DNA of 57,400 bases from Armatimonadota bacterium. GTDB lineage: Bacteria; Armatimonadota; Fimbriimonadia; Fimbriimonadales; GBS-DC. Positions 1 through 57,400 of this stretch are shown here, one piece after another; the stretch's first letter is position 1, and every line of letters begins with the position of its first letter. The stretch is taken from contig JAIMAN010000011.1 of NCBI GenBank assembly GCA_023511915.1, positions 1 through 57,400 of the forward strand, in the 5' to 3' direction. The notes beneath the pieces were generated by a model. It had not been told where the DNA came from and did not search any database. It saw only the letters and a program-made list of their open reading frames with translations. The translations under genes and the position numbers were made by a program.

Positions 1-127
1 GAACGGGGGGCGGATCGTCGTCGGCGGGAATGTGTCGGTGGCCTAACCGCGCTTATGCGGTACCATCGACATCAACGGCGGCTCCGCAACCAACCGCATC
101 GTCGTACACAGCCCCTGGCAAGGCGTC

Positions 128-985
128 GTGGTGTTCGACTTCGGCAATTGGACGACTCAGGGGCGACTGTCGTACACGCCTACAGAGAATCTGATAGGCA
201 CTTGGCAGCATTTCGCCTGCGTGGTGAGCCAGAGTGGGAACTACATGCGCATCTACCGCAACGGCGTGCTGGAGGCGCAGAAGACGGGCATGACGCCCTT
301 CACCCCCGGCAACTTCACGCTGGGGATTGGCTTTGGCAACAGCGGTCCCGAGGGCTTCCACGGGTTCATCGACGAGGTGCGCATCTGGAACCGCGCCCGC
401 AGCCAGCGCGAAATCCAGCGCGATATGCACGCTGTGCTGCAAGGCAACGAACGCGGGCTTATCGGCTACTGGCGACTGGACGAGTGGGGCAACGGCGCGT
501 CGACCGCCTTCGACTCCTCGCCCAGCAGTGCGCATGGCGTCTATAACAATGCCCGCTGGCTCGGCTCTACCGCGCCTATCGACGCCGTGCTGGCGCCCGC
601 GGGCGCACGGACCTTCACTCTGGGCGGATACGCCGAGTACCTCGCCAGCCCCAACCACCTATCTTACCAAGTCGTGCAAACCCCTGCGGCAGGCTCGCTG
701 AACCTGACGGGCAATCAGGCGACCTACACGCCCGCGCAGCACGGCGTCTATCCGATGCGCTACCGCGTCACCGACGGCGTGGTCTCCAGCCACTCGGCTC
801 CGGTGCGACTGGTTGTTCCTCTGCAAGGGGATGTGGACGGCAGTGGCTGTGTGGATGACGCCGACCTGCTGGCAGTGCTGTTCGCGTTCGGGACAAGCGA
901 CCCCGACGCCGACGCCAACGGCGACGGCATCGTCGACGACGCCGACCTGCTTACCGTGCTGTTCAACTTCGGTAGCGGGTGTTAG
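128..985 (+). CDS. LamG/concanavalin A-like domain protein with C-terminal dockerin-like tandem EF-hand module; N-terminus incomplete (in-frame TAA at 44-46)
   Basis: Translation GTWQHFACVVSQSGNYMRIYRNG...FIDEVRIWNRARSQREIQ is LamG-like; C-term GDVDGSGCVDDADLLAVLF...DANGDGIVDDADLLTVLFNFGSGC. Coding-like sequence continues upstream of the GTG (TIDINGGSATNRIVVHSPWQG). Confidence 0.7.
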   Translation: MVFDFGNWTTQGRLSYTPTENLIGTWQHFACVVSQSGNYMRIYRNGVLEAQKTGMTPFTPGNFTLGIGFGNSGPEGFHGFIDEVRIWNRARSQREIQRDMHAVLQGNERGLIGYWRLDEWGNGASTAFDSSPSSAHGVYNNARWLGSTAPIDAVLAPAGARTFTLGGYAEYLASPNHLSYQVVQTPAAGSLNLTGNQATYTPAQHGVYPMRYRVTDGVVSSHSAPVRLVVPLQGDVDGSGCVDDADLLAVLFAFGTSDPDADANGDGIVDDADLLTVLFNFGSGC

Positions 986-998
986 AGCGCAACGAAAC

Positions 999-1028
999 GG
1001 GAGCGTGCGCGGCATATCGCACGCTCCC
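999..1028 (+). terminator. Candidate rho-independent terminator after LamG gene
   Basis: GGGAGCGTGCG - cggcatat - CGCACGCTCCC followed by CTTCT. Confidence 0.6.
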
Positions 1029-1043
1029 CTTCTGCATCGACAA

Positions 1044-2381
1044 TCACCCCTCGTGAGCGCTCCTGCTTGCTTGTTGCAAGCGTTGAATCACTTGTAGCGT
1101 CCGCTGAATCGCGTGCTGACGCGCAATCTGTTCCGCCTCTGTCAGCGCGTAGACGGCTTGCTCCGTATCGCCCAGCGCGCAGCAAATCTCGTACAGCACC
1201 GTCAGGTAATGGGCTTGCGTTGGCGGGAGCGGGTTTTCAGGGGGCTTCAAGGTCTCCATTGCCTTGCGCGGCTGCCCCACACGACACAGCACCAACGCGC
1301 GGGACACCTGCGCGTGCTGATGTTCCGCCATGCTGTCCGACCGCTGAATAATCTGGAACCCCAGCTCAGCAGTTCGCTCGGCTTCGTCGTATCGATGCGC
1401 CGCCGAATAAAACTCGGACATCTCCCGATAAAACCATGCCTCATGCTCCGTTGACTGATGTACCTGCGGGAGCCAGTCTTGCAGGATACGCGCCGATTCG
1501 ACCATGCGCGTCTCGCTTCGGCTGGGTTCCGCGTTTCCGATTGCGACTGCCATAATCAACCAGGCAGCGCTGCGCGGGAACTGATGCTCTTGGCGCACCA
1601 TGCGCAGCCCGCGATAGCCGTACTGCTCCGCGTCCTGCACGCGCCCGTGCAGGGTGTACCACTGGCAGCAGAGCGTGTAGACCTCGCGCAGCAACTCGGC
1701 GTGGCGCGGGCACTGGCGCACATGCCACCATGCCCGCGCCTCCAACGCAAGCAGACGCAGCTCCATCCCCTCGGTCGTGCCTTGCCAGATCAGCTGGCGC
1801 ATCTGCTCGATGCTCGCTTTCAGCGAGGAGGCTCCCTCTGGAACCGCTTGGGTGGGGGGCGGCTCCAGCCAGAGGGGGCGCGTGAGGATGAAGCCAACTT
1901 CATCGGGGGTCGCTTTCAGCACATAACAGAGCATGTGCAGGTGTTCATCTGAGGGAATCGCCTGCGAGCGTTCCCATCCGCGCACACTACGCTCCGACAC
2001 TTGCAGCGCGGCAGCCACCTGTGCCACGCTCCAGCCCTGCCGCCGCCTCAATGCGCCCAGTAGGTCCCCTAACAGGGGTGGGTTCAGTTCGCCCGACGGA
2101 TGCGGCTGCTGGCGTGTCATCTGCTGCAGGGTGATTAGGGCGCGCGGCGCATCCAGCAAACGCAACGCCTCCAGCCGCTCGTCCGAGGACGCCCCTAACG
2201 CTTGGAGCGCCTGCTCCAACTCATAGATCGAGGGGCGCGTGAGACCGCGCTCCCAGCGGTTAATCGTGCTGGGCGAGAGATGCGCCCCCTGCGCGAGTGC
2301 ATATTGGGATAGCCCGCGCCGTTGCCGCGCCTGTTGCAGCCACATACCAATCGTCTGCGCCACTGCTGCCCCTCGCCTCAA
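1044..2381 (-). CDS. Transcriptional regulator with two tandem XRE-type HTH domains and TPR-like C-terminal region (start may be 2345)
   Basis: LQQARQRRGLSQYALAQGAHLSPSTINRWERG and LGALRRRQGWSVAQVAAALQVSERSVRGWERSQ; helical repeats downstream. Confidence 0.8.
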   Translation of the reverse strand: MRRGAAVAQTIGMWLQQARQRRGLSQYALAQGAHLSPSTINRWERGLTRPSIYELEQALQALGASSDERLEALRLLDAPRALITLQQMTRQQPHPSGELNPPLLGDLLGALRRRQGWSVAQVAAALQVSERSVRGWERSQAIPSDEHLHMLCYVLKATPDEVGFILTRPLWLEPPPTQAVPEGASSLKASIEQMRQLIWQGTTEGMELRLLALEARAWWHVRQCPRHAELLREVYTLCCQWYTLHGRVQDAEQYGYRGLRMVRQEHQFPRSAAWLIMAVAIGNAEPSRSETRMVESARILQDWLPQVHQSTEHEAWFYREMSEFYSAAHRYDEAERTAELGFQIIQRSDSMAEHQHAQVSRALVLCRVGQPRKAMETLKPPENPLPPTQAHYLTVLYEICCALGDTEQAVYALTEAEQIARQHAIQRTLQVIQRLQQASRSAHEG

Positions 2382-2476
2382 TTATGCCTCATCTGGCAAG
2401 CGATTTTGCAATTTCGCTTCCAACCTACCCAAAAACCCACTGGATAGATTATACTGGGGATGAGGAGGCGATTCTC

Positions 2477-3919
2477 ATGCGAACAGTACGATGGATGATA
2501 ACGGCAGTTTTCGTCGCTTTGATAAGTTGCACGATGCCGAGCACGGTTTCGTGTCAACAGCCCCTCTGGGTGCGTCATACCTCGCTTGGGTTCAAAGCAA
2601 ATGCGATGCTGATAGGTAGCTCCGGCGACATTTACATCACAGGAAAGGCGTGGCGTTCGGGAACTGGTCATGATTATTTGACGGTTAAGTATGATGCCGA
2701 TGGCAATCAAGTGTGGCATCACTACTTTTTTGGGGAGACCATCACCCACGAAGACACTCCCTTTGCGATTGCAGAAGACCAAGGGGGAAATGTGATTGTT
2801 ACCGGTAGCGTGGATATCCAAGTGAACAACACTGCCGGCACAGGCTATGGCACTATCAAATACAACTATCTTGGCAATCCGGCTTGGGGTAGAATTTACC
2901 GAGGAACACAGCGCATTTTCCCATCCAATCAGGCTCGTGCGATTGCTACCGACTCCCTCAGTAATATTTATATAACAGGTTCGGTTGCCAATGGTTCGGA
3001 TATCGGAACAATCAGCTACGATCCGAATGGCAATTTACGATGGGTACGCCTCACCGCAGATGGATGGGGCAATGCAGTCACGGTTAATTGGTTTACAGGG
3101 GATGTCTATGTCGCAGGAAAAAATGGATTTTATTCTATCCTAATCAAGTACAGCTCGAGTGGTAACGAACTATGGGCATTCACAGAAAGTGGTTTTCAGG
3201 GTGAAGCGTTTGCAATCGGTATCGATACACAGGGCAATATCTATGTTGCAGGGGTGGCGGCTGGCAGCGATACCCGAGATGTTTTCGTGAGCAAGTTCAA
3301 CAGTTCGGGAGTTCGTCAGTGGGTTCGCATCTATGATGGAGGCAGGCATGACGATGTCAAGGCGCTTGCACTAGATGTGAATAGGAATGTCTACCTCACG
3401 GGAATCAGCCAAGGCGCTGAAACGGGTAACGACTATGTCACCCTAAAATACGACACGAACGGCAACCTGCAATGGGTTCGACGCTACCATCATGGAGACG
3501 ACCGAGCCTACGGACTGGCAGTGGGTTTTCTCTCAGGTGATGTCTATGTCACAGGACGAAGTTCGAACAAAATCGCTACCCTGAAGTATGACACAAATGG
3601 CAACCAGCAGTGGGTTCGACGCTATGAGCTCAGAACGGGCGAAGGAATCGGCGTCGGGCTGTATGAATACGAGCTGGGAGTGCCAACGGTCTATGTGGTG
3701 GGTACAACGCAAAGCAACTACACCGTCATCAAATACCCCGATTGCTATGTGGAAGGCGATGTAGATGGGAACTGTTGCGTAGACGATGCGGACCTGCTGG
3801 AAACTCTATTTGGTTTCGGGCAAACGGGTATTGATTTGAAAGGCGACTTGAACAGCGACGGCGTGGTGGACGACGCCGACCTGCTGCAGGTGCTGTTCAA
3901 CTTCGGTAGCGGGTGCTAA
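2477..3919 (+). CDS. Secreted SBBP-type beta-propeller repeat protein with C-terminal dockerin-like module
   Basis: ATG at 2477 preceded by GAGGAG; signal peptide MRTVRWMITAVFVALISC; repeated KYDTNGNLQWVRRY units; C-term GDVDGNCCVDDADLL...DLNSDGVVDDADLLQVLFNFGSGC. Confidence 0.8.
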   Translation: MRTVRWMITAVFVALISCTMPSTVSCQQPLWVRHTSLGFKANAMLIGSSGDIYITGKAWRSGTGHDYLTVKYDADGNQVWHHYFFGETITHEDTPFAIAEDQGGNVIVTGSVDIQVNNTAGTGYGTIKYNYLGNPAWGRIYRGTQRIFPSNQARAIATDSLSNIYITGSVANGSDIGTISYDPNGNLRWVRLTADGWGNAVTVNWFTGDVYVAGKNGFYSILIKYSSSGNELWAFTESGFQGEAFAIGIDTQGNIYVAGVAAGSDTRDVFVSKFNSSGVRQWVRIYDGGRHDDVKALALDVNRNVYLTGISQGAETGNDYVTLKYDTNGNLQWVRRYHHGDDRAYGLAVGFLSGDVYVTGRSSNKIATLKYDTNGNQQWVRRYELRTGEGIGVGLYEYELGVPTVYVVGTTQSNYTVIKYPDCYVEGDVDGNCCVDDADLLETLFGFGQTGIDLKGDLNSDGVVDDADLLQVLFNFGSGC

Positions 3920-3952
3920 CTTGCCCCGCATTAGGGTTCGGGAGGATCAATC

Positions 3953-5263
3953 ATGCCAGAAAAACAGACGACTTTAGGGACTCGGCTTTCACGGTATACA
4001 GATGCGCACAGAGTGCGGCGCGCCTTATGGCTGATGGCTTGGCTTGTGTTTGGCTGGACGCTAAGCGTAACGAACCCGCTAAACGCCCAATCGCTCACTT
4101 GGCTGGGTACGATAGGGCACCCGATGAGTACCGCGCGTGGCGTCTCCGATGACGGTAGCGCGGTTACGGGCTGGTTCACACGCGCGGACGGCAAAAACTT
4201 CGCCTTCCGCTGGACGCCTTCAGGGGGGATGCAAAACCTCGGCACACTCCCCCAACACCACACCAGTGAAGCGAACGGTATCTCTGGCGACGGGAACAGA
4301 ATCGTGGGAGTTGCGTTTTATCAGGTACCTTACGGGGGGAGTTGGCGAGCCTTTCTGTGGAGACCCGAGAACGGCATGCGCGACATCGGACAGTTGCCGG
4401 GTTCAGGCGTCAATCGTGCGGATGCTATCTCAGGAGACGGTTCCGTAATTGTCGGAACGGGTATTGACTACGGAAACGCAATCCGAGCCTTCCGCTGGAC
4501 CTCCAGTAGCGGCATGGTCTCGCTGGGCACTTTGGGCGGTTCGGAAAGCCGCGCGTTCGGCGTCTCCCGCAACGGCAGCGTCATCGTCGGATGGTCGCTC
4601 AACCATCTCGGCGAGCGATGGGCGTTTCGCTGGACATCGGCAGGCGGCATGCAAGGACTGTACCCCCTCGCCGCCTGCTGTGGCGAGGCTTACGGCGTCT
4701 CGGATAATGGACTGGTCATCGCGGGGCGCGCCCACTCGGCGGTCACCGAACGATGGCACGCCTGCTTGTGGACATGGAATAGCTCGGACTACTCTCCACG
4801 CGACTTGGGCACGCTGGGCGGCAACGAAAGCCAAGCCCTCGCCTGCACCAACAACCAGATTGTGGTCGGCTGGGCGCATAACGCCTCTGGTCAACGCCGT
4901 GCGTTCCGATGGACGCCCTCTGCGGGCATGATCGACCTCACCACCGTCTATGCCAGCCTGCTGTCGTCTGGCTCGTACCTGGAGCTTGCCAACGACATTA
5001 CCCCTGACGGGCGTTTTATTGTGGGACAGGGCTACAACGCCGCCACAGGGCGTCGGGAGGCTTACTTGTTGGATACGCTCTGTATCGGGCACAGTGGCGA
5101 TGTGGACGCCAACGGCTGCATCGATGACGCCGACCTGCTGGGGGTACTGTTCGCCTTTGGCAGCACGGGGGAGATTCTCGGCAGGGTAGATGTGAACTGC
5201 GACGGCACAGTCGACGACGCCGACCTGCTACAGGTGCTGTTCAACTTCGGCAGTGGGTGTTAG
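3953..5263 (+). CDS. Secreted HAF-repeat protein with C-terminal dockerin-like module
   Basis: Repeats of the type FRWTPSGGMQNLGTL..., DLGTLGGNESQA; C-term GDVDANGCIDDADLL...DVNCDGTVDDADLLQVLFNFGSGC. Confidence 0.8.
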   Translation: MPEKQTTLGTRLSRYTDAHRVRRALWLMAWLVFGWTLSVTNPLNAQSLTWLGTIGHPMSTARGVSDDGSAVTGWFTRADGKNFAFRWTPSGGMQNLGTLPQHHTSEANGISGDGNRIVGVAFYQVPYGGSWRAFLWRPENGMRDIGQLPGSGVNRADAISGDGSVIVGTGIDYGNAIRAFRWTSSSGMVSLGTLGGSESRAFGVSRNGSVIVGWSLNHLGERWAFRWTSAGGMQGLYPLAACCGEAYGVSDNGLVIAGRAHSAVTERWHACLWTWNSSDYSPRDLGTLGGNESQALACTNNQIVVGWAHNASGQRRAFRWTPSAGMIDLTTVYASLLSSGSYLELANDITPDGRFIVGQGYNAATGRREAYLLDTLCIGHSGDVDANGCIDDADLLGVLFAFGSTGEILGRVDVNCDGTVDDADLLQVLFNFGSGC

Positions 5264-5284
5264 CTACTGCTGAGGCATCCTCGT

Positions 5285-5307
5285 TAGGGCGCGGGCGTCG
5301 CGCCCTA
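5285..5307 (+). terminator. Candidate terminator after HAF gene
   Basis: TAGGGCGCG - ggcgt - CGCGCCCTA then TACTTTT. Confidence 0.65.
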
Positions 5308-5405
5308 TACTTTTACTCCCCCACCGTCCATTCCCCGCCCGAAATGTGCCATAATATAAGGGCGGGCGCGCGACACGCCGCGACGCCTGTAGGTCGAGGA
5401 TAACC

Positions 5406-6482
5406 ATGACGGTATTAACGATTGTCTACTTGGTGGGGATTTTCACGCTGCTGGTGGCTGCCCACGAGTTTGGGCATATGTGGGTCGCCAAGCGGTTTAA
5501 GATGAAGGTCGAGGAGTTCGCCATCGGCATCGGTCCGATTCTGGCGCGATTGTGGCGCGGGCGCGACGGCACGCTCTACACCATCCGCGCCTTTCCCGTC
5601 GGCGGGTTCGTCAAAATCCCCGGCATGCTGCCTGACGAGGAGCATATCGAGGGCAGTTTCCAGTCCAAGTCGCTTTACGCGCGGTTCCTCGCGGTGCTGG
5701 CAGGACCTGTGGCGAGCATTCTGTTCGGCTACCTGCTGTTCGTGGTGATTGGGCTGACGGCAGGGCTGCCCTCGTTGGATGACCCAACGCCGCAGGTGCG
5801 CATGGTGATGCCCGACTCGCCTGCTCAAGCCGCTGGGCTTCGCACGGGCGATGTGCTGCTGGCGATTAATGGCGAGCCTGTGAAAAGCGCGGAAGAGGCG
5901 GGCAAAATCATCCGCGCGAACGCCAACAAGCCCCTCCAGCTAACCCTGCAGCGCGACGGCAAGCCGTTCGTGGTCGCCATTACGCCCAAAGAGGTGGACG
6001 CGGAAATCGATGGCAAGCCCCAAAAGATTGGGCAAATCGGCGTACTGTGGCATGTGCAGCGTAAGCGCGAGCCGTTCCTAAAGGTTCTCTCGCACGCGGG
6101 GCTGATGACCGTCGGGATGACCGTCGGGATTGTAGACGGGCTGCGCCGCATGATTTTCGGGCAGGGCAACATCCACGAGGTGGGCAGCATCATCTCCATC
6201 GCCAGCGTGACGAACGCCACGGCGCGGCTGGGCGTCGTGGAGGTCGCCGACTTCGCCGCCAAGTTCAGCGTGATGCTCGGCATCATCAACCTGCTGCCGA
6301 TTCCCGTGCTGGACGGCGGGTATCTGATGATTTTCACGGTGGAAGCCATCCGCCGTCGCAAGCTCAGCCCCGAAGCGATGGCGCGGGTACAAGTCGTAGG
6401 GCTGGTGATTGTGCTGATGATTTTCGTGACGGTGTTCTCGCTGGACATCTACAAGCTGCTGACAGGGAAGCTGATTCGCTGA
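5406..6482 (+). CDS. rseP: Site-2 metalloprotease, RseP/M50 family with PDZ domain
   Basis: AAHEFGHMWVAKRF (HExxH), PDZ-like segment, LLPIPVLDGGYLM. Confidence 0.92.
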   Translation: MTVLTIVYLVGIFTLLVAAHEFGHMWVAKRFKMKVEEFAIGIGPILARLWRGRDGTLYTIRAFPVGGFVKIPGMLPDEEHIEGSFQSKSLYARFLAVLAGPVASILFGYLLFVVIGLTAGLPSLDDPTPQVRMVMPDSPAQAAGLRTGDVLLAINGEPVKSAEEAGKIIRANANKPLQLTLQRDGKPFVVAITPKEVDAEIDGKPQKIGQIGVLWHVQRKREPFLKVLSHAGLMTVGMTVGIVDGLRRMIFGQGNIHEVGSIISIASVTNATARLGVVEVADFAAKFSVMLGIINLLPIPVLDGGYLMIFTVEAIRRRKLSPEAMARVQVVGLVIVLMIFVTVFSLDIYKLLTGKLIR

Positions 6483-7684
6483 TGCCTACGGTGTATTTAG
6501 ACCACGCGGCGACAACGCCTGTAGACCCGCGCGTGCGCAAGGCGATGGAGCCGTACCTAAAGTCGGAGTACGGTAACCCATCCAGCCTGCATCGATGGGG
6601 TAGGCGTGCGCGGATGGCAATCGACGCTGCCCGTGAGACCGTCGCCGTCGCGCTGAACGCTGACCCCGCCGAGATATGCTTCGTGTCGTCGGGCACGGAG
6701 TCGTGTAACCTCGCGATTATCGGCTGCGCGCTCAAAGCTCCACCCCACCGCAGGCACATCCTCGTGTCGGCAGTGGAACACCACTGCGTGCTGCACGCCG
6801 CCGAGTGGCTGATTCCGCTCGGCTACACGGTGGAGTATATCCCCGTTGACCGCTACGGGCAGGTAGACCCCGATGCCGTGCGCGCCCGCATCCGCGACGA
6901 GACTTGGCTCGTCTCCGTGATGCACGCCAATAACGAGATCGGTACGCTGCAACCAGTGGAGGCGATTGCCCGCCTGTGCAAGGCGCGCGGCGTGTGGTTC
7001 CATGTGGACGCCGTGCAGACCTTTGGGCTGCTGCCTGTCAATGTGGAAGCGATTGGGTGCGACCTGCTGAGCGTCTCGGCGCACAAGGTGTACGGATCCA
7101 AGGGCGTCGGCGCGCTCTATGTGCGGGCGATGACTCCGCTGCAGCCGCTGATGGTCGGCGGCGGGCAGGAACGCGACCGCCGCGCAGGCACCGAAAATGT
7201 CGCGGGCATCGTGGGCTTTGCCGAAGCGGTGCGGATTGCGCAGGACATGCGTGCCGCTGAAGCCGAGCGCCAGACCGCCCTGCGCGACGAGTTTATCCGC
7301 GCTGTGCTGGAAGCGGTTCCCGACGCCTTCCTGACGGGACATCCCACCGAGCGACTGCCGGGCAACGCGCACTTTCGCTTCGCTGGCGTGCCGTCGGATA
7401 GCCTGCTCATCGCCTTGGATCGCGCGGGGATTGCCGCCAGCAGCGGCGCGGCGTGCAGCGCGGGGTCGCTGGAGCCGTCCCATGTGCTGCTCGCGCTCGG
7501 CTGGGACGAGACGGCGGCGCAGGAGGGCGTCCGCTTCACACTGGGACGCGACACCACTTGGGACGACCTGGAGTACACAGTGGAGACACTGCGTCAGGAG
7601 GTCGCGCGGATACGGGCTACTCGTTCACCCGTGCGCCCCACAGCAGGCGGTCGCGCAGTTTCTCAAAAAACTCCCCTTCGTTGA
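6482..7684 (+). CDS. Cysteine desulfurase (NifS/IscS family)
   Basis: YLDHAATTPVDPRV, SAHKVYGSKGVGALYVR, SSGAACSAGSLEPSHVL. Confidence 0.93.
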   Translation: MPTVYLDHAATTPVDPRVRKAMEPYLKSEYGNPSSLHRWGRRARMAIDAARETVAVALNADPAEICFVSSGTESCNLAIIGCALKAPPHRRHILVSAVEHHCVLHAAEWLIPLGYTVEYIPVDRYGQVDPDAVRARIRDETWLVSVMHANNEIGTLQPVEAIARLCKARGVWFHVDAVQTFGLLPVNVEAIGCDLLSVSAHKVYGSKGVGALYVRAMTPLQPLMVGGGQERDRRAGTENVAGIVGFAEAVRIAQDMRAAEAERQTALRDEFIRAVLEAVPDAFLTGHPTERLPGNAHFRFAGVPSDSLLIALDRAGIAASSGAACSAGSLEPSHVLLALGWDETAAQEGVRFTLGRDTTWDDLEYTVETLRQEVARIRATRSPVRPTAGGRAVSQKTPLR

Positions 7685-8468
7685 ACGCGAGCAGTTTGAG
7701 GCGGTAGGGCGCGGCGGTGATGTGAACCGTTTGCCCCATCTGCAGCGTCTGGTGGCGTCTGCCGTCGGCGGTCATCACGGCTTGCGCGTTCGGCTCGTTG
7801 GTCGCAGCGCACTGGACGGTGATGCTCACCCGCGCGGTGGGGGGCAGTACGAGCGGGCGCGCGCCCAGCGTGTGCGGCGAAATCGGCGTCAAGATGAGCG
7901 CGTCAGTCTGCGGATGCACCACTGGCGCGCCCGCCGAGAGCGCGTAAGCCGTGGAGCCTGTCGGTGTGGCGACCAGCGAGCCGTCCGCAGGATAGGTGGT
8001 CAGCAGTAGGTCGTTGATGCGTATCGTGAGATCCAGCATCGGCGCGGTGGGCGCGCGCAGCAGCGTGATTTCGTTCAGCGCAGTCGGCGCGCGCGTTTCG
8101 CCGTCCAGCCGCGCCTGCACCATCAGTCGCTCTTGCACTTGATAGTCGCCTGCTTGCCACCGCTGGAGCGCGTCCAGAATCGCGTCAGGCTCCACCTGCG
8201 CGATGAAGCCGAACCTGCCCAGATGCACGCCGAGCAAGGGTGCGCCTACAGGGGCGGCGAGGACTGCGCCTGTGAGCAGCGTGCCGTCGCCGCCGAGCGT
8301 CATCACCAGCGCGAGGTTCGGGTCGGGCGGCGCGTCCCAGCGGGCGGCGGTCGGTTGGTCAGCCAACACGACGCCGTAGCCCGCTGCGCGCAGCCACTGC
8401 GCCGACTCGTGCGCCAGGCGCGCCGCGTCGGGCTTGCCCGCGTTGTAGACAATCAGCACATCCGCCAT
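7617..8468 (-). CDS. nadK: NAD kinase (ATP-NAD kinase)
   Basis: MTLGGDGTLLTGA, LGVHLGRFGFIA, PTGSTAYALSAGAPVVHP, ADGR motifs. Confidence 0.92.
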   Translation of the reverse strand: MADVLIVYNAGKPDAARLAHESAQWLRAAGYGVVLADQPTAARWDAPPDPNLALVMTLGGDGTLLTGAVLAAPVGAPLLGVHLGRFGFIAQVEPDAILDALQRWQAGDYQVQERLMVQARLDGETRAPTALNEITLLRAPTAPMLDLTIRINDLLLTTYPADGSLVATPTGSTAYALSAGAPVVHPQTDALILTPISPHTLGARPLVLPPTARVSITVQCAATNEPNAQAVMTADGRRHQTLQMGQTVHITAAPYRLKLLAFNEGEFFEKLRDRLLWGARVNE

Positions 8469-8471
8469 CAG

Positions 8472-9890
8472 TTATCGGTTTGCGATGCGTTGCAAGTTTT
8501 TGCGGGCATCTTCCAATTTGGGGTCAAGTTTGAGCGCCTCTTGATACATCGTGCGCGCTTTGGCGAGTTGCCCCGCGCGTTCGTGGGCGGCGCCCAAGTT
8601 GTTGTGATACACCGCCGAGCGCGGGTTCAGCGCGACGGCGCGCTCCAACGCTTTGATGGCTTCCTGAATGCGGTTGGAGCGCATCAGCGCAAGCCCCAAG
8701 TTGTTCCATGCCACATGCGAGCGTTCGTTCTCTTTCAGCACGGCGCGGTACTGCGCTTCTGCGCCGCGCAGGTCGCCCTTCTCCATCAGCAGGTCGCCAA
8801 TCGCTAAACGCGCCTCCTGGCTTTTGGGGTTCTCGGCGACGACCTGCTGATACAGGCGCAGTGCGTCGTCCGCTTCGCCCTTGAGCCGCTTCACGGTCGC
8901 GAGGTTGAGCCGTGCGCTGGTTAGGCGCGGGTTAATCTCCAGCGCGCGCTGGAGGGTCGCCTCGGCGTCGTCCAGTCGCCGTTGGCGCAGCTGCACGAAG
9001 CCGAGCTGGTTCAGCGCGTCGGCGTCGTTGGGGCGCAGGTTCAGCGTGTTCTCGAACGCGGTCGCCGCTGCAGCAAGGTTGCCACGCTGAAGGTGCGCCA
9101 CACCCAAGTTGTAGTGCAGGTCGGGGCTGTCGGGGTTGGCGGCGATGCCCCGCTCCAGCGACAGAATCGCTTTTTCGGGCTGGCGAAGGCGCGTGTACGC
9201 CTCGCCCAGCTTCAGCCAGCCGTTGGCTTCTGTGGGCATCTTGGGCATTGCCTGTTCCAGCAGCGCTGCGGCGCGCTGCCACTCACTCAGCCCCGCCAGC
9301 GCCAGCGCGTAGTTGAACTTGAAGGTGGTGTTGCTGGGGTCTAACTCGGTCGCCCGCTTGTAATGCTCCGCCGCCCGCGCAGGCAGCTTCATCATCTGGT
9401 AGGCATAGCCCAGATTGTTGTGCGCGTTCGCATCGCGCGGGTTCAGCTGAATCGACCGCTGGTAATGCTCCGTCGCTTTCTGGTACTGGCGCGTCTTAGT
9501 GTAGAGATTGCCCAGATTGTAGTGCGCGTCGGCGTCGTTGGGCTTGATCTCAATCGCCTTGCGGTAGGCGTTAATGGATTTGTCCAGTTGGTTCGTGTGC
9601 AGGTAGGCGTTGCCGAGATTGTTCCATGCCTCGGCGTTTTTGGGGGTGAGCTGGGTCGCCTTCTCAAGCATAGGAACCGCTTCCGCGTACTTGCCCGTCT
9701 TCAGGTACAGATAACCCAGCCAGTTGACGACGGTTTTGTTGTTCTCGTCGCGCTGGTAGAGGGTCTCGAACATCTCGATAGCTTCTGTTGTTTTGCCCTG
9801 ATTCGCCAGCGCAACAGCCTCGCTGACTGTCTGCGCTGTTAGTGTCCCGCACATCGCCACAATCAAAATCCAGCTCGCCACGATTCGCAT
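8472..9890 (-). CDS. Secreted/periplasmic TPR-repeat protein
   Basis: Signal peptide and many canonical TPRs (AEAWNNLGNAYLHTNQLDKSINAYRKAIEIKPNDADAHYNLG). Confidence 0.85.
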   Translation of the reverse strand: MRIVASWILIVAMCGTLTAQTVSEAVALANQGKTTEAIEMFETLYQRDENNKTVVNWLGYLYLKTGKYAEAVPMLEKATQLTPKNAEAWNNLGNAYLHTNQLDKSINAYRKAIEIKPNDADAHYNLGNLYTKTRQYQKATEHYQRSIQLNPRDANAHNNLGYAYQMMKLPARAAEHYKRATELDPSNTTFKFNYALALAGLSEWQRAAALLEQAMPKMPTEANGWLKLGEAYTRLRQPEKAILSLERGIAANPDSPDLHYNLGVAHLQRGNLAAAATAFENTLNLRPNDADALNQLGFVQLRQRRLDDAEATLQRALEINPRLTSARLNLATVKRLKGEADDALRLYQQVVAENPKSQEARLAIGDLLMEKGDLRGAEAQYRAVLKENERSHVAWNNLGLALMRSNRIQEAIKALERAVALNPRSAVYHNNLGAAHERAGQLAKARTMYQEALKLDPKLEDARKNLQRIANR

Positions 9891-9966
9891 AGTCGCCTCC
9901 AGAAGCTTAGACGCCCTGAAGTATACCCGTGTGCCCAGAAGTGCGAGATTTTCACACGGTTTTCAT

Positions 9967-10830
9967 TCAGTAGCTGTAGGTGTCGCCGCTTTGCGCCATG
10001 TACGCGCTGTAGGTCATCCCGACCGCTGCTCCGCCGACCACCAGCACGATTGCCAGCGGCAGGGCGAACCGCACAGCAGGCGACAATCGCTGCATCGCGG
10101 GCAACAGGCGCAGCGCAGGGGTTAGCGCGAGCAGGTACAGCACAACGAGCTGCCCCGGCGTCAGTTGCGCGAAGCCGAGCGCGGTCGTCCACAGCGACAT
10201 AAACAGCAGCATCGCCAGCGCGACAGCCCCGCGCCCAATGGTGAAGCTGCGCAGGAACGCCAACAGCACGCCGACGCCGACCACTGCGCCCAGCGTGCCC
10301 GACAGCTGCGCCAGCGACGCGCTCTTCGCGCCGTAAAACAGCACGCCCGCGCTCACCCCGCCCAGCAGGGCAATCAGGAACGGCGTCGCCAGCCCGCGCT
10401 CTTCGCCCAGCGGCGCGGTCAGCGTCATCAGCAGCCAAGTCGCGAGCGCGAAGCCGACGATATACGCCACGCCCGCCGTCAGCGACCAGAAGCCCGACTC
10501 CATCAGCGGGCGGAACGGCGGCACAAACAGCCACAGCACGCCCAGCAGCGCGCCCCACACCCACACCCAGCGATACGCAGGCACAATCCCCGCCAGCCAA
10601 CCCAGCGGCAACGCCAGCAGCGCGTGCCAGAACACCCACTGCGTCGCGTCGATCGGCGGGAAGTCGGGGCGACCCTGCACGCGCCAATACAGCACGGCAA
10701 AGCCCACGCTGACGCCCAACGCGCTCAGCAGCGCATAGGCGCGGCGGAGCCGCCAGCCCAGCAGCCAGAACACCCCAGCCGCCAGCGCTGCCAGCCCCGC
10801 CGTTAACGCGCTCTCAAGAATGACGCTCAC
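9967..10830 (-). CDS. Polytopic membrane protein, function unknown
   Basis: Multiple hydrophobic segments; ends adjacent to YceI gene. Confidence 0.65.
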   Translation of the reverse strand: MSVILESALTAGLAALAAGVFWLLGWRLRRAYALLSALGVSVGFAVLYWRVQGRPDFPPIDATQWVFWHALLALPLGWLAGIVPAYRWVWVWGALLGVLWLFVPPFRPLMESGFWSLTAGVAYIVGFALATWLLMTLTAPLGEERGLATPFLIALLGGVSAGVLFYGAKSASLAQLSGTLGAVVGVGVLLAFLRSFTIGRGAVALAMLLFMSLWTTALGFAQLTPGQLVVLYLLALTPALRLLPAMQRLSPAVRFALPLAIVLVVGGAAVGMTYSAYMAQSGDTYSY

Positions 10831-11417
10831 TAACGAATACCCTCCACCGCGAAGGTGACGCGCACCTCATCCGCCAGCCCGCCGTTCAAACCGTAGTTGA
10901 TGTTGAACTGGCTGCGGCGGATGGTGAAGGTGGTCTCGAAGCCGATAATCTCCTGCCCGCGCTGGTTGCGTCCCTTGCCCGTGAAGGTCACTCGCGCGGT
11001 TATCGGGCGCGTCACGCCGCGCATGGTCAGGTTGCCCTGCACCTCAACCGTGGTGTCGTTGAGTTTGCGTACACGCGTGCTCTTGAAGGTGATTTTCGGG
11101 AACTGCCGCGTGTTGAAGAAGTCGGGGTTGCGCAGGTGGTCGTCGCGCTGGCTGTTGCCTGTATCCACGCTGTTCGCGTCAATCTCCAGCTCGATGGAGC
11201 TGTTGGCGGGGTTCTTCTCGTCCACGACAATCGTGCCCGAAAAGGTGTTGAAGCGCCCGTAAGCGAAGCCCGTATTCAGGTGCTTCACGCGGAAGATGAT
11301 GAACGAGTGAACGGGGTCTACGCGGTAGGTCACCGCTTGCGCCTGCGTTGATTGCAGCGAGCCGACCAGCATCGCCAGAATGCTGAGATATGCCACGAAA
11401 CGAGTCTGTTTACGCAT
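10830..11417 (-). CDS. YceI-family protein (secreted)
   Basis: VTYRVDPVHSFIIFRVKHLNTGFAYGRFNTFSGTI...GVTRPITARVTFTGKG; signal peptide; GGAGG upstream of ATG 11417. Confidence 0.88.
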   Translation of the reverse strand: MRKQTRFVAYLSILAMLVGSLQSTQAQAVTYRVDPVHSFIIFRVKHLNTGFAYGRFNTFSGTIVVDEKNPANSSIELEIDANSVDTGNSQRDDHLRNPDFFNTRQFPKITFKSTRVRKLNDTTVEVQGNLTMRGVTRPITARVTFTGKGRNQRGQEIIGFETTFTIRRSQFNINYGLNGGLADEVRVTFAVEGIR

Positions 11418-11745
11418 AGTTAACCGCCTCCTCTGGAGTAGATTGGTCGCACTCGGTCTTATCAAGCGTGGCGAGCCAGCGTGCGAAGGCGCACAAGGTG
11501 TCGCGCTGGACGCGGAAGTAGTGGTGCTGTCCTTGCTTGCGCATGGCGACCAGCTCGGCTTGCATCAGCGCGTTCAGGTGGTGCGACACTGTGGACTGCG
11601 CGACGGGGAACCGCTCCGCCAGCTCGCCGCACGAGAGTTCGCCGTGCTGCAGCAGCGTGCGCAGGATGCTCAGGCGCGTGGGGTCCGCCAGCGCCCGCGC
11701 GACTTGGGTCGCCTCGTGCTCCGTTAGTTCACGCCGCTCTTTCAT
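11410..11745 (-). CDS. ArsR-family HTH transcriptional regulator
   Basis: ALADPTRLSILRTLLQHGELSCGELAERFPVAQSTVSHHLNALMQAELV; overlaps YceI start by 8 nt. Confidence 0.88.
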   Translation of the reverse strand: MKERRELTEHEATQVARALADPTRLSILRTLLQHGELSCGELAERFPVAQSTVSHHLNALMQAELVAMRKQGQHHYFRVQRDTLCAFARWLATLDKTECDQSTPEEAVNYA

Positions 11746-11813
11746 AGACCGATGTGCATATATCTATACGCGCGGAGCGCGAGAAAGTTCCCTGTTGCGG
11801 CTAACAGGGGCGA

Positions 11814-12368
11814 TTACTCGTCTTCGGTATCTTCGGCGTCGTCAGGGATGCGACGCAACGCGATGAAGCCCGCCGAGAGCTGTTTCTGGACATACCATTC
11901 TACACCGAGCGACTGGGCGAGGCTCTTGACTGCCTCGCTGCTCCACTCCTCGCCGATAACAACGGGCACGGCGTCGATGCCTGCGCCGCGCAGGGTGTTT
12001 GCGCGTGCGTAGGCGCGGTCAACATCGTCGCGGTCTACCTTGACAGACACTTCGACCACAATCACTTTTGTGCCCCTGCTCCAGATGAAATCGGCGGCTG
12101 TGGGGTCGGCATCCACTTCCAGGATAGGGTCGTCCCCGTTGAGCGTGCGCAGCCATGGTCTCAAAAGCTTGCGCACGAAGGCTGACTCCTCGATGTTTCC
12201 GCCGCGTCCCCCTGCGAAGATAGTTGGCGCACGCTGACATACTTCTTTCTTCAGCTCCGCGTCTCGATGCCTCTCATAAAAGCTTCTTGACCAGTCCCTA
12301 AGCTCGCGGAGATCGCGGGCTATCTGCTCTTGCGCCTCAACAACCTGAAACACTCGAGCGGGTTCCAC
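11814..12368 (-). CDS. DUF3782-like / predicted PD-(D/E)XK-fold protein (GTG start)
   Basis: EVDADPTAADFIWSRGTKVIVVEVSVKVDRDDVDRAYARAN; nuclease-fold-like arrangement, assignment tentative. Confidence 0.55.
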   Translation of the reverse strand: MEPARVFQVVEAQEQIARDLRELRDWSRSFYERHRDAELKKEVCQRAPTIFAGGRGGNIEESAFVRKLLRPWLRTLNGDDPILEVDADPTAADFIWSRGTKVIVVEVSVKVDRDDVDRAYARANTLRGAGIDAVPVVIGEEWSSEAVKSLAQSLGVEWYVQKQLSAGFIALRRIPDDAEDTEDE

Positions 12369-12406
12369 GCTTCAAATTATACCGCACGCGAGGGTATACT
12401 GCAGGC
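12369..12406. promoter_or_regulatory. Compact divergent promoter region with two -10-like boxes
   Basis: Minus-strand TATAAT (12381-12376) 7 nt from GTG 12368; plus-strand TATACT (12395-12400) 6 nt from ATG 12407. Confidence 0.55.
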
Positions 12407-13639
12407 ATGAGCCTCGACCAGCGCGACCTTCAGAAGTGTATTCACTGCGGTCTGTGTTTGCAGGCGTGCCCGACCTATGTGTCCACAGGTCAGGAGGCGG
12501 AGTCGCCGCGCGGGCGGATTTACCTGATGCGCCAAGCGCTGGAGGGGCGCATCGAGTGGGCGCAGGCGCGACCGCATATCGACGCTTGCATGGGGTGTCT
12601 GGGCTGTCAGACGGCGTGTCCGTCGGGCGTACCGTATGCGAAGCTGATCGAGGGGGCACGCGCCGAAGTGGAACAGCACGCCCGTACACCGTTTCAGCGG
12701 TTGGCGCGCTTGCAGGCGATTGCCCGCTTCACGAACCCGACGCATCTGCGCCTGATGTTGCGTATGGCGGGCGCGTTGGGCTTTCGGCGCACGCCACGCT
12801 GGATGGCGCGGCTGCTGGGCGCGAGCGAGTCGGCAGTGCAGCTCCCGGGCCTGCCCGACCGCCCGTGGCGACCGACGCAGACGGTGTACCCCGCGAAGGC
12901 GCAGCCACCCAAAGCGCGGGTGGGGCTATTGCTCGGCTGCGCGATGCAGGCGCTGTTCGGGCGGGCGCATCGAGCCACCGTCGGCATGCTCACGCTGGCG
13001 GGCTACGAGGTACATATCCCCCGCAATCAGGGCTGTTGCGGCGCACTGTGGGTGCATAACGGCTACCCCCACCACGCGCGGCGCAACGCCCGACGGCTAC
13101 TCGCAGCGTTCCGCGAGGTGGACTACATCGCCGTGAACGCGGCGGGCTGCGGCTCCACGATGAAGGAATACGGGCTGCTGTTTCGCGACGCGCCCGACCA
13201 CGCTGAAGCCGAACGCTTCGCCCAGCGCGTGCGCGATGTGCATGAGTTGCTCGCCGACGCCGAGTTGCCGCCCCCCGCACGCGACGACTCGCTGTGCATT
13301 ACCTATCATGACGCCTGCCACCTCGTGCATGGGCAGGGCATTCGCGAGCAGCCACGCGCCCTGCTGAAGCGACTGCCCAGCGTCAAACTGGTGGAGATGG
13401 ACGGCGCGGATATGTGCTGCGGCTCGGCAGGTATCTACAACCTGCTGCAGCCCAAGCTCGCCCGCGACGCGCTCCAGCGTAAGGTGCACGCCATCCAGCA
13501 AACGGGCGCAACGATTGTCGCCAGCGCGAACCCTGGTTGCACGCTCTGGATACGGCAGGGCTTGCAGGAGGCGGGCGCGCCCATCGAAGTGCTGCACCCG
13601 ATGGAAATACTCGCGAAGGCATACGACGCCATGCCATAA
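12407..13639 (+). CDS. glcF: Glycolate oxidase iron-sulfur subunit-like (two 4Fe-4S motifs plus two CCG domains)
   Basis: CIHCGLCLQACPTY, CMGCLGCQTACPSGVPY, NQGCCGALWVHNG, ADMCCGSAGIYNLLQP. Confidence 0.88.
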   Translation: MSLDQRDLQKCIHCGLCLQACPTYVSTGQEAESPRGRIYLMRQALEGRIEWAQARPHIDACMGCLGCQTACPSGVPYAKLIEGARAEVEQHARTPFQRLARLQAIARFTNPTHLRLMLRMAGALGFRRTPRWMARLLGASESAVQLPGLPDRPWRPTQTVYPAKAQPPKARVGLLLGCAMQALFGRAHRATVGMLTLAGYEVHIPRNQGCCGALWVHNGYPHHARRNARRLLAAFREVDYIAVNAAGCGSTMKEYGLLFRDAPDHAEAERFAQRVRDVHELLADAELPPPARDDSLCITYHDACHLVHGQGIREQPRALLKRLPSVKLVEMDGADMCCGSAGIYNLLQPKLARDALQRKVHAIQQTGATIVASANPGCTLWIRQGLQEAGAPIEVLHPMEILAKAYDAMP

Positions 13640-13647
13640 TTGAATCT

Positions 13648-14193
13648 ATGCGGTTTCAGAAGGACGCGCCGCCGCGCTGGATACGGCGCTGGTGCCCCGA
13701 CGAGCATGTGCGAAGCGTTGCGGAGATCACGCCCGAACGCTTGCAGGCGCGGGGCATTCGCGCGCTGCTGCTGGACTTGGACAACACCATTACGCCGTGG
13801 CGCAGCCGCAAAGTGCCCCCCGAAATCGCCGATTGGGTCAAGCAGATGCAGGCGGCAGGCGTCAAGCTCTGCTTCGTGTCCAACACGCGCAACATGGGTC
13901 GGCTGCAGTGGCTCAGCGAGACTTTGGGCATCCCTTATGCGCGGGGACCGATGAAGCCGCGCCGCGCAATGCTGCGCCGCGCGCTGGAGATGCTGAATGT
14001 CGAACCCGAACACGCGGCGATTGTCGGCGACCAGCTGTTTACAGACATCTGGGGAGGCAACCGCTTGGGCATCTACACGATTTGGGTACACCCGATGCAC
14101 CCGCGCGAGTTCATCGGCACAAAGCTCAGCCGCCAAGTGGAAAAGTGGCTGCTCAAGCGGCTGCAGCCCTACCGCATCGAGGACGGCGGATGA
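13648..14193 (+). CDS. YqeG-family HAD IIIA-type phosphatase
   Basis: IRALLLDLDNTITPWRSRKVP...AAIVGDQLFTDIWGGNRLGIYTIWVHP. Confidence 0.88.
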   Translation: MRFQKDAPPRWIRRWCPDEHVRSVAEITPERLQARGIRALLLDLDNTITPWRSRKVPPEIADWVKQMQAAGVKLCFVSNTRNMGRLQWLSETLGIPYARGPMKPRRAMLRRALEMLNVEPEHAAIVGDQLFTDIWGGNRLGIYTIWVHPMHPREFIGTKLSRQVEKWLLKRLQPYRIEDGG

Positions 14194-15029
14194 TCGACGC
14201 GCATACCGCACTGACGGGCGTGCTGGGCTACCCTGTGCGCCACTCGCTCTCGCCCGCGATGCACAACGCGGCGTTCCGCGCGCTGGGGTTGAACTGGGTC
14301 TACTTGGCGTTCGAGGTCGCTCCCGACAGGCTCGCGCAGGCGATTGCAGGGATGCGCGGGCTGGGCATTCGCGGGCTGAACCTGACGATTCCGCACAAGG
14401 AGGCGGTCCTCCCGCTGCTGGACGGGCTGACGGACGCTGCGCGGCACATCGGCGCGGTCAACACGCTGTTCTGGGACGGCGAACGGCTCATCGGCGACAA
14501 CACGGACGCGGAGGGCTTCCTGCGTGCGCTGGGAGAGGCTGGGGTGAACCCCGCGGGGCAGACGGTGCTGGTGCTGGGGGCGGGCGGCGCGGCGCGCGCG
14601 GTGGTGTACGCGCTGCGTCAGCAAGGCTGCACCGTGTGGCTTGCAAACCGCTCGCGAGAACGCGCAGAGGCGTTGGCGGACGCTTTCGGCTGTGTGGGGG
14701 TATTGCCGCTGGAACGCGACGCGCTCGCGGAGTGCGCGGCGCACACAGACGGCGTCGTGAACAGCACTTCGCTCGGCATGGAACCGCACGCCGACACGAT
14801 GCCCCCCGTGCCCGTTGAGGCGTTGCCTGCAGGCGCGTGGGTGTGCGACTTAGTGTACCGCCCGCTGCAGACGCGCCTGCTGGAGACAGCATCAGCGCGT
14901 GGGCTGAAGACCATCGACGGGCTGGGCATGCTGGTGCATCAGGGCGCGCTCGCATTTGAACGCTGGACGGGCAGCCATGCGCCTGTAGACGCAATGCGCT
15001 CGGCTGCCCGAAACGCGCTGGGTCTATGA
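14190..15029 (+). CDS. aroE: Shikimate dehydrogenase
   Basis: GVLGYPVRHSLSPAMHNAAF, NLTIPHKEAVLPLLD, GAVNTLFW, LGAGGAARAVVYAL; ATGA overlap with YqeG. Confidence 0.94.
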   Translation: MIDAHTALTGVLGYPVRHSLSPAMHNAAFRALGLNWVYLAFEVAPDRLAQAIAGMRGLGIRGLNLTIPHKEAVLPLLDGLTDAARHIGAVNTLFWDGERLIGDNTDAEGFLRALGEAGVNPAGQTVLVLGAGGAARAVVYALRQQGCTVWLANRSRERAEALADAFGCVGVLPLERDALAECAAHTDGVVNSTSLGMEPHADTMPPVPVEALPAGAWVCDLVYRPLQTRLLETASARGLKTIDGLGMLVHQGALAFERWTGSHAPVDAMRSAARNALGL

Positions 15030-15944
15030 CTTACGCCACACCTGCCAGAAGGTCGCCGCGTAGCGCCGAAATCCCGCGCGCCTGCCCAGCGTAAGCACGA
15101 CGCCTCCCAGACCCAGCAGCACGCGCAGCAGCGCGCCGCCCCTGTTCAGCCAGCGGCACACCCGCGCCTGCCACGCGCCGTGAAACTTGCGAAAGTACCG
15201 CTCCTTGCCGCGATTGTAGTAAATCACCATCTGCGCCCGCTGCGGCTCGCCGCTCGCGCCCAAGTGATGCACGAACACCGCGTCATGCACATAGTGAATC
15301 TTGCCCCCTGCTTGGCGCACGCGGTAGCACAGGTCGGTGTCCTCGCAATACAGGAAGTAGTCCTCGTCGAAGCGCGGGAACGGGCGTCGCAGCATCATGC
15401 ACGCGCCCATCACCTGCTCGGTCTCGATGGTCGCGCTGAAGTCCCAGTGGGTGCGCCAGTAGCCCCCGAACAGGCGCGTGCGCGGGAACAGTTTTGCCAG
15501 CATGCTCTGCTCGCAGAAGACCCACCACAGCGTGAGGTCGCGGGCGCAGGAGGGCTGGACGCGCCCGTCGGGATAGCGCAACTGCCCGCCGCAGACGGTG
15601 GCGTCGGGGTGGGCGTCCATAAACGCCACCAGCCGCTGCAGCGCGCTGGGCTGGGCGCGGATGTCGGCGTTCAGTATCAGTGCGTAGCGTCCCCGTGCCA
15701 TCTCCAGCCCCTGATTGCACGCTGCGCCGAAGCCGCGATTGTCGGGGTTCGCAATCAGGCGCGCTTGGGGGAACCGCTCGGTGACCATCGCCGCGCTGCC
15801 GTCGGCGGAGGCGTTGTCCACGACGATGACCTCCACCACAAGCCCGTCCCCCTGCTCGCACAGGATCGACTCGATGCACTCGCGCAGCAGTTCGCGCGTG
15901 TTGTAGCTGACGATGATGACCGAAACCTCAGGTGGTGTGCCCAT
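15024..15944 (-). CDS. Glycosyltransferase family 2
   Basis: VSVIIVSYNTRELLRECIESIL...VIVVDNASADGSAAMV...FLYCEDTDLCYRVRQAGGKIHYV. Confidence 0.9.
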   Translation of the reverse strand: MGTPPEVSVIIVSYNTRELLRECIESILCEQGDGLVVEVIVVDNASADGSAAMVTERFPQARLIANPDNRGFGAACNQGLEMARGRYALILNADIRAQPSALQRLVAFMDAHPDATVCGGQLRYPDGRVQPSCARDLTLWWVFCEQSMLAKLFPRTRLFGGYWRTHWDFSATIETEQVMGACMMLRRPFPRFDEDYFLYCEDTDLCYRVRQAGGKIHYVHDAVFVHHLGASGEPQRAQMVIYYNRGKERYFRKFHGAWQARVCRWLNRGGALLRVLLGLGGVVLTLGRRAGFRRYAATFWQVWRKS

Positions 15945-16602
15945 CGAGGAAGGCGAGGCGGATTTGGTAGGCGTAGCCGTGTCGGGTCGGGGCGCGTTCG
16001 CAGGCGACGACGCGGGCGCGGCACTCCCCGTCGCAGCAAGTGACGCCGCGCAGAGTCGGCGGCATCTCCACGCGCAGGTGGGCGTTCAGGGGCACGGGCG
16101 CAGGCGCGTACAGGCGCAGTCCACCCTGACTGGCATCGTGCGCCCACGCAATCCAGTAGTCGTTCGCGAAGCGCAGCGCGACATTCACCTCGTCGGGCAG
16201 CACGATGCGTTCGTAGCGGCGGCGTTGGGTGTGTCGCCAGCGCGAGGCAAGGCGCGCCATCAGACAGGGCTGCGGGCGCGTCTGGCGTCCGAGGAACTGT
16301 ACCGTCGCCTCATGGACGCCTGCAGGGGTCGTCAGGCGCAACTCGGCGAAGGTTCCTGCCTCGAACGAGACGGGCAACCCGCGCTCCAGCGGCGGCGCAA
16401 GGCGCAAGGCGTCGCCGTCCACCCCTGTTAGCACGGTGGCGTATCGCTTGCCCGCGATGGTGAACTCCACGCGCTGCCCAGCCTCCAGCGCGGGGCACTC
16501 CCGCAGTGGGCACAGGCTCCAGCGGCGGCTCCCCAGCGCAATCAGCATGCCCCCCAGCAGGGCGAATCCCAACCCGATTCCCAACGCAGTCCAGTCGGTC
16601 AT
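15928..16602 (-). CDS. PilZ-domain (YcgR-like) protein with N-terminal TM segment
   Basis: RWRHTQRRRYERIVLPDEVNVALRF...AHDASQGGLRLYAPAPVP: PilZ RxxxR and DxSxxG-type motifs. Confidence 0.75.
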   Translation of the reverse strand: MTDWTALGIGLGFALLGGMLIALGSRRWSLCPLRECPALEAGQRVEFTIAGKRYATVLTGVDGDALRLAPPLERGLPVSFEAGTFAELRLTTPAGVHEATVQFLGRQTRPQPCLMARLASRWRHTQRRRYERIVLPDEVNVALRFANDYWIAWAHDASQGGLRLYAPAPVPLNAHLRVEMPPTLRGVTCCDGECRARVVACERAPTRHGYAYQIRLAFLDGHTT

Positions 16603-18056
16603 GGCGCAAGTTTCGGAAGCGCGTTCCGTGCGGCTTCCAGCTCGCGCATGGCTTCCACGCGCAGTAGGCTGGCGCGCGCTTCCTCCTCCGAGTTGCGCGA
16701 CAGCAAGTATCGTGCCATTTGTTGCGCGGCTTGGGCAAGCATCTGGCTGGAGAATCGTGTGTGGGCGACGGTGCGGCGTGTGGGGTCAGTCGGCTGGGCG
16801 CGTTCGAGCCACTGTCCGATGCGCAGCGCGTGCAGCACAGCTTGCTCCCCGCGCGTGCGGAGCGCGCTCCAGTTCGGACTGGGGTCGCTGGCGAGGCGAC
16901 GCAAGTCCAGCAGCTCGCCCGCGAGGTCGGCAAGCAGCCCACTGGCGACCTGCAGCCACAGCGCGGCGCGCGCGTCGGTGAGTTCATAGCTGCCATCGGG
17001 CAGATTCTCCAACGCGCGGGTCGCGCCCAGCAGCAGGTAGCGTCGGTAGGCGACCTCCGCGCCGTTCTGCTCGGCAATCGGCTGCAGCGTGCGCGCGGCG
17101 GCAGGCGCGTCCCCTTGCATCAGCAGTGCGTCGAACAGCGCGAGGCGCAGGGCGACCGAGTTGGGCTGCGCCTGTAGCGCGGTCTGGAGACGGCTCATCG
17201 CCTCGGCGGGCTTGCCTTCCGCTTGGAGCAGTGCTGCCCACTCCAACGCGAACCGCTCGTCGTTGGGGTACAGCTGTACGGCGCGGGTCAGCTCGCGTTG
17301 CGCCAGCTCGCCGAGATTCAGCCGACGGTACAGGCGGATCAACGCCATGCGCAGATCGGCGTCGTCGGGCTGCGCGTTCACGGCGGCGCGCAGGTGGGGC
17401 AGCGCCTCAGCGAGTTTGCCCTCGCGCAGCAGCTGCTCGGCAAGCGGGCGCGGCTCGGCAGGTTGGGGCGTCTCCGCGCGGGGGTGCGAGGGCGTAGGCG
17501 TCTGCAACTGCTCGGCGAGGCGCGGCAGGGTGTCCCATAGCTCCGCGTCCAAGCGCAGCGCGACGGTGCGTCCCAGCGTCTGCAGCGCGGTTGTGTCGTC
17601 TGACTTGCCCTGCTGCGAGGCGACCTGCTGGAAGCCCTCAGTCTCCCACACGGGCGCACGCGCACCTATGCGCCAGACCTTGATGGTGTATTCAAAGCTG
17701 TTCTGTTCAGGCGCACGGGTGCAGCGCACGGTCATCACAAACGCTGCGCCCCACGCGCGCGCGAGTTGCCCCCGCAGGGCAGGCGTCGGGCTGGCGAGTT
17801 GTTCCGCGCTTAGCCCACGCTGTTGGGCGAACTGTTGGGCAATCGGGTGCGTCGGGCTGTACCATTCCACGCGCGCCTTGCGCAGCTCCTGCAAAAAGGG
17901 CGTCAGGTGCGGCGTGAGGTCAACATTCGGGTCGTAGGGCTGGTCGTTGTGCTGAATCGGCGGCGCAGGGTCGGTGAAGATGAGGAGCGTCGGCTGCGCC
18001 CAGCCGACAGCGAGAATCAGAGTTGCGACCCCAAGCAGCGCGGCTACTCGTTGCAT
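16599..18056 (-). CDS. Secreted TPR-repeat protein
   Basis: Signal-like N-term at 18056; TPRs EGKLAEALPHLRAAVNAQPDDADLRMALIRLYRRL. Confidence 0.75.
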   Translation of the reverse strand: MQRVAALLGVATLILAVGWAQPTLLIFTDPAPPIQHNDQPYDPNVDLTPHLTPFLQELRKARVEWYSPTHPIAQQFAQQRGLSAEQLASPTPALRGQLARAWGAAFVMTVRCTRAPEQNSFEYTIKVWRIGARAPVWETEGFQQVASQQGKSDDTTALQTLGRTVALRLDAELWDTLPRLAEQLQTPTPSHPRAETPQPAEPRPLAEQLLREGKLAEALPHLRAAVNAQPDDADLRMALIRLYRRLNLGELAQRELTRAVQLYPNDERFALEWAALLQAEGKPAEAMSRLQTALQAQPNSVALRLALFDALLMQGDAPAAARTLQPIAEQNGAEVAYRRYLLLGATRALENLPDGSYELTDARAALWLQVASGLLADLAGELLDLRRLASDPSPNWSALRTRGEQAVLHALRIGQWLERAQPTDPTRRTVAHTRFSSQMLAQAAQQMARYLLSRNSEEEARASLLRVEAMRELEAARNALPKLAP

Positions 18057-19141
18057 AGCAGCAGCCCGTTCTGGCACGCGGCGATGCCCTGACGCGCCGC
18101 GTCCACCTCGCGCCCCGCTTGAATCTGCCGCTCGTACTCGGCGATGGCTTGCAGGAAGTGGGTTCGCGCGTTCGCCTTGTCGCCGATGCGCAGATAGCAG
18201 GTGGCGATTTGCTGATGCACTTCGGCGGGGTTCGGCGCGGTGGGCAGCGCCTGCAGGTAGGCTTGGATCGCCTCGCGGTAGTTGCCCGCGCGTTGCAGAT
18301 TCTGCGCCTGTGTCAGTGCATCCGTCGCACGCGAAGTGGTCGCGCCGCGGCTGGGCGATTGGGACGGCGCGCGCTCGACGCGGATTTCGTACACGCCACG
18401 CTGGGTCTCCTCGACTTTGACATCGGGCATCACTTCGGCGTCGCGCGGGCGGTCGCCGTTGGGCTTGGGCGTTTCGCTCTTGGGCGCGGGTTTTGTCTCG
18501 GGTTCAGGGGCAGGCAGGGTCGGAATCTCGCCGCGCGGGGGATTGGACTGCGCGGGCGCAAGCGCGAGGCGCGACGGGTCAATCATCACAGGGGGCACGA
18601 CCGCCTGCGGCGGGTTGGGCGGGGGCGTCTCGGCGGTCGGCGCAGGAACCGTTGCGCTGGGCGACGGACTGACGGGCGGGGGAACGCTCTCAGCCGTAGA
18701 CGCCACAGGCTGGCTCGGCGCGGGCGCAGGCGGCGCACTCCAACGCAGAATCAGCGCGAAGCCGATGAGCAGCACCAGCCCAACGCCCAGAAACGCCAGC
18801 GCGACGGGCAGCGTCTCCGCCCACAGCGGGTGCGCGGGCGCAGGACGCACCACCGCGCGCGCCTGACGGCGCAGGGCGTCCAGCCGCGCACGCTCCGCAA
18901 CGCTCAGCGGGTTCACCGCCTGCACGCGCTCGTAAGCCGCCATCGCCTCGGCGACTTGCCCGCGCCGCTCGTGAATCAGCCCCTTCAGCGACAGTGCAGG
19001 CGCGTAGGTCTCGTCCAGCGCCAGAGCGCCTTCGCACGCCAGCAGCGCCTCCTCCAGCCGCCCCTGCTCAAACAGCGATACCGCCTCGCGCATCAGTTGC
19101 TCGGCATGCGCTCTCGTGTCCGTCGTACCGTTTTTAGACAT
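18044..19141 (-). CDS. TPR protein with single TM helix and long proline-rich linker
   Basis: N- and C-terminal TPRs flanking LPVALAFLGVGLVLLIGFALIL and a Pro/Ala-rich stretch. Confidence 0.75.
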   Translation of the reverse strand: MSKNGTTDTRAHAEQLMREAVSLFEQGRLEEALLACEGALALDETYAPALSLKGLIHERRGQVAEAMAAYERVQAVNPLSVAERARLDALRRQARAVVRPAPAHPLWAETLPVALAFLGVGLVLLIGFALILRWSAPPAPAPSQPVASTAESVPPPVSPSPSATVPAPTAETPPPNPPQAVVPPVMIDPSRLALAPAQSNPPRGEIPTLPAPEPETKPAPKSETPKPNGDRPRDAEVMPDVKVEETQRGVYEIRVERAPSQSPSRGATTSRATDALTQAQNLQRAGNYREAIQAYLQALPTAPNPAEVHQQIATCYLRIGDKANARTHFLQAIAEYERQIQAGREVDAARQGIAACQNGLLLCNE

Positions 19142-19177
19142 CGCTCCCCGCCGTATTGTACCTCAAGGATTAGACGG

Positions 19178-19717
19178 CTATCGTCCCCACGGCTCCTGCG
19201 GCATCGGCTCAGGATTCCCTCTCGGGAACACTATAATCGGGCGAGGGGCTGGGGGATCGGTCATCCACGAGGGCGGTTGCATCATTCTTCTGGTTGTCCG
19301 TTCAAACTGACCGAGCATGCAAGTGGACATCATCGCGAAAATCCCGAAAAACACGACTATCAAAATAATCGTCTGGATAAGTCGATACCAAAAGCGAGTA
19401 AATTCCCGATTCTGCAGTTCCTGTTCGCGCTTGCGCCGTAGGCGTTCCACCTCGAGCTCCTGCGCGTACCGCAGGCGTTCCGCCTCGAGTTGTTGTTCGC
19501 GCCACAGGCGTTCTTCCTCAAGTCGCCGCTGTTCCTCACGATACTCGGCGATGGCGCGTTGCACCGCTTCACGGCTTACGCCCGCCTCGTGTCCCATCGT
19601 GAATAGGTCTTCCGCGGAGAACTGGTCTTTCTCCAGCGCGACTGCTCGTTTGAGGATTTCCACCGCCTCATCGGGCGTGAACCGCTCGTCGGCGTCGTAG
19701 GACTCCCGCATCTCCAT
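19178..19717 (-). CDS. Small protein with predicted coiled coil and one TM helix, unknown function
   Basis: MEMRESYDADERFTPDEAVEILKRAVAL... REEQRRLEEERLWREQQLEAERLRYAQELEVERLRRK ... IIQ/TIILIVVFFGIFAMM. Confidence 0.65.
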   Translation of the reverse strand: MEMRESYDADERFTPDEAVEILKRAVALEKDQFSAEDLFTMGHEAGVSREAVQRAIAEYREEQRRLEEERLWREQQLEAERLRYAQELEVERLRRKREQELQNREFTRFWYRLIQTIILIVVFFGIFAMMSTCMLGQFERTTRRMMQPPSWMTDPPAPRPIIVFPRGNPEPMPQEPWGR

Positions 19718-19770
19718 CGTGTTCCCCCTGCACGGAGAATTGTACCCCGTCTGCTCTGTGATGCCAATAG

Positions 19771-19800
19771 CAAAGCCCCCGAAACTCTTCGGGGGCTTTG
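19771..19800 (-). terminator. Candidate terminator downstream of ftsZ (end of dcw cluster; hairpin is symmetric)
   Basis: CAAAGCCCCCGAA - actc - TTCGGGGGCTTTG. Confidence 0.75.
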
Positions 19801-19828
19801 TGGCTCGGTGTGTGGTTGGTGTCACGGC

Positions 19829-21025
19829 TTATTGCCCGCGCCTGCGCAGGAAGGCGGGCACTTCGAGGTCGTCGCGCGAGACGCGCGGTTCGGGTTTCGG
19901 GCGTTCGGGGGTCGGGTTCACCGCGCGCGGCGGTTCGGGTGTGGGCGTGCGCGAAGGTGTTGGGATGTCCGTCCGTGCGCGGGCGATGTCCAGCGGGTGC
20001 GGTTCGGGCTGCGGCTTGAGGTGCACCGCCGCTTCCTGGTGGGGCAGCGGCTCTTCGGGGAAGCCCGTCGCCAGCACCGTCACCTGCACCACATCGGTCA
20101 TGCCAGGCTTGATGACATGCCCGAAGATGATGTTCGCCTCGTTGGGGTCGGTCATCTGGTACAGCAGGTTCATCGCCTCCTGCACTTCGAAGATGCCGAT
20201 GTCCTCGCCTGTGGTGATGTTCACCAGCAGTCGGCGTGCGCCGTAGATCGACGACTCGAGCAACTTGCTGGTGGACGCCTCCTGCACGGCTTGGATCATA
20301 CGGTTCTCGCCTGTGCCCTTGCCGATGCCCATCAGCGCGGTGCCGGCGTCCTCGAAGATGGTGCGCACATCGGCGAAGTCCACATTAATCTCGCCTGCGT
20401 AGTTGATGATGTCGGAGATGCCCTGCACGCCGCTGCGCAGCACATCGTCCGCCATCCGAAACGCCTCGGTCATGGTGGTGGTGCGCTCCGACACATCGAT
20501 GAGGCGGTCGTTCTGCACCACGATCATCGCGTCCACATGTTTGCGCAGCAGTTGCGCCCCCTCTTCTGCGACTTTGCAGCGTCGGGGTCCTTCGAATTTG
20601 AACGGTTTGGTGACGACAGCGATAGTGAGTGCGCCCAGTTCTTGGGCGATTTCGGCGATAATGGGCGCGGCGCCTGTGCCCGTGCCGCCGCCCAGCCCGG
20701 CGGTGATGAACACAAGATCCGCGCCTTCCAGTACCTTGCGGATTTCGTGGCGGCTCTCTTCGGCGGCGCTTCTGCCCGCTTCGGGATTGCCCCCCGCCCC
20801 CAGCCCGCGGGTAATCCCGACGCCGAGTTGCATCTTAATCGGCGCACGCGATTTGTTGAGTACCTGCGCGTCGGTGTTCATGGCGATAAACTCCACGCCT
20901 TGCACGCCGACTTCGATCATGCGGTTCACGGCGTTCCCGCCGCCGCCGCCGACGCCGACCACTTTCAAAACGGCTTGCACTTCCAACAGTTCAGTATCCC
21001 GGTGAGTCGTGCGTTCCTTTGCCAT
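19829..21025 (-). CDS. ftsZ: Cell division protein FtsZ
   Basis: VVGVGGGGGNAVNRMI, AGLGGGTGTGAAPIIAEIA, C-terminal peptide DLEVPAFLRRRGQ. Confidence 0.98.
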   Translation of the reverse strand: MAKERTTHRDTELLEVQAVLKVVGVGGGGGNAVNRMIEVGVQGVEFIAMNTDAQVLNKSRAPIKMQLGVGITRGLGAGGNPEAGRSAAEESRHEIRKVLEGADLVFITAGLGGGTGTGAAPIIAEIAQELGALTIAVVTKPFKFEGPRRCKVAEEGAQLLRKHVDAMIVVQNDRLIDVSERTTTMTEAFRMADDVLRSGVQGISDIINYAGEINVDFADVRTIFEDAGTALMGIGKGTGENRMIQAVQEASTSKLLESSIYGARRLLVNITTGEDIGIFEVQEAMNLLYQMTDPNEANIIFGHVIKPGMTDVVQVTVLATGFPEEPLPHQEAAVHLKPQPEPHPLDIARARTDIPTPSRTPTPEPPRAVNPTPERPKPEPRVSRDDLEVPAFLRRRGQ

Positions 21026-21049
21026 GATGAATCTCCTGAAACGATGGGG

Positions 21050-22282
21050 TTAGCGATTGCGGTGCAACCAGCGTTGTACGGTTCGAACGAGCTGTTTCCA
21101 TAGTCGGCTGGGCGCCATCGGGCTGTCGGGTTCGGGGAAGAGTTGCACGCCGTAGAGCGCGAGTCCGACCGCTGTGGCGAACGCGGGCTTCTGGAGCGCG
21201 CTGGGCAGGGCGACCTCGCGCGGCTGCGGCGTCCCCAGACGCACGGGCAGCGCGTCGAACACCTGCCGCCCCAGCTCGGTGGTGCACGGCAAGCACGAGC
21301 CGCCCCCAGTCAACACGACTCCTGCTGCCAAACGGTCGTACAACCCAGAGCGTTCCAGCTCCTCGCGGGCAAGCTCTAAGATCTCGCGCATCCTCTCCTC
21401 GATCACCTCTGTAAACAGCCGTCGGGGCACCCGACGCTCCTCGTTGGTTCCCATTTCCCGATAGGATACCCTCTCGGTTTCGGGCACACGCGCTGCCAGC
21501 GCGCTCCCGAATTCGTGTTTCAATCGCTCGGCTTCCTGCGGGTCTGCCAAGCGAAACATGATATACAGGTCGCGGGTGACCTGGTTCCCGCCGTAGGGCA
21601 CGGCACTGGTGTAGACCAGCGCGCCGTCCATAAAAATCGCCACATCGGTCGTGCCGCCGCCGATATCGAGCAGCGCAACGCCAATCTCGCGCTCTTCGGG
21701 GGTCAGCGTGGCTAAGCCCGACGCCAGCGGCTCCAGCGCCATCGCCTGCACCTCCAGCCCTGCGCGCTCCACGCAGCGGCGTAGATTCTGCAGGAAGGTC
21801 AGCCCGCCCGTCACGAGCGTCGCCTCCGCCTGCAGGTGCGACGCGCTCATGCCGAGGGGGTTAAGGATACCCGACTGCCCATCGAGAATGTATTGCCGAA
21901 TCAGCGTATGCACCAGCTCGCGGTCGGGCGGGAGGTGAACCTGCTGCAGGTGGTAGCGCAGGCGTTCCAAGTCTTCGTGGGTGACCTCGCGGTCGGGGCG
22001 CGTAATGGTGATTTCGGCGCGTCGTTGGATCGACTCGATGTGTTCGCCCGTGACGCCCAGCACGACGCCCGTGATGCTCAGTTCGCCCATCGTCTGCGCC
22101 TCGTGAACGGCTTGCTGGATTGCGCTCACCGTCTGCTCCATATCGACCACTTGCCCCTGCTTGAGCCCGCGGCAGGGCGCGACGCCGTAGCCCGCAGGCT
22201 GCAGCGTCCCGTCCGCGCCGCGTTGCACCGCGAAGCAGCACACTTTCGTCGTGCCGATATCGAGCCCTGTGATGAAGGTCAT
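21050..22282 (-). CDS. ftsA: Cell division protein FtsA
   Basis: FITGLDIGTTKVCCFAV, VALLDIGGGTTDVAIF, VVLTGGGSCLP; overlaps sbp stop. Confidence 0.95.
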   Translation of the reverse strand: MTFITGLDIGTTKVCCFAVQRGADGTLQPAGYGVAPCRGLKQGQVVDMEQTVSAIQQAVHEAQTMGELSITGVVLGVTGEHIESIQRRAEITITRPDREVTHEDLERLRYHLQQVHLPPDRELVHTLIRQYILDGQSGILNPLGMSASHLQAEATLVTGGLTFLQNLRRCVERAGLEVQAMALEPLASGLATLTPEEREIGVALLDIGGGTTDVAIFMDGALVYTSAVPYGGNQVTRDLYIMFRLADPQEAERLKHEFGSALAARVPETERVSYREMGTNEERRVPRRLFTEVIEERMREILELAREELERSGLYDRLAAGVVLTGGGSCLPCTTELGRQVFDALPVRLGTPQPREVALPSALQKPAFATAVGLALYGVQLFPEPDSPMAPSRLWKQLVRTVQRWLHRNR

Positions 22283-22638
22283 CCTCGTTGTCGCCTCAGC
22301 GCCAGTTGATTGAGATAGTAGCGACGAATGAGCGAGAGATTCAGAAACATCCGCCCGCCGAGCGTCACCACCGCCGCGAGAAACAGGTCCACGCCGATAC
22401 GGTCGCCCAAATAGGCGAGCATCGCCGCCAGCAGCGCGTTCACAATAAACCCCGACACGAACACATCGGGGTGGAAGCGACCCTCCAGCGCGGCGCGCCA
22501 GCCCCCGAACGCGGTATCGAGCCCCGCCAACGCCGCCAACGACAGGTACGCCGCCCACTCCTCAGGCAGCGGGATGTCCAGAAGCAGCGAGGCAATCACA
22601 ACGCCCAGCAACAAGCCGACAAAGCCAACCGCAATCAT
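22279..22638 (-). CDS. sbp: Small basic protein family (Sbp, DUF1290) membrane protein
   Basis: 119 aa, hydrophobic; AALAGLDTAFGGWRAALEGRFHPDVFVSGFIVNALLAAMLAYLGDRIGVDLFLA. Confidence 0.85.
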   Translation of the reverse strand: MIAVGFVGLLLGVVIASLLLDIPLPEEWAAYLSLAALAGLDTAFGGWRAALEGRFHPDVFVSGFIVNALLAAMLAYLGDRIGVDLFLAAVVTLGGRMFLNLSLIRRYYLNQLALRRQRG

Positions 22639-23390
22639 GGCGTCTGTTCTCCCTCCGTCGTTATGGGACGCGCGTAGCGAAACTGCGTCGAGCCGCTGTA
22701 GGCAGGAATGCGCACGGTGTCCAGTCGGCGAATCTGCACCATCTTCGGGTCGACGCTCTTGAGGTCTGCCAGCGCGCCGCCAGGCATCTCCAACGCGCCC
22801 ACCAGCGTCTTCGGGTCGCCAATCGCCAGCACCACGAATGGCGACGCCATCTTCACATCGTTGACGAACACTACAGGTCCCGTGCAGCGGATGCCCGTGG
22901 TGGAGACGATGCGCTGTCCGTTGATGCTGATTGCCTCCGCGCCCGCCTGACGCAACTCGTTCACTACGCGCAATAGGTCGTAGTCGTGAATCGTGTAGAG
23001 TTCGGGCAGCAGTTCGGGCGACTCGCCCGAAGGACGCTTCTTGCTGTCTTGCAGGGTCAACTCGATGCCCGGACCTTCCACCTCCAGCAAGCCAGCAATC
23101 ATCTTGGCTTCCTGCAGGCTCTGGTTCAGCACCTGCGCCTGTTTGGTGCCGCTGGCGAAGGCGTTCTCGAGTTCGTTGATGCGCTGGCGCAGTTGGCGGA
23201 TCTCCTCTTCCAGCGCGGCGTTGGAGCGTTTCTCTTGAACATAGGCGCGTGCAAGGTCAGGCAGGCGCGCGCTGGGCAGTTCCGCCGTGCGGATGCGCGT
23301 CTGCTCCTTGAACGCCATGCCCAGCAGCAGCCCCACCACCAGCCAAATCGCGAAGAAGACGGTCATCTGCTTCAGTTTGTTCTCGCTCAT
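22635..23390 (-). CDS. DUF881 family protein (TM, coiled coil)
   Basis: VEGPGIELTLQDSKK...ELRQAGAEAISINGQRIVSTTGIRCTGPVVFVNDVKMASPFVV; ATGA overlap with ftsQ. Confidence 0.88.
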   Translation of the reverse strand: MSENKLKQMTVFFAIWLVVGLLLGMAFKEQTRIRTAELPSARLPDLARAYVQEKRSNAALEEEIRQLRQRINELENAFASGTKQAQVLNQSLQEAKMIAGLLEVEGPGIELTLQDSKKRPSGESPELLPELYTIHDYDLLRVVNELRQAGAEAISINGQRIVSTTGIRCTGPVVFVNDVKMASPFVVLAIGDPKTLVGALEMPGGALADLKSVDPKMVQIRRLDTVRIPAYSGSTQFRYARPITTEGEQTP

Positions 23391-24316
23391 GGTTGCCCCC
23401 CCATCGTCGCGCGCGGTTTGACCGCCTCCGAGCCAGGCGCGCTGATGTCCACATACTCCCACTGGCGTAGGTCGGCAAGCGGCGTATCGAGCAGGCGGTG
23501 CATGGTGGGCAGTTGCTGTTCGAGCGCGCTCGCGTCGCCGAAGCGCAGTTGCACAGCGACAGGCGGCTCCGCGCCCCGCTGGATCTGCGCGAAGAGCCGT
23601 ATGCCGTGTGTACGGGACACCTGCACGCGCGGGCGATGGACATCCGCGCGGCGGCTGACCGCGTGCAATATCGTCAGCGCTGCTTGCATCTCGCCCTCTA
23701 CATAGCCGCCCGTGCGAAGGCGCGAGTCGTCCTGCGCGAGTCGAATCACGCCCGATGTCGGCTTCGCATCAGGATTCGGCGGGCGGAACAAAACTCCTGT
23801 GGGGTCGGCGAATAGTCGCGCGCCGTTTGCGGTCTGAATCTCGGCGAATGGCTCGCGCGGGGCGACGGTCAGTCGCGCCTGCCCGACGCCTGTGGCTTGC
23901 CAGCGCGCCTGCTGCACCCAGTCCAGCGACTGCACAGCGCGCTCGAGGTGGCGGGGCGTGTCGCGCAGCGCAATCGGCGGCTGCAGGTGCGGGTTCAGCA
24001 GCGCGTAGAGTTCGGCGTGCGCTTCCGACGGTACGCCCGCTGCCTCCAAGCGAGTCAGTTGCGTGCGCGGCGAGAACCACAGGCTCAGCGCGAGCGCGCC
24101 CAGCACCGCGCCCCACAGCAGCGGCTCCGCGTTGCGCCAGAGCCAGCCCCAAAGCGGAGCCACGCGCCGCGCCCGACGCTTCGGACGCACGCGCGCCGCC
24201 ACAGGCTTGGGCGCAGGCGCATAGAACCTGCCTGTCGGCTCCAGCACGGGCACAGGGCGCGGCGACGCCGCTTGGCTCCGAATCCGTACCCGCTTGCCGC
24301 GTTCCCGTAGTCGCAT
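23387..24316 (-). CDS. ftsQ: FtsQ/DivIB-like POTRA protein
   Basis: Basic N-terminus, one TM, POTRA-like HLERAVQSLDWVQQARWQATGVGQARLTVAPREPFAEI; position in dcw cluster. Confidence 0.8.
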   Translation of the reverse strand: MRLRERGKRVRIRSQAASPRPVPVLEPTGRFYAPAPKPVAARVRPKRRARRVAPLWGWLWRNAEPLLWGAVLGALALSLWFSPRTQLTRLEAAGVPSEAHAELYALLNPHLQPPIALRDTPRHLERAVQSLDWVQQARWQATGVGQARLTVAPREPFAEIQTANGARLFADPTGVLFRPPNPDAKPTSGVIRLAQDDSRLRTGGYVEGEMQAALTILHAVSRRADVHRPRVQVSRTHGIRLFAQIQRGAEPPVAVQLRFGDASALEQQLPTMHRLLDTPLADLRQWEYVDISAPGSEAVKPRATMGGQP

Positions 24317-24318
24317 GC

Positions 24319-26667
24319 CTACACCTCCTCCAGCGCGTCGCACAGGATGCGCTCCACCAGTTCGCCGAAGGCGATGCCCGCCGCTTCCGCGCTGCGCGGC
24401 AGCAACGAGGTTGGCGTCAAGCCCGGGATCGTGTTCACCTCCAGCACATAGGGGGTCGTCTCGCGCACAATCATATCCACGCGGCTCATGCCCCGACAGC
24501 CCAACGCGAGGTGCGCCGTAATCGCTGTCTGCTGCAGCAGGTGCAGCACTTCAGCGGGCAAGCGGGCGGGCACAATCTCTTCGGTCTCGCCCGGCGCGTA
24601 CTTGGCGTGGAAGTCGTAGTAGCCGCTCTTGGGCGCAATCTCCACAGGGGGCAGCACATACGGCTCGCGCCTGCCCAGCACAGGCACGGAAACCTCCACG
24701 CCCTCGATGAGTTCCTCCACGAGCGCGTTCTGGTCGTAGGCGAACGCCTTGCGCAAGGCGCGGGGCAGCGCGTCCCACTCGAATACGCGCGTCGCGCCCA
24801 GCGTCGAACCGCCCTGATTCGGCTTGACGATAATCGGCAGGCGCAGGCGACGCCGCACGCGCTCAAGGCTTTCGTCATCAGCGTCACTGAGCAGCAAGGC
24901 GGGCGGCGTGGTCAGCCCCACCTCGTGGAACACCATCTTCGCGATGTATTTGTTCATCGCCAGCGCGCTGGGCAGCACGCCTGAACCCGTGTAGGGGATT
25001 CCAAGCAACTCCAGCAGCCCCTGCACCGAGCCGTCCTCGCCGTGCCTGCCGTGCAGCACGATGAACGCCACATCGGGTCGCTCGCGCGTCAACAGTTCCT
25101 GCAAGCCCCAGTAGCCCTCTTTGCCCGTCATCAGGGCGGGGTCTACAGCAACGACATGGTACTTCTCGGGGTCCAACACCTGCATCACGCGCAGCCCCGA
25201 CAGCAGCGACACATCCCGCTCGGGCGAGTCGCCGCCCATCAGCACGGCGACCGTGAGCCGACGCGCCTGCCCGCGCGCCTCCAGCCGACGCAGCAGCATC
25301 GGCGCGACCTTCTCGATGTCCCCCGCGCCCATCACGACCACCACATCGTTGGGCTGAAGGTGCGGAATCAGGCGCGACGGAATCTGCTCCTTGACGGGCA
25401 CATAGAGCGTGGGCGGGCTGTCGCGCTCCAGCAGCCCGTCGGCAATCAACGCCGCGCTCACGCCTGGGATCGGCTGCTCGCGTGCGGGGTAGATGTCGGT
25501 GACGACCACGAAATCCGCCGCGCCGAGGCTGTCAATCAGCCCGTGCAGTTGGTCGCGCGTGCGGCTATACAGATGCGGCTGGTAGACCACCACCAGGCGA
25601 CGATTGGGGAACCGCTGGCGCAGCGCGCTCAGCGCAGCGCGGATCTCGGTCGGGTGGTGCGCGTAGTCGTCCACGACCGTGATGCTCATCGCCTCGCCGA
25701 CGATTTCCTGCCTGCGCTTGACCCCACGAAAGTTCGCCAGTGCGCCCGCAATCACCTCCGTCGGTATCCCCAGCAGCAACGCGATACAGATCGCCCCCAG
25801 CGCGTTCTGCACATTCTGCTCGCTCAAGTACGGGATGCGCAGCGTCGGCTCAGCGTCCGAGAGCCAGTGGCTATTGTAGACACGGAACGCGGTGTGGGTC
25901 GGCGTGCGCTCGGTGATCTCCGCACGCAGGTCGTTGTGCGATGCCAGCCCGTACAGAATCGGCGGCCGCTCGTGCCCGCCGATGCCGTGCAACATCTTCA
26001 GCATCTCGCGCACGCCTGGGCTGTCCCCGCAGGCAATCAGGTAGCCCTCGCGCGGCACATGCTTGGCGAAGTTCACGAAACTTTTCAGCAGTCGCTCAAA
26101 GGCGCCGTGATAGTCCAGATGATCAGGCTCGATATTCGTGATTAGCGCAATCTGCGGCTGGATGTCCAGAAACGAATCGTATGCCTCGCACGCCTCCACG
26201 ACCGCCCACTCGCCCTTGCCCAGTCGCAGGTTGCCTTCCCACGGTTCGGGCAGGGGCACATCCGCGCCGATTAGCACGAGCGGGTCGTGCCCTGCGGCTT
26301 CCAGAATCGTGGCGGTCATCGCGGTCGTGGTGGACTTGCCGTGCGTGCCCGCAATCGCAATCACTTTGTGGTCGCGCAGCAGCCAGCCCATCAGTTGCGA
26401 GCGCCGCCAGATGGGGATTTCACGGCGTATCGCCTCGATCACTTCGGGGTTGTCGGGGTGGATGGCGTCGGAGACCACGACCCAGTCGGGCTGCCCCATG
26501 CGGTGGGCGTCGTGTGCAGCGTAGGCATCCACGCCGATCGCACGCAGGGCGTGCAGGGTGGGCGATTCAACAAGGTCGGAGCCGCTGACCGCCGCGCCCT
26601 TGTGCCGTAGCCAGCGCGCGAGCGCGGACATCCCTGCGCCGCCGATTCCAACACAATGGAACCGCAT
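24319..26667 (-). CDS. murC-ddl: MurC-Ddl fusion: UDP-MurNAc--L-alanine ligase (about 26667-25258) fused to D-alanine--D-alanine ligase (about 25257-24319)
   Basis: FHCVGIGGAGMSALARWLRHKGAAVSGSD, AGTHGKSTTTAM, DDYAHHPTEI; then LTVAVLMGGDSPERDVSLLSG, VLHGRHGEDGSVQGLLELLGIPYTGSG, EVNTIPGLTPTSLLP; continuous ORF. Confidence 0.95.
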   Translation of the reverse strand: MRFHCVGIGGAGMSALARWLRHKGAAVSGSDLVESPTLHALRAIGVDAYAAHDAHRMGQPDWVVVSDAIHPDNPEVIEAIRREIPIWRRSQLMGWLLRDHKVIAIAGTHGKSTTTAMTATILEAAGHDPLVLIGADVPLPEPWEGNLRLGKGEWAVVEACEAYDSFLDIQPQIALITNIEPDHLDYHGAFERLLKSFVNFAKHVPREGYLIACGDSPGVREMLKMLHGIGGHERPPILYGLASHNDLRAEITERTPTHTAFRVYNSHWLSDAEPTLRIPYLSEQNVQNALGAICIALLLGIPTEVIAGALANFRGVKRRQEIVGEAMSITVVDDYAHHPTEIRAALSALRQRFPNRRLVVVYQPHLYSRTRDQLHGLIDSLGAADFVVVTDIYPAREQPIPGVSAALIADGLLERDSPPTLYVPVKEQIPSRLIPHLQPNDVVVVMGAGDIEKVAPMLLRRLEARGQARRLTVAVLMGGDSPERDVSLLSGLRVMQVLDPEKYHVVAVDPALMTGKEGYWGLQELLTRERPDVAFIVLHGRHGEDGSVQGLLELLGIPYTGSGVLPSALAMNKYIAKMVFHEVGLTTPPALLLSDADDESLERVRRRLRLPIIVKPNQGGSTLGATRVFEWDALPRALRKAFAYDQNALVEELIEGVEVSVPVLGRREPYVLPPVEIAPKSGYYDFHAKYAPGETEEIVPARLPAEVLHLLQQTAITAHLALGCRGMSRVDMIVRETTPYVLEVNTIPGLTPTSLLPRSAEAAGIAFGELVERILCDALEEV

Positions 26668-26693
26668 CGACAGACTCGGCTCCCGATTCGTCG

Positions 26694-27806
26694 TCAGACG
26701 GATGCCTGTGGGTGTATACACTGCCCAACCTCCTCCAGCAGTTGCACGATGCGCTCGGCGGCGTTCGGAATCGCCCACGCTTGCCCAGCTGCTCGCATCT
26801 GGGCGCGTCGTTGCGGGCAATCGCGTAGTGCCAGCAGCGTCTCCGCCAGTCGCTGGGGTGAAAGCGCGGCTTGCTCGATCACCTCCGCAGCGCCCCGCCT
26901 CGCCAACGCCGTGCAATTATACCGCTGATGCCCCCCCGCCGCGTGGGGGTACGGGATGAGGATCATCGGCAAGCCGTTGAGCGCGAACTCGGTCAGGCTG
27001 CCTGCGCCGCCGCGCCCGATGACCACATCCGCCGCGCGATATGCTAGCCCCATTTCCCGCCCTGCCAGAAACGCCCGCGGGTGATAGTTGCCGTTCAGCC
27101 CCAGCCTGTCGGCGGTGCTGCACACCAGTTGGTAGTGCGCCTCGCCCGTCAGGTGCAGCCACTGCAGGTCGCCCGACGGCAGGTACTGCACGGTGTTCAG
27201 CACGGCTTCGTTGAGCGCCTGCGCGCCCTGACTGCCCCCGACCACCAGCACGCAGAACTTGTCGCGCTTTAGCCCAAAGTGGTCGCGTGCGTCGGCAGGC
27301 TCCACTTCGGGCAGGTACACTTCGGGGCGCACGGGCAGCCCAGTGCGTATGGTCTGTGTCCCGCCGAACGCCTGCGCGGCTTCCTCGAAGTTGACGCATA
27401 TCCGCATCGCCCGCCGCGCCAGCCAGCGGTTCGCCTTGCCAGGCAGCGCGTCAGGCTCCAGCAGCACCAAGCGTTGGCTCAGGCGTAGGAACCCCATCGC
27501 AATCGGCACGGAGGCGTAGCCGCCTGTGGTGAACATCACCTCCGCGCCAAACGCTTGCAACTGCTGACGCGCTTCGCGTCGCGCCCGCCACAGGGTCAGC
27601 GCGACCGACCACGGCGTGCGCCGCGTGGAGCGCAGCCCGCTCATCTCCAGCAGCGCGTAGGGCACAGGGAGCGCAACGCGCCCCTCGATGCCGTGCCGCG
27701 CGCCCAGGTACAGCACTGCGTGCCCGCGCGCCTGCAACGCCTGCGCCACCGCCAGCGCAGGGAACAGATGCCCGCCCGTGATCCCGCCCGCGATTGCGAC
27801 CCTCAT
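26694..27806 (-). CDS. murG: UDP-GlcNAc transferase MurG
   Basis: IAGGITGGHLFPALAVAQAL...VVGGSQGAQALNEAV...DVVIGRGGAGSLTEFALNGLPMILIPYPHAAGGHQRYN. Confidence 0.96.
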   Translation of the reverse strand: MRVAIAGGITGGHLFPALAVAQALQARGHAVLYLGARHGIEGRVALPVPYALLEMSGLRSTRRTPWSVALTLWRARREARQQLQAFGAEVMFTTGGYASVPIAMGFLRLSQRLVLLEPDALPGKANRWLARRAMRICVNFEEAAQAFGGTQTIRTGLPVRPEVYLPEVEPADARDHFGLKRDKFCVLVVGGSQGAQALNEAVLNTVQYLPSGDLQWLHLTGEAHYQLVCSTADRLGLNGNYHPRAFLAGREMGLAYRAADVVIGRGGAGSLTEFALNGLPMILIPYPHAAGGHQRYNCTALARRGAAEVIEQAALSPQRLAETLLALRDCPQRRAQMRAAGQAWAIPNAAERIVQLLEEVGQCIHPQASV

Positions 27807-29047
27807 GGTGTCTCCCGCATCAGGGCGATTCCGACACCGACGGCAGCCATCAGGCTCACCAGCGCGGAGCCGCCCGCGCTCACGAACGGCAGCGGCAAGC
27901 CCATCGTCGGCATCAAGCCCACCGCCATGCTAAGATTCATCAACGCGCCCGCGCCAATCCACACGCCCAGCCCTGCCAAATAGAGCCTGCCCGCGCGGGT
28001 GGGCGCGCGCGCCGCGCTCTGAAAACACGCCCACACCAGCAACGCCAGCAGCGCGATGACACCCAGACTGCCCAGCAGCCCAGCCTCTTCGGCGATTGCT
28101 GCGAAGATGTAGTCGCTCTCGACGGCGGGCAGGCTGCGCTTCTCGCGCCCGCCGCCCAGCCCAACGCCGAACAGCCCGCCACTACCGACGGCAATCTGCG
28201 CCCGCACCATCTGATAGCCCGCCTCGCGCTCGTGCGTCCACGGATCCAGTGTCGCCTGTATCCGCTTGATCACATACGCGCCGGGCTGCGTCTCCCACGG
28301 CTGGTTGCGCAGCGCGCCCAGCATCAACGGCGTCGCGACCATCACACCCGCCAGAAACGCCACACCCAGCCCCACCAGCAACACCCACTGCGTTCGCAGC
28401 CCGCCCACGAAACAGACGCCAAACCCCAGCAGCAGCACCAATACCGCCGTATCCTTGTCAGGCTGCAGAGCAATCAGCCCGCCCCCAGAGAGCCACAGTA
28501 GCGCGCCGAGCCACAGCCCAACCGTCGGGCGCAGGCGCGGCGCGCTGCACACTGCCGTTAGCCACAGCAGCGTCGCCAGTTTGTAAAACTCAGCAGGCTG
28601 CAGCGTTATGCCACTCAACGCGGGAATGGGCACGCCAATCCAGCGCGTTGCGCCGTTAAGCGTAAGCGCGCCGGGTAGTTTGAGCGCGAGCCACAGCAGC
28701 GCGCCCCATCCCAGCAGCAGCCACACCCACGCGCTCGCCAACCAGAACCGCCCGCGCACACGACTGCATCCCCACAGTACGCCCACACCCATGAGCAGCC
28801 ACAACGCCTGCATCAGCACAGGGCGCAGCGTCAGAAGCGGGTCAGGCGCGTAGCCATCCCGCGTCAAGCGGTTCAACTCGCCAATCGCGATGCTCCCCTG
28901 AAACAGCAGCCCCACCAGCGCAAGCGCGAACGGCGTCCACAACAGCGCAGGATGCACCCGCGCCGTGCGCGTGCTGGGTTGCACAGGCGTCTGGCGCGGC
29001 GGCTCTATCGGACGACGAGCGTTTCTCAAGGCGTGGGACTGTCGCAT
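27803..29047 (-). CDS. ftsW: FtsW/SEDS peptidoglycan polymerase
   Basis: GATRWIGVPIPALSGITLQPAEFYKLATLLWL, ESDYIFAAIAEEAGLLG, LPLPFVSAGGSALVSLM; ATG 29047. Confidence 0.95.
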   Translation of the reverse strand: MRQSHALRNARRPIEPPRQTPVQPSTRTARVHPALLWTPFALALVGLLFQGSIAIGELNRLTRDGYAPDPLLTLRPVLMQALWLLMGVGVLWGCSRVRGRFWLASAWVWLLLGWGALLWLALKLPGALTLNGATRWIGVPIPALSGITLQPAEFYKLATLLWLTAVCSAPRLRPTVGLWLGALLWLSGGGLIALQPDKDTAVLVLLLGFGVCFVGGLRTQWVLLVGLGVAFLAGVMVATPLMLGALRNQPWETQPGAYVIKRIQATLDPWTHEREAGYQMVRAQIAVGSGGLFGVGLGGGREKRSLPAVESDYIFAAIAEEAGLLGSLGVIALLALLVWACFQSAARAPTRAGRLYLAGLGVWIGAGALMNLSMAVGLMPTMGLPLPFVSAGGSALVSLMAAVGVGIALMRETP

Positions 29048-30519
29048 CCATGCACCTCCCGTACCAAGCGTTTGAACTGCTCTCCTCTGTCGGCGAAGTT
29101 GCGGAACTGGTCGAAACTCGCGCAGCCTGGCGCAAGGATGACCGTGTCGCCTGCGTGCGCCACCCGACGCGCCTCCGCAACCGCCCGCGCCAAGTCGCCG
29201 ACATATTGCCAGCGCGTGTAGCCAAGCGCATCCAACGCCGCGCCGATTGCCCCACCATCCCGCCCGATCAGAAACACCTGCGTTGCGTGCTGCGCCAGCG
29301 ACTGCGCCAGTTGCGCGATACTCTCGTTTTTGTCCACCCCGCCTGCAATCACGAGGCACGGTTTTGGGGTCGCCTGCAGCGATTTCTCCAGCGCGTCGGC
29401 GTTCGTACACATCGAATTGTTAATGTATCGCACGCCGTCCCACGCGCCGACGAACTCCATGCGATGGGGCGCACCCGTGAAACTTGCCAGCGCCTCGCGC
29501 AACTGGTCAGGCGTGCAGCCCAGAATGCTGGCGACCGTCGCCGCCGCAAGCGCGTTCTCCAAGCCGTGCGTGCCCAGAAGGGCGGGTTTGGGCAAGTTGG
29601 CGATGTTTAGGTTTTCGCTTGAAATCTCTACATACGGCTGGGAGGCGGCAAAGAATTTGACTTGAAATTGCCCAACCCCCTCCTTGAGGTTCCCCCTGCT
29701 CGCAGGGGGAACCGAGTCGTCATGGTTCCCCTCGCGAAGCGGAGATGCCTGCCCCGCTTCTCGGTTCCCCTCGCGAAGCGGGGGGAACCTTAAGGAGGGG
29801 GGCACACCTAAATAGTCCAACACCCACCCCACCCCCGCATCCTCGCCATTCAGCACCGCCCAGTCGTCGGGCGTCTGGTTCGCCAGAATCTTCGCTTTCG
29901 CCAAGGCGTAGGCTTCCCAAGTGCCGTGATAGTCCAAGTGGTCGTGGCGAATGTTGGTAATCACGGCGATTCTGGGGCGGAAGGTGTGCGTGTGCAGCAG
30001 TTGGAACGAACTGACTTCGGCGACGAGCCATTCGTCGGGCGCGGCGCGCTCGGCGGCTTCCGTGAGCGTCTGCTCGCCGTCGATGCCCGCGATGTTCCCG
30101 CACAGGCGCGCACGCAACCCCATCGTGCGCAGAATGTGGTGAATCAGCAGCGTGGTGGTGGTCTTGCCATTCGTGCCTGTGATAGCGACGATCGGGGCGC
30201 GCGCGATTCGGTAGCCCAGCTCGATTTCGCTCCACACGAGCACGCCTGCCGCTTCCGCCAGCGTGAAAATCGGGTGGCTGGGCGGCAAGCCTGGGCTGAC
30301 CACCACAAGGTCGTACCCATCCAGGCTTTGGGGCGCGTCGGTTCCCGTGTGTAGGGCAACGCCCAGCTCGGTCAGCGCGTCCGCGAAGGGCAACTCAGCA
30401 TGCAACTCTCGGTCAAAAACCTCTACTCGTGCGCCTCGTCGCGTCAGCGCGCCCGCCGCCGCGACGCCGCTGCGCCGCGCGCCTATGACCGCTACCCGTT
30501 TGCCCGCGAACTCGCTCAT
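29026..30519 (-). CDS. murD: UDP-N-acetylmuramoylalanine--D-glutamate ligase, carrying a repeat-derived insertion
   Basis: AITGTNGKTTTTLLIHHIL, NIRHDHLDYHGTWEAYALAKAKIL, IAGGVDKNESIAQ; insertion PPSLRFPPLREGN...PPASRGNLKEGV. Confidence 0.95.
   Translation of the reverse strand: MSEFAGKRVAVIGARRSGVAAAGALTRRGARVEVFDRELHAELPFADALTELGVALHTGTDAPQSLDGYDLVVVSPGLPPSHPIFTLAEAAGVLVWSEIELGYRIARAPIVAITGTNGKTTTTLLIHHILRTMGLRARLCGNIAGIDGEQTLTEAAERAAPDEWLVAEVSSFQLLHTHTFRPRIAVITNIRHDHLDYHGTWEAYALAKAKILANQTPDDWAVLNGEDAGVGWVLDYLGVPPSLRFPPLREGNREAGQASPLREGNHDDSVPPASRGNLKEGVGQFQVKFFAASQPYVEISSENLNIANLPKPALLGTHGLENALAAATVASILGCTPDQLREALASFTGAPHRMEFVGAWDGVRYINNSMCTNADALEKSLQATPKPCLVIAGGVDKNESIAQLAQSLAQHATQVFLIGRDGGAIGAALDALGYTRWQYVGDLARAVAEARRVAHAGDTVILAPGCASFDQFRNFADRGEQFKRLVREVHGCDSPTP
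29676..29802. repeat. Multi-hairpin palindromic element, copy 1 (127 bp), inside murD
   Basis: Outer inverted repeat CCCCCTCCTTGAGGTTCCCCC / GGGGGAACCTTAAGGAGGGGG (1 mismatch); inner hairpins GGTTCCCCCTG-CTCG-CAGGGGGAACC and GGTTCCCC-TCGCGAAGC-GGGGGGAACC; extra partial unit GGTTCCCCTCGCGAAGCGG in between. Confidence 0.92.
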
Positions 30520-30526
30520 CGTCGCC

Positions 30527-31519
30527 TCACCAACGGCTGATAGCGACGCCGCCTGCCGCCGCTATTGCACCCGCCAGCCAGAACCGCATCACAATCGTCG
30601 GCTCCGCCCAGCCCAGCAGCTCGAAATGGTGGTGAATCGGCGTCGCCCGAAATATGCGCTTGCCTCCACGCAGCTTGACCGAACTCAGCTGCACGACCAC
30701 GCTGAGAATCTCCGCCGCGAACACCAGCCCGACCAGCGCGAACGCGCCCCACTGCTGCAGCGCAGGCGCATGCAGCAAGCTACGAAGCGTCAGCAGCCCG
30801 AAACTCGCGCCCAGAAACATCGACCCCGTGTCGCCCATAAACACCCGCGCAGGATGCACATTCCACCACAAGTACCCCACACATCCGCCTGCGACCATCA
30901 GCGCGTAAGCGACCCAACTCCCCTGCCCTGTGCTGATGGCGTACACGCCCAGCATCGCCAGCGCGGTCAGCCCCGCTGCCAATCCGTCCAATCCATCCGT
31001 CAGGTTGAACGCATTCACCCAGCCGACCAGCCAAAGCACTCCAAGCGCGAAGGTCGCAGGGGTCAGCGGCAGTTGTGCCCCGCTCGCCTCTGCACTCCCC
31101 AGCAGCGGCTCGGCAGCACCCGACGCCGCCAGCCACAGCACATAGATGCTCACGCCCCCCGCAATCAGCTGTAGTGCGAGTTTCTGTTTCCACTCCAGCC
31201 CGCGCTGCCCCGTCCAGCGACGAATCCAGTAGTCGTCCAGCAGCCCGATGAGCGCGAACCACGCCGCGCCTGCAAAAATTACCAGTATAGGAACCAGCGG
31301 CTCGCGCGTCAGTCCCGCCCACGCCGCCAGCCCCACGGCGACCCCCAGCATAATCAACAGCCCGCCCATCGTAGGCGTGCCCTCTTTGACGCGGTGCGTT
31401 TCGGGCGCGTAGGCGTAGATGGTCTGGCGCGCGCGGATGCCTGCCAGCCAGCCAATCCCAGGCTTGCCCAGCAACAGGGCAGCGAGCGCCGCCGTCAGGA
31501 ACACCAGCGCGTCGGTCAT
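30527..31519 (-). CDS. mraY: Phospho-MurNAc-pentapeptide transferase MraY
   Basis: HRVKEGTPTMGGLLIM, AFNLTDGLDGLAAGL, VFMGDTGSMFLGASFG, TPIHHHFELLGW; ATGA overlap with murF. Confidence 0.97.
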   Translation of the reverse strand: MTDALVFLTAALAALLLGKPGIGWLAGIRARQTIYAYAPETHRVKEGTPTMGGLLIMLGVAVGLAAWAGLTREPLVPILVIFAGAAWFALIGLLDDYWIRRWTGQRGLEWKQKLALQLIAGGVSIYVLWLAASGAAEPLLGSAEASGAQLPLTPATFALGVLWLVGWVNAFNLTDGLDGLAAGLTALAMLGVYAISTGQGSWVAYALMVAGGCVGYLWWNVHPARVFMGDTGSMFLGASFGLLTLRSLLHAPALQQWGAFALVGLVFAAEILSVVVQLSSVKLRGGKRIFRATPIHHHFELLGWAEPTIVMRFWLAGAIAAAGGVAISRW

Positions 31520-32910
31520 CGCATCACCGCCTGCTCCAGCCCCAGCGCGCGCGAGCCTTTCAGCAACACGCAGTCCCCCTTCTGCACCGTGCGCAGCAGC
31601 CACGCGCGCGCTTGCTGGGGCGTCTCGAAGTGCAGCAGTCGGCTGGGGGGAAATCCGCCCTCCCTGGCGGCAGCCGCCGTCCATAGCACTTCGCTTCCAA
31701 CCAAAACCACATAGTCCAACGGTTGCGTCGCAAGCCAGCGTCCCAGACTCCAGTGCAACCGCATGCTGTACGCGCCGAGTTCCTTCATGTCGCCCAGCAC
31801 GGCAATCCGTCGGCGCGCGGGGATTTGGTGAATCAGCACCTCCAACGCGGCGCGCATCGAGTCGGGGTTCGCGTTGTAGGCGTCGTTGATCAGCGTCCAT
31901 CCTTCAGGCTGACGCTGCAGCGCCATGCGCATCTCTGGCAGATGGGTGTGGCGCAGGGCGCGCGCCGCTGCTTCGGGCGCAACGCCCAGCACGACCGCCG
32001 TCAGCAGCGCAGCCGTCGCGTTCATCAGCAGATGCTCGCCCAGATAGGGCAGCTCTACCCACACCCGCGCCTGCACTTCGGGCAGGTTCAACGCCACGAC
32101 GCCTGCCGTGTAGTCCTCGCCCAGCTGCACCTCCGTCAGACGGGCGTGCGCTTCGGGATGGCGTCCGAAGGTGTAGATGATCTCGCACGCGCAGCGCGCC
32201 CGCAGGAACTCGTAGAACTTGTCATCGCGCGGCAGTATCGCAATCCCATCGGGGGGCAACGCCTGCACCAGCTCCGATTTCGCTTCCGCAATCGCCTCAC
32301 GGCTGCCCAGCTGCTCGATGTGCGACCAGCCGATTTGCGTGATCACCCCGACGCGCGGCTCGGCTATCTCGGCAAGATAGGCGATTTGCCCACGCCCACG
32401 CATCGCCATCTCCTGCACCATGAATCGGCAGTCGGCGTCCAGCTCGAACAGCGACAACGGCACGCCGAGTTCAGTGTTTAGGTTTCCTGCGTTTTTTTGC
32501 ACAGCGTTGGGGTAGCCCGCCTCCAGCGCAGTGGCAATCATCTCTTTGGTGGTGGTCTTGCCCGTGCTGCCCGTTATGCCAACGACGGTCGCGTTGAACT
32601 GTTTGCGATAGTATCGCGCGAGTTGCCCCAGCGCGTGGACGGTGTTCGGCGTGCGCAGCAGGGGCATCTCCTCCGCGCCCAGCGGCACATATTCCACCAG
32701 CGCGGCGACTGCGCCCTTATCGAACACCTCCTGCAGGTAGTGGTGTCCGTCGGTGCGGTTGCCCCGCAGCGCGACGAATAGGTCGCCTGCTTCGGCAACG
32801 CGGCTATCGATGCACACGCCCGTGACGGCGACCGCTTCAGGCGCGCGGATGTTCACAGGCTTCGCGCCTGTCGCCTCGATGACCTCAGAGAGTGGCATGG
32901 CTCGTCTCAT
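31516..32910 (-). CDS. murF: UDP-MurNAc-tripeptide--D-Ala-D-Ala ligase MurF
   Basis: GITGSTGKTTTKEMIATAL, INDAYNANPDSMRAALEVL, VLGDMKELG. Confidence 0.96.
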   Translation of the reverse strand: MRRAMPLSEVIEATGAKPVNIRAPEAVAVTGVCIDSRVAEAGDLFVALRGNRTDGHHYLQEVFDKGAVAALVEYVPLGAEEMPLLRTPNTVHALGQLARYYRKQFNATVVGITGSTGKTTTKEMIATALEAGYPNAVQKNAGNLNTELGVPLSLFELDADCRFMVQEMAMRGRGQIAYLAEIAEPRVGVITQIGWSHIEQLGSREAIAEAKSELVQALPPDGIAILPRDDKFYEFLRARCACEIIYTFGRHPEAHARLTEVQLGEDYTAGVVALNLPEVQARVWVELPYLGEHLLMNATAALLTAVVLGVAPEAAARALRHTHLPEMRMALQRQPEGWTLINDAYNANPDSMRAALEVLIHQIPARRRIAVLGDMKELGAYSMRLHWSLGRWLATQPLDYVVLVGSEVLWTAAAAREGGFPPSRLLHFETPQQARAWLLRTVQKGDCVLLKGSRALGLEQAVMR

Positions 32911-34517
32911 CGCTTCGCTCCTACTGCCTCCTTCGCGACCTCGATGTCGCTGAACGGGAGTTTCTCCGTGCCCACAATCTGGTACGGCTCGTGCCCCTTG
33001 CCCGCCAGCAGAATCAGCTCGCCTGCCTGTGCGGTGTGCAAAGCGTACTCGATGGCGCGTCGTCGGTCAGGCTCCACCAGCGCGACTTTGTGGCGCAGTT
33101 CGTCGGGCACGCCTGCGAGAATCTGCTGCAGAATTTGGTGCGGGTCTTCCGTGCGGGGGTTATCGGAGGTTAGAATTACGCGGTCAGCAAGCTCGGCGGC
33201 GATTCTGCCCATCGTGGGTCGCTTCGTCGCGTCGCGGTCGCCACCGCAACCGAACAGCACGGTCAGGCGCGTCGGGTTCAGCATCCGTCCCGCCTGCAGC
33301 ACCCGCGCCAGCGCGTCGGGTGTGTGCGCGAAGTCCACAATCACCGTGTAGTCGGCGTCTATCGGTGCGCGTTCGAACCGCCCAGGTACCTGCGACAGGC
33401 TCGCCAGCCCCTGCTGAATCGCTTCCAACGGGATGCCCAACGCCAGACCCGCCGTCGTCGCCGCCAGCGCGTTATATAAATTGTAGGGGGCGATTAGCGG
33501 GGTGTGCAGGAAGTATTCGTCCGCGCGGCTTTCGGAACCCCCTCCTGCAGGTTCCCCCTGCACGCAGGGGGAACCAAGTTGCGGTTCCCCTCGCGAGGCG
33601 GGGGGAACCTGCAGGAGGGGGGCAACAGGTTGCACTGCCAACGCCGTCCGCACCCAGAAGCGCAGCGCGTCGCGTCCGTACTCCACGCGCACGGCTCTGA
33701 CCAGCGCGCATTCGCACTCGCCGTAGGTGTAGACCGCACCCTTCGCCTTCGCAGCGAACTGCCTGCCCCACTCGTCGCTGATGTTGATGACCGCGCGGTA
33801 GGGCTTGCCCGACTGCTCCGCCAAGTCGGTGAACAGGCGCAGTTTCGCCGCAGCGTAGGCGTCCATCGTGCCGTGATAGTCCAGGTGGTCTTGCGTCAGG
33901 TTCGTGAACACGCCGACATCGAAGCGAATGCCGTCCGCGCGCCGCTGGTCTAAGGCGTGCGACGAGACCTCCATCACCGCTGCCTGCGCGCCCAGCGCAC
34001 GCGCCCGCTGCAGCAGCGACTGCAACTGGTACACTTCGGGCGTAGTGAACTCGCCCTCGTGCGTTAGCGTCTCGCGCCGACCGTCGGGATACTCAATCCA
34101 CGCGCCCAGCGTGCCGATAAGCACCGTCGGTTTACCCCACGCGACCAGTATCTTCTGCAGCATGTGGGTGGTGGTGGTCTTGCCGTTCGTGCCTGTGACG
34201 CCGATGGTCAGCATGTGCCGTGTCGGGTCGCCGTACAGCCGCTGCGCGATGCGCCAGAGCGCCTCGCGGGTGTCGGGCACGCGGGCGTAGGGGGTGTTCG
34301 GCGGCAGCGTGTCGGCGTCGCGTTGCAGCAGCACTGCTGCCGCGCCCCGCTGAAGGGCGTCGCTGACGAAACGATGCCCATCCTGCTGCCGACCGACCAG
34401 CGCGACGAACAGGTCGCCCGGCTGCACGCGCCGCGAATCGACGCAGACGCCTCTAATCTCGGCGTCGCCGTGCGCCTCCTGTATCGGCAGACCCTGTAGC
34501 AGCTCGCTTAGTCGCAT
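32907..34517 (-). CDS. murE: UDP-MurNAc-tripeptide synthetase MurE, carrying a repeat-derived insertion
   Basis: GVTGTNGKTTTTHMLQKIL, FTNLTQDHLDYHGTMDAYAAAKLRLF, TVLFGCGGDRDATKRPTMG, TSDNPRTEDP; insertion PLLQVPPASRGEPQLGSPCVQGEPAGGGS. Confidence 0.96.
   Translation of the reverse strand: MRLSELLQGLPIQEAHGDAEIRGVCVDSRRVQPGDLFVALVGRQQDGHRFVSDALQRGAAAVLLQRDADTLPPNTPYARVPDTREALWRIAQRLYGDPTRHMLTIGVTGTNGKTTTTHMLQKILVAWGKPTVLIGTLGAWIEYPDGRRETLTHEGEFTTPEVYQLQSLLQRARALGAQAAVMEVSSHALDQRRADGIRFDVGVFTNLTQDHLDYHGTMDAYAAAKLRLFTDLAEQSGKPYRAVINISDEWGRQFAAKAKGAVYTYGECECALVRAVRVEYGRDALRFWVRTALAVQPVAPLLQVPPASRGEPQLGSPCVQGEPAGGGSESRADEYFLHTPLIAPYNLYNALAATTAGLALGIPLEAIQQGLASLSQVPGRFERAPIDADYTVIVDFAHTPDALARVLQAGRMLNPTRLTVLFGCGGDRDATKRPTMGRIAAELADRVILTSDNPRTEDPHQILQQILAGVPDELRHKVALVEPDRRRAIEYALHTAQAGELILLAGKGHEPYQIVGTEKLPFSDIEVAKEAVGAKR
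33538..33622. repeat. Multi-hairpin palindromic element, copy 2 (85 bp), inside murE
   Basis: CCCCCTCCTGCAGG [GTTCCCCCTGCACGCAGGGGGAAC] ... [GGTTCCCCTCGCGAGGCGGGGGGAACC] TGCAGGAGGGGGG; outer arms complementary, two inner hairpins. Confidence 0.93.
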
Positions 34518-34521
34518 CGTT

Positions 34522-36414
34522 TCACCCTGCGCGTGTGCGCGGATTGAAAATCGTTGGCGGGGTGCGCGTCGTCTCGCGTCGGGACGGCGGGATACGCCAA
34601 TACCACATCAGGTACTGCGCCACTTGGCGGAACGCAGGCGCGGCGATTTCCCCGCCGTAGTAGCCGTTCTGTGGCTCGTCCGCCAGCACCAAAATCACCG
34701 CGCGGGGCGCGTCCGCAGGCACAATCCCCACGAACGAGGCGACATACCTGCCCTGTGCATAGCCGCGTCCGCCCTCAATAGCTTTCTGCGCCGTGCCCGT
34801 TTTTCCCGCTACCCAGTAGCCCTTCAGCTGCGCGAGTTTGCCTGTGCCCTGCTCCACCGCCTGCACCAGCCCGCGAATCACTAAGCGCGCGTGTTCGGGG
34901 GGTACAATCGGCTCTGGTTCACGGCGCGCGAGTGCAGGCTCCAGCACGACGCGTGGGGCGACCCAGCGTCCGTCGTTCGCCAGCACGCCGTATGCCGCCG
35001 CCAGCGCCAGTGGCGAGACCATCAGCCCCTGCCCGAACGCAAGGTTCGTCGCCCGCAGATCCCTGCCCCAGCGTACCTTGTCGGGCGCAATGGTGTGCCC
35101 CACCCACTCGCCCCCCAAGCCCGCCTGCATCGGCTCGAACAAGTGGAACCGCTGCAGCGCGCGGTAGACGCCTTCCAACCCGACGCGCAGCCCCATCTGC
35201 GCCATCGCCACATTGCACGAATGGCACAGCACATCCTCCAGCGTCTGCAGCCCGTGCCCCCTTCCCCGTCCATGCACGACACAACGGATGGACTTTCTGC
35301 CCACGCGAATTGCGCCCTGACAGTAGTAGCGGCTCGTGGGGTTAATCGCGCCCTCTGCTAACAGCGACGCCACTACCAGCGGTTTGACGGTAGAGCCTGG
35401 CTCGCACAGGAACTCCACCGCGCGGTTGCGCAGCGGCTCCATCGCGCGGTCGCGCTCGGCAGGCGTGTCGTTGCGCGGGGGCTGCAGCCCCTTGCGTGTA
35501 GCAAGATCGAAAGTCGGGCGGTTCGCAATCGCCAGAATGTCGCCCGTGTGTGGCTCCAGCACCAAAATCAGCGCGCCTTTGGGACGATGCCTGCGCCAGA
35601 GTTGCTCCAGCGCGTCTTCGGCAACCGTCTGGATGGCTGTATCCAGCGTCAGGCGCACCGACGCGCCGTCGGTGGGCAGCACGCGCTGGCGAATGGTTTC
35701 GGGAATCAGCAATCCGCCGGGCGCAATCTCACCCTCTTCAATGCCGTTCTTGCCCGCCAGCACGGCGTTGTAGCCCTTCTCGATGCCGCTTGCAGCGACC
35801 AACCTGTTGCCCGTGAGGCTATCCTCCTGCAGTTGCGTTAGCCCAATCACCTGCGGGGCAATCGAGCCTTGCGGGTAGGCGCGCGTGGGCACTTGCTCGC
35901 GTGTCAGCACAGGTCGTTCGTCTCGCCTGAGGCGGCGGAACGCGCTCTCAAGGTCGGTGCGCAGGGCTTGATATCGCTCCATCGGCACGCTTGTCGCCAC
36001 GCGCAGGTAGCGGCGTCCCGACTGTTGGGCTTGCACAATCTGCGCCTGCAGCTCTGTGGGGTCGCTGTTCAGTCGCCTGGCGAGGATGCGCGCTGTCGTC
36101 TCAGGCTCGCGCACGCGCGTGGGGTCAATCGCGATGTGGCAGCAGATTTGGCTCTGCGCCAGCGGCTTGCCGTGCCGATCCAGTATCGCGCCGCGCTTTG
36201 CCAGCAGCGGGCGACGGCGCAGCCGACGACGCAGCCCCGCATCGTAGAGCGCGTCGTGCTGAAACACCTGCAGGTGCACCACCCGCGCCGCCACCAACGC
36301 GCCGCCCACCGCCAGCGCCGTGCCGAGGCACCCCATCCGCCGAAGTTCCTGCGACTTCAAGCGCACAGTCACATGCCGATACATCGGGCGCGCGTTCGCC
36401 ATCGGTTCCCTCAT
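34522..36414 (-). CDS. ftsI: Penicillin-binding transpeptidase FtsI/PBP3-like
   Basis: EPGSTVKPL (SxxK), CHSCNVAM (SxN), AGKTGTAQK (KTG). Confidence 0.94.
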   Translation of the reverse strand: MREPMANARPMYRHVTVRLKSQELRRMGCLGTALAVGGALVAARVVHLQVFQHDALYDAGLRRRLRRRPLLAKRGAILDRHGKPLAQSQICCHIAIDPTRVREPETTARILARRLNSDPTELQAQIVQAQQSGRRYLRVATSVPMERYQALRTDLESAFRRLRRDERPVLTREQVPTRAYPQGSIAPQVIGLTQLQEDSLTGNRLVAASGIEKGYNAVLAGKNGIEEGEIAPGGLLIPETIRQRVLPTDGASVRLTLDTAIQTVAEDALEQLWRRHRPKGALILVLEPHTGDILAIANRPTFDLATRKGLQPPRNDTPAERDRAMEPLRNRAVEFLCEPGSTVKPLVVASLLAEGAINPTSRYYCQGAIRVGRKSIRCVVHGRGRGHGLQTLEDVLCHSCNVAMAQMGLRVGLEGVYRALQRFHLFEPMQAGLGGEWVGHTIAPDKVRWGRDLRATNLAFGQGLMVSPLALAAAYGVLANDGRWVAPRVVLEPALARREPEPIVPPEHARLVIRGLVQAVEQGTGKLAQLKGYWVAGKTGTAQKAIEGGRGYAQGRYVASFVGIVPADAPRAVILVLADEPQNGYYGGEIAAPAFRQVAQYLMWYWRIPPSRRETTRTPPTIFNPRTRAG

Positions 36415-36839
36415 AGGTCAGCGTTGCCCATCGCCACAGGCTTAGAGGGCGGCGTCGGAGGCGCGTCCAGTCCGACCATCGTCAGGTCGGGCTGCTCGTC
36501 GACACGCACCATGCCCGCCTGCTCCGCCCACCGGCGCAGGGCGATTTCATCGGTGTGCGCGGCAATCTGCCCGCGCAGCCGATCGATGTTCAGCTGCGTG
36601 CGGTCAATCTCGCGGTTCAGGCTCGCCTGCCGCGCGTGTTCGTAGTTCAGCATCGCCACGGCGGTCATATGGCTTGTCAGCACGGCTGTGATGATAGCCA
36701 TCGGCAGCAGCGGTATTCGGCGCGGGCGCGCCTTGCGACGCGGTCGCGCAGGCTGCGCTATCGGCGGTCTCGGACGCGCCGAGGGCGTGTGTCCTCTCCC
36801 CTGCTCGGCTCTCGGTTTCGTGGCTGTTCGCATGGTCAT
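36411..36839 (-). CDS. ftsL: FtsL-like small bitopic membrane protein
   Basis: Basic N-terminus, single TM, heptad-like region, position between rsmH and ftsI with ATGA overlap. Confidence 0.7.
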   Translation of the reverse strand: MTMRTATKPRAEQGRGHTPSARPRPPIAQPARPRRKARPRRIPLLPMAIITAVLTSHMTAVAMLNYEHARQASLNREIDRTQLNIDRLRGQIAAHTDEIALRRWAEQAGMVRVDEQPDLTMVGLDAPPTPPSKPVAMGNADL

Positions 36840-36848
36840 CCTCCTTCC

Positions 36849-37781
36849 CTACCCCACGCGGCGAGCGGCGCGCAGTTTCGCGCTCCGTGCGCGGGGGTTG
36901 TCTTGAATCTCCGCTTCGCTCGGCTCCAACGGCTTCGGGGTCAAAATCTCCAGTGTGGGTCGGTCGGCTGGCTTTGCGGGCGCGCCGACCCCGACAGGCT
37001 CACGCGCCCGCTGGCTGAGGTTCCGAAAGGCGTGCTTGACCGCGCGGTCTTCCAGCGAGTGGTACGCCAGCACACAGATGACGCCCCCCACCCGTAGACA
37101 GCCTGCCATCGCCTCGAACGCAGGCTGCAGGTCATCCAATTCGCGGTTGACGGCAATCCGTATCGCCTGAAAAGTGCGCGTGGCGGGGTGGATGCGCTTC
37201 TCTTGGAACTTTTTCGGGATGGCTTCCAACACGGCGGCGGCGAGGTCGCCTGTGGTGTTCATGCGCCCTTGGTCGCGCCTGCGGATGATCGCGCGGGCAA
37301 TCGGCTTCGCCCACTGCTCGCCCCCGTACTCGCGCAGGACACGCACCAACTCTGGCAGCCGCACCCGCTGCAGCAGGTGGTAGGCGGTGGTGGGCTGTTC
37401 CCTGTCAAGGCGCATGTCCAGCGGCGCGTCGTAGCGAAACGCCAGCCCGCGCTCAGGGTCGTCCAACTGCGCACTGCAGACGCCCATGTCCACCAAAATC
37501 GCGTCCACTGCGTCTATTTGCAATTCATGCAACACTTCAGGTAAACTTCGGTAGTCGGCGTGGAGATAATACGCCATGCAAGCGATGTCGGCGAGGTTCT
37601 GCTGGGCGAGTGCAAGCATCTGGGCGTCGCGGTCAAGCGCGATGAGTAGCCCCTCACGCCCAATTCGCTCGGCAAGTGCGCGCGCGTGCCCCCCTGCCCC
37701 AACGGTGGCGTCCACCACAACGCCGCCCACAGGCGGGTTCAGGTACTCCAGCACCTCACGCACCATCACAGGCTTGTGCAT
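36849..37781 (-). CDS. rsmH: 16S rRNA m4C1402 methyltransferase RsmH
   Basis: HKPVMVREVLEYLNPPVGGVVVDATVGAGGHARAL...FQAIRIAVNRELDDL...VLAYHSLEDRAVKHAFR. Confidence 0.97.
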   Translation of the reverse strand: MHKPVMVREVLEYLNPPVGGVVVDATVGAGGHARALAERIGREGLLIALDRDAQMLALAQQNLADIACMAYYLHADYRSLPEVLHELQIDAVDAILVDMGVCSAQLDDPERGLAFRYDAPLDMRLDREQPTTAYHLLQRVRLPELVRVLREYGGEQWAKPIARAIIRRRDQGRMNTTGDLAAAVLEAIPKKFQEKRIHPATRTFQAIRIAVNRELDDLQPAFEAMAGCLRVGGVICVLAYHSLEDRAVKHAFRNLSQRAREPVGVGAPAKPADRPTLEILTPKPLEPSEAEIQDNPRARSAKLRAARRVG

Positions 37782-37782
37782 C

Positions 37783-38223
37783 TCAAATCCCCAGATCCCT
37801 CGCGTAATCGATCAAGTCTGTGGCATTCTTCACCTCGCGCAGGTGGTCGTAGAACGCGAGTTTCTCCCAGATTTCCACGCGGTTCGAACAGCCAGCAATC
37901 ATCACTTCCGAGTTCGGCTCAATGCCCGCCCATTCGCGCAGCTCCTGCGGAATCGCCACGCGCCCTTGACTGTCGGGGGCGACCTCCGACGCCGCGCTAT
38001 ACAGAAACCGCTGCAACTGCATCTTCTGCCGATCGAAGGTCGCGCCGTTTTCGAACTTCTGGCTCAACTCTTGCCAGCGGTCGAGGGTGAACACCAGCAC
38101 GCACCCCTCGAATCCGCGGGTCATAACGAACCGCTCGCCGAGGTTGGCGCGGAAGCGCATGGGGATTACCACGCGCCCCTTGTCGTCCACCGCAATCGTA
38201 CTCCCGCCTTGCAAGATTGCCAT
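37783..38223 (-). CDS. mraZ: Transcriptional regulator MraZ
   Basis: AVDDKGRVVIPMRFRANLGERFVMTRGFEGCVLVF...DSQGRVAIPQELREWAGI: two SpoVT/AbrB-like repeats. Confidence 0.96.
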   Translation of the reverse strand: MAILQGGSTIAVDDKGRVVIPMRFRANLGERFVMTRGFEGCVLVFTLDRWQELSQKFENGATFDRQKMQLQRFLYSAASEVAPDSQGRVAIPQELREWAGIEPNSEVMIAGCSNRVEIWEKLAFYDHLREVKNATDLIDYARDLGI

Positions 38224-38241
38224 TCGCTACCCCCGTGATTA

Positions 38242-38279
38242 CCACTGAGTCTCCACTCAGCTACCACTGGGTCTCCACT
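38242..38279 (-). promoter_or_regulatory. Putative MraZ operator: four AGTGG direct repeats at exact 11-bp period
   Basis: Plus-strand CCACT at 38242, 38253, 38264, 38275; minus strand AGTGGAGACCC-AGTGGTAGCTG-AGTGGAGACTC-AGTGGTAATCA, between promoter and mraZ ATG. Confidence 0.75.
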
Positions 38280-38286
38280 GGGATAT

Positions 38287-38315
38287 ATTATAGCGCATCG
38301 AAAACGATTTGTCAA
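38287..38315 (-). promoter_or_regulatory. Consensus sigma70-type promoter of mraZ/dcw cluster
   Basis: Minus strand TTGACA (38315-38310), 17-nt spacer, TATAAT (38292-38287). Confidence 0.85.
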
Positions 38316-38394
38316 GGGCTAAAGCCTCCACTTGCCCTCAAATTGCCCCAATTTGGGGGTCAATTTGCCATATGTTGGGGTTGACAGGCGGCAC

Positions 38395-38429
38395 GGTGGT
38401 GTCCAGTGGGGGCTTAGTGGGGGTACAAT
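38395..38429 (+). promoter_or_regulatory. Putative MraZ-like boxes and -10 box upstream of tnaA-like gene
   Basis: GGTGG (38395), AGTGGGGGCTT (38405), AGTGGGGGTAC (38416), TACAAT (38424-38429). Confidence 0.5.
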
Positions 38430-38448
38430 CCCACTTCGGAGGCTACCG

Positions 38449-39828
38449 ATGCCGTTTCAGACCATTATCGAGCCGTTTCGCATCAAGGTCGTCGAGCCGA
38501 TACGCCTCACCACGCAGGCGGAACGCGAAGCCATCCTGCGCCGTGCGCACTACAATCTGTTCCTCGTGCGCGCCGACGATGTGATGATTGACCTCTTGAC
38601 CGATTCGGGCACTTCAGCGATGAGTTCCGAGCAGTGGGCGGGCGTGATGCGCGGCGACGAATCGTATGCAGGCAGCCACAGCTACTACTTCTTCGAGGAG
38701 ACCGTGCGCGAGATTTTCGGCTTTCGGCATGTGATCCCCGTGCATCAAGGGCGCGCGGCGGAACGCATTCTATTCTCGCTGGTGTGCAAGGCGGGCTGTG
38801 TTATCCCCAACAACACCCACTTCGACACCACCCGCGCGAACATCGAGTATCTCGGCGGGCGCGCGGTAGACCTCCCCTGCCCCGAACTGCGCGACACCAC
38901 GACGCCCCACCCCTTCAAGGGCAACATGGACACCGACGCGCTGGAGCGGCTGATTGCTGAGGTGGGCGCGGAGAACATCCCGCTCGTGATGATGACGCTC
39001 ACGAACAACTCCGGCGGCGGACAGCCTGCCTCGATGGCGAACATTCGCGCCGTGAGCCACATCTGCCGCAAGCACGGTGTCCCCTTCTACATCGACGCCT
39101 GCCGTTTCGCCGAGAACGCCTACTTCATCAAACTGCGTGAGCCAGGCTACGCCGACAAAACACCGCTGGAGATTGCCCGAGAGATGTTCTCCTACGCCGA
39201 CGGCTGCACCATGTCGGCGAAAAAAGACGGCTTGGCGAACATCGGCGGCTTCCTCTGCACGAACGACGACGCGCTTGCCCAGCAGGAACGCGAGCTGCTC
39301 ATCCTCACGGAGGGCTTCCCCACCTACGGCGGGTTGGCAGGGCGCGACTTAGAGGCGATGGCAATCGGGCTGCGTGAGGTGCTGGACGAGCATTACCTGC
39401 AGTACCGTATCCGTTCCACCCGCTACTTGGGCGAGCATATCGCGCGGGAGGGCGTGCCTATCGTGCAGCCTCCAGGCGGGCATGCCATCTACATCGACGC
39501 GGGGCGCATGCTGCCTCACATTCCGCCGCTGCAGTATCCGGGGCAGTCGGTGGTGGTGGAGCTGTATCGGCTCGGCGGGGTACGCAGCTGCGAGATTGGC
39601 TCCGTGATGTTCGCGAAGCGCGACCCCGACACGGGCGCGGAGCAGCCTGCGCCGCGCGAGTTGGTGCGTCTCGCCATCCCACGCCGCGTCTACACCCAGA
39701 GCCATGTAGACTATGTGGTGGAGGTAATCTTGGAGGTCTACCGTCGGCGCAAGCAGCTGCGCGGCTACCGCATCACTTGGCGGACGCCGTTTCTGCGCCA
39801 CTTCAGTTGCCACTTCGAGCCTGTGTAA
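38449..39828 (+). CDS. tnaA: Tryptophanase / tyrosine phenol-lyase family (PLP beta-eliminating lyase)
   Basis: LLTDSGTSAMSSEQWAGVMRGDESYAGSHSYYFFEETVREIFGFRHVIPVHQGRAAERILF; DGCTMSAKKDGLANIGGFL. Confidence 0.93.
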   Translation: MPFQTIIEPFRIKVVEPIRLTTQAEREAILRRAHYNLFLVRADDVMIDLLTDSGTSAMSSEQWAGVMRGDESYAGSHSYYFFEETVREIFGFRHVIPVHQGRAAERILFSLVCKAGCVIPNNTHFDTTRANIEYLGGRAVDLPCPELRDTTTPHPFKGNMDTDALERLIAEVGAENIPLVMMTLTNNSGGGQPASMANIRAVSHICRKHGVPFYIDACRFAENAYFIKLREPGYADKTPLEIAREMFSYADGCTMSAKKDGLANIGGFLCTNDDALAQQERELLILTEGFPTYGGLAGRDLEAMAIGLREVLDEHYLQYRIRSTRYLGEHIAREGVPIVQPPGGHAIYIDAGRMLPHIPPLQYPGQSVVVELYRLGGVRSCEIGSVMFAKRDPDTGAEQPAPRELVRLAIPRRVYTQSHVDYVVEVILEVYRRRKQLRGYRITWRTPFLRHFSCHFEPV

Positions 39829-39864
39829 GGGCTGGGGCGGTGCGCCGCTGCCCCAGCCAAGGCG

Positions 39865-40362
39865 CTACGGCGTCCACTTGCTAATCACCAAGTCGCGGTT
39901 CGGCGACGACTGGTGGCAGCCCATGCATTGCCCGACGGGATCGGTAACGAGTGCCTTGCCGTTGGCGTCCCACGCTTGCCAGCCCCAGCCGCCCGATTGA
40001 CGGTACTTGCGGCTGTCTTTAACCATCAGCGCGGTGACCTTCTTTTTGCCCGCAATATACATCCCGTTAGCATCCTTCGCCTCATACAAGACGAACACAA
40101 TCTGGCTGCCATCGGGATACTTTGTGCCGTTTTTGCGGTACACATCCGCCGCTGCCGCGTTTGCATAGATGTGGTGCACGCCGCCAAACGCGCCAAACAG
40201 CGGGTGCTTCTCGCTATAGATGACGCCCGTCGTGATGTGAGTCCAGTTGCGCCACCCTGCGGGCAGTTTATCAGGGGTGGGTACCTTGGACTGCCCAGCG
40301 AACGCCACAACGCCCAACACGATGCATAACGCAATTCCGATGAGAAATCCTCGCAAGGTCAT
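39865..40362 (-). CDS. Cytochrome P460-family protein with CxxCH motif
   Basis: Signal peptide; YPDGSQIVFVLYEAKDANG...GWGWQAWDANGKALVTDPVGQCMGCHQSSPNRDLVIS. Confidence 0.85.
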   Translation of the reverse strand: MTLRGFLIGIALCIVLGVVAFAGQSKVPTPDKLPAGWRNWTHITTGVIYSEKHPLFGAFGGVHHIYANAAAADVYRKNGTKYPDGSQIVFVLYEAKDANGMYIAGKKKVTALMVKDSRKYRQSGGWGWQAWDANGKALVTDPVGQCMGCHQSSPNRDLVISKWTP

Positions 40363-40430
40363 CACCTCCTGCAAAGATTTCTACCCGACCTATGCGTCGC
40401 AGCGCAAGAGGTTTACCGAAAAGAAAATAT

Positions 40431-40727
40431 TCACTTTTCGGTAATTATCGTCTCCGTGTCGGATTCGTCAACCCACTCTTGGGCGAACGCCCGCATCTGT
40501 CGTATAAGTTGAATGAGCCGCTGCCCGCGCTCTGTCAACTCATATTCAACGCGCGGCGGGACTTCGGGATAGGAGTGGCGCACGACCAAGCCGTAGCGTT
40601 CCAGCTTATGGACACGCTCGTATAGCACCTTCGTCGTGAGACCTGGCAGGGCGCGCAGCAGTTGTCCAGGGCGGTTGACGCCCTGACCCAGCGCGTCCAG
40701 TATCGCCACCGTCCACTTGCACCGCAA
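40431..40727 (-). CDS. HxlR-family HTH regulator (N-terminus uncertain; open frame extends upstream)
   Basis: RCKWTVAILDALGQGVNRPGQLLRALPGLTTKVLYERVHKLERYGLVVRHSYPEVPPRVEYELTERG. Confidence 0.85.
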   Translation of the reverse strand: MRCKWTVAILDALGQGVNRPGQLLRALPGLTTKVLYERVHKLERYGLVVRHSYPEVPPRVEYELTERGQRLIQLIRQMRAFAQEWVDESDTETIITEK

Positions 40728-40783
40728 GATGTCGGTGAGTCGGTGGAACGCCTCCTGCTGGCGGTACTCCTGACTCGTGGGCG

Positions 40784-41176
40784 TTACTCCTTTTTTCGTA
40801 CACTTCCCCCCTCTTTCGGGCTAGCGTCGATTTCGTTTTTGAAGGTGCTGCGTCCGACGCGCCGCTCCTTGTAGAACTTGCCCACCACAACCACCGCGTC
40901 GTCTTCCTCGACGGATAAGTGCCCGTAGCTGAAGACCACGAGCTGTTTGCCGCCGCTGTCCAGCTTGAAGGTCGTGTAGGGGTTCCCCACACGCGAGGTC
41001 TTCTTCTTAATGTCGTCCACCTCGCCCTCCACCTGTACCATCTTGCGGTGGAACTTGTCGGGGTTCTCCAGCAGCGCGGCAACCGTCGTCTTAATCGGGT
41101 TCGGCGCGGGCTTCTGCTGCGCCAGCAGACCCACACACAGCAACGCAATTACGCCAAGCGTCATCCATACTCGCAT
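40784..41176 (-). CDS. Small secreted protein, OB-fold-like, unknown function
   Basis: Signal peptide; KMVQVEGEVDDIKKKTSRVGNPYTTFKLDSGGKQLVVFSYGHLSVEEDDAVVVVGKFY. Confidence 0.6.
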   Translation of the reverse strand: MRVWMTLGVIALLCVGLLAQQKPAPNPIKTTVAALLENPDKFHRKMVQVEGEVDDIKKKTSRVGNPYTTFKLDSGGKQLVVFSYGHLSVEEDDAVVVVGKFYKERRVGRSTFKNEIDASPKEGGSVRKKE

Positions 41177-41196
41177 AGATACCTCCTCAACATGTT

Positions 41197-41307
41197 GTGG
41201 GACAGACCCCTCCTTCAGGTTCCCCCCACTTCGTGAGGGGAACCATTGGAGCGCGGTTCCCCCTGCACGCAGGGGGAACCTGCAGGAGGGGGTCAGCAGT
41301 GTCCCAC
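41197..41307. repeat. Multi-hairpin palindromic element, copy 3, intergenic, inverted order relative to copies 1-2
   Basis: GTGGGACA..ACCCCTCCTTCAGG [GGTTCCCCCCACTTCGTGAGGGGAACC] attggagcgc [GGTTCCCCCTGCACGCAGGGGGAACC] TGCAGGAGGGGGT..TGTCCCAC. Confidence 0.9.
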
Positions 41308-41361
41308 GCTACATATCTCTGGACAATAGGTTCAGCACCGCCGACTGAATTCCTACCATCC

Positions 41362-42144
41362 CTAACGCCCCCGATTGCGCAAGGCGAGGAGCCTTTTGGC
41401 GAATCGGCTCACGGCGGGCATCGCTGGCTCCGTGTGTTCGTACTCGATAGCGACATAGCCCTTGAAGTTCGCTGCCCGAAGGATGCGGAAGATGCGCTCG
41501 TAGTCCAGCTCGAAAAACTCGTCGCGGGCGTTGCGCGAGTGCGTTTTGGCATGCACGCTCACGGCATAGGGGGCGAGTTTCTCGATCATCTCGTAGTGGT
41601 TCTCGCGGGTGTTCGCGCCGTCCAGCAGGATGCCGAAGTAGTCGCTTTTGAGGTCGCGCACGAATCGCAGCGTGCGCTCGGCGTCGGCGGTCAGCCCCCA
41701 GTGGGTCTCCAGCGCCAGCACGACGCCCTGCGCCTCCGCATACGGCAACGCCTGCTCGATGCACGCGCGCGACCAGTCATACGCCTGCGCCTCCAAGTAG
41801 CCCTGCGGGATGCCCTGATCCGCAAAGATGCGCAGCATCGGCGCGCCCAGCGCAACCGCGATGTCCACCCACTGCTTGACATGTTCCACCTGCGCCTTGC
41901 GGAAGTCGGCGTCGGGGTGGGTGAAGTGGTTGCGCGTCGCCGTGCCCGAAACTGCCAGCCCGTAGCGGAAGCATTCGCGCTTGAGCGCGTTCAGCGTGGC
42001 GCGGTTCGTGTCGGGGAAGTAGTAGCCCGTGAGTTCCACCCCGTCCAGCCCCAGCTCGGCACACAGGCGAATGAACTCCGAGAGGCTCATCTCGCGCTTG
42101 GTCAGAGCCTCTCGGAAGGAATAGGCGGCGCAGCTGAGGCGCAT
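41362..42144 (-). CDS. Sugar phosphate isomerase/epimerase (xylose isomerase-like TIM barrel)
   Basis: LCAELGLDGVELTGYYFP...LALETHWGLTADAERTLRFV...GILLDGANTRENHYEMIEKLAPYAVSVHAKTH...GYVAIEYEHTEPA. Confidence 0.88.
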   Translation of the reverse strand: MRLSCAAYSFREALTKREMSLSEFIRLCAELGLDGVELTGYYFPDTNRATLNALKRECFRYGLAVSGTATRNHFTHPDADFRKAQVEHVKQWVDIAVALGAPMLRIFADQGIPQGYLEAQAYDWSRACIEQALPYAEAQGVVLALETHWGLTADAERTLRFVRDLKSDYFGILLDGANTRENHYEMIEKLAPYAVSVHAKTHSRNARDEFFELDYERIFRILRAANFKGYVAIEYEHTEPAMPAVSRFAKRLLALRNRGR

Positions 42145-42146
42145 CG

Positions 42147-43925
42147 TTAGTCTCCCTGTGCGCCGAAGTTGAACAGCACGATTAGCAAGTCCGCATCATC
42201 CACGATGCCGTCGCCGTTCAGGTCGGCGGGCGCGGTGGTGCTATTACCGAAGTTGAACAGTATCTCCAGCAGGTCAGCGTCGTCGATGATGTTGTCGCCG
42301 TTCACATCCCCCAGCGTCAGGCTGAAGTCCACCGTCGTTGCGCCCAACAAGCGGCGCAGCCCAGGAATGTTCCGCGCCAGACAGCGCGGCGCGGTAATCC
42401 GCAGCCCATCATACAAGCCCGGCGTCACGGGAATTGAGTAGGTGAACCCACTGTTCATGTTGCCCGTGTGGGTCGCCGCCACAGTCCCTGTGTAGGGGTC
42501 AATCTGGCGGATGGTGAGCGCGATTTGGTTCGTGTTGCCGACAAACCCCGCGATGGTCACGGCGCCCTGCAGCGTGGTCGTGGTGTTCGGCGTGGAGAGG
42601 TAGACCTCGTAGCTGCCGCCGCTGGTGGGGATTGCCCACAGCACCTGCTCCGCGCTGTTGTGCGCAAGGTAGGTTGCGTTGGCGTCGCGATTCACCGCCT
42701 CCTGCACGAGGTTGGTACTGCTGTTGCTGTTCCAGTTGTAGTGGAACAGGTGTACCTTCTCGTTGGTGGAGCTGTGCTTGCCCAGCCAGAGGGCGTTGCC
42801 GCTGGCGAACACGCCGACGCCGTCGCCCTCGCGCACATTCGGCGTATTGCCGCCGCCGAAGCGCAGCTGGCTGAGGTTACGCGTTGTGCCCGGACGGGTC
42901 ACGAACACATCGATGTTGCCTGTGTTATCGCCGATACCGCTCCATAGCACGGACGCGCCCTCCACATCACGCGGGGTGCTATCCCGACCCGCGCCCAACG
43001 GCGACTGGCTCATGTTCACCGTGCCGCCGCTAATCGTAGTCACGAACGAGTCGAAGAACTGGCTCGTGGTCGCGCTGCGCCCCTGCCAGATGAGGTTGTT
43101 GCCGCTCACATCAAACGCGACCGCATCGCGCGGGTTGTTGATGTTCCCGCCGCCAATCACGGGAAAACTGACATTCGTGCTGTTGAAGAACACATCGCTG
43201 TAGTCGCCTGTCGCCGAACCGCTGCCGTACCAGACCGCGTCGCCGTTCGCGTTGAGCGCAGCAGCCACCGCGAAACGGTTGCTGCCCAGTGGCGACTGTG
43301 AGATATTGGTCGTGGAGAGGCTGACCAAATCGGTGCGGAACACATCGCGATTGACGCCTGTGTTGGGACCTGAGCCGTCCCAGAGCAGGCGGTCGCCAAC
43401 CAGCGCCATCGGCACGGCGTCGCGCGAGCCGTTGCCCAGCACCGAAGCGGTGATGTTCGTGCTGCCGCGGAAGATGTCCAGGTTGTTGCCATTCGCGCTG
43501 CCCGCGCCGTACCACACGGGCTGACCCGCGCTGGTGAACCCGAAGCCGAAGGTAATGCGCCCAGACCCCAGCACTGACGCGCTGATGTTGGTCGTCTCCA
43601 CCAACACATCCGTATTCCCGCTGCCCAGCGCGCTGCCCTGCCCTTCCCAGAGCAGTCCCGCCGTCGGATGGTACGCCACAGGGGACGCGATACGGTTGCT
43701 TCCCAGAATCGACGCCGTGAAGTTCGTGTTGCCGGTAATCCTGAAGATGTCCAGATTGCTGCCCGAAGCGACCGCCGACCAGAACGGCAGCCCGCTCTCC
43801 GTCAGAATCCCCGTGCCGACCTGTGTAAAGCCCTCGCCTAACTTCTGATGGACAAATGCCTGCCCATAAACCGATACCGTCAACGCAAAACCCGCTATCA
43901 CTCCGCTAATCGTCCGCATAGTCAA
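42147..43925 (-). CDS. Secreted repeat protein (beta-propeller-like) with C-terminal dockerin-like module
   Basis: Signal peptide; recurring TNISASVLGSGRI.../AVWYGSGSATG units; C-term GDVNGDNIIDDADLLEILFNFG...DLNGDGIVDDADLLIVLFNFG. Confidence 0.78.
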   Translation of the reverse strand: MTMRTISGVIAGFALTVSVYGQAFVHQKLGEGFTQVGTGILTESGLPFWSAVASGSNLDIFRITGNTNFTASILGSNRIASPVAYHPTAGLLWEGQGSALGSGNTDVLVETTNISASVLGSGRITFGFGFTSAGQPVWYGAGSANGNNLDIFRGSTNITASVLGNGSRDAVPMALVGDRLLWDGSGPNTGVNRDVFRTDLVSLSTTNISQSPLGSNRFAVAAALNANGDAVWYGSGSATGDYSDVFFNSTNVSFPVIGGGNINNPRDAVAFDVSGNNLIWQGRSATTSQFFDSFVTTISGGTVNMSQSPLGAGRDSTPRDVEGASVLWSGIGDNTGNIDVFVTRPGTTRNLSQLRFGGGNTPNVREGDGVGVFASGNALWLGKHSSTNEKVHLFHYNWNSNSSTNLVQEAVNRDANATYLAHNSAEQVLWAIPTSGGSYEVYLSTPNTTTTLQGAVTIAGFVGNTNQIALTIRQIDPYTGTVAATHTGNMNSGFTYSIPVTPGLYDGLRITAPRCLARNIPGLRRLLGATTVDFSLTLGDVNGDNIIDDADLLEILFNFGNSTTAPADLNGDGIVDDADLLIVLFNFGAQGD

Positions 43926-43993
43926 GCTCCTTTCGGGGCGAACCCTCTCTATTATAGCACATCTGCACCGCGGACGGGTATCTTATAGGGCGC

Positions 43994-44773
43994 ATGGAGC
44001 GTGCGTTGCAGGAGGAGAGAGCGACCCCGCTGGCGGAAGCGCGCATTTTGGGCGTGCGCGTGCACCGCGTCGGGATGGATGACGCGCTGGAGCGGATTGA
44101 GGCACTGATACGCCGCGCAGAGCCGAGCTTGGTGATTACCGCCGACGCGAACGCGGTGCTAATCGCGCTGGAGGACGCCGAGTTTCACGCGCTGATGGAG
44201 ACCGCCGCGCTGGTGACCCCCGACGGCTTCGGGCTGCTGTGGGCGGGCAGGCGGTTAGGACAGCCGTTCCCCGAGCGCGTGTCGGGCGTGGACTTGGTGG
44301 AGCGACTGACGCGCCTGAGCCACGCGAAGGGCTATCGGCTCTACCTGCTGGGCGCTGCGCCGAGCGTCGCTGAACGCGCCGCGCAGAACCTGCTTGCCCG
44401 CTACCCGAACGCGCAGATTGTCGGCGTGCAGCACGGCTACTTCACCCCCGCCGACGAGCCTGCCATCGTCGCGCAGGTCGCCGCCGCGCAGCCCGATGTG
44501 CTGCTGGTCGGCATGGGCATGCCGCGCCAAGAGAAATGGGCGTGGCGACATCGGCAGCAACTCGGCGCGTCCGTGATGATTGGCGTCGGCGGCAGCTTCG
44601 ATGTGTACGGCGGGGTGGTCAAGCGCGCCCCCAAATGGCTCCAGCGCGTCGGCGGCGAGTGGCTCTGGCGACTGCTGCAAGACCCGCGCAAAATCAAAAA
44701 GGTGCGCAACCTGCCCCGCTTCGCATGGCGCGTGCTGCGCGAGCGACGGCGGCAGGAATCGGCGACCCCGTAG
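43994..44773 (+). CDS. WecG/TagA/CpsF-family glycosyltransferase
   Basis: ITADANAVLIALED...VTPDGFGLLWAGRRLG...LYLLGAAPSVAERAAQNL...VGMGMPRQEKWAWRHR...VGGSFDVYGGVVKRAPKWLQRVGGEWLWRLLQDP. Confidence 0.93.
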   Translation: MERALQEERATPLAEARILGVRVHRVGMDDALERIEALIRRAEPSLVITADANAVLIALEDAEFHALMETAALVTPDGFGLLWAGRRLGQPFPERVSGVDLVERLTRLSHAKGYRLYLLGAAPSVAERAAQNLLARYPNAQIVGVQHGYFTPADEPAIVAQVAAAQPDVLLVGMGMPRQEKWAWRHRQQLGASVMIGVGGSFDVYGGVVKRAPKWLQRVGGEWLWRLLQDPRKIKKVRNLPRFAWRVLRERRRQESATP

Positions 44774-44790
44774 CGTATTCCCCCTACATT

Positions 44791-45510
44791 ATGCGCACGA
44801 ATTGGGATGTTCTGAGCGCACGGACGCTCGGCGCGCTTGCGCTGCCCGACGCCTGCGAGCGGTGCTTCTGGCTGCACCAACGCATCGGCGCGCCGCCAAC
44901 CCCGTTTCCTAGCATCTTCAGCAGCATCGACTCCTATTCCAAAAAAGTGCTGCAGGCGGCGTTGCAGCACGCCAAGCGCCTGCCCCACTGGTTCGAGCAG
45001 TTCGGGCTGCACGGCGAGCCGTTGCCCTCACCGCACCACAGCTGGTTCAAAATCGCTACAGGACATGGCTCGCTCCAACTGTCAGGGACGCCCGACGAGA
45101 TATTGCGCGCGCCTGACGGTAGCCTAATCATCATCGACTACAAGACCGCCCGCTATAATCCCAAAGACCATTTATGCCCGCTGTATGAGGTGCAGCTAAA
45201 TGTCTACGCACGGATTGCCGAGAACCTCGCACTGCCGCGCAGTGGCTACCCCTTCCCCTGCCGCGTGCGGACACTGGGGCTGATGTGTTACGACCCGCTC
45301 ACGGAAGTTGACCGCCCCGACAAGATTAACACGCGCGGCTTCCTGATGGAGTTCCACGCGCACTGGGTTCCCATCCAGCGCCGTGATGCGTGGATTGATA
45401 ATCTGATCGCGCGCGCGTGGGCAATCCTCTCGCAACCCGCCCCGCCTGATGGCGCAACCACCTGCAAAACCTGCCAAGCCTATCAAGCCATCGCCAACGC
45501 GCTGCCATAG
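44791..45510 (+). CDS. PD-(D/E)XK nuclease family protein (Cas4/RecB-like), cysteine pairs at both ends
   Basis: GTPDEILRAPDGSLIIIDYKTARY...YEVQLNVYARIAENL; CERCFW near N-term, CKTCQAY near C-term. Confidence 0.75.
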   Translation: MRTNWDVLSARTLGALALPDACERCFWLHQRIGAPPTPFPSIFSSIDSYSKKVLQAALQHAKRLPHWFEQFGLHGEPLPSPHHSWFKIATGHGSLQLSGTPDEILRAPDGSLIIIDYKTARYNPKDHLCPLYEVQLNVYARIAENLALPRSGYPFPCRVRTLGLMCYDPLTEVDRPDKINTRGFLMEFHAHWVPIQRRDAWIDNLIARAWAILSQPAPPDGATTCKTCQAYQAIANALP

Positions 45511-45553
45511 AGCAGGTTAAATTTAGGTATACTACCACAGGAGACCGTTTACC

Positions 45554-46000
45554 ATGACCGACGAACGCAGTTTCTTGGACGATCCGCGTCCTGAGGGGCG
45601 TGAGCCGATACCCGCTGAGCGCGTGCCGATGCTGGTCAGTGTGTTCGAGCAGACCGATGCGGTGACGGTGGCGCTGGCGTTCACTGTGCGCGCGGAAGGC
45701 GTGATGCAAAGCGACGCGACCTTCGGCGTGTGGCTCGACGAAGCGCTCGCCCACGAAGACAAACTGGAGACGATGCGCCAACTCGCCGCGCGCCTGCACC
45801 CCATCGTCAACCCCGACTACTACCTGGACCTGATGCTGATTACCCCGCGCGACGCGATGCTCTGGCAGATGGCGACCGAGAACGGCGACCCCATCTTCGC
45901 CCGCGACGAGGAGGACATACAGGCGCAGCTGCACTTGCTGCAGACCCTGCCGCCCATCAGCGACGATGAGCGCGACATCGATGTGATGCGCGTGATGTAG
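45554..46000 (+). CDS. Conserved-looking acidic protein, unknown function
   Basis: ORF with upstream AGGAG and TATACT at 45528-45533; adjacent to rel. Confidence 0.6.
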   Translation: MTDERSFLDDPRPEGREPIPAERVPMLVSVFEQTDAVTVALAFTVRAEGVMQSDATFGVWLDEALAHEDKLETMRQLAARLHPIVNPDYYLDLMLITPRDAMLWQMATENGDPIFARDEEDIQAQLHLLQTLPPISDDERDIDVMRVM

Positions 46001-46001
46001 G

Positions 46002-48227
46002 ATGCAGGCGCTGGATTACGAACTCCCTGAACAGGTCGAATCGCTCATCGAGAAGGTTCGGGACTACGCGCCCGACGCCGATACCTCGCGCATGGTGGAG
46101 GCGTACCTGTTCGCCGAAGAGCGCCACCACGGACAAAAACGCAAAAGCGGGGAGCCGTACATCACGCACCCGCTGGCGGTTGCGCACATCTTGGCAGACC
46201 TGCAGATGGGGGTCAACACCGTCATCGCAGGGCTGCTGCACGATGTGCTGGAAGACACCGCCACAACACCCGAAGAACTCGAACAACGCTTCGGGACAAC
46301 CGTGCGCCAACTGGTGGAGGGCGTCACCAAACTGCACCACTCCGAGCGCAAGATGGAGATTTTCAACGAGGCGAGCCGACGACGCCTAAGCATCGCCAAG
46401 TCCGCCGACAACTTGCGCAAACTGCTGGTGGCGGTCGCCGAAGACCTGCGCGTGATGGTCATCAAACTCGCCGACCGCCTGCACAATATGCAGACGCTCG
46501 ACTCCATGCCGCCCGAAAAGCAGGTGCAAATCGCCGCCGAGACGCTGCAGGTCTACGCCCCACTCGCGCACCGACTGGGCATCTACCAAATCAAGGCGCA
46601 ACTGGACGACCTCGCCTTCAAGTACCTCTACCCGCAAGAGTACCGCGAGGTGAGCCAAAAGGTCGCCCAGACCCGCGCCGAACGCCAGCAGGAGGTGCTG
46701 CACCTGGTGCATACCCTCAAAGAGCGGCTGTGGGAGCGCGGCGTGCGCGCCGATGTGATGGGACGCCCCAAACACCTCTGGAGCATCTTCCGCAAGATGC
46801 AACAGCAGCAACTGGACTACAATCAAATCTACGACATCATCGCGCTGCGCGTGCTGACCGACACGGTAGAGGAGTGCTACATGGCGCTGGGGATTGTTCA
46901 CGAACTGTGGAAGCCGATTCCCGCGCTGTTTTACGACTACATCGCCGCGCCTAAGCCGAATGGGTATCAATCGCTGCACACCAAAGTCATCGGTCCCAAC
47001 GAGCGCACGCTGGAGGTGCAGATTCGCACTTGGCAGATGCACCAAGTCGCCGAGTACGGTGTCGCGGCGCACTGGCGCTACAAAGAGGGCGCGGATCAGA
47101 AGCCCCTGCAACTGCCCTCCCTGCAGCAGCAGTTGCGTGACCTGACTGACTTCAAGAGCAACTTGGAGTTCCTCACCAGCGTCTTCCGCGACATGGCGAC
47201 CGACGAAGTGCTGGTGTTCACCCCGAAGGGCGACCTGATTGACCTACCCGAAGGCTCGACGCCCATCGACTTCGCCTACCGCATCCACACGGAGATAGGG
47301 CATCGCTGCATCGGCGCGCGGGTGAACGGGCGGATTGTGCCGCTGGACTACAAGCTGCGCACGGGCGATGTCGTGGAGATTCTGACGCGCCAGACGCCGC
47401 AGCCGAGCTACGACTGGTTGCGCATCGTGCGCACCTCCAGCGCACGGGGCAAGATTCGCGCTTATTTTCGCGAGGCGCGCCGCGCGGAGTTTATCGCGCA
47501 TGGGCGCAGCGTGCTGGAGCGCGAGCTGGAACGGCTGCGCCTGCCCACCAGCGCGTTCCGCGACGCGCTGCCCGAAATCCTCAAGTCGCTGAACCTGCGC
47601 GCCGAGAACGACCTGTACGCCAGTATCGGCGAGGGACTAACCAGCGTGCAGGCGGTCGTGCAGCGCGTGCGCGGCGTTTCGCCGCCCGCCCCAGCCCCGA
47701 CTCAAGAGTCGCCGCCCGCGCCCGCCACAGCAGGACGCGAAATCCGCGCGATGCAAATCGAGGACGCCGATGGCTACATGACCCGACGCGCCACCTGCTG
47801 CTACCCGCTGCCGGGCGACGAGCTGCGCGGCTACATCTCGCGCGGGCGCGGCATCATCGTGCATCGCGCCGCATGCCCGAACCTGCGCGCCCTCGAAGAC
47901 AAGGAACCCGAACGCATCATGCACATCGAGTGGCTGGCGCACAAAGACCATACCTACCCCGCCGCACTGCGCTTCGAGACGCTCGACCGCCCTGGCGTGC
48001 TGGGCGACATCACCACGATTCTGGGCACAGCGGGCGTCAATATCGCCGATGTGCGCGTCAAACGCACGCCGAACCTCACGGCGCAGGTGGACATGGTGGT
48101 GCAGGTTCACAGCGCGACCGAGCTGCGCGCGATCACCCAGAAACTCGCCTCGCTGGAAGATGTGTTGGCGGTCTCACGCATTATGGAGGGCAAAGGCAAG
48201 GATGCGAGCCGTCGTGCAACGAGTTAG
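46002..48227 (+). CDS. rel: (p)ppGpp synthetase/hydrolase RelA/SpoT (HD, synthetase, TGS, ACT)
   Basis: [75 protein letters not shown]-terminal ACT-like region. Confidence 0.97.
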
Positions 48228-48654
48228 GTGGGCAGAAGTGGAGGTAGACGGGCGCGTCGTCGGGCGCATCGAGCAGGGCGCGCTCGTGCTGCTCGGCGTC
48301 CATCAGTCGGACACAGAGGCAGATGCCCGCTGGCTCGCCCAGAAACTCGCGCACCTGCGCTTCTTTGAAGACGAGCAAGGTAAGCTGAACCTCAGCGTGC
48401 TGGAGGTCGGCGGCGCGATGCTGGTCGTCTCTAACTTCACCCTGTACGGCGACTGCCGCAAAGGGCGACGCCCCAGCTTCGCCGAGTCCGCCCCCTACGA
48501 GCGGGGCGAGACGCTCTACTGCCAGCTCTGCGACGCCCTCCGCACGGAGGGCGTGCCCGTACACACAGGCGTCTACGGCGCATCCATGCAAGTACGCCTG
48601 CAAAACGACGGACCCGTGACGCTGATTGTAGAGACGCCTTGCAACGAAAGCTAA
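48202..48654 (+). CDS. dtd: D-aminoacyl-tRNA deacylase
   Basis: [68 protein letters not shown]. Confidence 0.95.
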
Positions 48655-48655
48655 C

Positions 48656-48940
48656 TTATTGCATCCCTGCCGATGCGCCTGCAAGAGCGACGACGAGTAT
48701 AAACCACACAATTGCGCCTACACAACCTATCGCGAAGAGCACAGTGGCAATAATCCCCAGAATACGCCCTGCGACCACCATCCCGCGCGTGCTCGGGTCG
48801 CCGAAGCCTTGGTCAAGCTCCCGAAGCGCATTATTGCCCATAATCCATGCCACGATACCGAGTGGTGCGCACAGTACGATTCCCAAAATTCCCAGCACCA
48901 GTATCAAGGTCGCATTCGAGCTACCGCTTCCGTTGGACAT
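48656..48940 (-). CDS. DUF4190-type small membrane protein
   Basis: LILVLGILGIVLCAPLGIVAWIMGNNALRELDQG...RGMVVAGRILGIIATVLF; AGGAGGTGCG upstream of ATG 48940. Confidence 0.8.
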   Translation of the reverse strand: MSNGSGSSNATLILVLGILGIVLCAPLGIVAWIMGNNALRELDQGFGDPSTRGMVVAGRILGIIATVLFAIGCVGAIVWFILVVALAGASAGMQ

Positions 48941-49038
48941 ATCGCACCTCCTGTAGGATATAGCTTCGGCTTGCTCCAAACGACTCCTGCCAGATTGATT
49001 TGCACGGATTGATTGCCTTTGGGTACTCTTAACGCGCT

Positions 49039-49065
49039 CTTTACATACGCACAGGTATTGTAAAG
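49039..49065 (+). promoter_or_regulatory. Inverted repeat, possible operator
   Basis: CTTTACA - tacgcacaggtat - TGTAAAG immediately upstream of the metallophosphoesterase start. Confidence 0.4.
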
Positions 49066-49069
49066 AATT

Positions 49070-50053
49070 ATGGAGGAGCCAATGGAGAAACTCACTCGGC
49101 GCGAGGCGCTGAAAGGAATCGGCGCGGCGACTTTGGGCACGGCGGCATGGCTGACACTGCGCAGCGCAGGCGACGCCTCGCCCAACCCGCAACGCAAGCG
49201 CGTGCTGCGCCTCGCGCACCTGACCGATATCCATGTCGCGCCCGAAGGCGTCTCGGTGCGCGGGCTGCTGGACTGCCTCAAGACCGTCCACGACATGCCC
49301 GACCGCCCCCAGCTGATCCTCAACGGCGGCGACTGCGTCTCGGATGTGTTCGCCCAGAACGAGGAGCGCGCCAAAGTGCTGTTTGACCTGTGGATGCGCA
49401 TCGTCAAGGAGCGCAGCGAAATCCCCATCCGTCACTGCATCGGCAACCACGATGTGTGGGGCTGGGACAAATCGCGCAGCGGCTGCACGGGCGACGAGCC
49501 CAAGTTCGGCAAAAAGTGGGTGATGGAACTCTACGAGCTGGAGAAACCCTACTACAGCTTCGAACAGGCAGGCTGGAAGTTTATCGTGCTGGACGGCACT
49601 TTCCCGCACGGCAACGGCTACAAGGCACGGCTGGATAACGAGCAGTTCGAGTGGCTCAAGGCGGAGCTGCAGCGCACGCCCGCCACGACCCCCGTGCTGG
49701 TGCTGTCGCATATGCCCATCGTCTCCGCCTGCGCGCTGTTCGACGGCGACAACGAAAAATCGGGCGACTGGGTGGTTCCGGGCGCGTGGGTGCATATTGA
49801 CGCGCGGCGCATCGTGGAGCTGTTCTACCAACACAAAAATGTGAAGCTGTGCCTGAGTGGGCACATCCACCTGTTTGACCGCGTGGTCTACAACGGCGTG
49901 ACCTACATCTGCAACGGGGCGGTCAGCGGCGGGTGGTGGCGTGGCAACTATCACCAGACGCCGCCAGGCTGGGGCTTGGTGGATCTCTACGACGACGGCT
50001 CGTTCGAACACGAGTATCGTAGCTACCCGTTCCCTGTCCCGACAAGCGGTTAG
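49070..50053 (+). CDS. Calcineurin-like metallophosphoesterase, possible Tat-like N-terminus (start may be 49082)
   Basis: RREALKGIGAATLGTAAWL; LAHLTDIHVAPEG, LNGGDCVSD, CIGNHDVWG, LSHMPIVS, CLSGHIHLFDR. Confidence 0.9.
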   Translation: MEEPMEKLTRREALKGIGAATLGTAAWLTLRSAGDASPNPQRKRVLRLAHLTDIHVAPEGVSVRGLLDCLKTVHDMPDRPQLILNGGDCVSDVFAQNEERAKVLFDLWMRIVKERSEIPIRHCIGNHDVWGWDKSRSGCTGDEPKFGKKWVMELYELEKPYYSFEQAGWKFIVLDGTFPHGNGYKARLDNEQFEWLKAELQRTPATTPVLVLSHMPIVSACALFDGDNEKSGDWVVPGAWVHIDARRIVELFYQHKNVKLCLSGHIHLFDRVVYNGVTYICNGAVSGGWWRGNYHQTPPGWGLVDLYDDGSFEHEYRSYPFPVPTSG

Positions 50054-50090
50054 GTAAGCTTCGCGCGCCTGTCCGCCGACAATAGCCTTT

Positions 50091-51398
50091 GTGGACTGGC
50101 AGGCGGCGAAGGACGCGGTGCGTGCGGTAGACCCCGTGCGCATCCACGGGCGCGTGGTCGGCGCGGTCGGGCTGCTCATCGAATCGCAGGGACCGCCCGC
50201 GAAGCTCGGCGAAATCTGCCTGATAGAGCGCGGCAGGCACGAGCCGCCGCTGCAGGTGGAGGTGGTCGGCTTCCGCAACGGGCGCACGCTGCTGACCCCG
50301 CTGGGCGAACTGACGGGCGTCGCGCCGGGCAGCGAGGTCATCCCGACGCGCCAGACTGCCTCGGTGGGCGTGTCGGACGCGCTGCTGGGGCGCGTGCTGG
50401 ACGGGCTGGGCGACCCCATCGACGGCAAGCCCGCCCCACCGATTGACCGCCGCTATCCACTGCTCGCCGAAGCGCCCCCTGCGCTGGAACGCCCCCCGCT
50501 GCGCACGCCCCTGCCGCTCGGCGTGCGCGCCATCGACGCCCTGCTCACCTGCGCCTATGGACAGCGCGTCGGCATCTTCGCGGGCAGCGGCGTCGGCAAA
50601 AGCACGCTGATGGGCATGATCGCCCGCAACACCACCGCCGAAGTGAATGTGATTGCACTGATTGGCGAGCGCGGACGCGAAGTGCGCGAGTTCATCGAGG
50701 ACAGCCTCGGCGAGCAAGGGCTGCAACGCTCCGTGCTGGTGGTCGCCACCTCCGACCAGCCCGCGATTGTGCGCCAGAAAGCCGCCTTCACCGCCACCGC
50801 GATTGCCGAATACTTCCGCGATCAGGGCAAGCAGGTGCTGCTAATGATGGACTCGCTGACGCGCTTGGCGATGGCGCAGCGCGAGATCGGGCTGTCGGCA
50901 GGCGAGCCGCCCGCCGCGCGCGGCTACACCCCCTCCGTGTTCGCCCTGATGCCCCGACTGCTGGAACGCGCGGGCAACAGCGCACACGGCAGCATCACCG
51001 CGCTCTACACCGTGCTGGTGGACGGCGACGACCTGAACGACCCCATCGCCGACACCGCCCGCGCGATTCTGGACGGACACATCGTGCTGTCGCGTGCGCT
51101 CACCCAGCAGGGGCACTACCCGCCGATCGATGTGCTGGCGAGCCTCTCGCGCGTGATGCCCAACATCGTCGCGTCCGAACACCTCAACTCCGCCAACCGC
51201 CTGCGCCAACTGCTCGCCGCCTACCGCGACGCCGAAGACCTGATTGCGATTGGCGCGTACCAGCAGGGCGCGAACCCGCTGGTAGACCGCGCCGTCGCCC
51301 GCATGGACGCCATCCGCCAGTTCCTGCGCCAATCCCGCGACGAACAGCCCACCTTTGAAGAGACGCTGCAGGGACTGCATGCGCTGGTAGGAGATTAG
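50091..51398 (+). CDS. fliI: FliI/YscN-family type III export ATPase (GTG start)
   Basis: GIFAGSGVGKSTLMGMIARNT, ALIGERGREVREFIEDSLGEQGLQRSVLVVATSDQPA, LLMMDSLTRLAMAQREIGLSAGEPPAARGYTPSVFALMPRLLERAG. Confidence 0.92.
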   Translation: MDWQAAKDAVRAVDPVRIHGRVVGAVGLLIESQGPPAKLGEICLIERGRHEPPLQVEVVGFRNGRTLLTPLGELTGVAPGSEVIPTRQTASVGVSDALLGRVLDGLGDPIDGKPAPPIDRRYPLLAEAPPALERPPLRTPLPLGVRAIDALLTCAYGQRVGIFAGSGVGKSTLMGMIARNTTAEVNVIALIGERGREVREFIEDSLGEQGLQRSVLVVATSDQPAIVRQKAAFTATAIAEYFRDQGKQVLLMMDSLTRLAMAQREIGLSAGEPPAARGYTPSVFALMPRLLERAGNSAHGSITALYTVLVDGDDLNDPIADTARAILDGHIVLSRALTQQGHYPPIDVLASLSRVMPNIVASEHLNSANRLRQLLAAYRDAEDLIAIGAYQQGANPLVDRAVARMDAIRQFLRQSRDEQPTFEETLQGLHALVGD

Positions 51399-51436
51399 AA
51401 GCAACGAACTCTCACCCGCTTGCAGACGGGCAGACT

Positions 51437-51495
51437 TTTGGAGTGCGGAAGCGCAGCTTCCGCGCTTGCTGAAGCTGACGCTTCAGCACTCCAAA
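51437..51495. repeat. Second palindromic element type: outer inverted repeat with two inner hairpins
   Basis: TTTGGAGTGC - GGAAGC gca GCTTCC - GCTGAAGC tgac GCTTCAGC - ACTCCAAA. Confidence 0.85.
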
Positions 51496-51510
51496 CAGGT
51501 CAGCGCGCGG

Positions 51511-51552
51511 CTCCCCTCGCCCATACTGTGGGAGAGGGGCTGGGAGTGAGGG
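51511..51552. repeat. G/C-rich hairpin repeat of the CTCCCCTCGCCC...GGGAGAGGGGCTGGGAGTGAGGG type
   Basis: CCCCTCGCCCA-TAC-TGTGGGAGAGGGG stem with GGGAGTGAGGG tail, between convergent genes. Confidence 0.65.
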
Positions 51553-51559
51553 CACACGC

Positions 51560-52177
51560 TCAGACAATAAACAACCGCCCCACCCGCACCGTGCGATTCG
51601 GTCGCTCCAGCGGGGCAATCGTGTCGCTTGGCTGCAGCAGCTTGCGCACGCGATAGGTGTAGCCGAACGCCGAATTGGGCGACTCGATTGGCTCGCGATA
51701 GACTTCCAATTGCCGATGCTCCAAGTCAACAATCCAGTATTCGGGGATGCCCGCCTTGGCGTACAGGCTGGTCTTCACCGTGCGGTCATAGGGCAGGCTG
51801 CTGTGCGCGACCTCAATCACCAGCACGGCATAGGCGGGGTGGGCGTGTTTGTAATCCGCAGGCTTGCCCTTCACGACAGCAAGGTCGGGCATAGGCTCAC
51901 TCTCGCCCAGCGCGAGAGGGCTTTGCTCCCGTACATGGTAACCCTTACCGAACAATCGTTGTATACGCTCACGCAGTTCCGTCGTTTGTGCCACATGTTC
52001 GGGACCTATCGGAACCATCGTTACAATCTCCCCTTCAATCAGCTCCGTGCGTTCGTCTTCGCGCAGGATGCCCACTTCTGCCATGCGGTAATACTCCTCG
52101 CGCGTGAATTTGCGTCGCGGCAGGGTCGCCGCTACCGACTCAGACGCTTTCCCCACAAGCACTTCTGCAGTCATCAC
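51560..52177 (-). CDS. Uma2-family endonuclease-like protein (DUF820)
   Basis: RKFTREEYYRMAEVGILREDERTELIEGEIVTMVPIGPEH...PMPDLAVVKG...AVLVIEVAHSSLPYDRTVKTSLYAKAGIPEYWIVDLEHRQLEVYREP. Confidence 0.92.
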   Translation of the reverse strand: MMTAEVLVGKASESVAATLPRRKFTREEYYRMAEVGILREDERTELIEGEIVTMVPIGPEHVAQTTELRERIQRLFGKGYHVREQSPLALGESEPMPDLAVVKGKPADYKHAHPAYAVLVIEVAHSSLPYDRTVKTSLYAKAGIPEYWIVDLEHRQLEVYREPIESPNSAFGYTYRVRKLLQPSDTIAPLERPNRTVRVGRLFIV

Positions 52178-52235
52178 GCGAGACTATACCCCAACCCGAC
52201 AGGAGTCCGCCCCTGCCCCGCGAATCTCGCTCCCG

Positions 52236-53048
52236 ATGACCCTCGCCTTGCGTGGGCTAACGATGGCGCTGCTGCTGGCGCTGGCGGCGATTACCTTCAC
52301 GCCGCTGGTGTGGCTGCTTGCCGCCGCGCTCAAAGCGCCCGAAGACCTCTTCTCCTACACCTTCTTCTCGCCCAACCCCAGCCTGAAAAACTTCTACGAC
52401 CTGTTCACGCAGGTGGACTTTCTGCGCTTCGTCGCCAACAGCGTGTTCGTCGCGTGCGCGGGGGTGGTGATTCAGCTCTTCTTCTCGTCGCTGGCGGGCT
52501 TCGCGCTCGCCAAGTACGAGTTTCGCGGCAAGCGGGCGATTACGCTGCTGATGCTGGCAACGCTGCTGATTCCTGGGCAGGTAACGCTCGCGCCGACCTA
52601 CGAGCTGATTTACCGATTGGGACTGGTGGACACCTACGCGGGGCTGCTGATCCCAGGCGCGGTGAGCGTGTTCGGCATCTTCCTGTTCCGACAAGCGATG
52701 CTGAGCGTGCCGACGGAGCTGATTCACGCCGCGCGCATCGACGGCTGCTCCGAGTTCCAGATTTACTGGCAGGTGGTGATTCCGACCGTGCGCCCGATGA
52801 TTGGCGCGTTCGTGCTGATTGCGTTCATGGGGCAGTGGAACTCGTTTTTGTGGCCGCAGATTATCCTGCACAGCGCGGAGCGGTTCACCCTGCCGATTGC
52901 GCTGACGCAGATGGTGGGCATCTATCAGCAGCAGTACGGGATGCTTATGGCGGGCACGCTGCTGAGCATCCTGCCCGTGATGGCGCTGTTTTTGTACCTG
53001 CAGCGCGAGTTCGTGGCGGGCTTGACCGCAGGCGCGGTGAAGGGCTGA
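52236..53048 (+). CDS. Carbohydrate ABC transporter permease (MalG family)
   Basis: TM segments; IPGAVSVFGIFLFRQAMLSVPTELIHAARIDGCSEFQIYWQVVIPTVRPMIGAFVLIAFMGQWNSFLWP. Confidence 0.9.
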   Translation: MTLALRGLTMALLLALAAITFTPLVWLLAAALKAPEDLFSYTFFSPNPSLKNFYDLFTQVDFLRFVANSVFVACAGVVIQLFFSSLAGFALAKYEFRGKRAITLLMLATLLIPGQVTLAPTYELIYRLGLVDTYAGLLIPGAVSVFGIFLFRQAMLSVPTELIHAARIDGCSEFQIYWQVVIPTVRPMIGAFVLIAFMGQWNSFLWPQIILHSAERFTLPIALTQMVGIYQQQYGMLMAGTLLSILPVMALFLYLQREFVAGLTAGAVKG

Positions 53049-53057
53049 AGGGGCAGC

Positions 53058-53972
53058 TCACCCCACCACGCCGCGTATTGCCCCCACCGATTCAAAACCG
53101 TGCGCCGTGAGGTAGTCGCGCAGCCCCTGCACGATTTCGGTCGCCAGCGTCGGCTGCACATAGTTCGCCGTGCCGACCTGTATCGCGTGCGCGCCCAGCA
53201 GGATGAACTCGATGGCGTCCTCCACGCTGCTGATGCCCCCGACGCCAATCAGGGGCGTGTCGGGCAAGGCGTGACGCACGCGCCAGAGGTGATACTGCGC
53301 AATGGGCTTGATCGCGGGTCCCGACAGCCCGCCGACCTTGCTCGCGAGGCGAAACTGGCGCGTGCTGGGGTCAACCGCAACGCCCAGTAGGGTGTTGATG
53401 AGGCACACGATGTCCGCGCCCGCGTCGACGGCCGCCTGTGCCGAAGGCGTGATGTCGCCCGCGTTCGGCGAGAGCTTGGCGATCAGCGGCAGGTCGGTCG
53501 TCTGGCGCACAGCGGCGACCACCTGCGCCGTCAGGTCGGGCTGCACGCCGAACTCCATGCCCCCACGCGCTTGGTTGGGACACGAGAGGTTCAACTCCAG
53601 CGCGGCGACGCCCCCCGCGCGGGCAAGTTTCGCCGCGACCTGCACATACTCATCGACGGTCTCCCCCGCAACGCTGGCAATGACCGTTGCGCCCGTTTCA
53701 CGCAGGCGCGGCAGCGTCTCCACCAGAAACGCATCGACGCCGTCGTTCTGCAGCCCGATGGCGTTCAGCATCCCTGCGGGCGTTTCCGCCACGCGCGGGG
53801 GCGGGTTGCCCATACGCGGCGCGAGCGTTAGGCTCTTGGTCACCACCGCGCCGAGTTGCGCCAAATCCACCCAGTCGCGATACTCCAGCCCGTAGCCGAA
53901 AGTGCCCGCCGCGACCATGACAGGGTTGCGCAAGTGCAACTTTCCAAGCGAAACTTGCACATCAGGCGTCAT
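53058..53972 (-). CDS. pyrD: Dihydroorotate dehydrogenase, class 1B catalytic subunit
   Basis: LRNPVMVAAGTFGYGLEYRDWVDLAQLGAVVTKSLT, LNLSCPN, LPLIAKLSPN, GLSGPAIKPIA, GVGGISSVEDAIEFILLGAHAIQVGTA. Confidence 0.95.
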   Translation of the reverse strand: MTPDVQVSLGKLHLRNPVMVAAGTFGYGLEYRDWVDLAQLGAVVTKSLTLAPRMGNPPPRVAETPAGMLNAIGLQNDGVDAFLVETLPRLRETGATVIASVAGETVDEYVQVAAKLARAGGVAALELNLSCPNQARGGMEFGVQPDLTAQVVAAVRQTTDLPLIAKLSPNAGDITPSAQAAVDAGADIVCLINTLLGVAVDPSTRQFRLASKVGGLSGPAIKPIAQYHLWRVRHALPDTPLIGVGGISSVEDAIEFILLGAHAIQVGTANYVQPTLATEIVQGLRDYLTAHGFESVGAIRGVVG

Positions 53973-54781
53973 TCCCAGACCACCTCCTCGGCGCGGAACA
54001 CGGGACCTTCGGTGCAGGCGCGTTTGTACCACACGCCGCCGTCAGGCGTAGCGACCTTGACGGCACAGCCCAAGCAGACACCCGTTCCACAGGGCATCGG
54101 CGCGTCCAGCGATACCTGGCACGGCACGCCACGCTCGATGCAAATTTGCGCCACAACCCTGAGCATCCGATTCGGACCGCAGGCGTACACTGCCGAGGGG
54201 ATAGGCTCCTGGAGGGCGTCCTGAAGCAGGTCGGTCACATACCCTCGATAGCCCTGCGAGCCGTCGTCGGTGGCGATGCGCACTTCCGCGCCCAGCGCGC
54301 GGAACTCGTCCAGCCCAACCAGCAGGTCGCGCCGTCGTGCGCCCGCCAGAATCAGCAGTTGCTCGCCTGCCTGCAGGGTGGGCGCAAGGCGCGACGCGAA
54401 AAAGCACAGCGGCGGCGCGCCCACCCCGCCCGCCGCCAAAATATGCCGCCGCGCCGTGCGCACAGGCACAAAGTAGCTTCCCAGCGGTCCCAGCGTCTGC
54501 ACCGTAGTGCCAATCGGCTTGAGCGAGAGCAGCTCGGTGAACGCGCTCTGTACCGAGTAGAACACGCTGAATACGCCCTTGTCGGGGTTGGCGCGCAGGA
54601 TGCTGTAGGGGCGTCGCCACAGGGGTGCGTGGGTACGCATCGGGCGCAGCATCACAAACTGCCCCGGCGTCGCCCGCTCGGCAATCGGCGGCGCGTGCAG
54701 GATCAGCTCATATTGGTTCGTGGCGCGTTGGCGATGCTCCACCACCACCGCAGGCAGCTCGTAGCGCGTCATCAGGTACAA
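53969..54781 (-). CDS. pyrK: Dihydroorotate dehydrogenase electron transfer subunit PyrK
   Basis: TPGQFVMLRP, LWRRPYSI, AAGGVGAPPLCFFA, MPCGTGVCLGCAVKV; ATGA overlap with pyrD. Confidence 0.93.
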   Translation of the reverse strand: MYLMTRYELPAVVVEHRQRATNQYELILHAPPIAERATPGQFVMLRPMRTHAPLWRRPYSILRANPDKGVFSVFYSVQSAFTELLSLKPIGTTVQTLGPLGSYFVPVRTARRHILAAGGVGAPPLCFFASRLAPTLQAGEQLLILAGARRRDLLVGLDEFRALGAEVRIATDDGSQGYRGYVTDLLQDALQEPIPSAVYACGPNRMLRVVAQICIERGVPCQVSLDAPMPCGTGVCLGCAVKVATPDGGVWYKRACTEGPVFRAEEVVWE

Positions 54782-54790
54782 GTGTACCTG

Positions 54791-55543
54791 CTAATGCCCC
54801 GAATGCGACGCCTCCTTCGCCGACTTCTCGGCGTGCGCGTCCCCCTCTATGCCTTCGGGCAGCTTCAGCCACTCGACCTTCCCCTCGCGTAGGTGGTACA
54901 CCCCGCCTGCGAACTGCACCTTGCCCGCCTCGTACTGCTTGCGCACGATTTCGCTGCGCTCCAAGATGACCCGAATCGTATAGCGCACATTCTCCTGCGT
55001 CACGCGCTCAATCAGCGCGTCACCCTTGAGGTGGGGGTGTGTGTGGCGCAGTTGTCGAATCACAGGCTCAATATGCCTGACCAGATGCGGCAAGTGCCCC
55101 TCTAACGACTGCCCATCGACCGCCGCCTTGACCGCCCCGCAGTGCGTGTGCCCCAGCACCACAATCAGTGGCGCCTTGAGGTGTTCCACCGCGTACTCAA
55201 TCGAGGCGAGGTTCTCCGCGTTGACGATATTGCCCCCCACGCGCACGACGAACAGGTCGCCCAGCCCCTGATTGAAGATAATCTCAGGCGGCACGCGCGA
55301 GTCGGAGCAGGCAACGACCACCGCGAACGGGTGCTGCCCTTCGGTCTCCAGCGTGTAGCGGGTCATCTCGTCCACTTTGGGCGTCTGCAGCGCGCCCTTC
55401 GCGAACTGCTCGTTGCCGTACTTGAGCTTGCCCAGCGGGTCAGACGGGATGGGTTTCGGCGTAGGCGCGAGCATCCGCCCCGCGATTACCCCAATCCCCG
55501 CCGCGATTAGCCCAACCGCCAACGCCTTCACCAACGGTTTCAT
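54791..55543 (-). CDS. Beta-class carbonic anhydrase with N-terminal signal/anchor
   Basis: VVACSDSRVPPEIIFNQGLGDLFVVRVGGNI, VVLGHTHCGAVKAAVDG. Confidence 0.92.
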   Translation of the reverse strand: MKPLVKALAVGLIAAGIGVIAGRMLAPTPKPIPSDPLGKLKYGNEQFAKGALQTPKVDEMTRYTLETEGQHPFAVVVACSDSRVPPEIIFNQGLGDLFVVRVGGNIVNAENLASIEYAVEHLKAPLIVVLGHTHCGAVKAAVDGQSLEGHLPHLVRHIEPVIRQLRHTHPHLKGDALIERVTQENVRYTIRVILERSEIVRKQYEAGKVQFAGGVYHLREGKVEWLKLPEGIEGDAHAEKSAKEASHSGH

Positions 55544-55593
55544 CGCATGGGGGATTCTTCCACACCTCGCCCCGTGTGCCATAATATTGCCGT

Positions 55594-56604
55594 ATGCCAG
55601 CGATTGTTGTGGAGCGACTGTCCAAAACCTACTTCACTTACAAACGCCCGCCGGGGGTCTGGAGCGCGGTCAAGAGCCTGTTTCGGCGCGAGCGGCACGA
55701 GATACAAGCCGTGCGCGACATTTCGTTCACCATCGAAGAAGGCGAGCTGGTCGGCTTTCTGGGACCCAACGGTGCGGGCAAGACCACCACGCTGAAGATG
55801 CTGTCGGGCATCATCTTCCCGACATCGGGTGCGGCGCGCGTGCTGGGCTATGTGCCATGGGAGCGACACGCCGAAATGCAACGCCAAATCGCGCTGGTGA
55901 TGGGGCAAAAGATGCAGCTCTGGTGGGACTTGCCGCCCTACGAGTCGTACCTGCTGCTCAAGGCGCTTTACGAAGTGCCCGACGATGCATTCGAAAAGCG
56001 CGTCCACGAGCTGGCGGAGATGCTGGAGATTCGGCATGTGTTGCACACACAGGTGCGGCGGCTATCGCTGGGCGAGCGGATGAAGTGCGAGTTGCTGGCG
56101 GCGCTGTTGCATCGCCCGCGTGTGCTGTTTCTGGACGAGCCGACGATTGGGCTGGATGTCGTCTCCCAAAAGCGCATCCGCGAGTTCCTGCGCGAGTATA
56201 ACCAGCGCGAGCGCACCACAATCCTGCTCACCAGCCACTACATGCAGGATGTGCAGGAGCTGGCACAGCGCGTGCTGATTATCCATCACGGGCAGCTGAT
56301 CTTCGACGACACGCTCCGCGCACTGGTGGAGCGGTACAGCCCCTCCAAAGCGTTGCACCTGCGCTTGGAGCAGCCCGCCGACGCCGAGACGCTGAGCCGT
56401 TTCGGGCGCATCGTGCGGATGGACGGGCTGGAGGCGGTGCTGGAGGTGCCCCGCGAGCTGGTCAGCCGTGTCGCCAGCGAGATCCTGCAATCGCTGCCCG
56501 TGTACGACATCACTATCGAGGAGGTGGACATCGACGAGATTATCCGCGACATCTTCGCGGGCAAGCGCGAGGCGGGCGCGCTGGTGAACACCGCGGGCAG
56601 TTAG
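55594..56604 (+). CDS. ABC-2-type transporter ATP-binding protein
   Basis: GFLGPNGAGKTTTLKMLSGI, RRLSLGERMKCELLAALLHRPRVLFLDEPTIGLD. Confidence 0.93.
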   Translation: MPAIVVERLSKTYFTYKRPPGVWSAVKSLFRRERHEIQAVRDISFTIEEGELVGFLGPNGAGKTTTLKMLSGIIFPTSGAARVLGYVPWERHAEMQRQIALVMGQKMQLWWDLPPYESYLLLKALYEVPDDAFEKRVHELAEMLEIRHVLHTQVRRLSLGERMKCELLAALLHRPRVLFLDEPTIGLDVVSQKRIREFLREYNQRERTTILLTSHYMQDVQELAQRVLIIHHGQLIFDDTLRALVERYSPSKALHLRLEQPADAETLSRFGRIVRMDGLEAVLEVPRELVSRVASEILQSLPVYDITIEEVDIDEIIRDIFAGKREAGALVNTAGS

Positions 56605-57128
56605 GCGGACACGCTCTCCAACCACTGGCTTAGCTCGCGGGCGAAGTCGCGAAAGGTTTTGGGCGCGCGTCGCGCGTACTGCGCCACACGGTCTAAATCC
56701 ACCGCCATATACTCGTGAACCAGCACATTCCGAAAGCCGCCTGCGCCGCGCAGTCGCCTGTAAAGCGTTGCCGAGATGACCTTGTGCGCCTGCAGCGCTG
56801 CAAGCGAGGCTTCGTATCTGTCGGGCAGCGTCCCAAAATGGCGCGTTAAGATATGCTGCGCTGCTTGCAGGATGAATGAGATGCCCGCCAGGCGATCCGT
56901 GCCCAGCCACAGCGACAGGTCGGCGTACAGCGCGGGGAACGAGTAGCCCGCATCGGGCAACACCGCAAGGTCGATGTCGGTTGCGCGGTCGCAATCGTCC
57001 AGTGCGGAACCGAACAGGTACGCCAGCTGCACAGGATGCCGCGCCAGCAACTCAGGCACACACGCCAGCCGCTGGCGGATGTCCGCAGGCAGCGGAGGCA
57101 GGTGGGCATACTTCTCGCGCACTGCCAT
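56601..57128 (-). CDS. Single-chain MNT nucleotidyltransferase-HEPN (HepT-like) fusion; alternative start 57155
   Basis: LAYLFGSALDDCDRATDIDLAVL (GSx9DxD) followed by GFRNVLVHEYMAVD (Rx4HxY) in one ORF. Confidence 0.8.
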   Translation of the reverse strand: MAVREKYAHLPPLPADIRQRLACVPELLARHPVQLAYLFGSALDDCDRATDIDLAVLPDAGYSFPALYADLSLWLGTDRLAGISFILQAAQHILTRHFGTLPDRYEASLAALQAHKVISATLYRRLRGAGGFRNVLVHEYMAVDLDRVAQYARRAPKTFRDFARELSQWLESVSA

Positions 57129-57168
57129 AATCGCAGTATACCCTTGACGCGCCACCTGCCCGCGCGAT

Positions 57169-57400
57169 TCACTTCAACCGCATCGGCTTGAACATCCACC
57201 AGCCCGCCAAGTCGCGCTGGTCGGCGTAGTGGGGCGAGGTGGGGTCTTCGCTCTGCCCAGGCGGCAGCACCGTCTCGCCGAAGAACTCCGCGCCGAACTG
57301 GATGATTTGGATGTACGAGCCGCGATCGGTGTACGGCACACCGGGCATCGTGTCGCCCCAGCCCATGCGCGGCGCACTGTAGCGCCACAAGTTCATCGAC
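57169..57400 (-). CDS. C-terminal fragment of penicillin acylase-family (Ntn) amidase; continues beyond window
   Basis: SYIQIIQFGAEFFGETVLPPGQSEDPTSPHYADQRDLAGWWMFKPMRLK resembles the C-terminal region of the family; open at window edge. Confidence 0.65.
   Translation of the reverse strand, partial: SMNLWRYSAPRMGWGDTMPGVPYTDRGSYIQIIQFGAEFFGETVLPPGQSEDPTSPHYADQRDLAGWWMFKPMRLK

Follow-up and report, generated by a model that had tools for sequence, protein, structure and literature searches.

The window, that is the whole stretch of 57,400 nucleotides analysed here, carries on its minus strand mraZ, rsmH, an ORF of 142 aa, a gene for a class B penicillin-binding protein (PBP) and murE (Table 1). 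The mraZ product passes the curated cut-off of TIGR00242 (110.9 bits against 98.35), has two AbrB-like halves with PF02381 present in two copies, and matches the solved MraZ 1n0e with E=4e-14. The gene stands first in the dcw cluster, directly before rsmH, and it is the one mraZ locus in the genome. No NCBIfam match was found for the 142-aa ORF in the ftsL position. The earlier note on this DNA had described a set of repeated boxes just upstream of mraZ, and the gene behind them is indeed a genuine mraZ heading a dcw operon of the order mraZ-rsmH-ORF-PBP-murE. The sole Rfam match, to L31-Actinobacteria (34908-34971), lies on the opposite strand within the PBP gene and was judged spurious.

Table 1. 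Positions of the mraZ promoter elements, the boxes and the genes of the operon in the window.
Feature	Position	Strand	Basis
Putative MraZ operator, 4 AGTGG boxes, exact 11-bp period	38242..38279	-	read directly; family conservation
Box 1, AGTGG then AGACCC	38275..38279	-	GTGG invariant in 12 in-register genomes
Box 2, AGTGG then TAGCTG	38264..38268	-	sequence and family alignment
Box 3, AGTGG then AGACTC	38253..38257	-	degenerate in G017 only
Box 4, AGTGG then TAATCA	38242..38246	-	sequence and family comparison
-35 hexamer TTGACA	38310..38315	-	consensus match
-10 hexamer TATAAT	38287..38292	-	consensus match
mraZ start codon ATG	38223-38221	-	
Single GTGG upstream of -35, 53 bp from box 1	38328..38331	-	family comparison
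Inverted repeat GCTGAGT-GGAG-ACTCAGT around box 3, predicted 7-pair 5'-leader hairpin	38244..38261	-	marginal covariation
mraZ, 146 aa	37783..38223	-	TIGR00242, PF02381 and solved MraZ 1n0e
rsmH (mraW), 16S rRNA methyltransferase	36849..37781	-	TIGR00006 305.6 bits, cut-off 154.3
142-aa ORF, ftsL position	36411..36839	-	position only
Class B penicillin-binding protein, ftsI position	34522..36414	-	SpoVD/PBP2 models, under own cut-offs
murE	32907..34517	-	TIGR01085 510.2 bits, cut-off 257.3

Read directly on the minus strand, positions 38279-38236 are AGTGGAGACCC AGTGGTAGCTG AGTGGAGACTC AGTGGTAATCA, and the complete order from promoter to start codon is TTGACA-17-TATAAT-ATATCCC-AGTGGAGACCC-AGTGGTAGCTG-AGTGGAGACTC-AGTGGTAATCA-CGGGGGTAGCGA-ATG. 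The four AGTGG boxes with an exact 11-bp period had been reported at 38242-38279, between the -10 box and the ATG; rereading of the minus strand reproduced these coordinates exactly and placed TATAAT at 38292-38287 and ATG at 38223-38221. Both promoter hexamers match the consensus in full (12/12). The distance from the end of the -10 hexamer to the G of box 1 is 8 nt, from which transcription of mraZ is predicted to start at ~38279-38281; the array sits between the -10 hexamer and the start codon, over the predicted transcription start. The arrangement is one of direct repeats with a GTG/TGG core before mraZ, following each other at about one helical turn. When periods of 6 to 20 were tested, 3 or 4 in-register AGTGG (or GTGG) occurred at 11 only, and the chance expectation calculated from the observed AGTGG frequencies is ~1.2e-7 four-box arrays per period for both strands of the window.

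Genomes of the genus and family were found by a search with the MraZ protein, and they provided 15 readable box-bearing promoters, 14 of which are distinct (L007 and L030 are the same over the region). Four GTGG cores at exact 11-bp steps are present in 13/15 of these promoters (12/14 of the distinct ones), which come from relatives that are not independent of each other. Box 1 starts 8 nt after the -10 hexamer in each of the 13 in-register promoters, and the spacer between the -35 and -10 hexamers is 17 nt in all 15 family promoters examined. The two exceptions are G013, where one step is 10 bp, and G017, the deepest member, which has lost slot 3 and retains slots 1, 2 and 4, the last still in register. 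In the alignment of 12 genomes none of the 16 core bases varies (2.0 bits each), the spacers average ~1.5 bits and the 17-nt promoter spacer 1.15 bits; every slot has A or T at position 5 and A or G at position 6, which gives the word GTGGWR. Phylogenetic footprinting, which the earlier note had asked for, therefore finds the boxes kept in register upstream of orthologous mraZ genes. In G015, a family member whose MraZ is 36% identical, the promoter is similar and the boxes are absent, as a joint change of protein and operator would predict.

The same comparison bears on the possibility that the boxes are a recent tandem duplication without function, i.e. a minisatellite. Boxes 1 and 3 share GTGGAGAC, and boxes 2 and 4 share GTGGTA, which would suit such an origin. 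However, the cores are invariant while the spacers differ across several genera, and slot 4 remains in register even where slot 3 has decayed. A true minisatellite, such as the seven identical GTGGAGACCCA of G183, looks different. A functionless duplication is refuted by this conservation, and the probability left to it is negligible. The repeat of G183 (L260, G183:C51:11723-11792) is perfect, and its unit has the same sequence as box 1 of the window together with its spacer; no PF02381 match was found in the G183 genome.

The region upstream of the promoter was also compared. A stretch of ~70 bp preceding the -35 hexamer is conserved across the genus (window 38310-38410; the same region in L004-L015), although the divergent gene varies between genomes, and it holds the inverted repeats CCCATATRTGGG, CCCAATTCTTGGG and GGGGCAAAACCCC together with an outward TTGACG. 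The single GTGG located there recurs in most of the 15 promoters, exactly 52 bp from box 1 in most relatives, and is a weak candidate for an auxiliary box; a role of its own does not follow from this, since conservation extends over the whole stretch, inverted repeats included. The divergent gene of the window (38449-39828, plus strand) encodes an enzyme of the tryptophanase/tyrosine phenol-lyase family (NF009709, 703 bits), and in the comparison with 12 relatives a tryptophanase-like gene adjoins mraZ only in the source genome and G010/L004 (96% identical). A plus-strand AGTGG pair at 11 bp (38405-38420) facing this gene was rejected as an extra MraZ site, as it is not kept in L004, the only other promoter beside a tryptophanase-like gene, where the matching stretch is ATGGGGGCTAAGCGGGG.

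The four-box array is nearly confined to mraZ promoters. In 18 family genomes the exact pattern occurs 15 times, 13 times just upstream of mraZ and twice as a DnaA-box-like array (GTGGATAACCT), and the reversed control pattern does not occur at all. Among 150 Armatimonadota genomes, four-box 11-bp arrays stand upstream of mraZ in 8, and the remaining ones are DnaA-box-like (3 genomes) or the perfect minisatellite of G183. The 2.73-Mb genome (G000) contains just one further exact array of three or more GTGG at 11 bp, the DnaA-box-like GTGGATAACCT x4 at G000:C39:577-613. Therefore, the array is a mark of mraZ promoters, and the MraZ of G000 looks like a local regulator. The presence of that second array, which resembles TTATCCACA, is the point in favour of reading the mraZ boxes as DnaA boxes that link division to replication. 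The four mraZ boxes, however, agree with TGTGGATAA in GTGG only, bases 5-8 being AGAC, TAGC or TAAT; the boxes have the form AGTGGAGAC or AGTGGTARY and do not form a DnaA box cluster (TTWTNCACA / TGTGNAWAA), so that a DnaA function at mraZ is extremely improbable. In tandem and with steps of exactly 11 bp, GTGGATAACCT units were observed at G000:C39:577-613, G072:C1:173431-173489, G124:C213:16295-16331 and G005:C11:37998-38034. These arrays are DnaA-box-like TTATCCAC clusters and probably replication origins.

The period alone does not indicate MraZ, since direct repeats with an 11-bp step are also the targets of OmpR/PhoB-type and SARP regulators; a Streptomyces SARP-type regulator reportedly uses heptameric direct repeats. 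The boxes might accordingly bind another regulator of the OmpR/PhoB-type or SARP-type families, mraZ being no more than its target. Several observations argue against this. PhoB and SARP activators act around -35, with repeats at or upstream of that hexamer, whereas the boxes described here lie downstream of -10. Their GTGG core is the word found at E. coli mraZ, and genome-wide the arrays precede mraZ and not other genes. Moreover, arrays upstream of mraZ occur in three phyla, with the step alone changing, and the family member with the strongly diverged MraZ (G015) has no boxes. Binding by a different regulator is thus very unlikely.

Comparison with described operators favours MraZ itself. 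The operator of the E. coli promoter Pmra (Eraso et al. 2014, cited in PMC8475190) consists, as here, of GTGG-core direct repeats straight after the -10 hexamer, ahead of mraZ-rsmH-ftsL; it differs in its 10-bp step and in its three GTGGG with a weaker fourth slot, in contrast to the 11-bp step and the GTGGWR word of the window. The E. coli K-12 promoter (NC_000913) reads AGTGGGAAAT TGTGGGGCAA AGTGGGAATA AGGGGTGAGG, with GTGG at 10 bp. The Mollicutes site (AAAGTGKN3)3 (Fisunov et al. 2016, cited via PMC5282649 and PMC8475190) likewise comprises GTG-core direct repeats upstream of mraZ that are bound by MraZ octamers, but it has a 10-bp step and the longer word AAAGTGK. Nevertheless, the MraZ of M. 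gallisepticum bound in vitro the 11-bp-period HsdC repeat (GTGTTAN5)2 with roughly the strength that it showed on its own 10-bp site (PMC5282649), which is a direct precedent for MraZ binding at an 11-bp step. In Burkholderia cenocepacia, PmraBc also has four repeats downstream of -10 that overlap the start site, with 7-nt repeats and 3-nt spacers making a 10-bp step (PMC7761207). Since E. coli has the GTGG core in the same place at 10-bp steps, the word and position are, judged by sequence, those of a classical MraZ operator, and the step alone differs. The boxes had been called a variant arrangement, which applies to the 11-bp step; the box word is that of E. coli, and four boxes are known in B. 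cenocepacia.

The step was surveyed across phyla. Outside the family, a four-slot scan of 82 mraZ-upstream regions of Armatimonadota with periods 7-15, where shuffles yield 0-0.4 per period, recovered 21 arrays at 11, 6 at 10, 1 at 15 and none at other periods, these loci being samples of genomes in which relatives are not independent. Arrays at 11 bp occur upstream of mraZ in families f6, f8, f12, f17, f25 and f27, with weaker calls in f10 and f38, and the 10-bp step in a few families; like those of the window, the arrays of the first six consist of GTGG boxes, and Armatimonadota arrays differ in having three to seven slots and other spacer sequences. Upstream of mraZ in L117-L119 (G151, G118, G139), some seven RTGG slots follow each other at 11 bp, an array longer than the MraZ arrays of the cited literature. 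A scan of the same kind, with G also permitted at base 5, placed 25/29 Actinomycetota mraZ loci at 10 bp and 2/29 at 11 (one weak), and 25/30 Patescibacteria loci at 10 bp and none at 11; the comparison outside Armatimonadota covers these two phyla and, from Bacillota and Pseudomonadota, only E. coli and the published Mollicutes and Burkholderia sites. Upstream of mraZ, a clear excess over shuffles or neighbouring periods appeared at 10 and 11 only. On a MraZ tree of 91 labelled rows, Armatimonadota have 34 at 11 and 5 at 10; Actinomycetota, Patescibacteria and E. coli together have 1 at 11 and 51 at 10. Therefore, the 11-bp step is typical of Armatimonadota, where it characterizes most of the predicted operators found, and not of one genus. 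The boxes had been regarded as lineage-specific, and this holds in so far as the step sets the lineage apart, although the lineage concerned is far wider than a genus. The step needs only 4 changes on the tree, a rough minimum, as the tree rests on few columns and leaves many forks open. When the alignment was inspected by eye, no simple difference in the protein stood out between MraZ with 10-bp and with 11-bp steps.

For many mraZ genes of Armatimonadota, among them most of those in the sister families f3 and f5, the stretch scanned showed no clear array, and some of these genes are paralogs in genomes with several MraZ. MraZ is normally a single-copy regulator; several Armatimonadota genomes (e.g. 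G163, G061, G075, G144) have two or more mraZ on different contigs.

As the boxes occupy about +1 to +38 and would be transcribed as a 5' leader, they may also be considered as an RNA element, in which a hairpin at box 3 (GGAG loop) or a Shine-Dalgarno sequence at box 4 governs translation, perhaps together with CsrA. In 9/10 genus members slot 3 forms 7 pairs, with one double change from G-C to C-G, box 4 in most genus members is GGTGGTGA, which resembles a Shine-Dalgarno sequence too, and csrA is present in 60/61 genomes of the order. However, the covariation is marginal, as 21/500 shuffles of these ten close relatives score equally high, and the folding z-scores range from -1.6 to +0.5. Other genera lack the hairpin or have it moved while the in-register GTGG is kept, and the loop is devoid of the ANGGA context of CsrA sites. 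Control through such an RNA element is accordingly improbable to a high degree.

The leaders of the sister families f3 and f5, which belong to the same order, are of another kind. In most cases they stand in place of the array; they are 150-190 nt long and carry a conserved GGGCGGGGTGCTC stretch. A strong hairpin, variable in stem sequence and with GGA in the loop region, is present in most of the 13 that were scanned. The hairpins of L027, L028, L029, L031 and L032 have 11-13 pairs, and 0/40 shuffles were as good. In L017-L032, (A/C)NGGA occurs in the hairpin loop region 80-180 nt upstream of mraZ, e.g. CACAGGATGTG in L020 and GCAAGGATGTG in L029. No Rfam match was found in the f3/f5 leaders scanned, and RNAalifold returned no structure for the poorly aligned sister-family leaders. 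The hairpins resemble CsrA sites, and with csrA so widespread in the order the leader looks like a device for post-transcriptional control of mraZ.

The four boxes of the window are thus very probably the operator at which MraZ regulates the dcw operon that it belongs to; the earlier note had proposed an MraZ operator here, and the reading is supported by in-register conservation and by near-confinement to mraZ promoters. MraZ is a toroidal oligomer in the solved and described cases. Octamers have been reported on the repeats (PMC5282649, PMC7761207), and MraZ represses in E. coli and M. genitalium, while in M. gallisepticum its overexpression was accompanied by more FtsZ (PMC8475190). In the source organism, the oligomeric ring would set adjacent subunits on successive GTGG cores, placing them on roughly one face of the helix above the transcription start, and bound MraZ may block initiation or promoter escape. 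The GTGGWR words in 11-bp register cover about +1 to +38 of the predicted transcript, a position that fits steric repression of either step, as in E. coli and M. genitalium. By analogy with these species, the Armatimonadota mraZ promoter would be repressed, so that mraZ and the genes that follow would be under negative autoregulation. Over three steps against a 10.5-bp helix, the 11-bp step would shift the phase by ~+1.5 bp and the 10-bp step by ~-1.5 bp, which may imply in the Armatimonadota complex a slight underwinding of the operator, or an operator path along the ring with the opposite tilt.

Few regulators of bacterial division genes are as conserved as MraZ, whose described operators have 10-bp steps. 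A phylum in which 11-bp steps prevail is therefore a natural experiment on how a ring oligomer tolerates one extra bp per subunit, and the 11-bp pattern is a ready search pattern for MraZ sites of uncultured bacteria. The chances are about even that MraZ operators have two lineage-stable geometries, of 10 and 11 bp, with 11 usual in Armatimonadota and 10 elsewhere. If this is true, a ring-forming regulator would wrap or twist its operator in opposite senses across phyla, and protein and operator step would have changed together only a few times.
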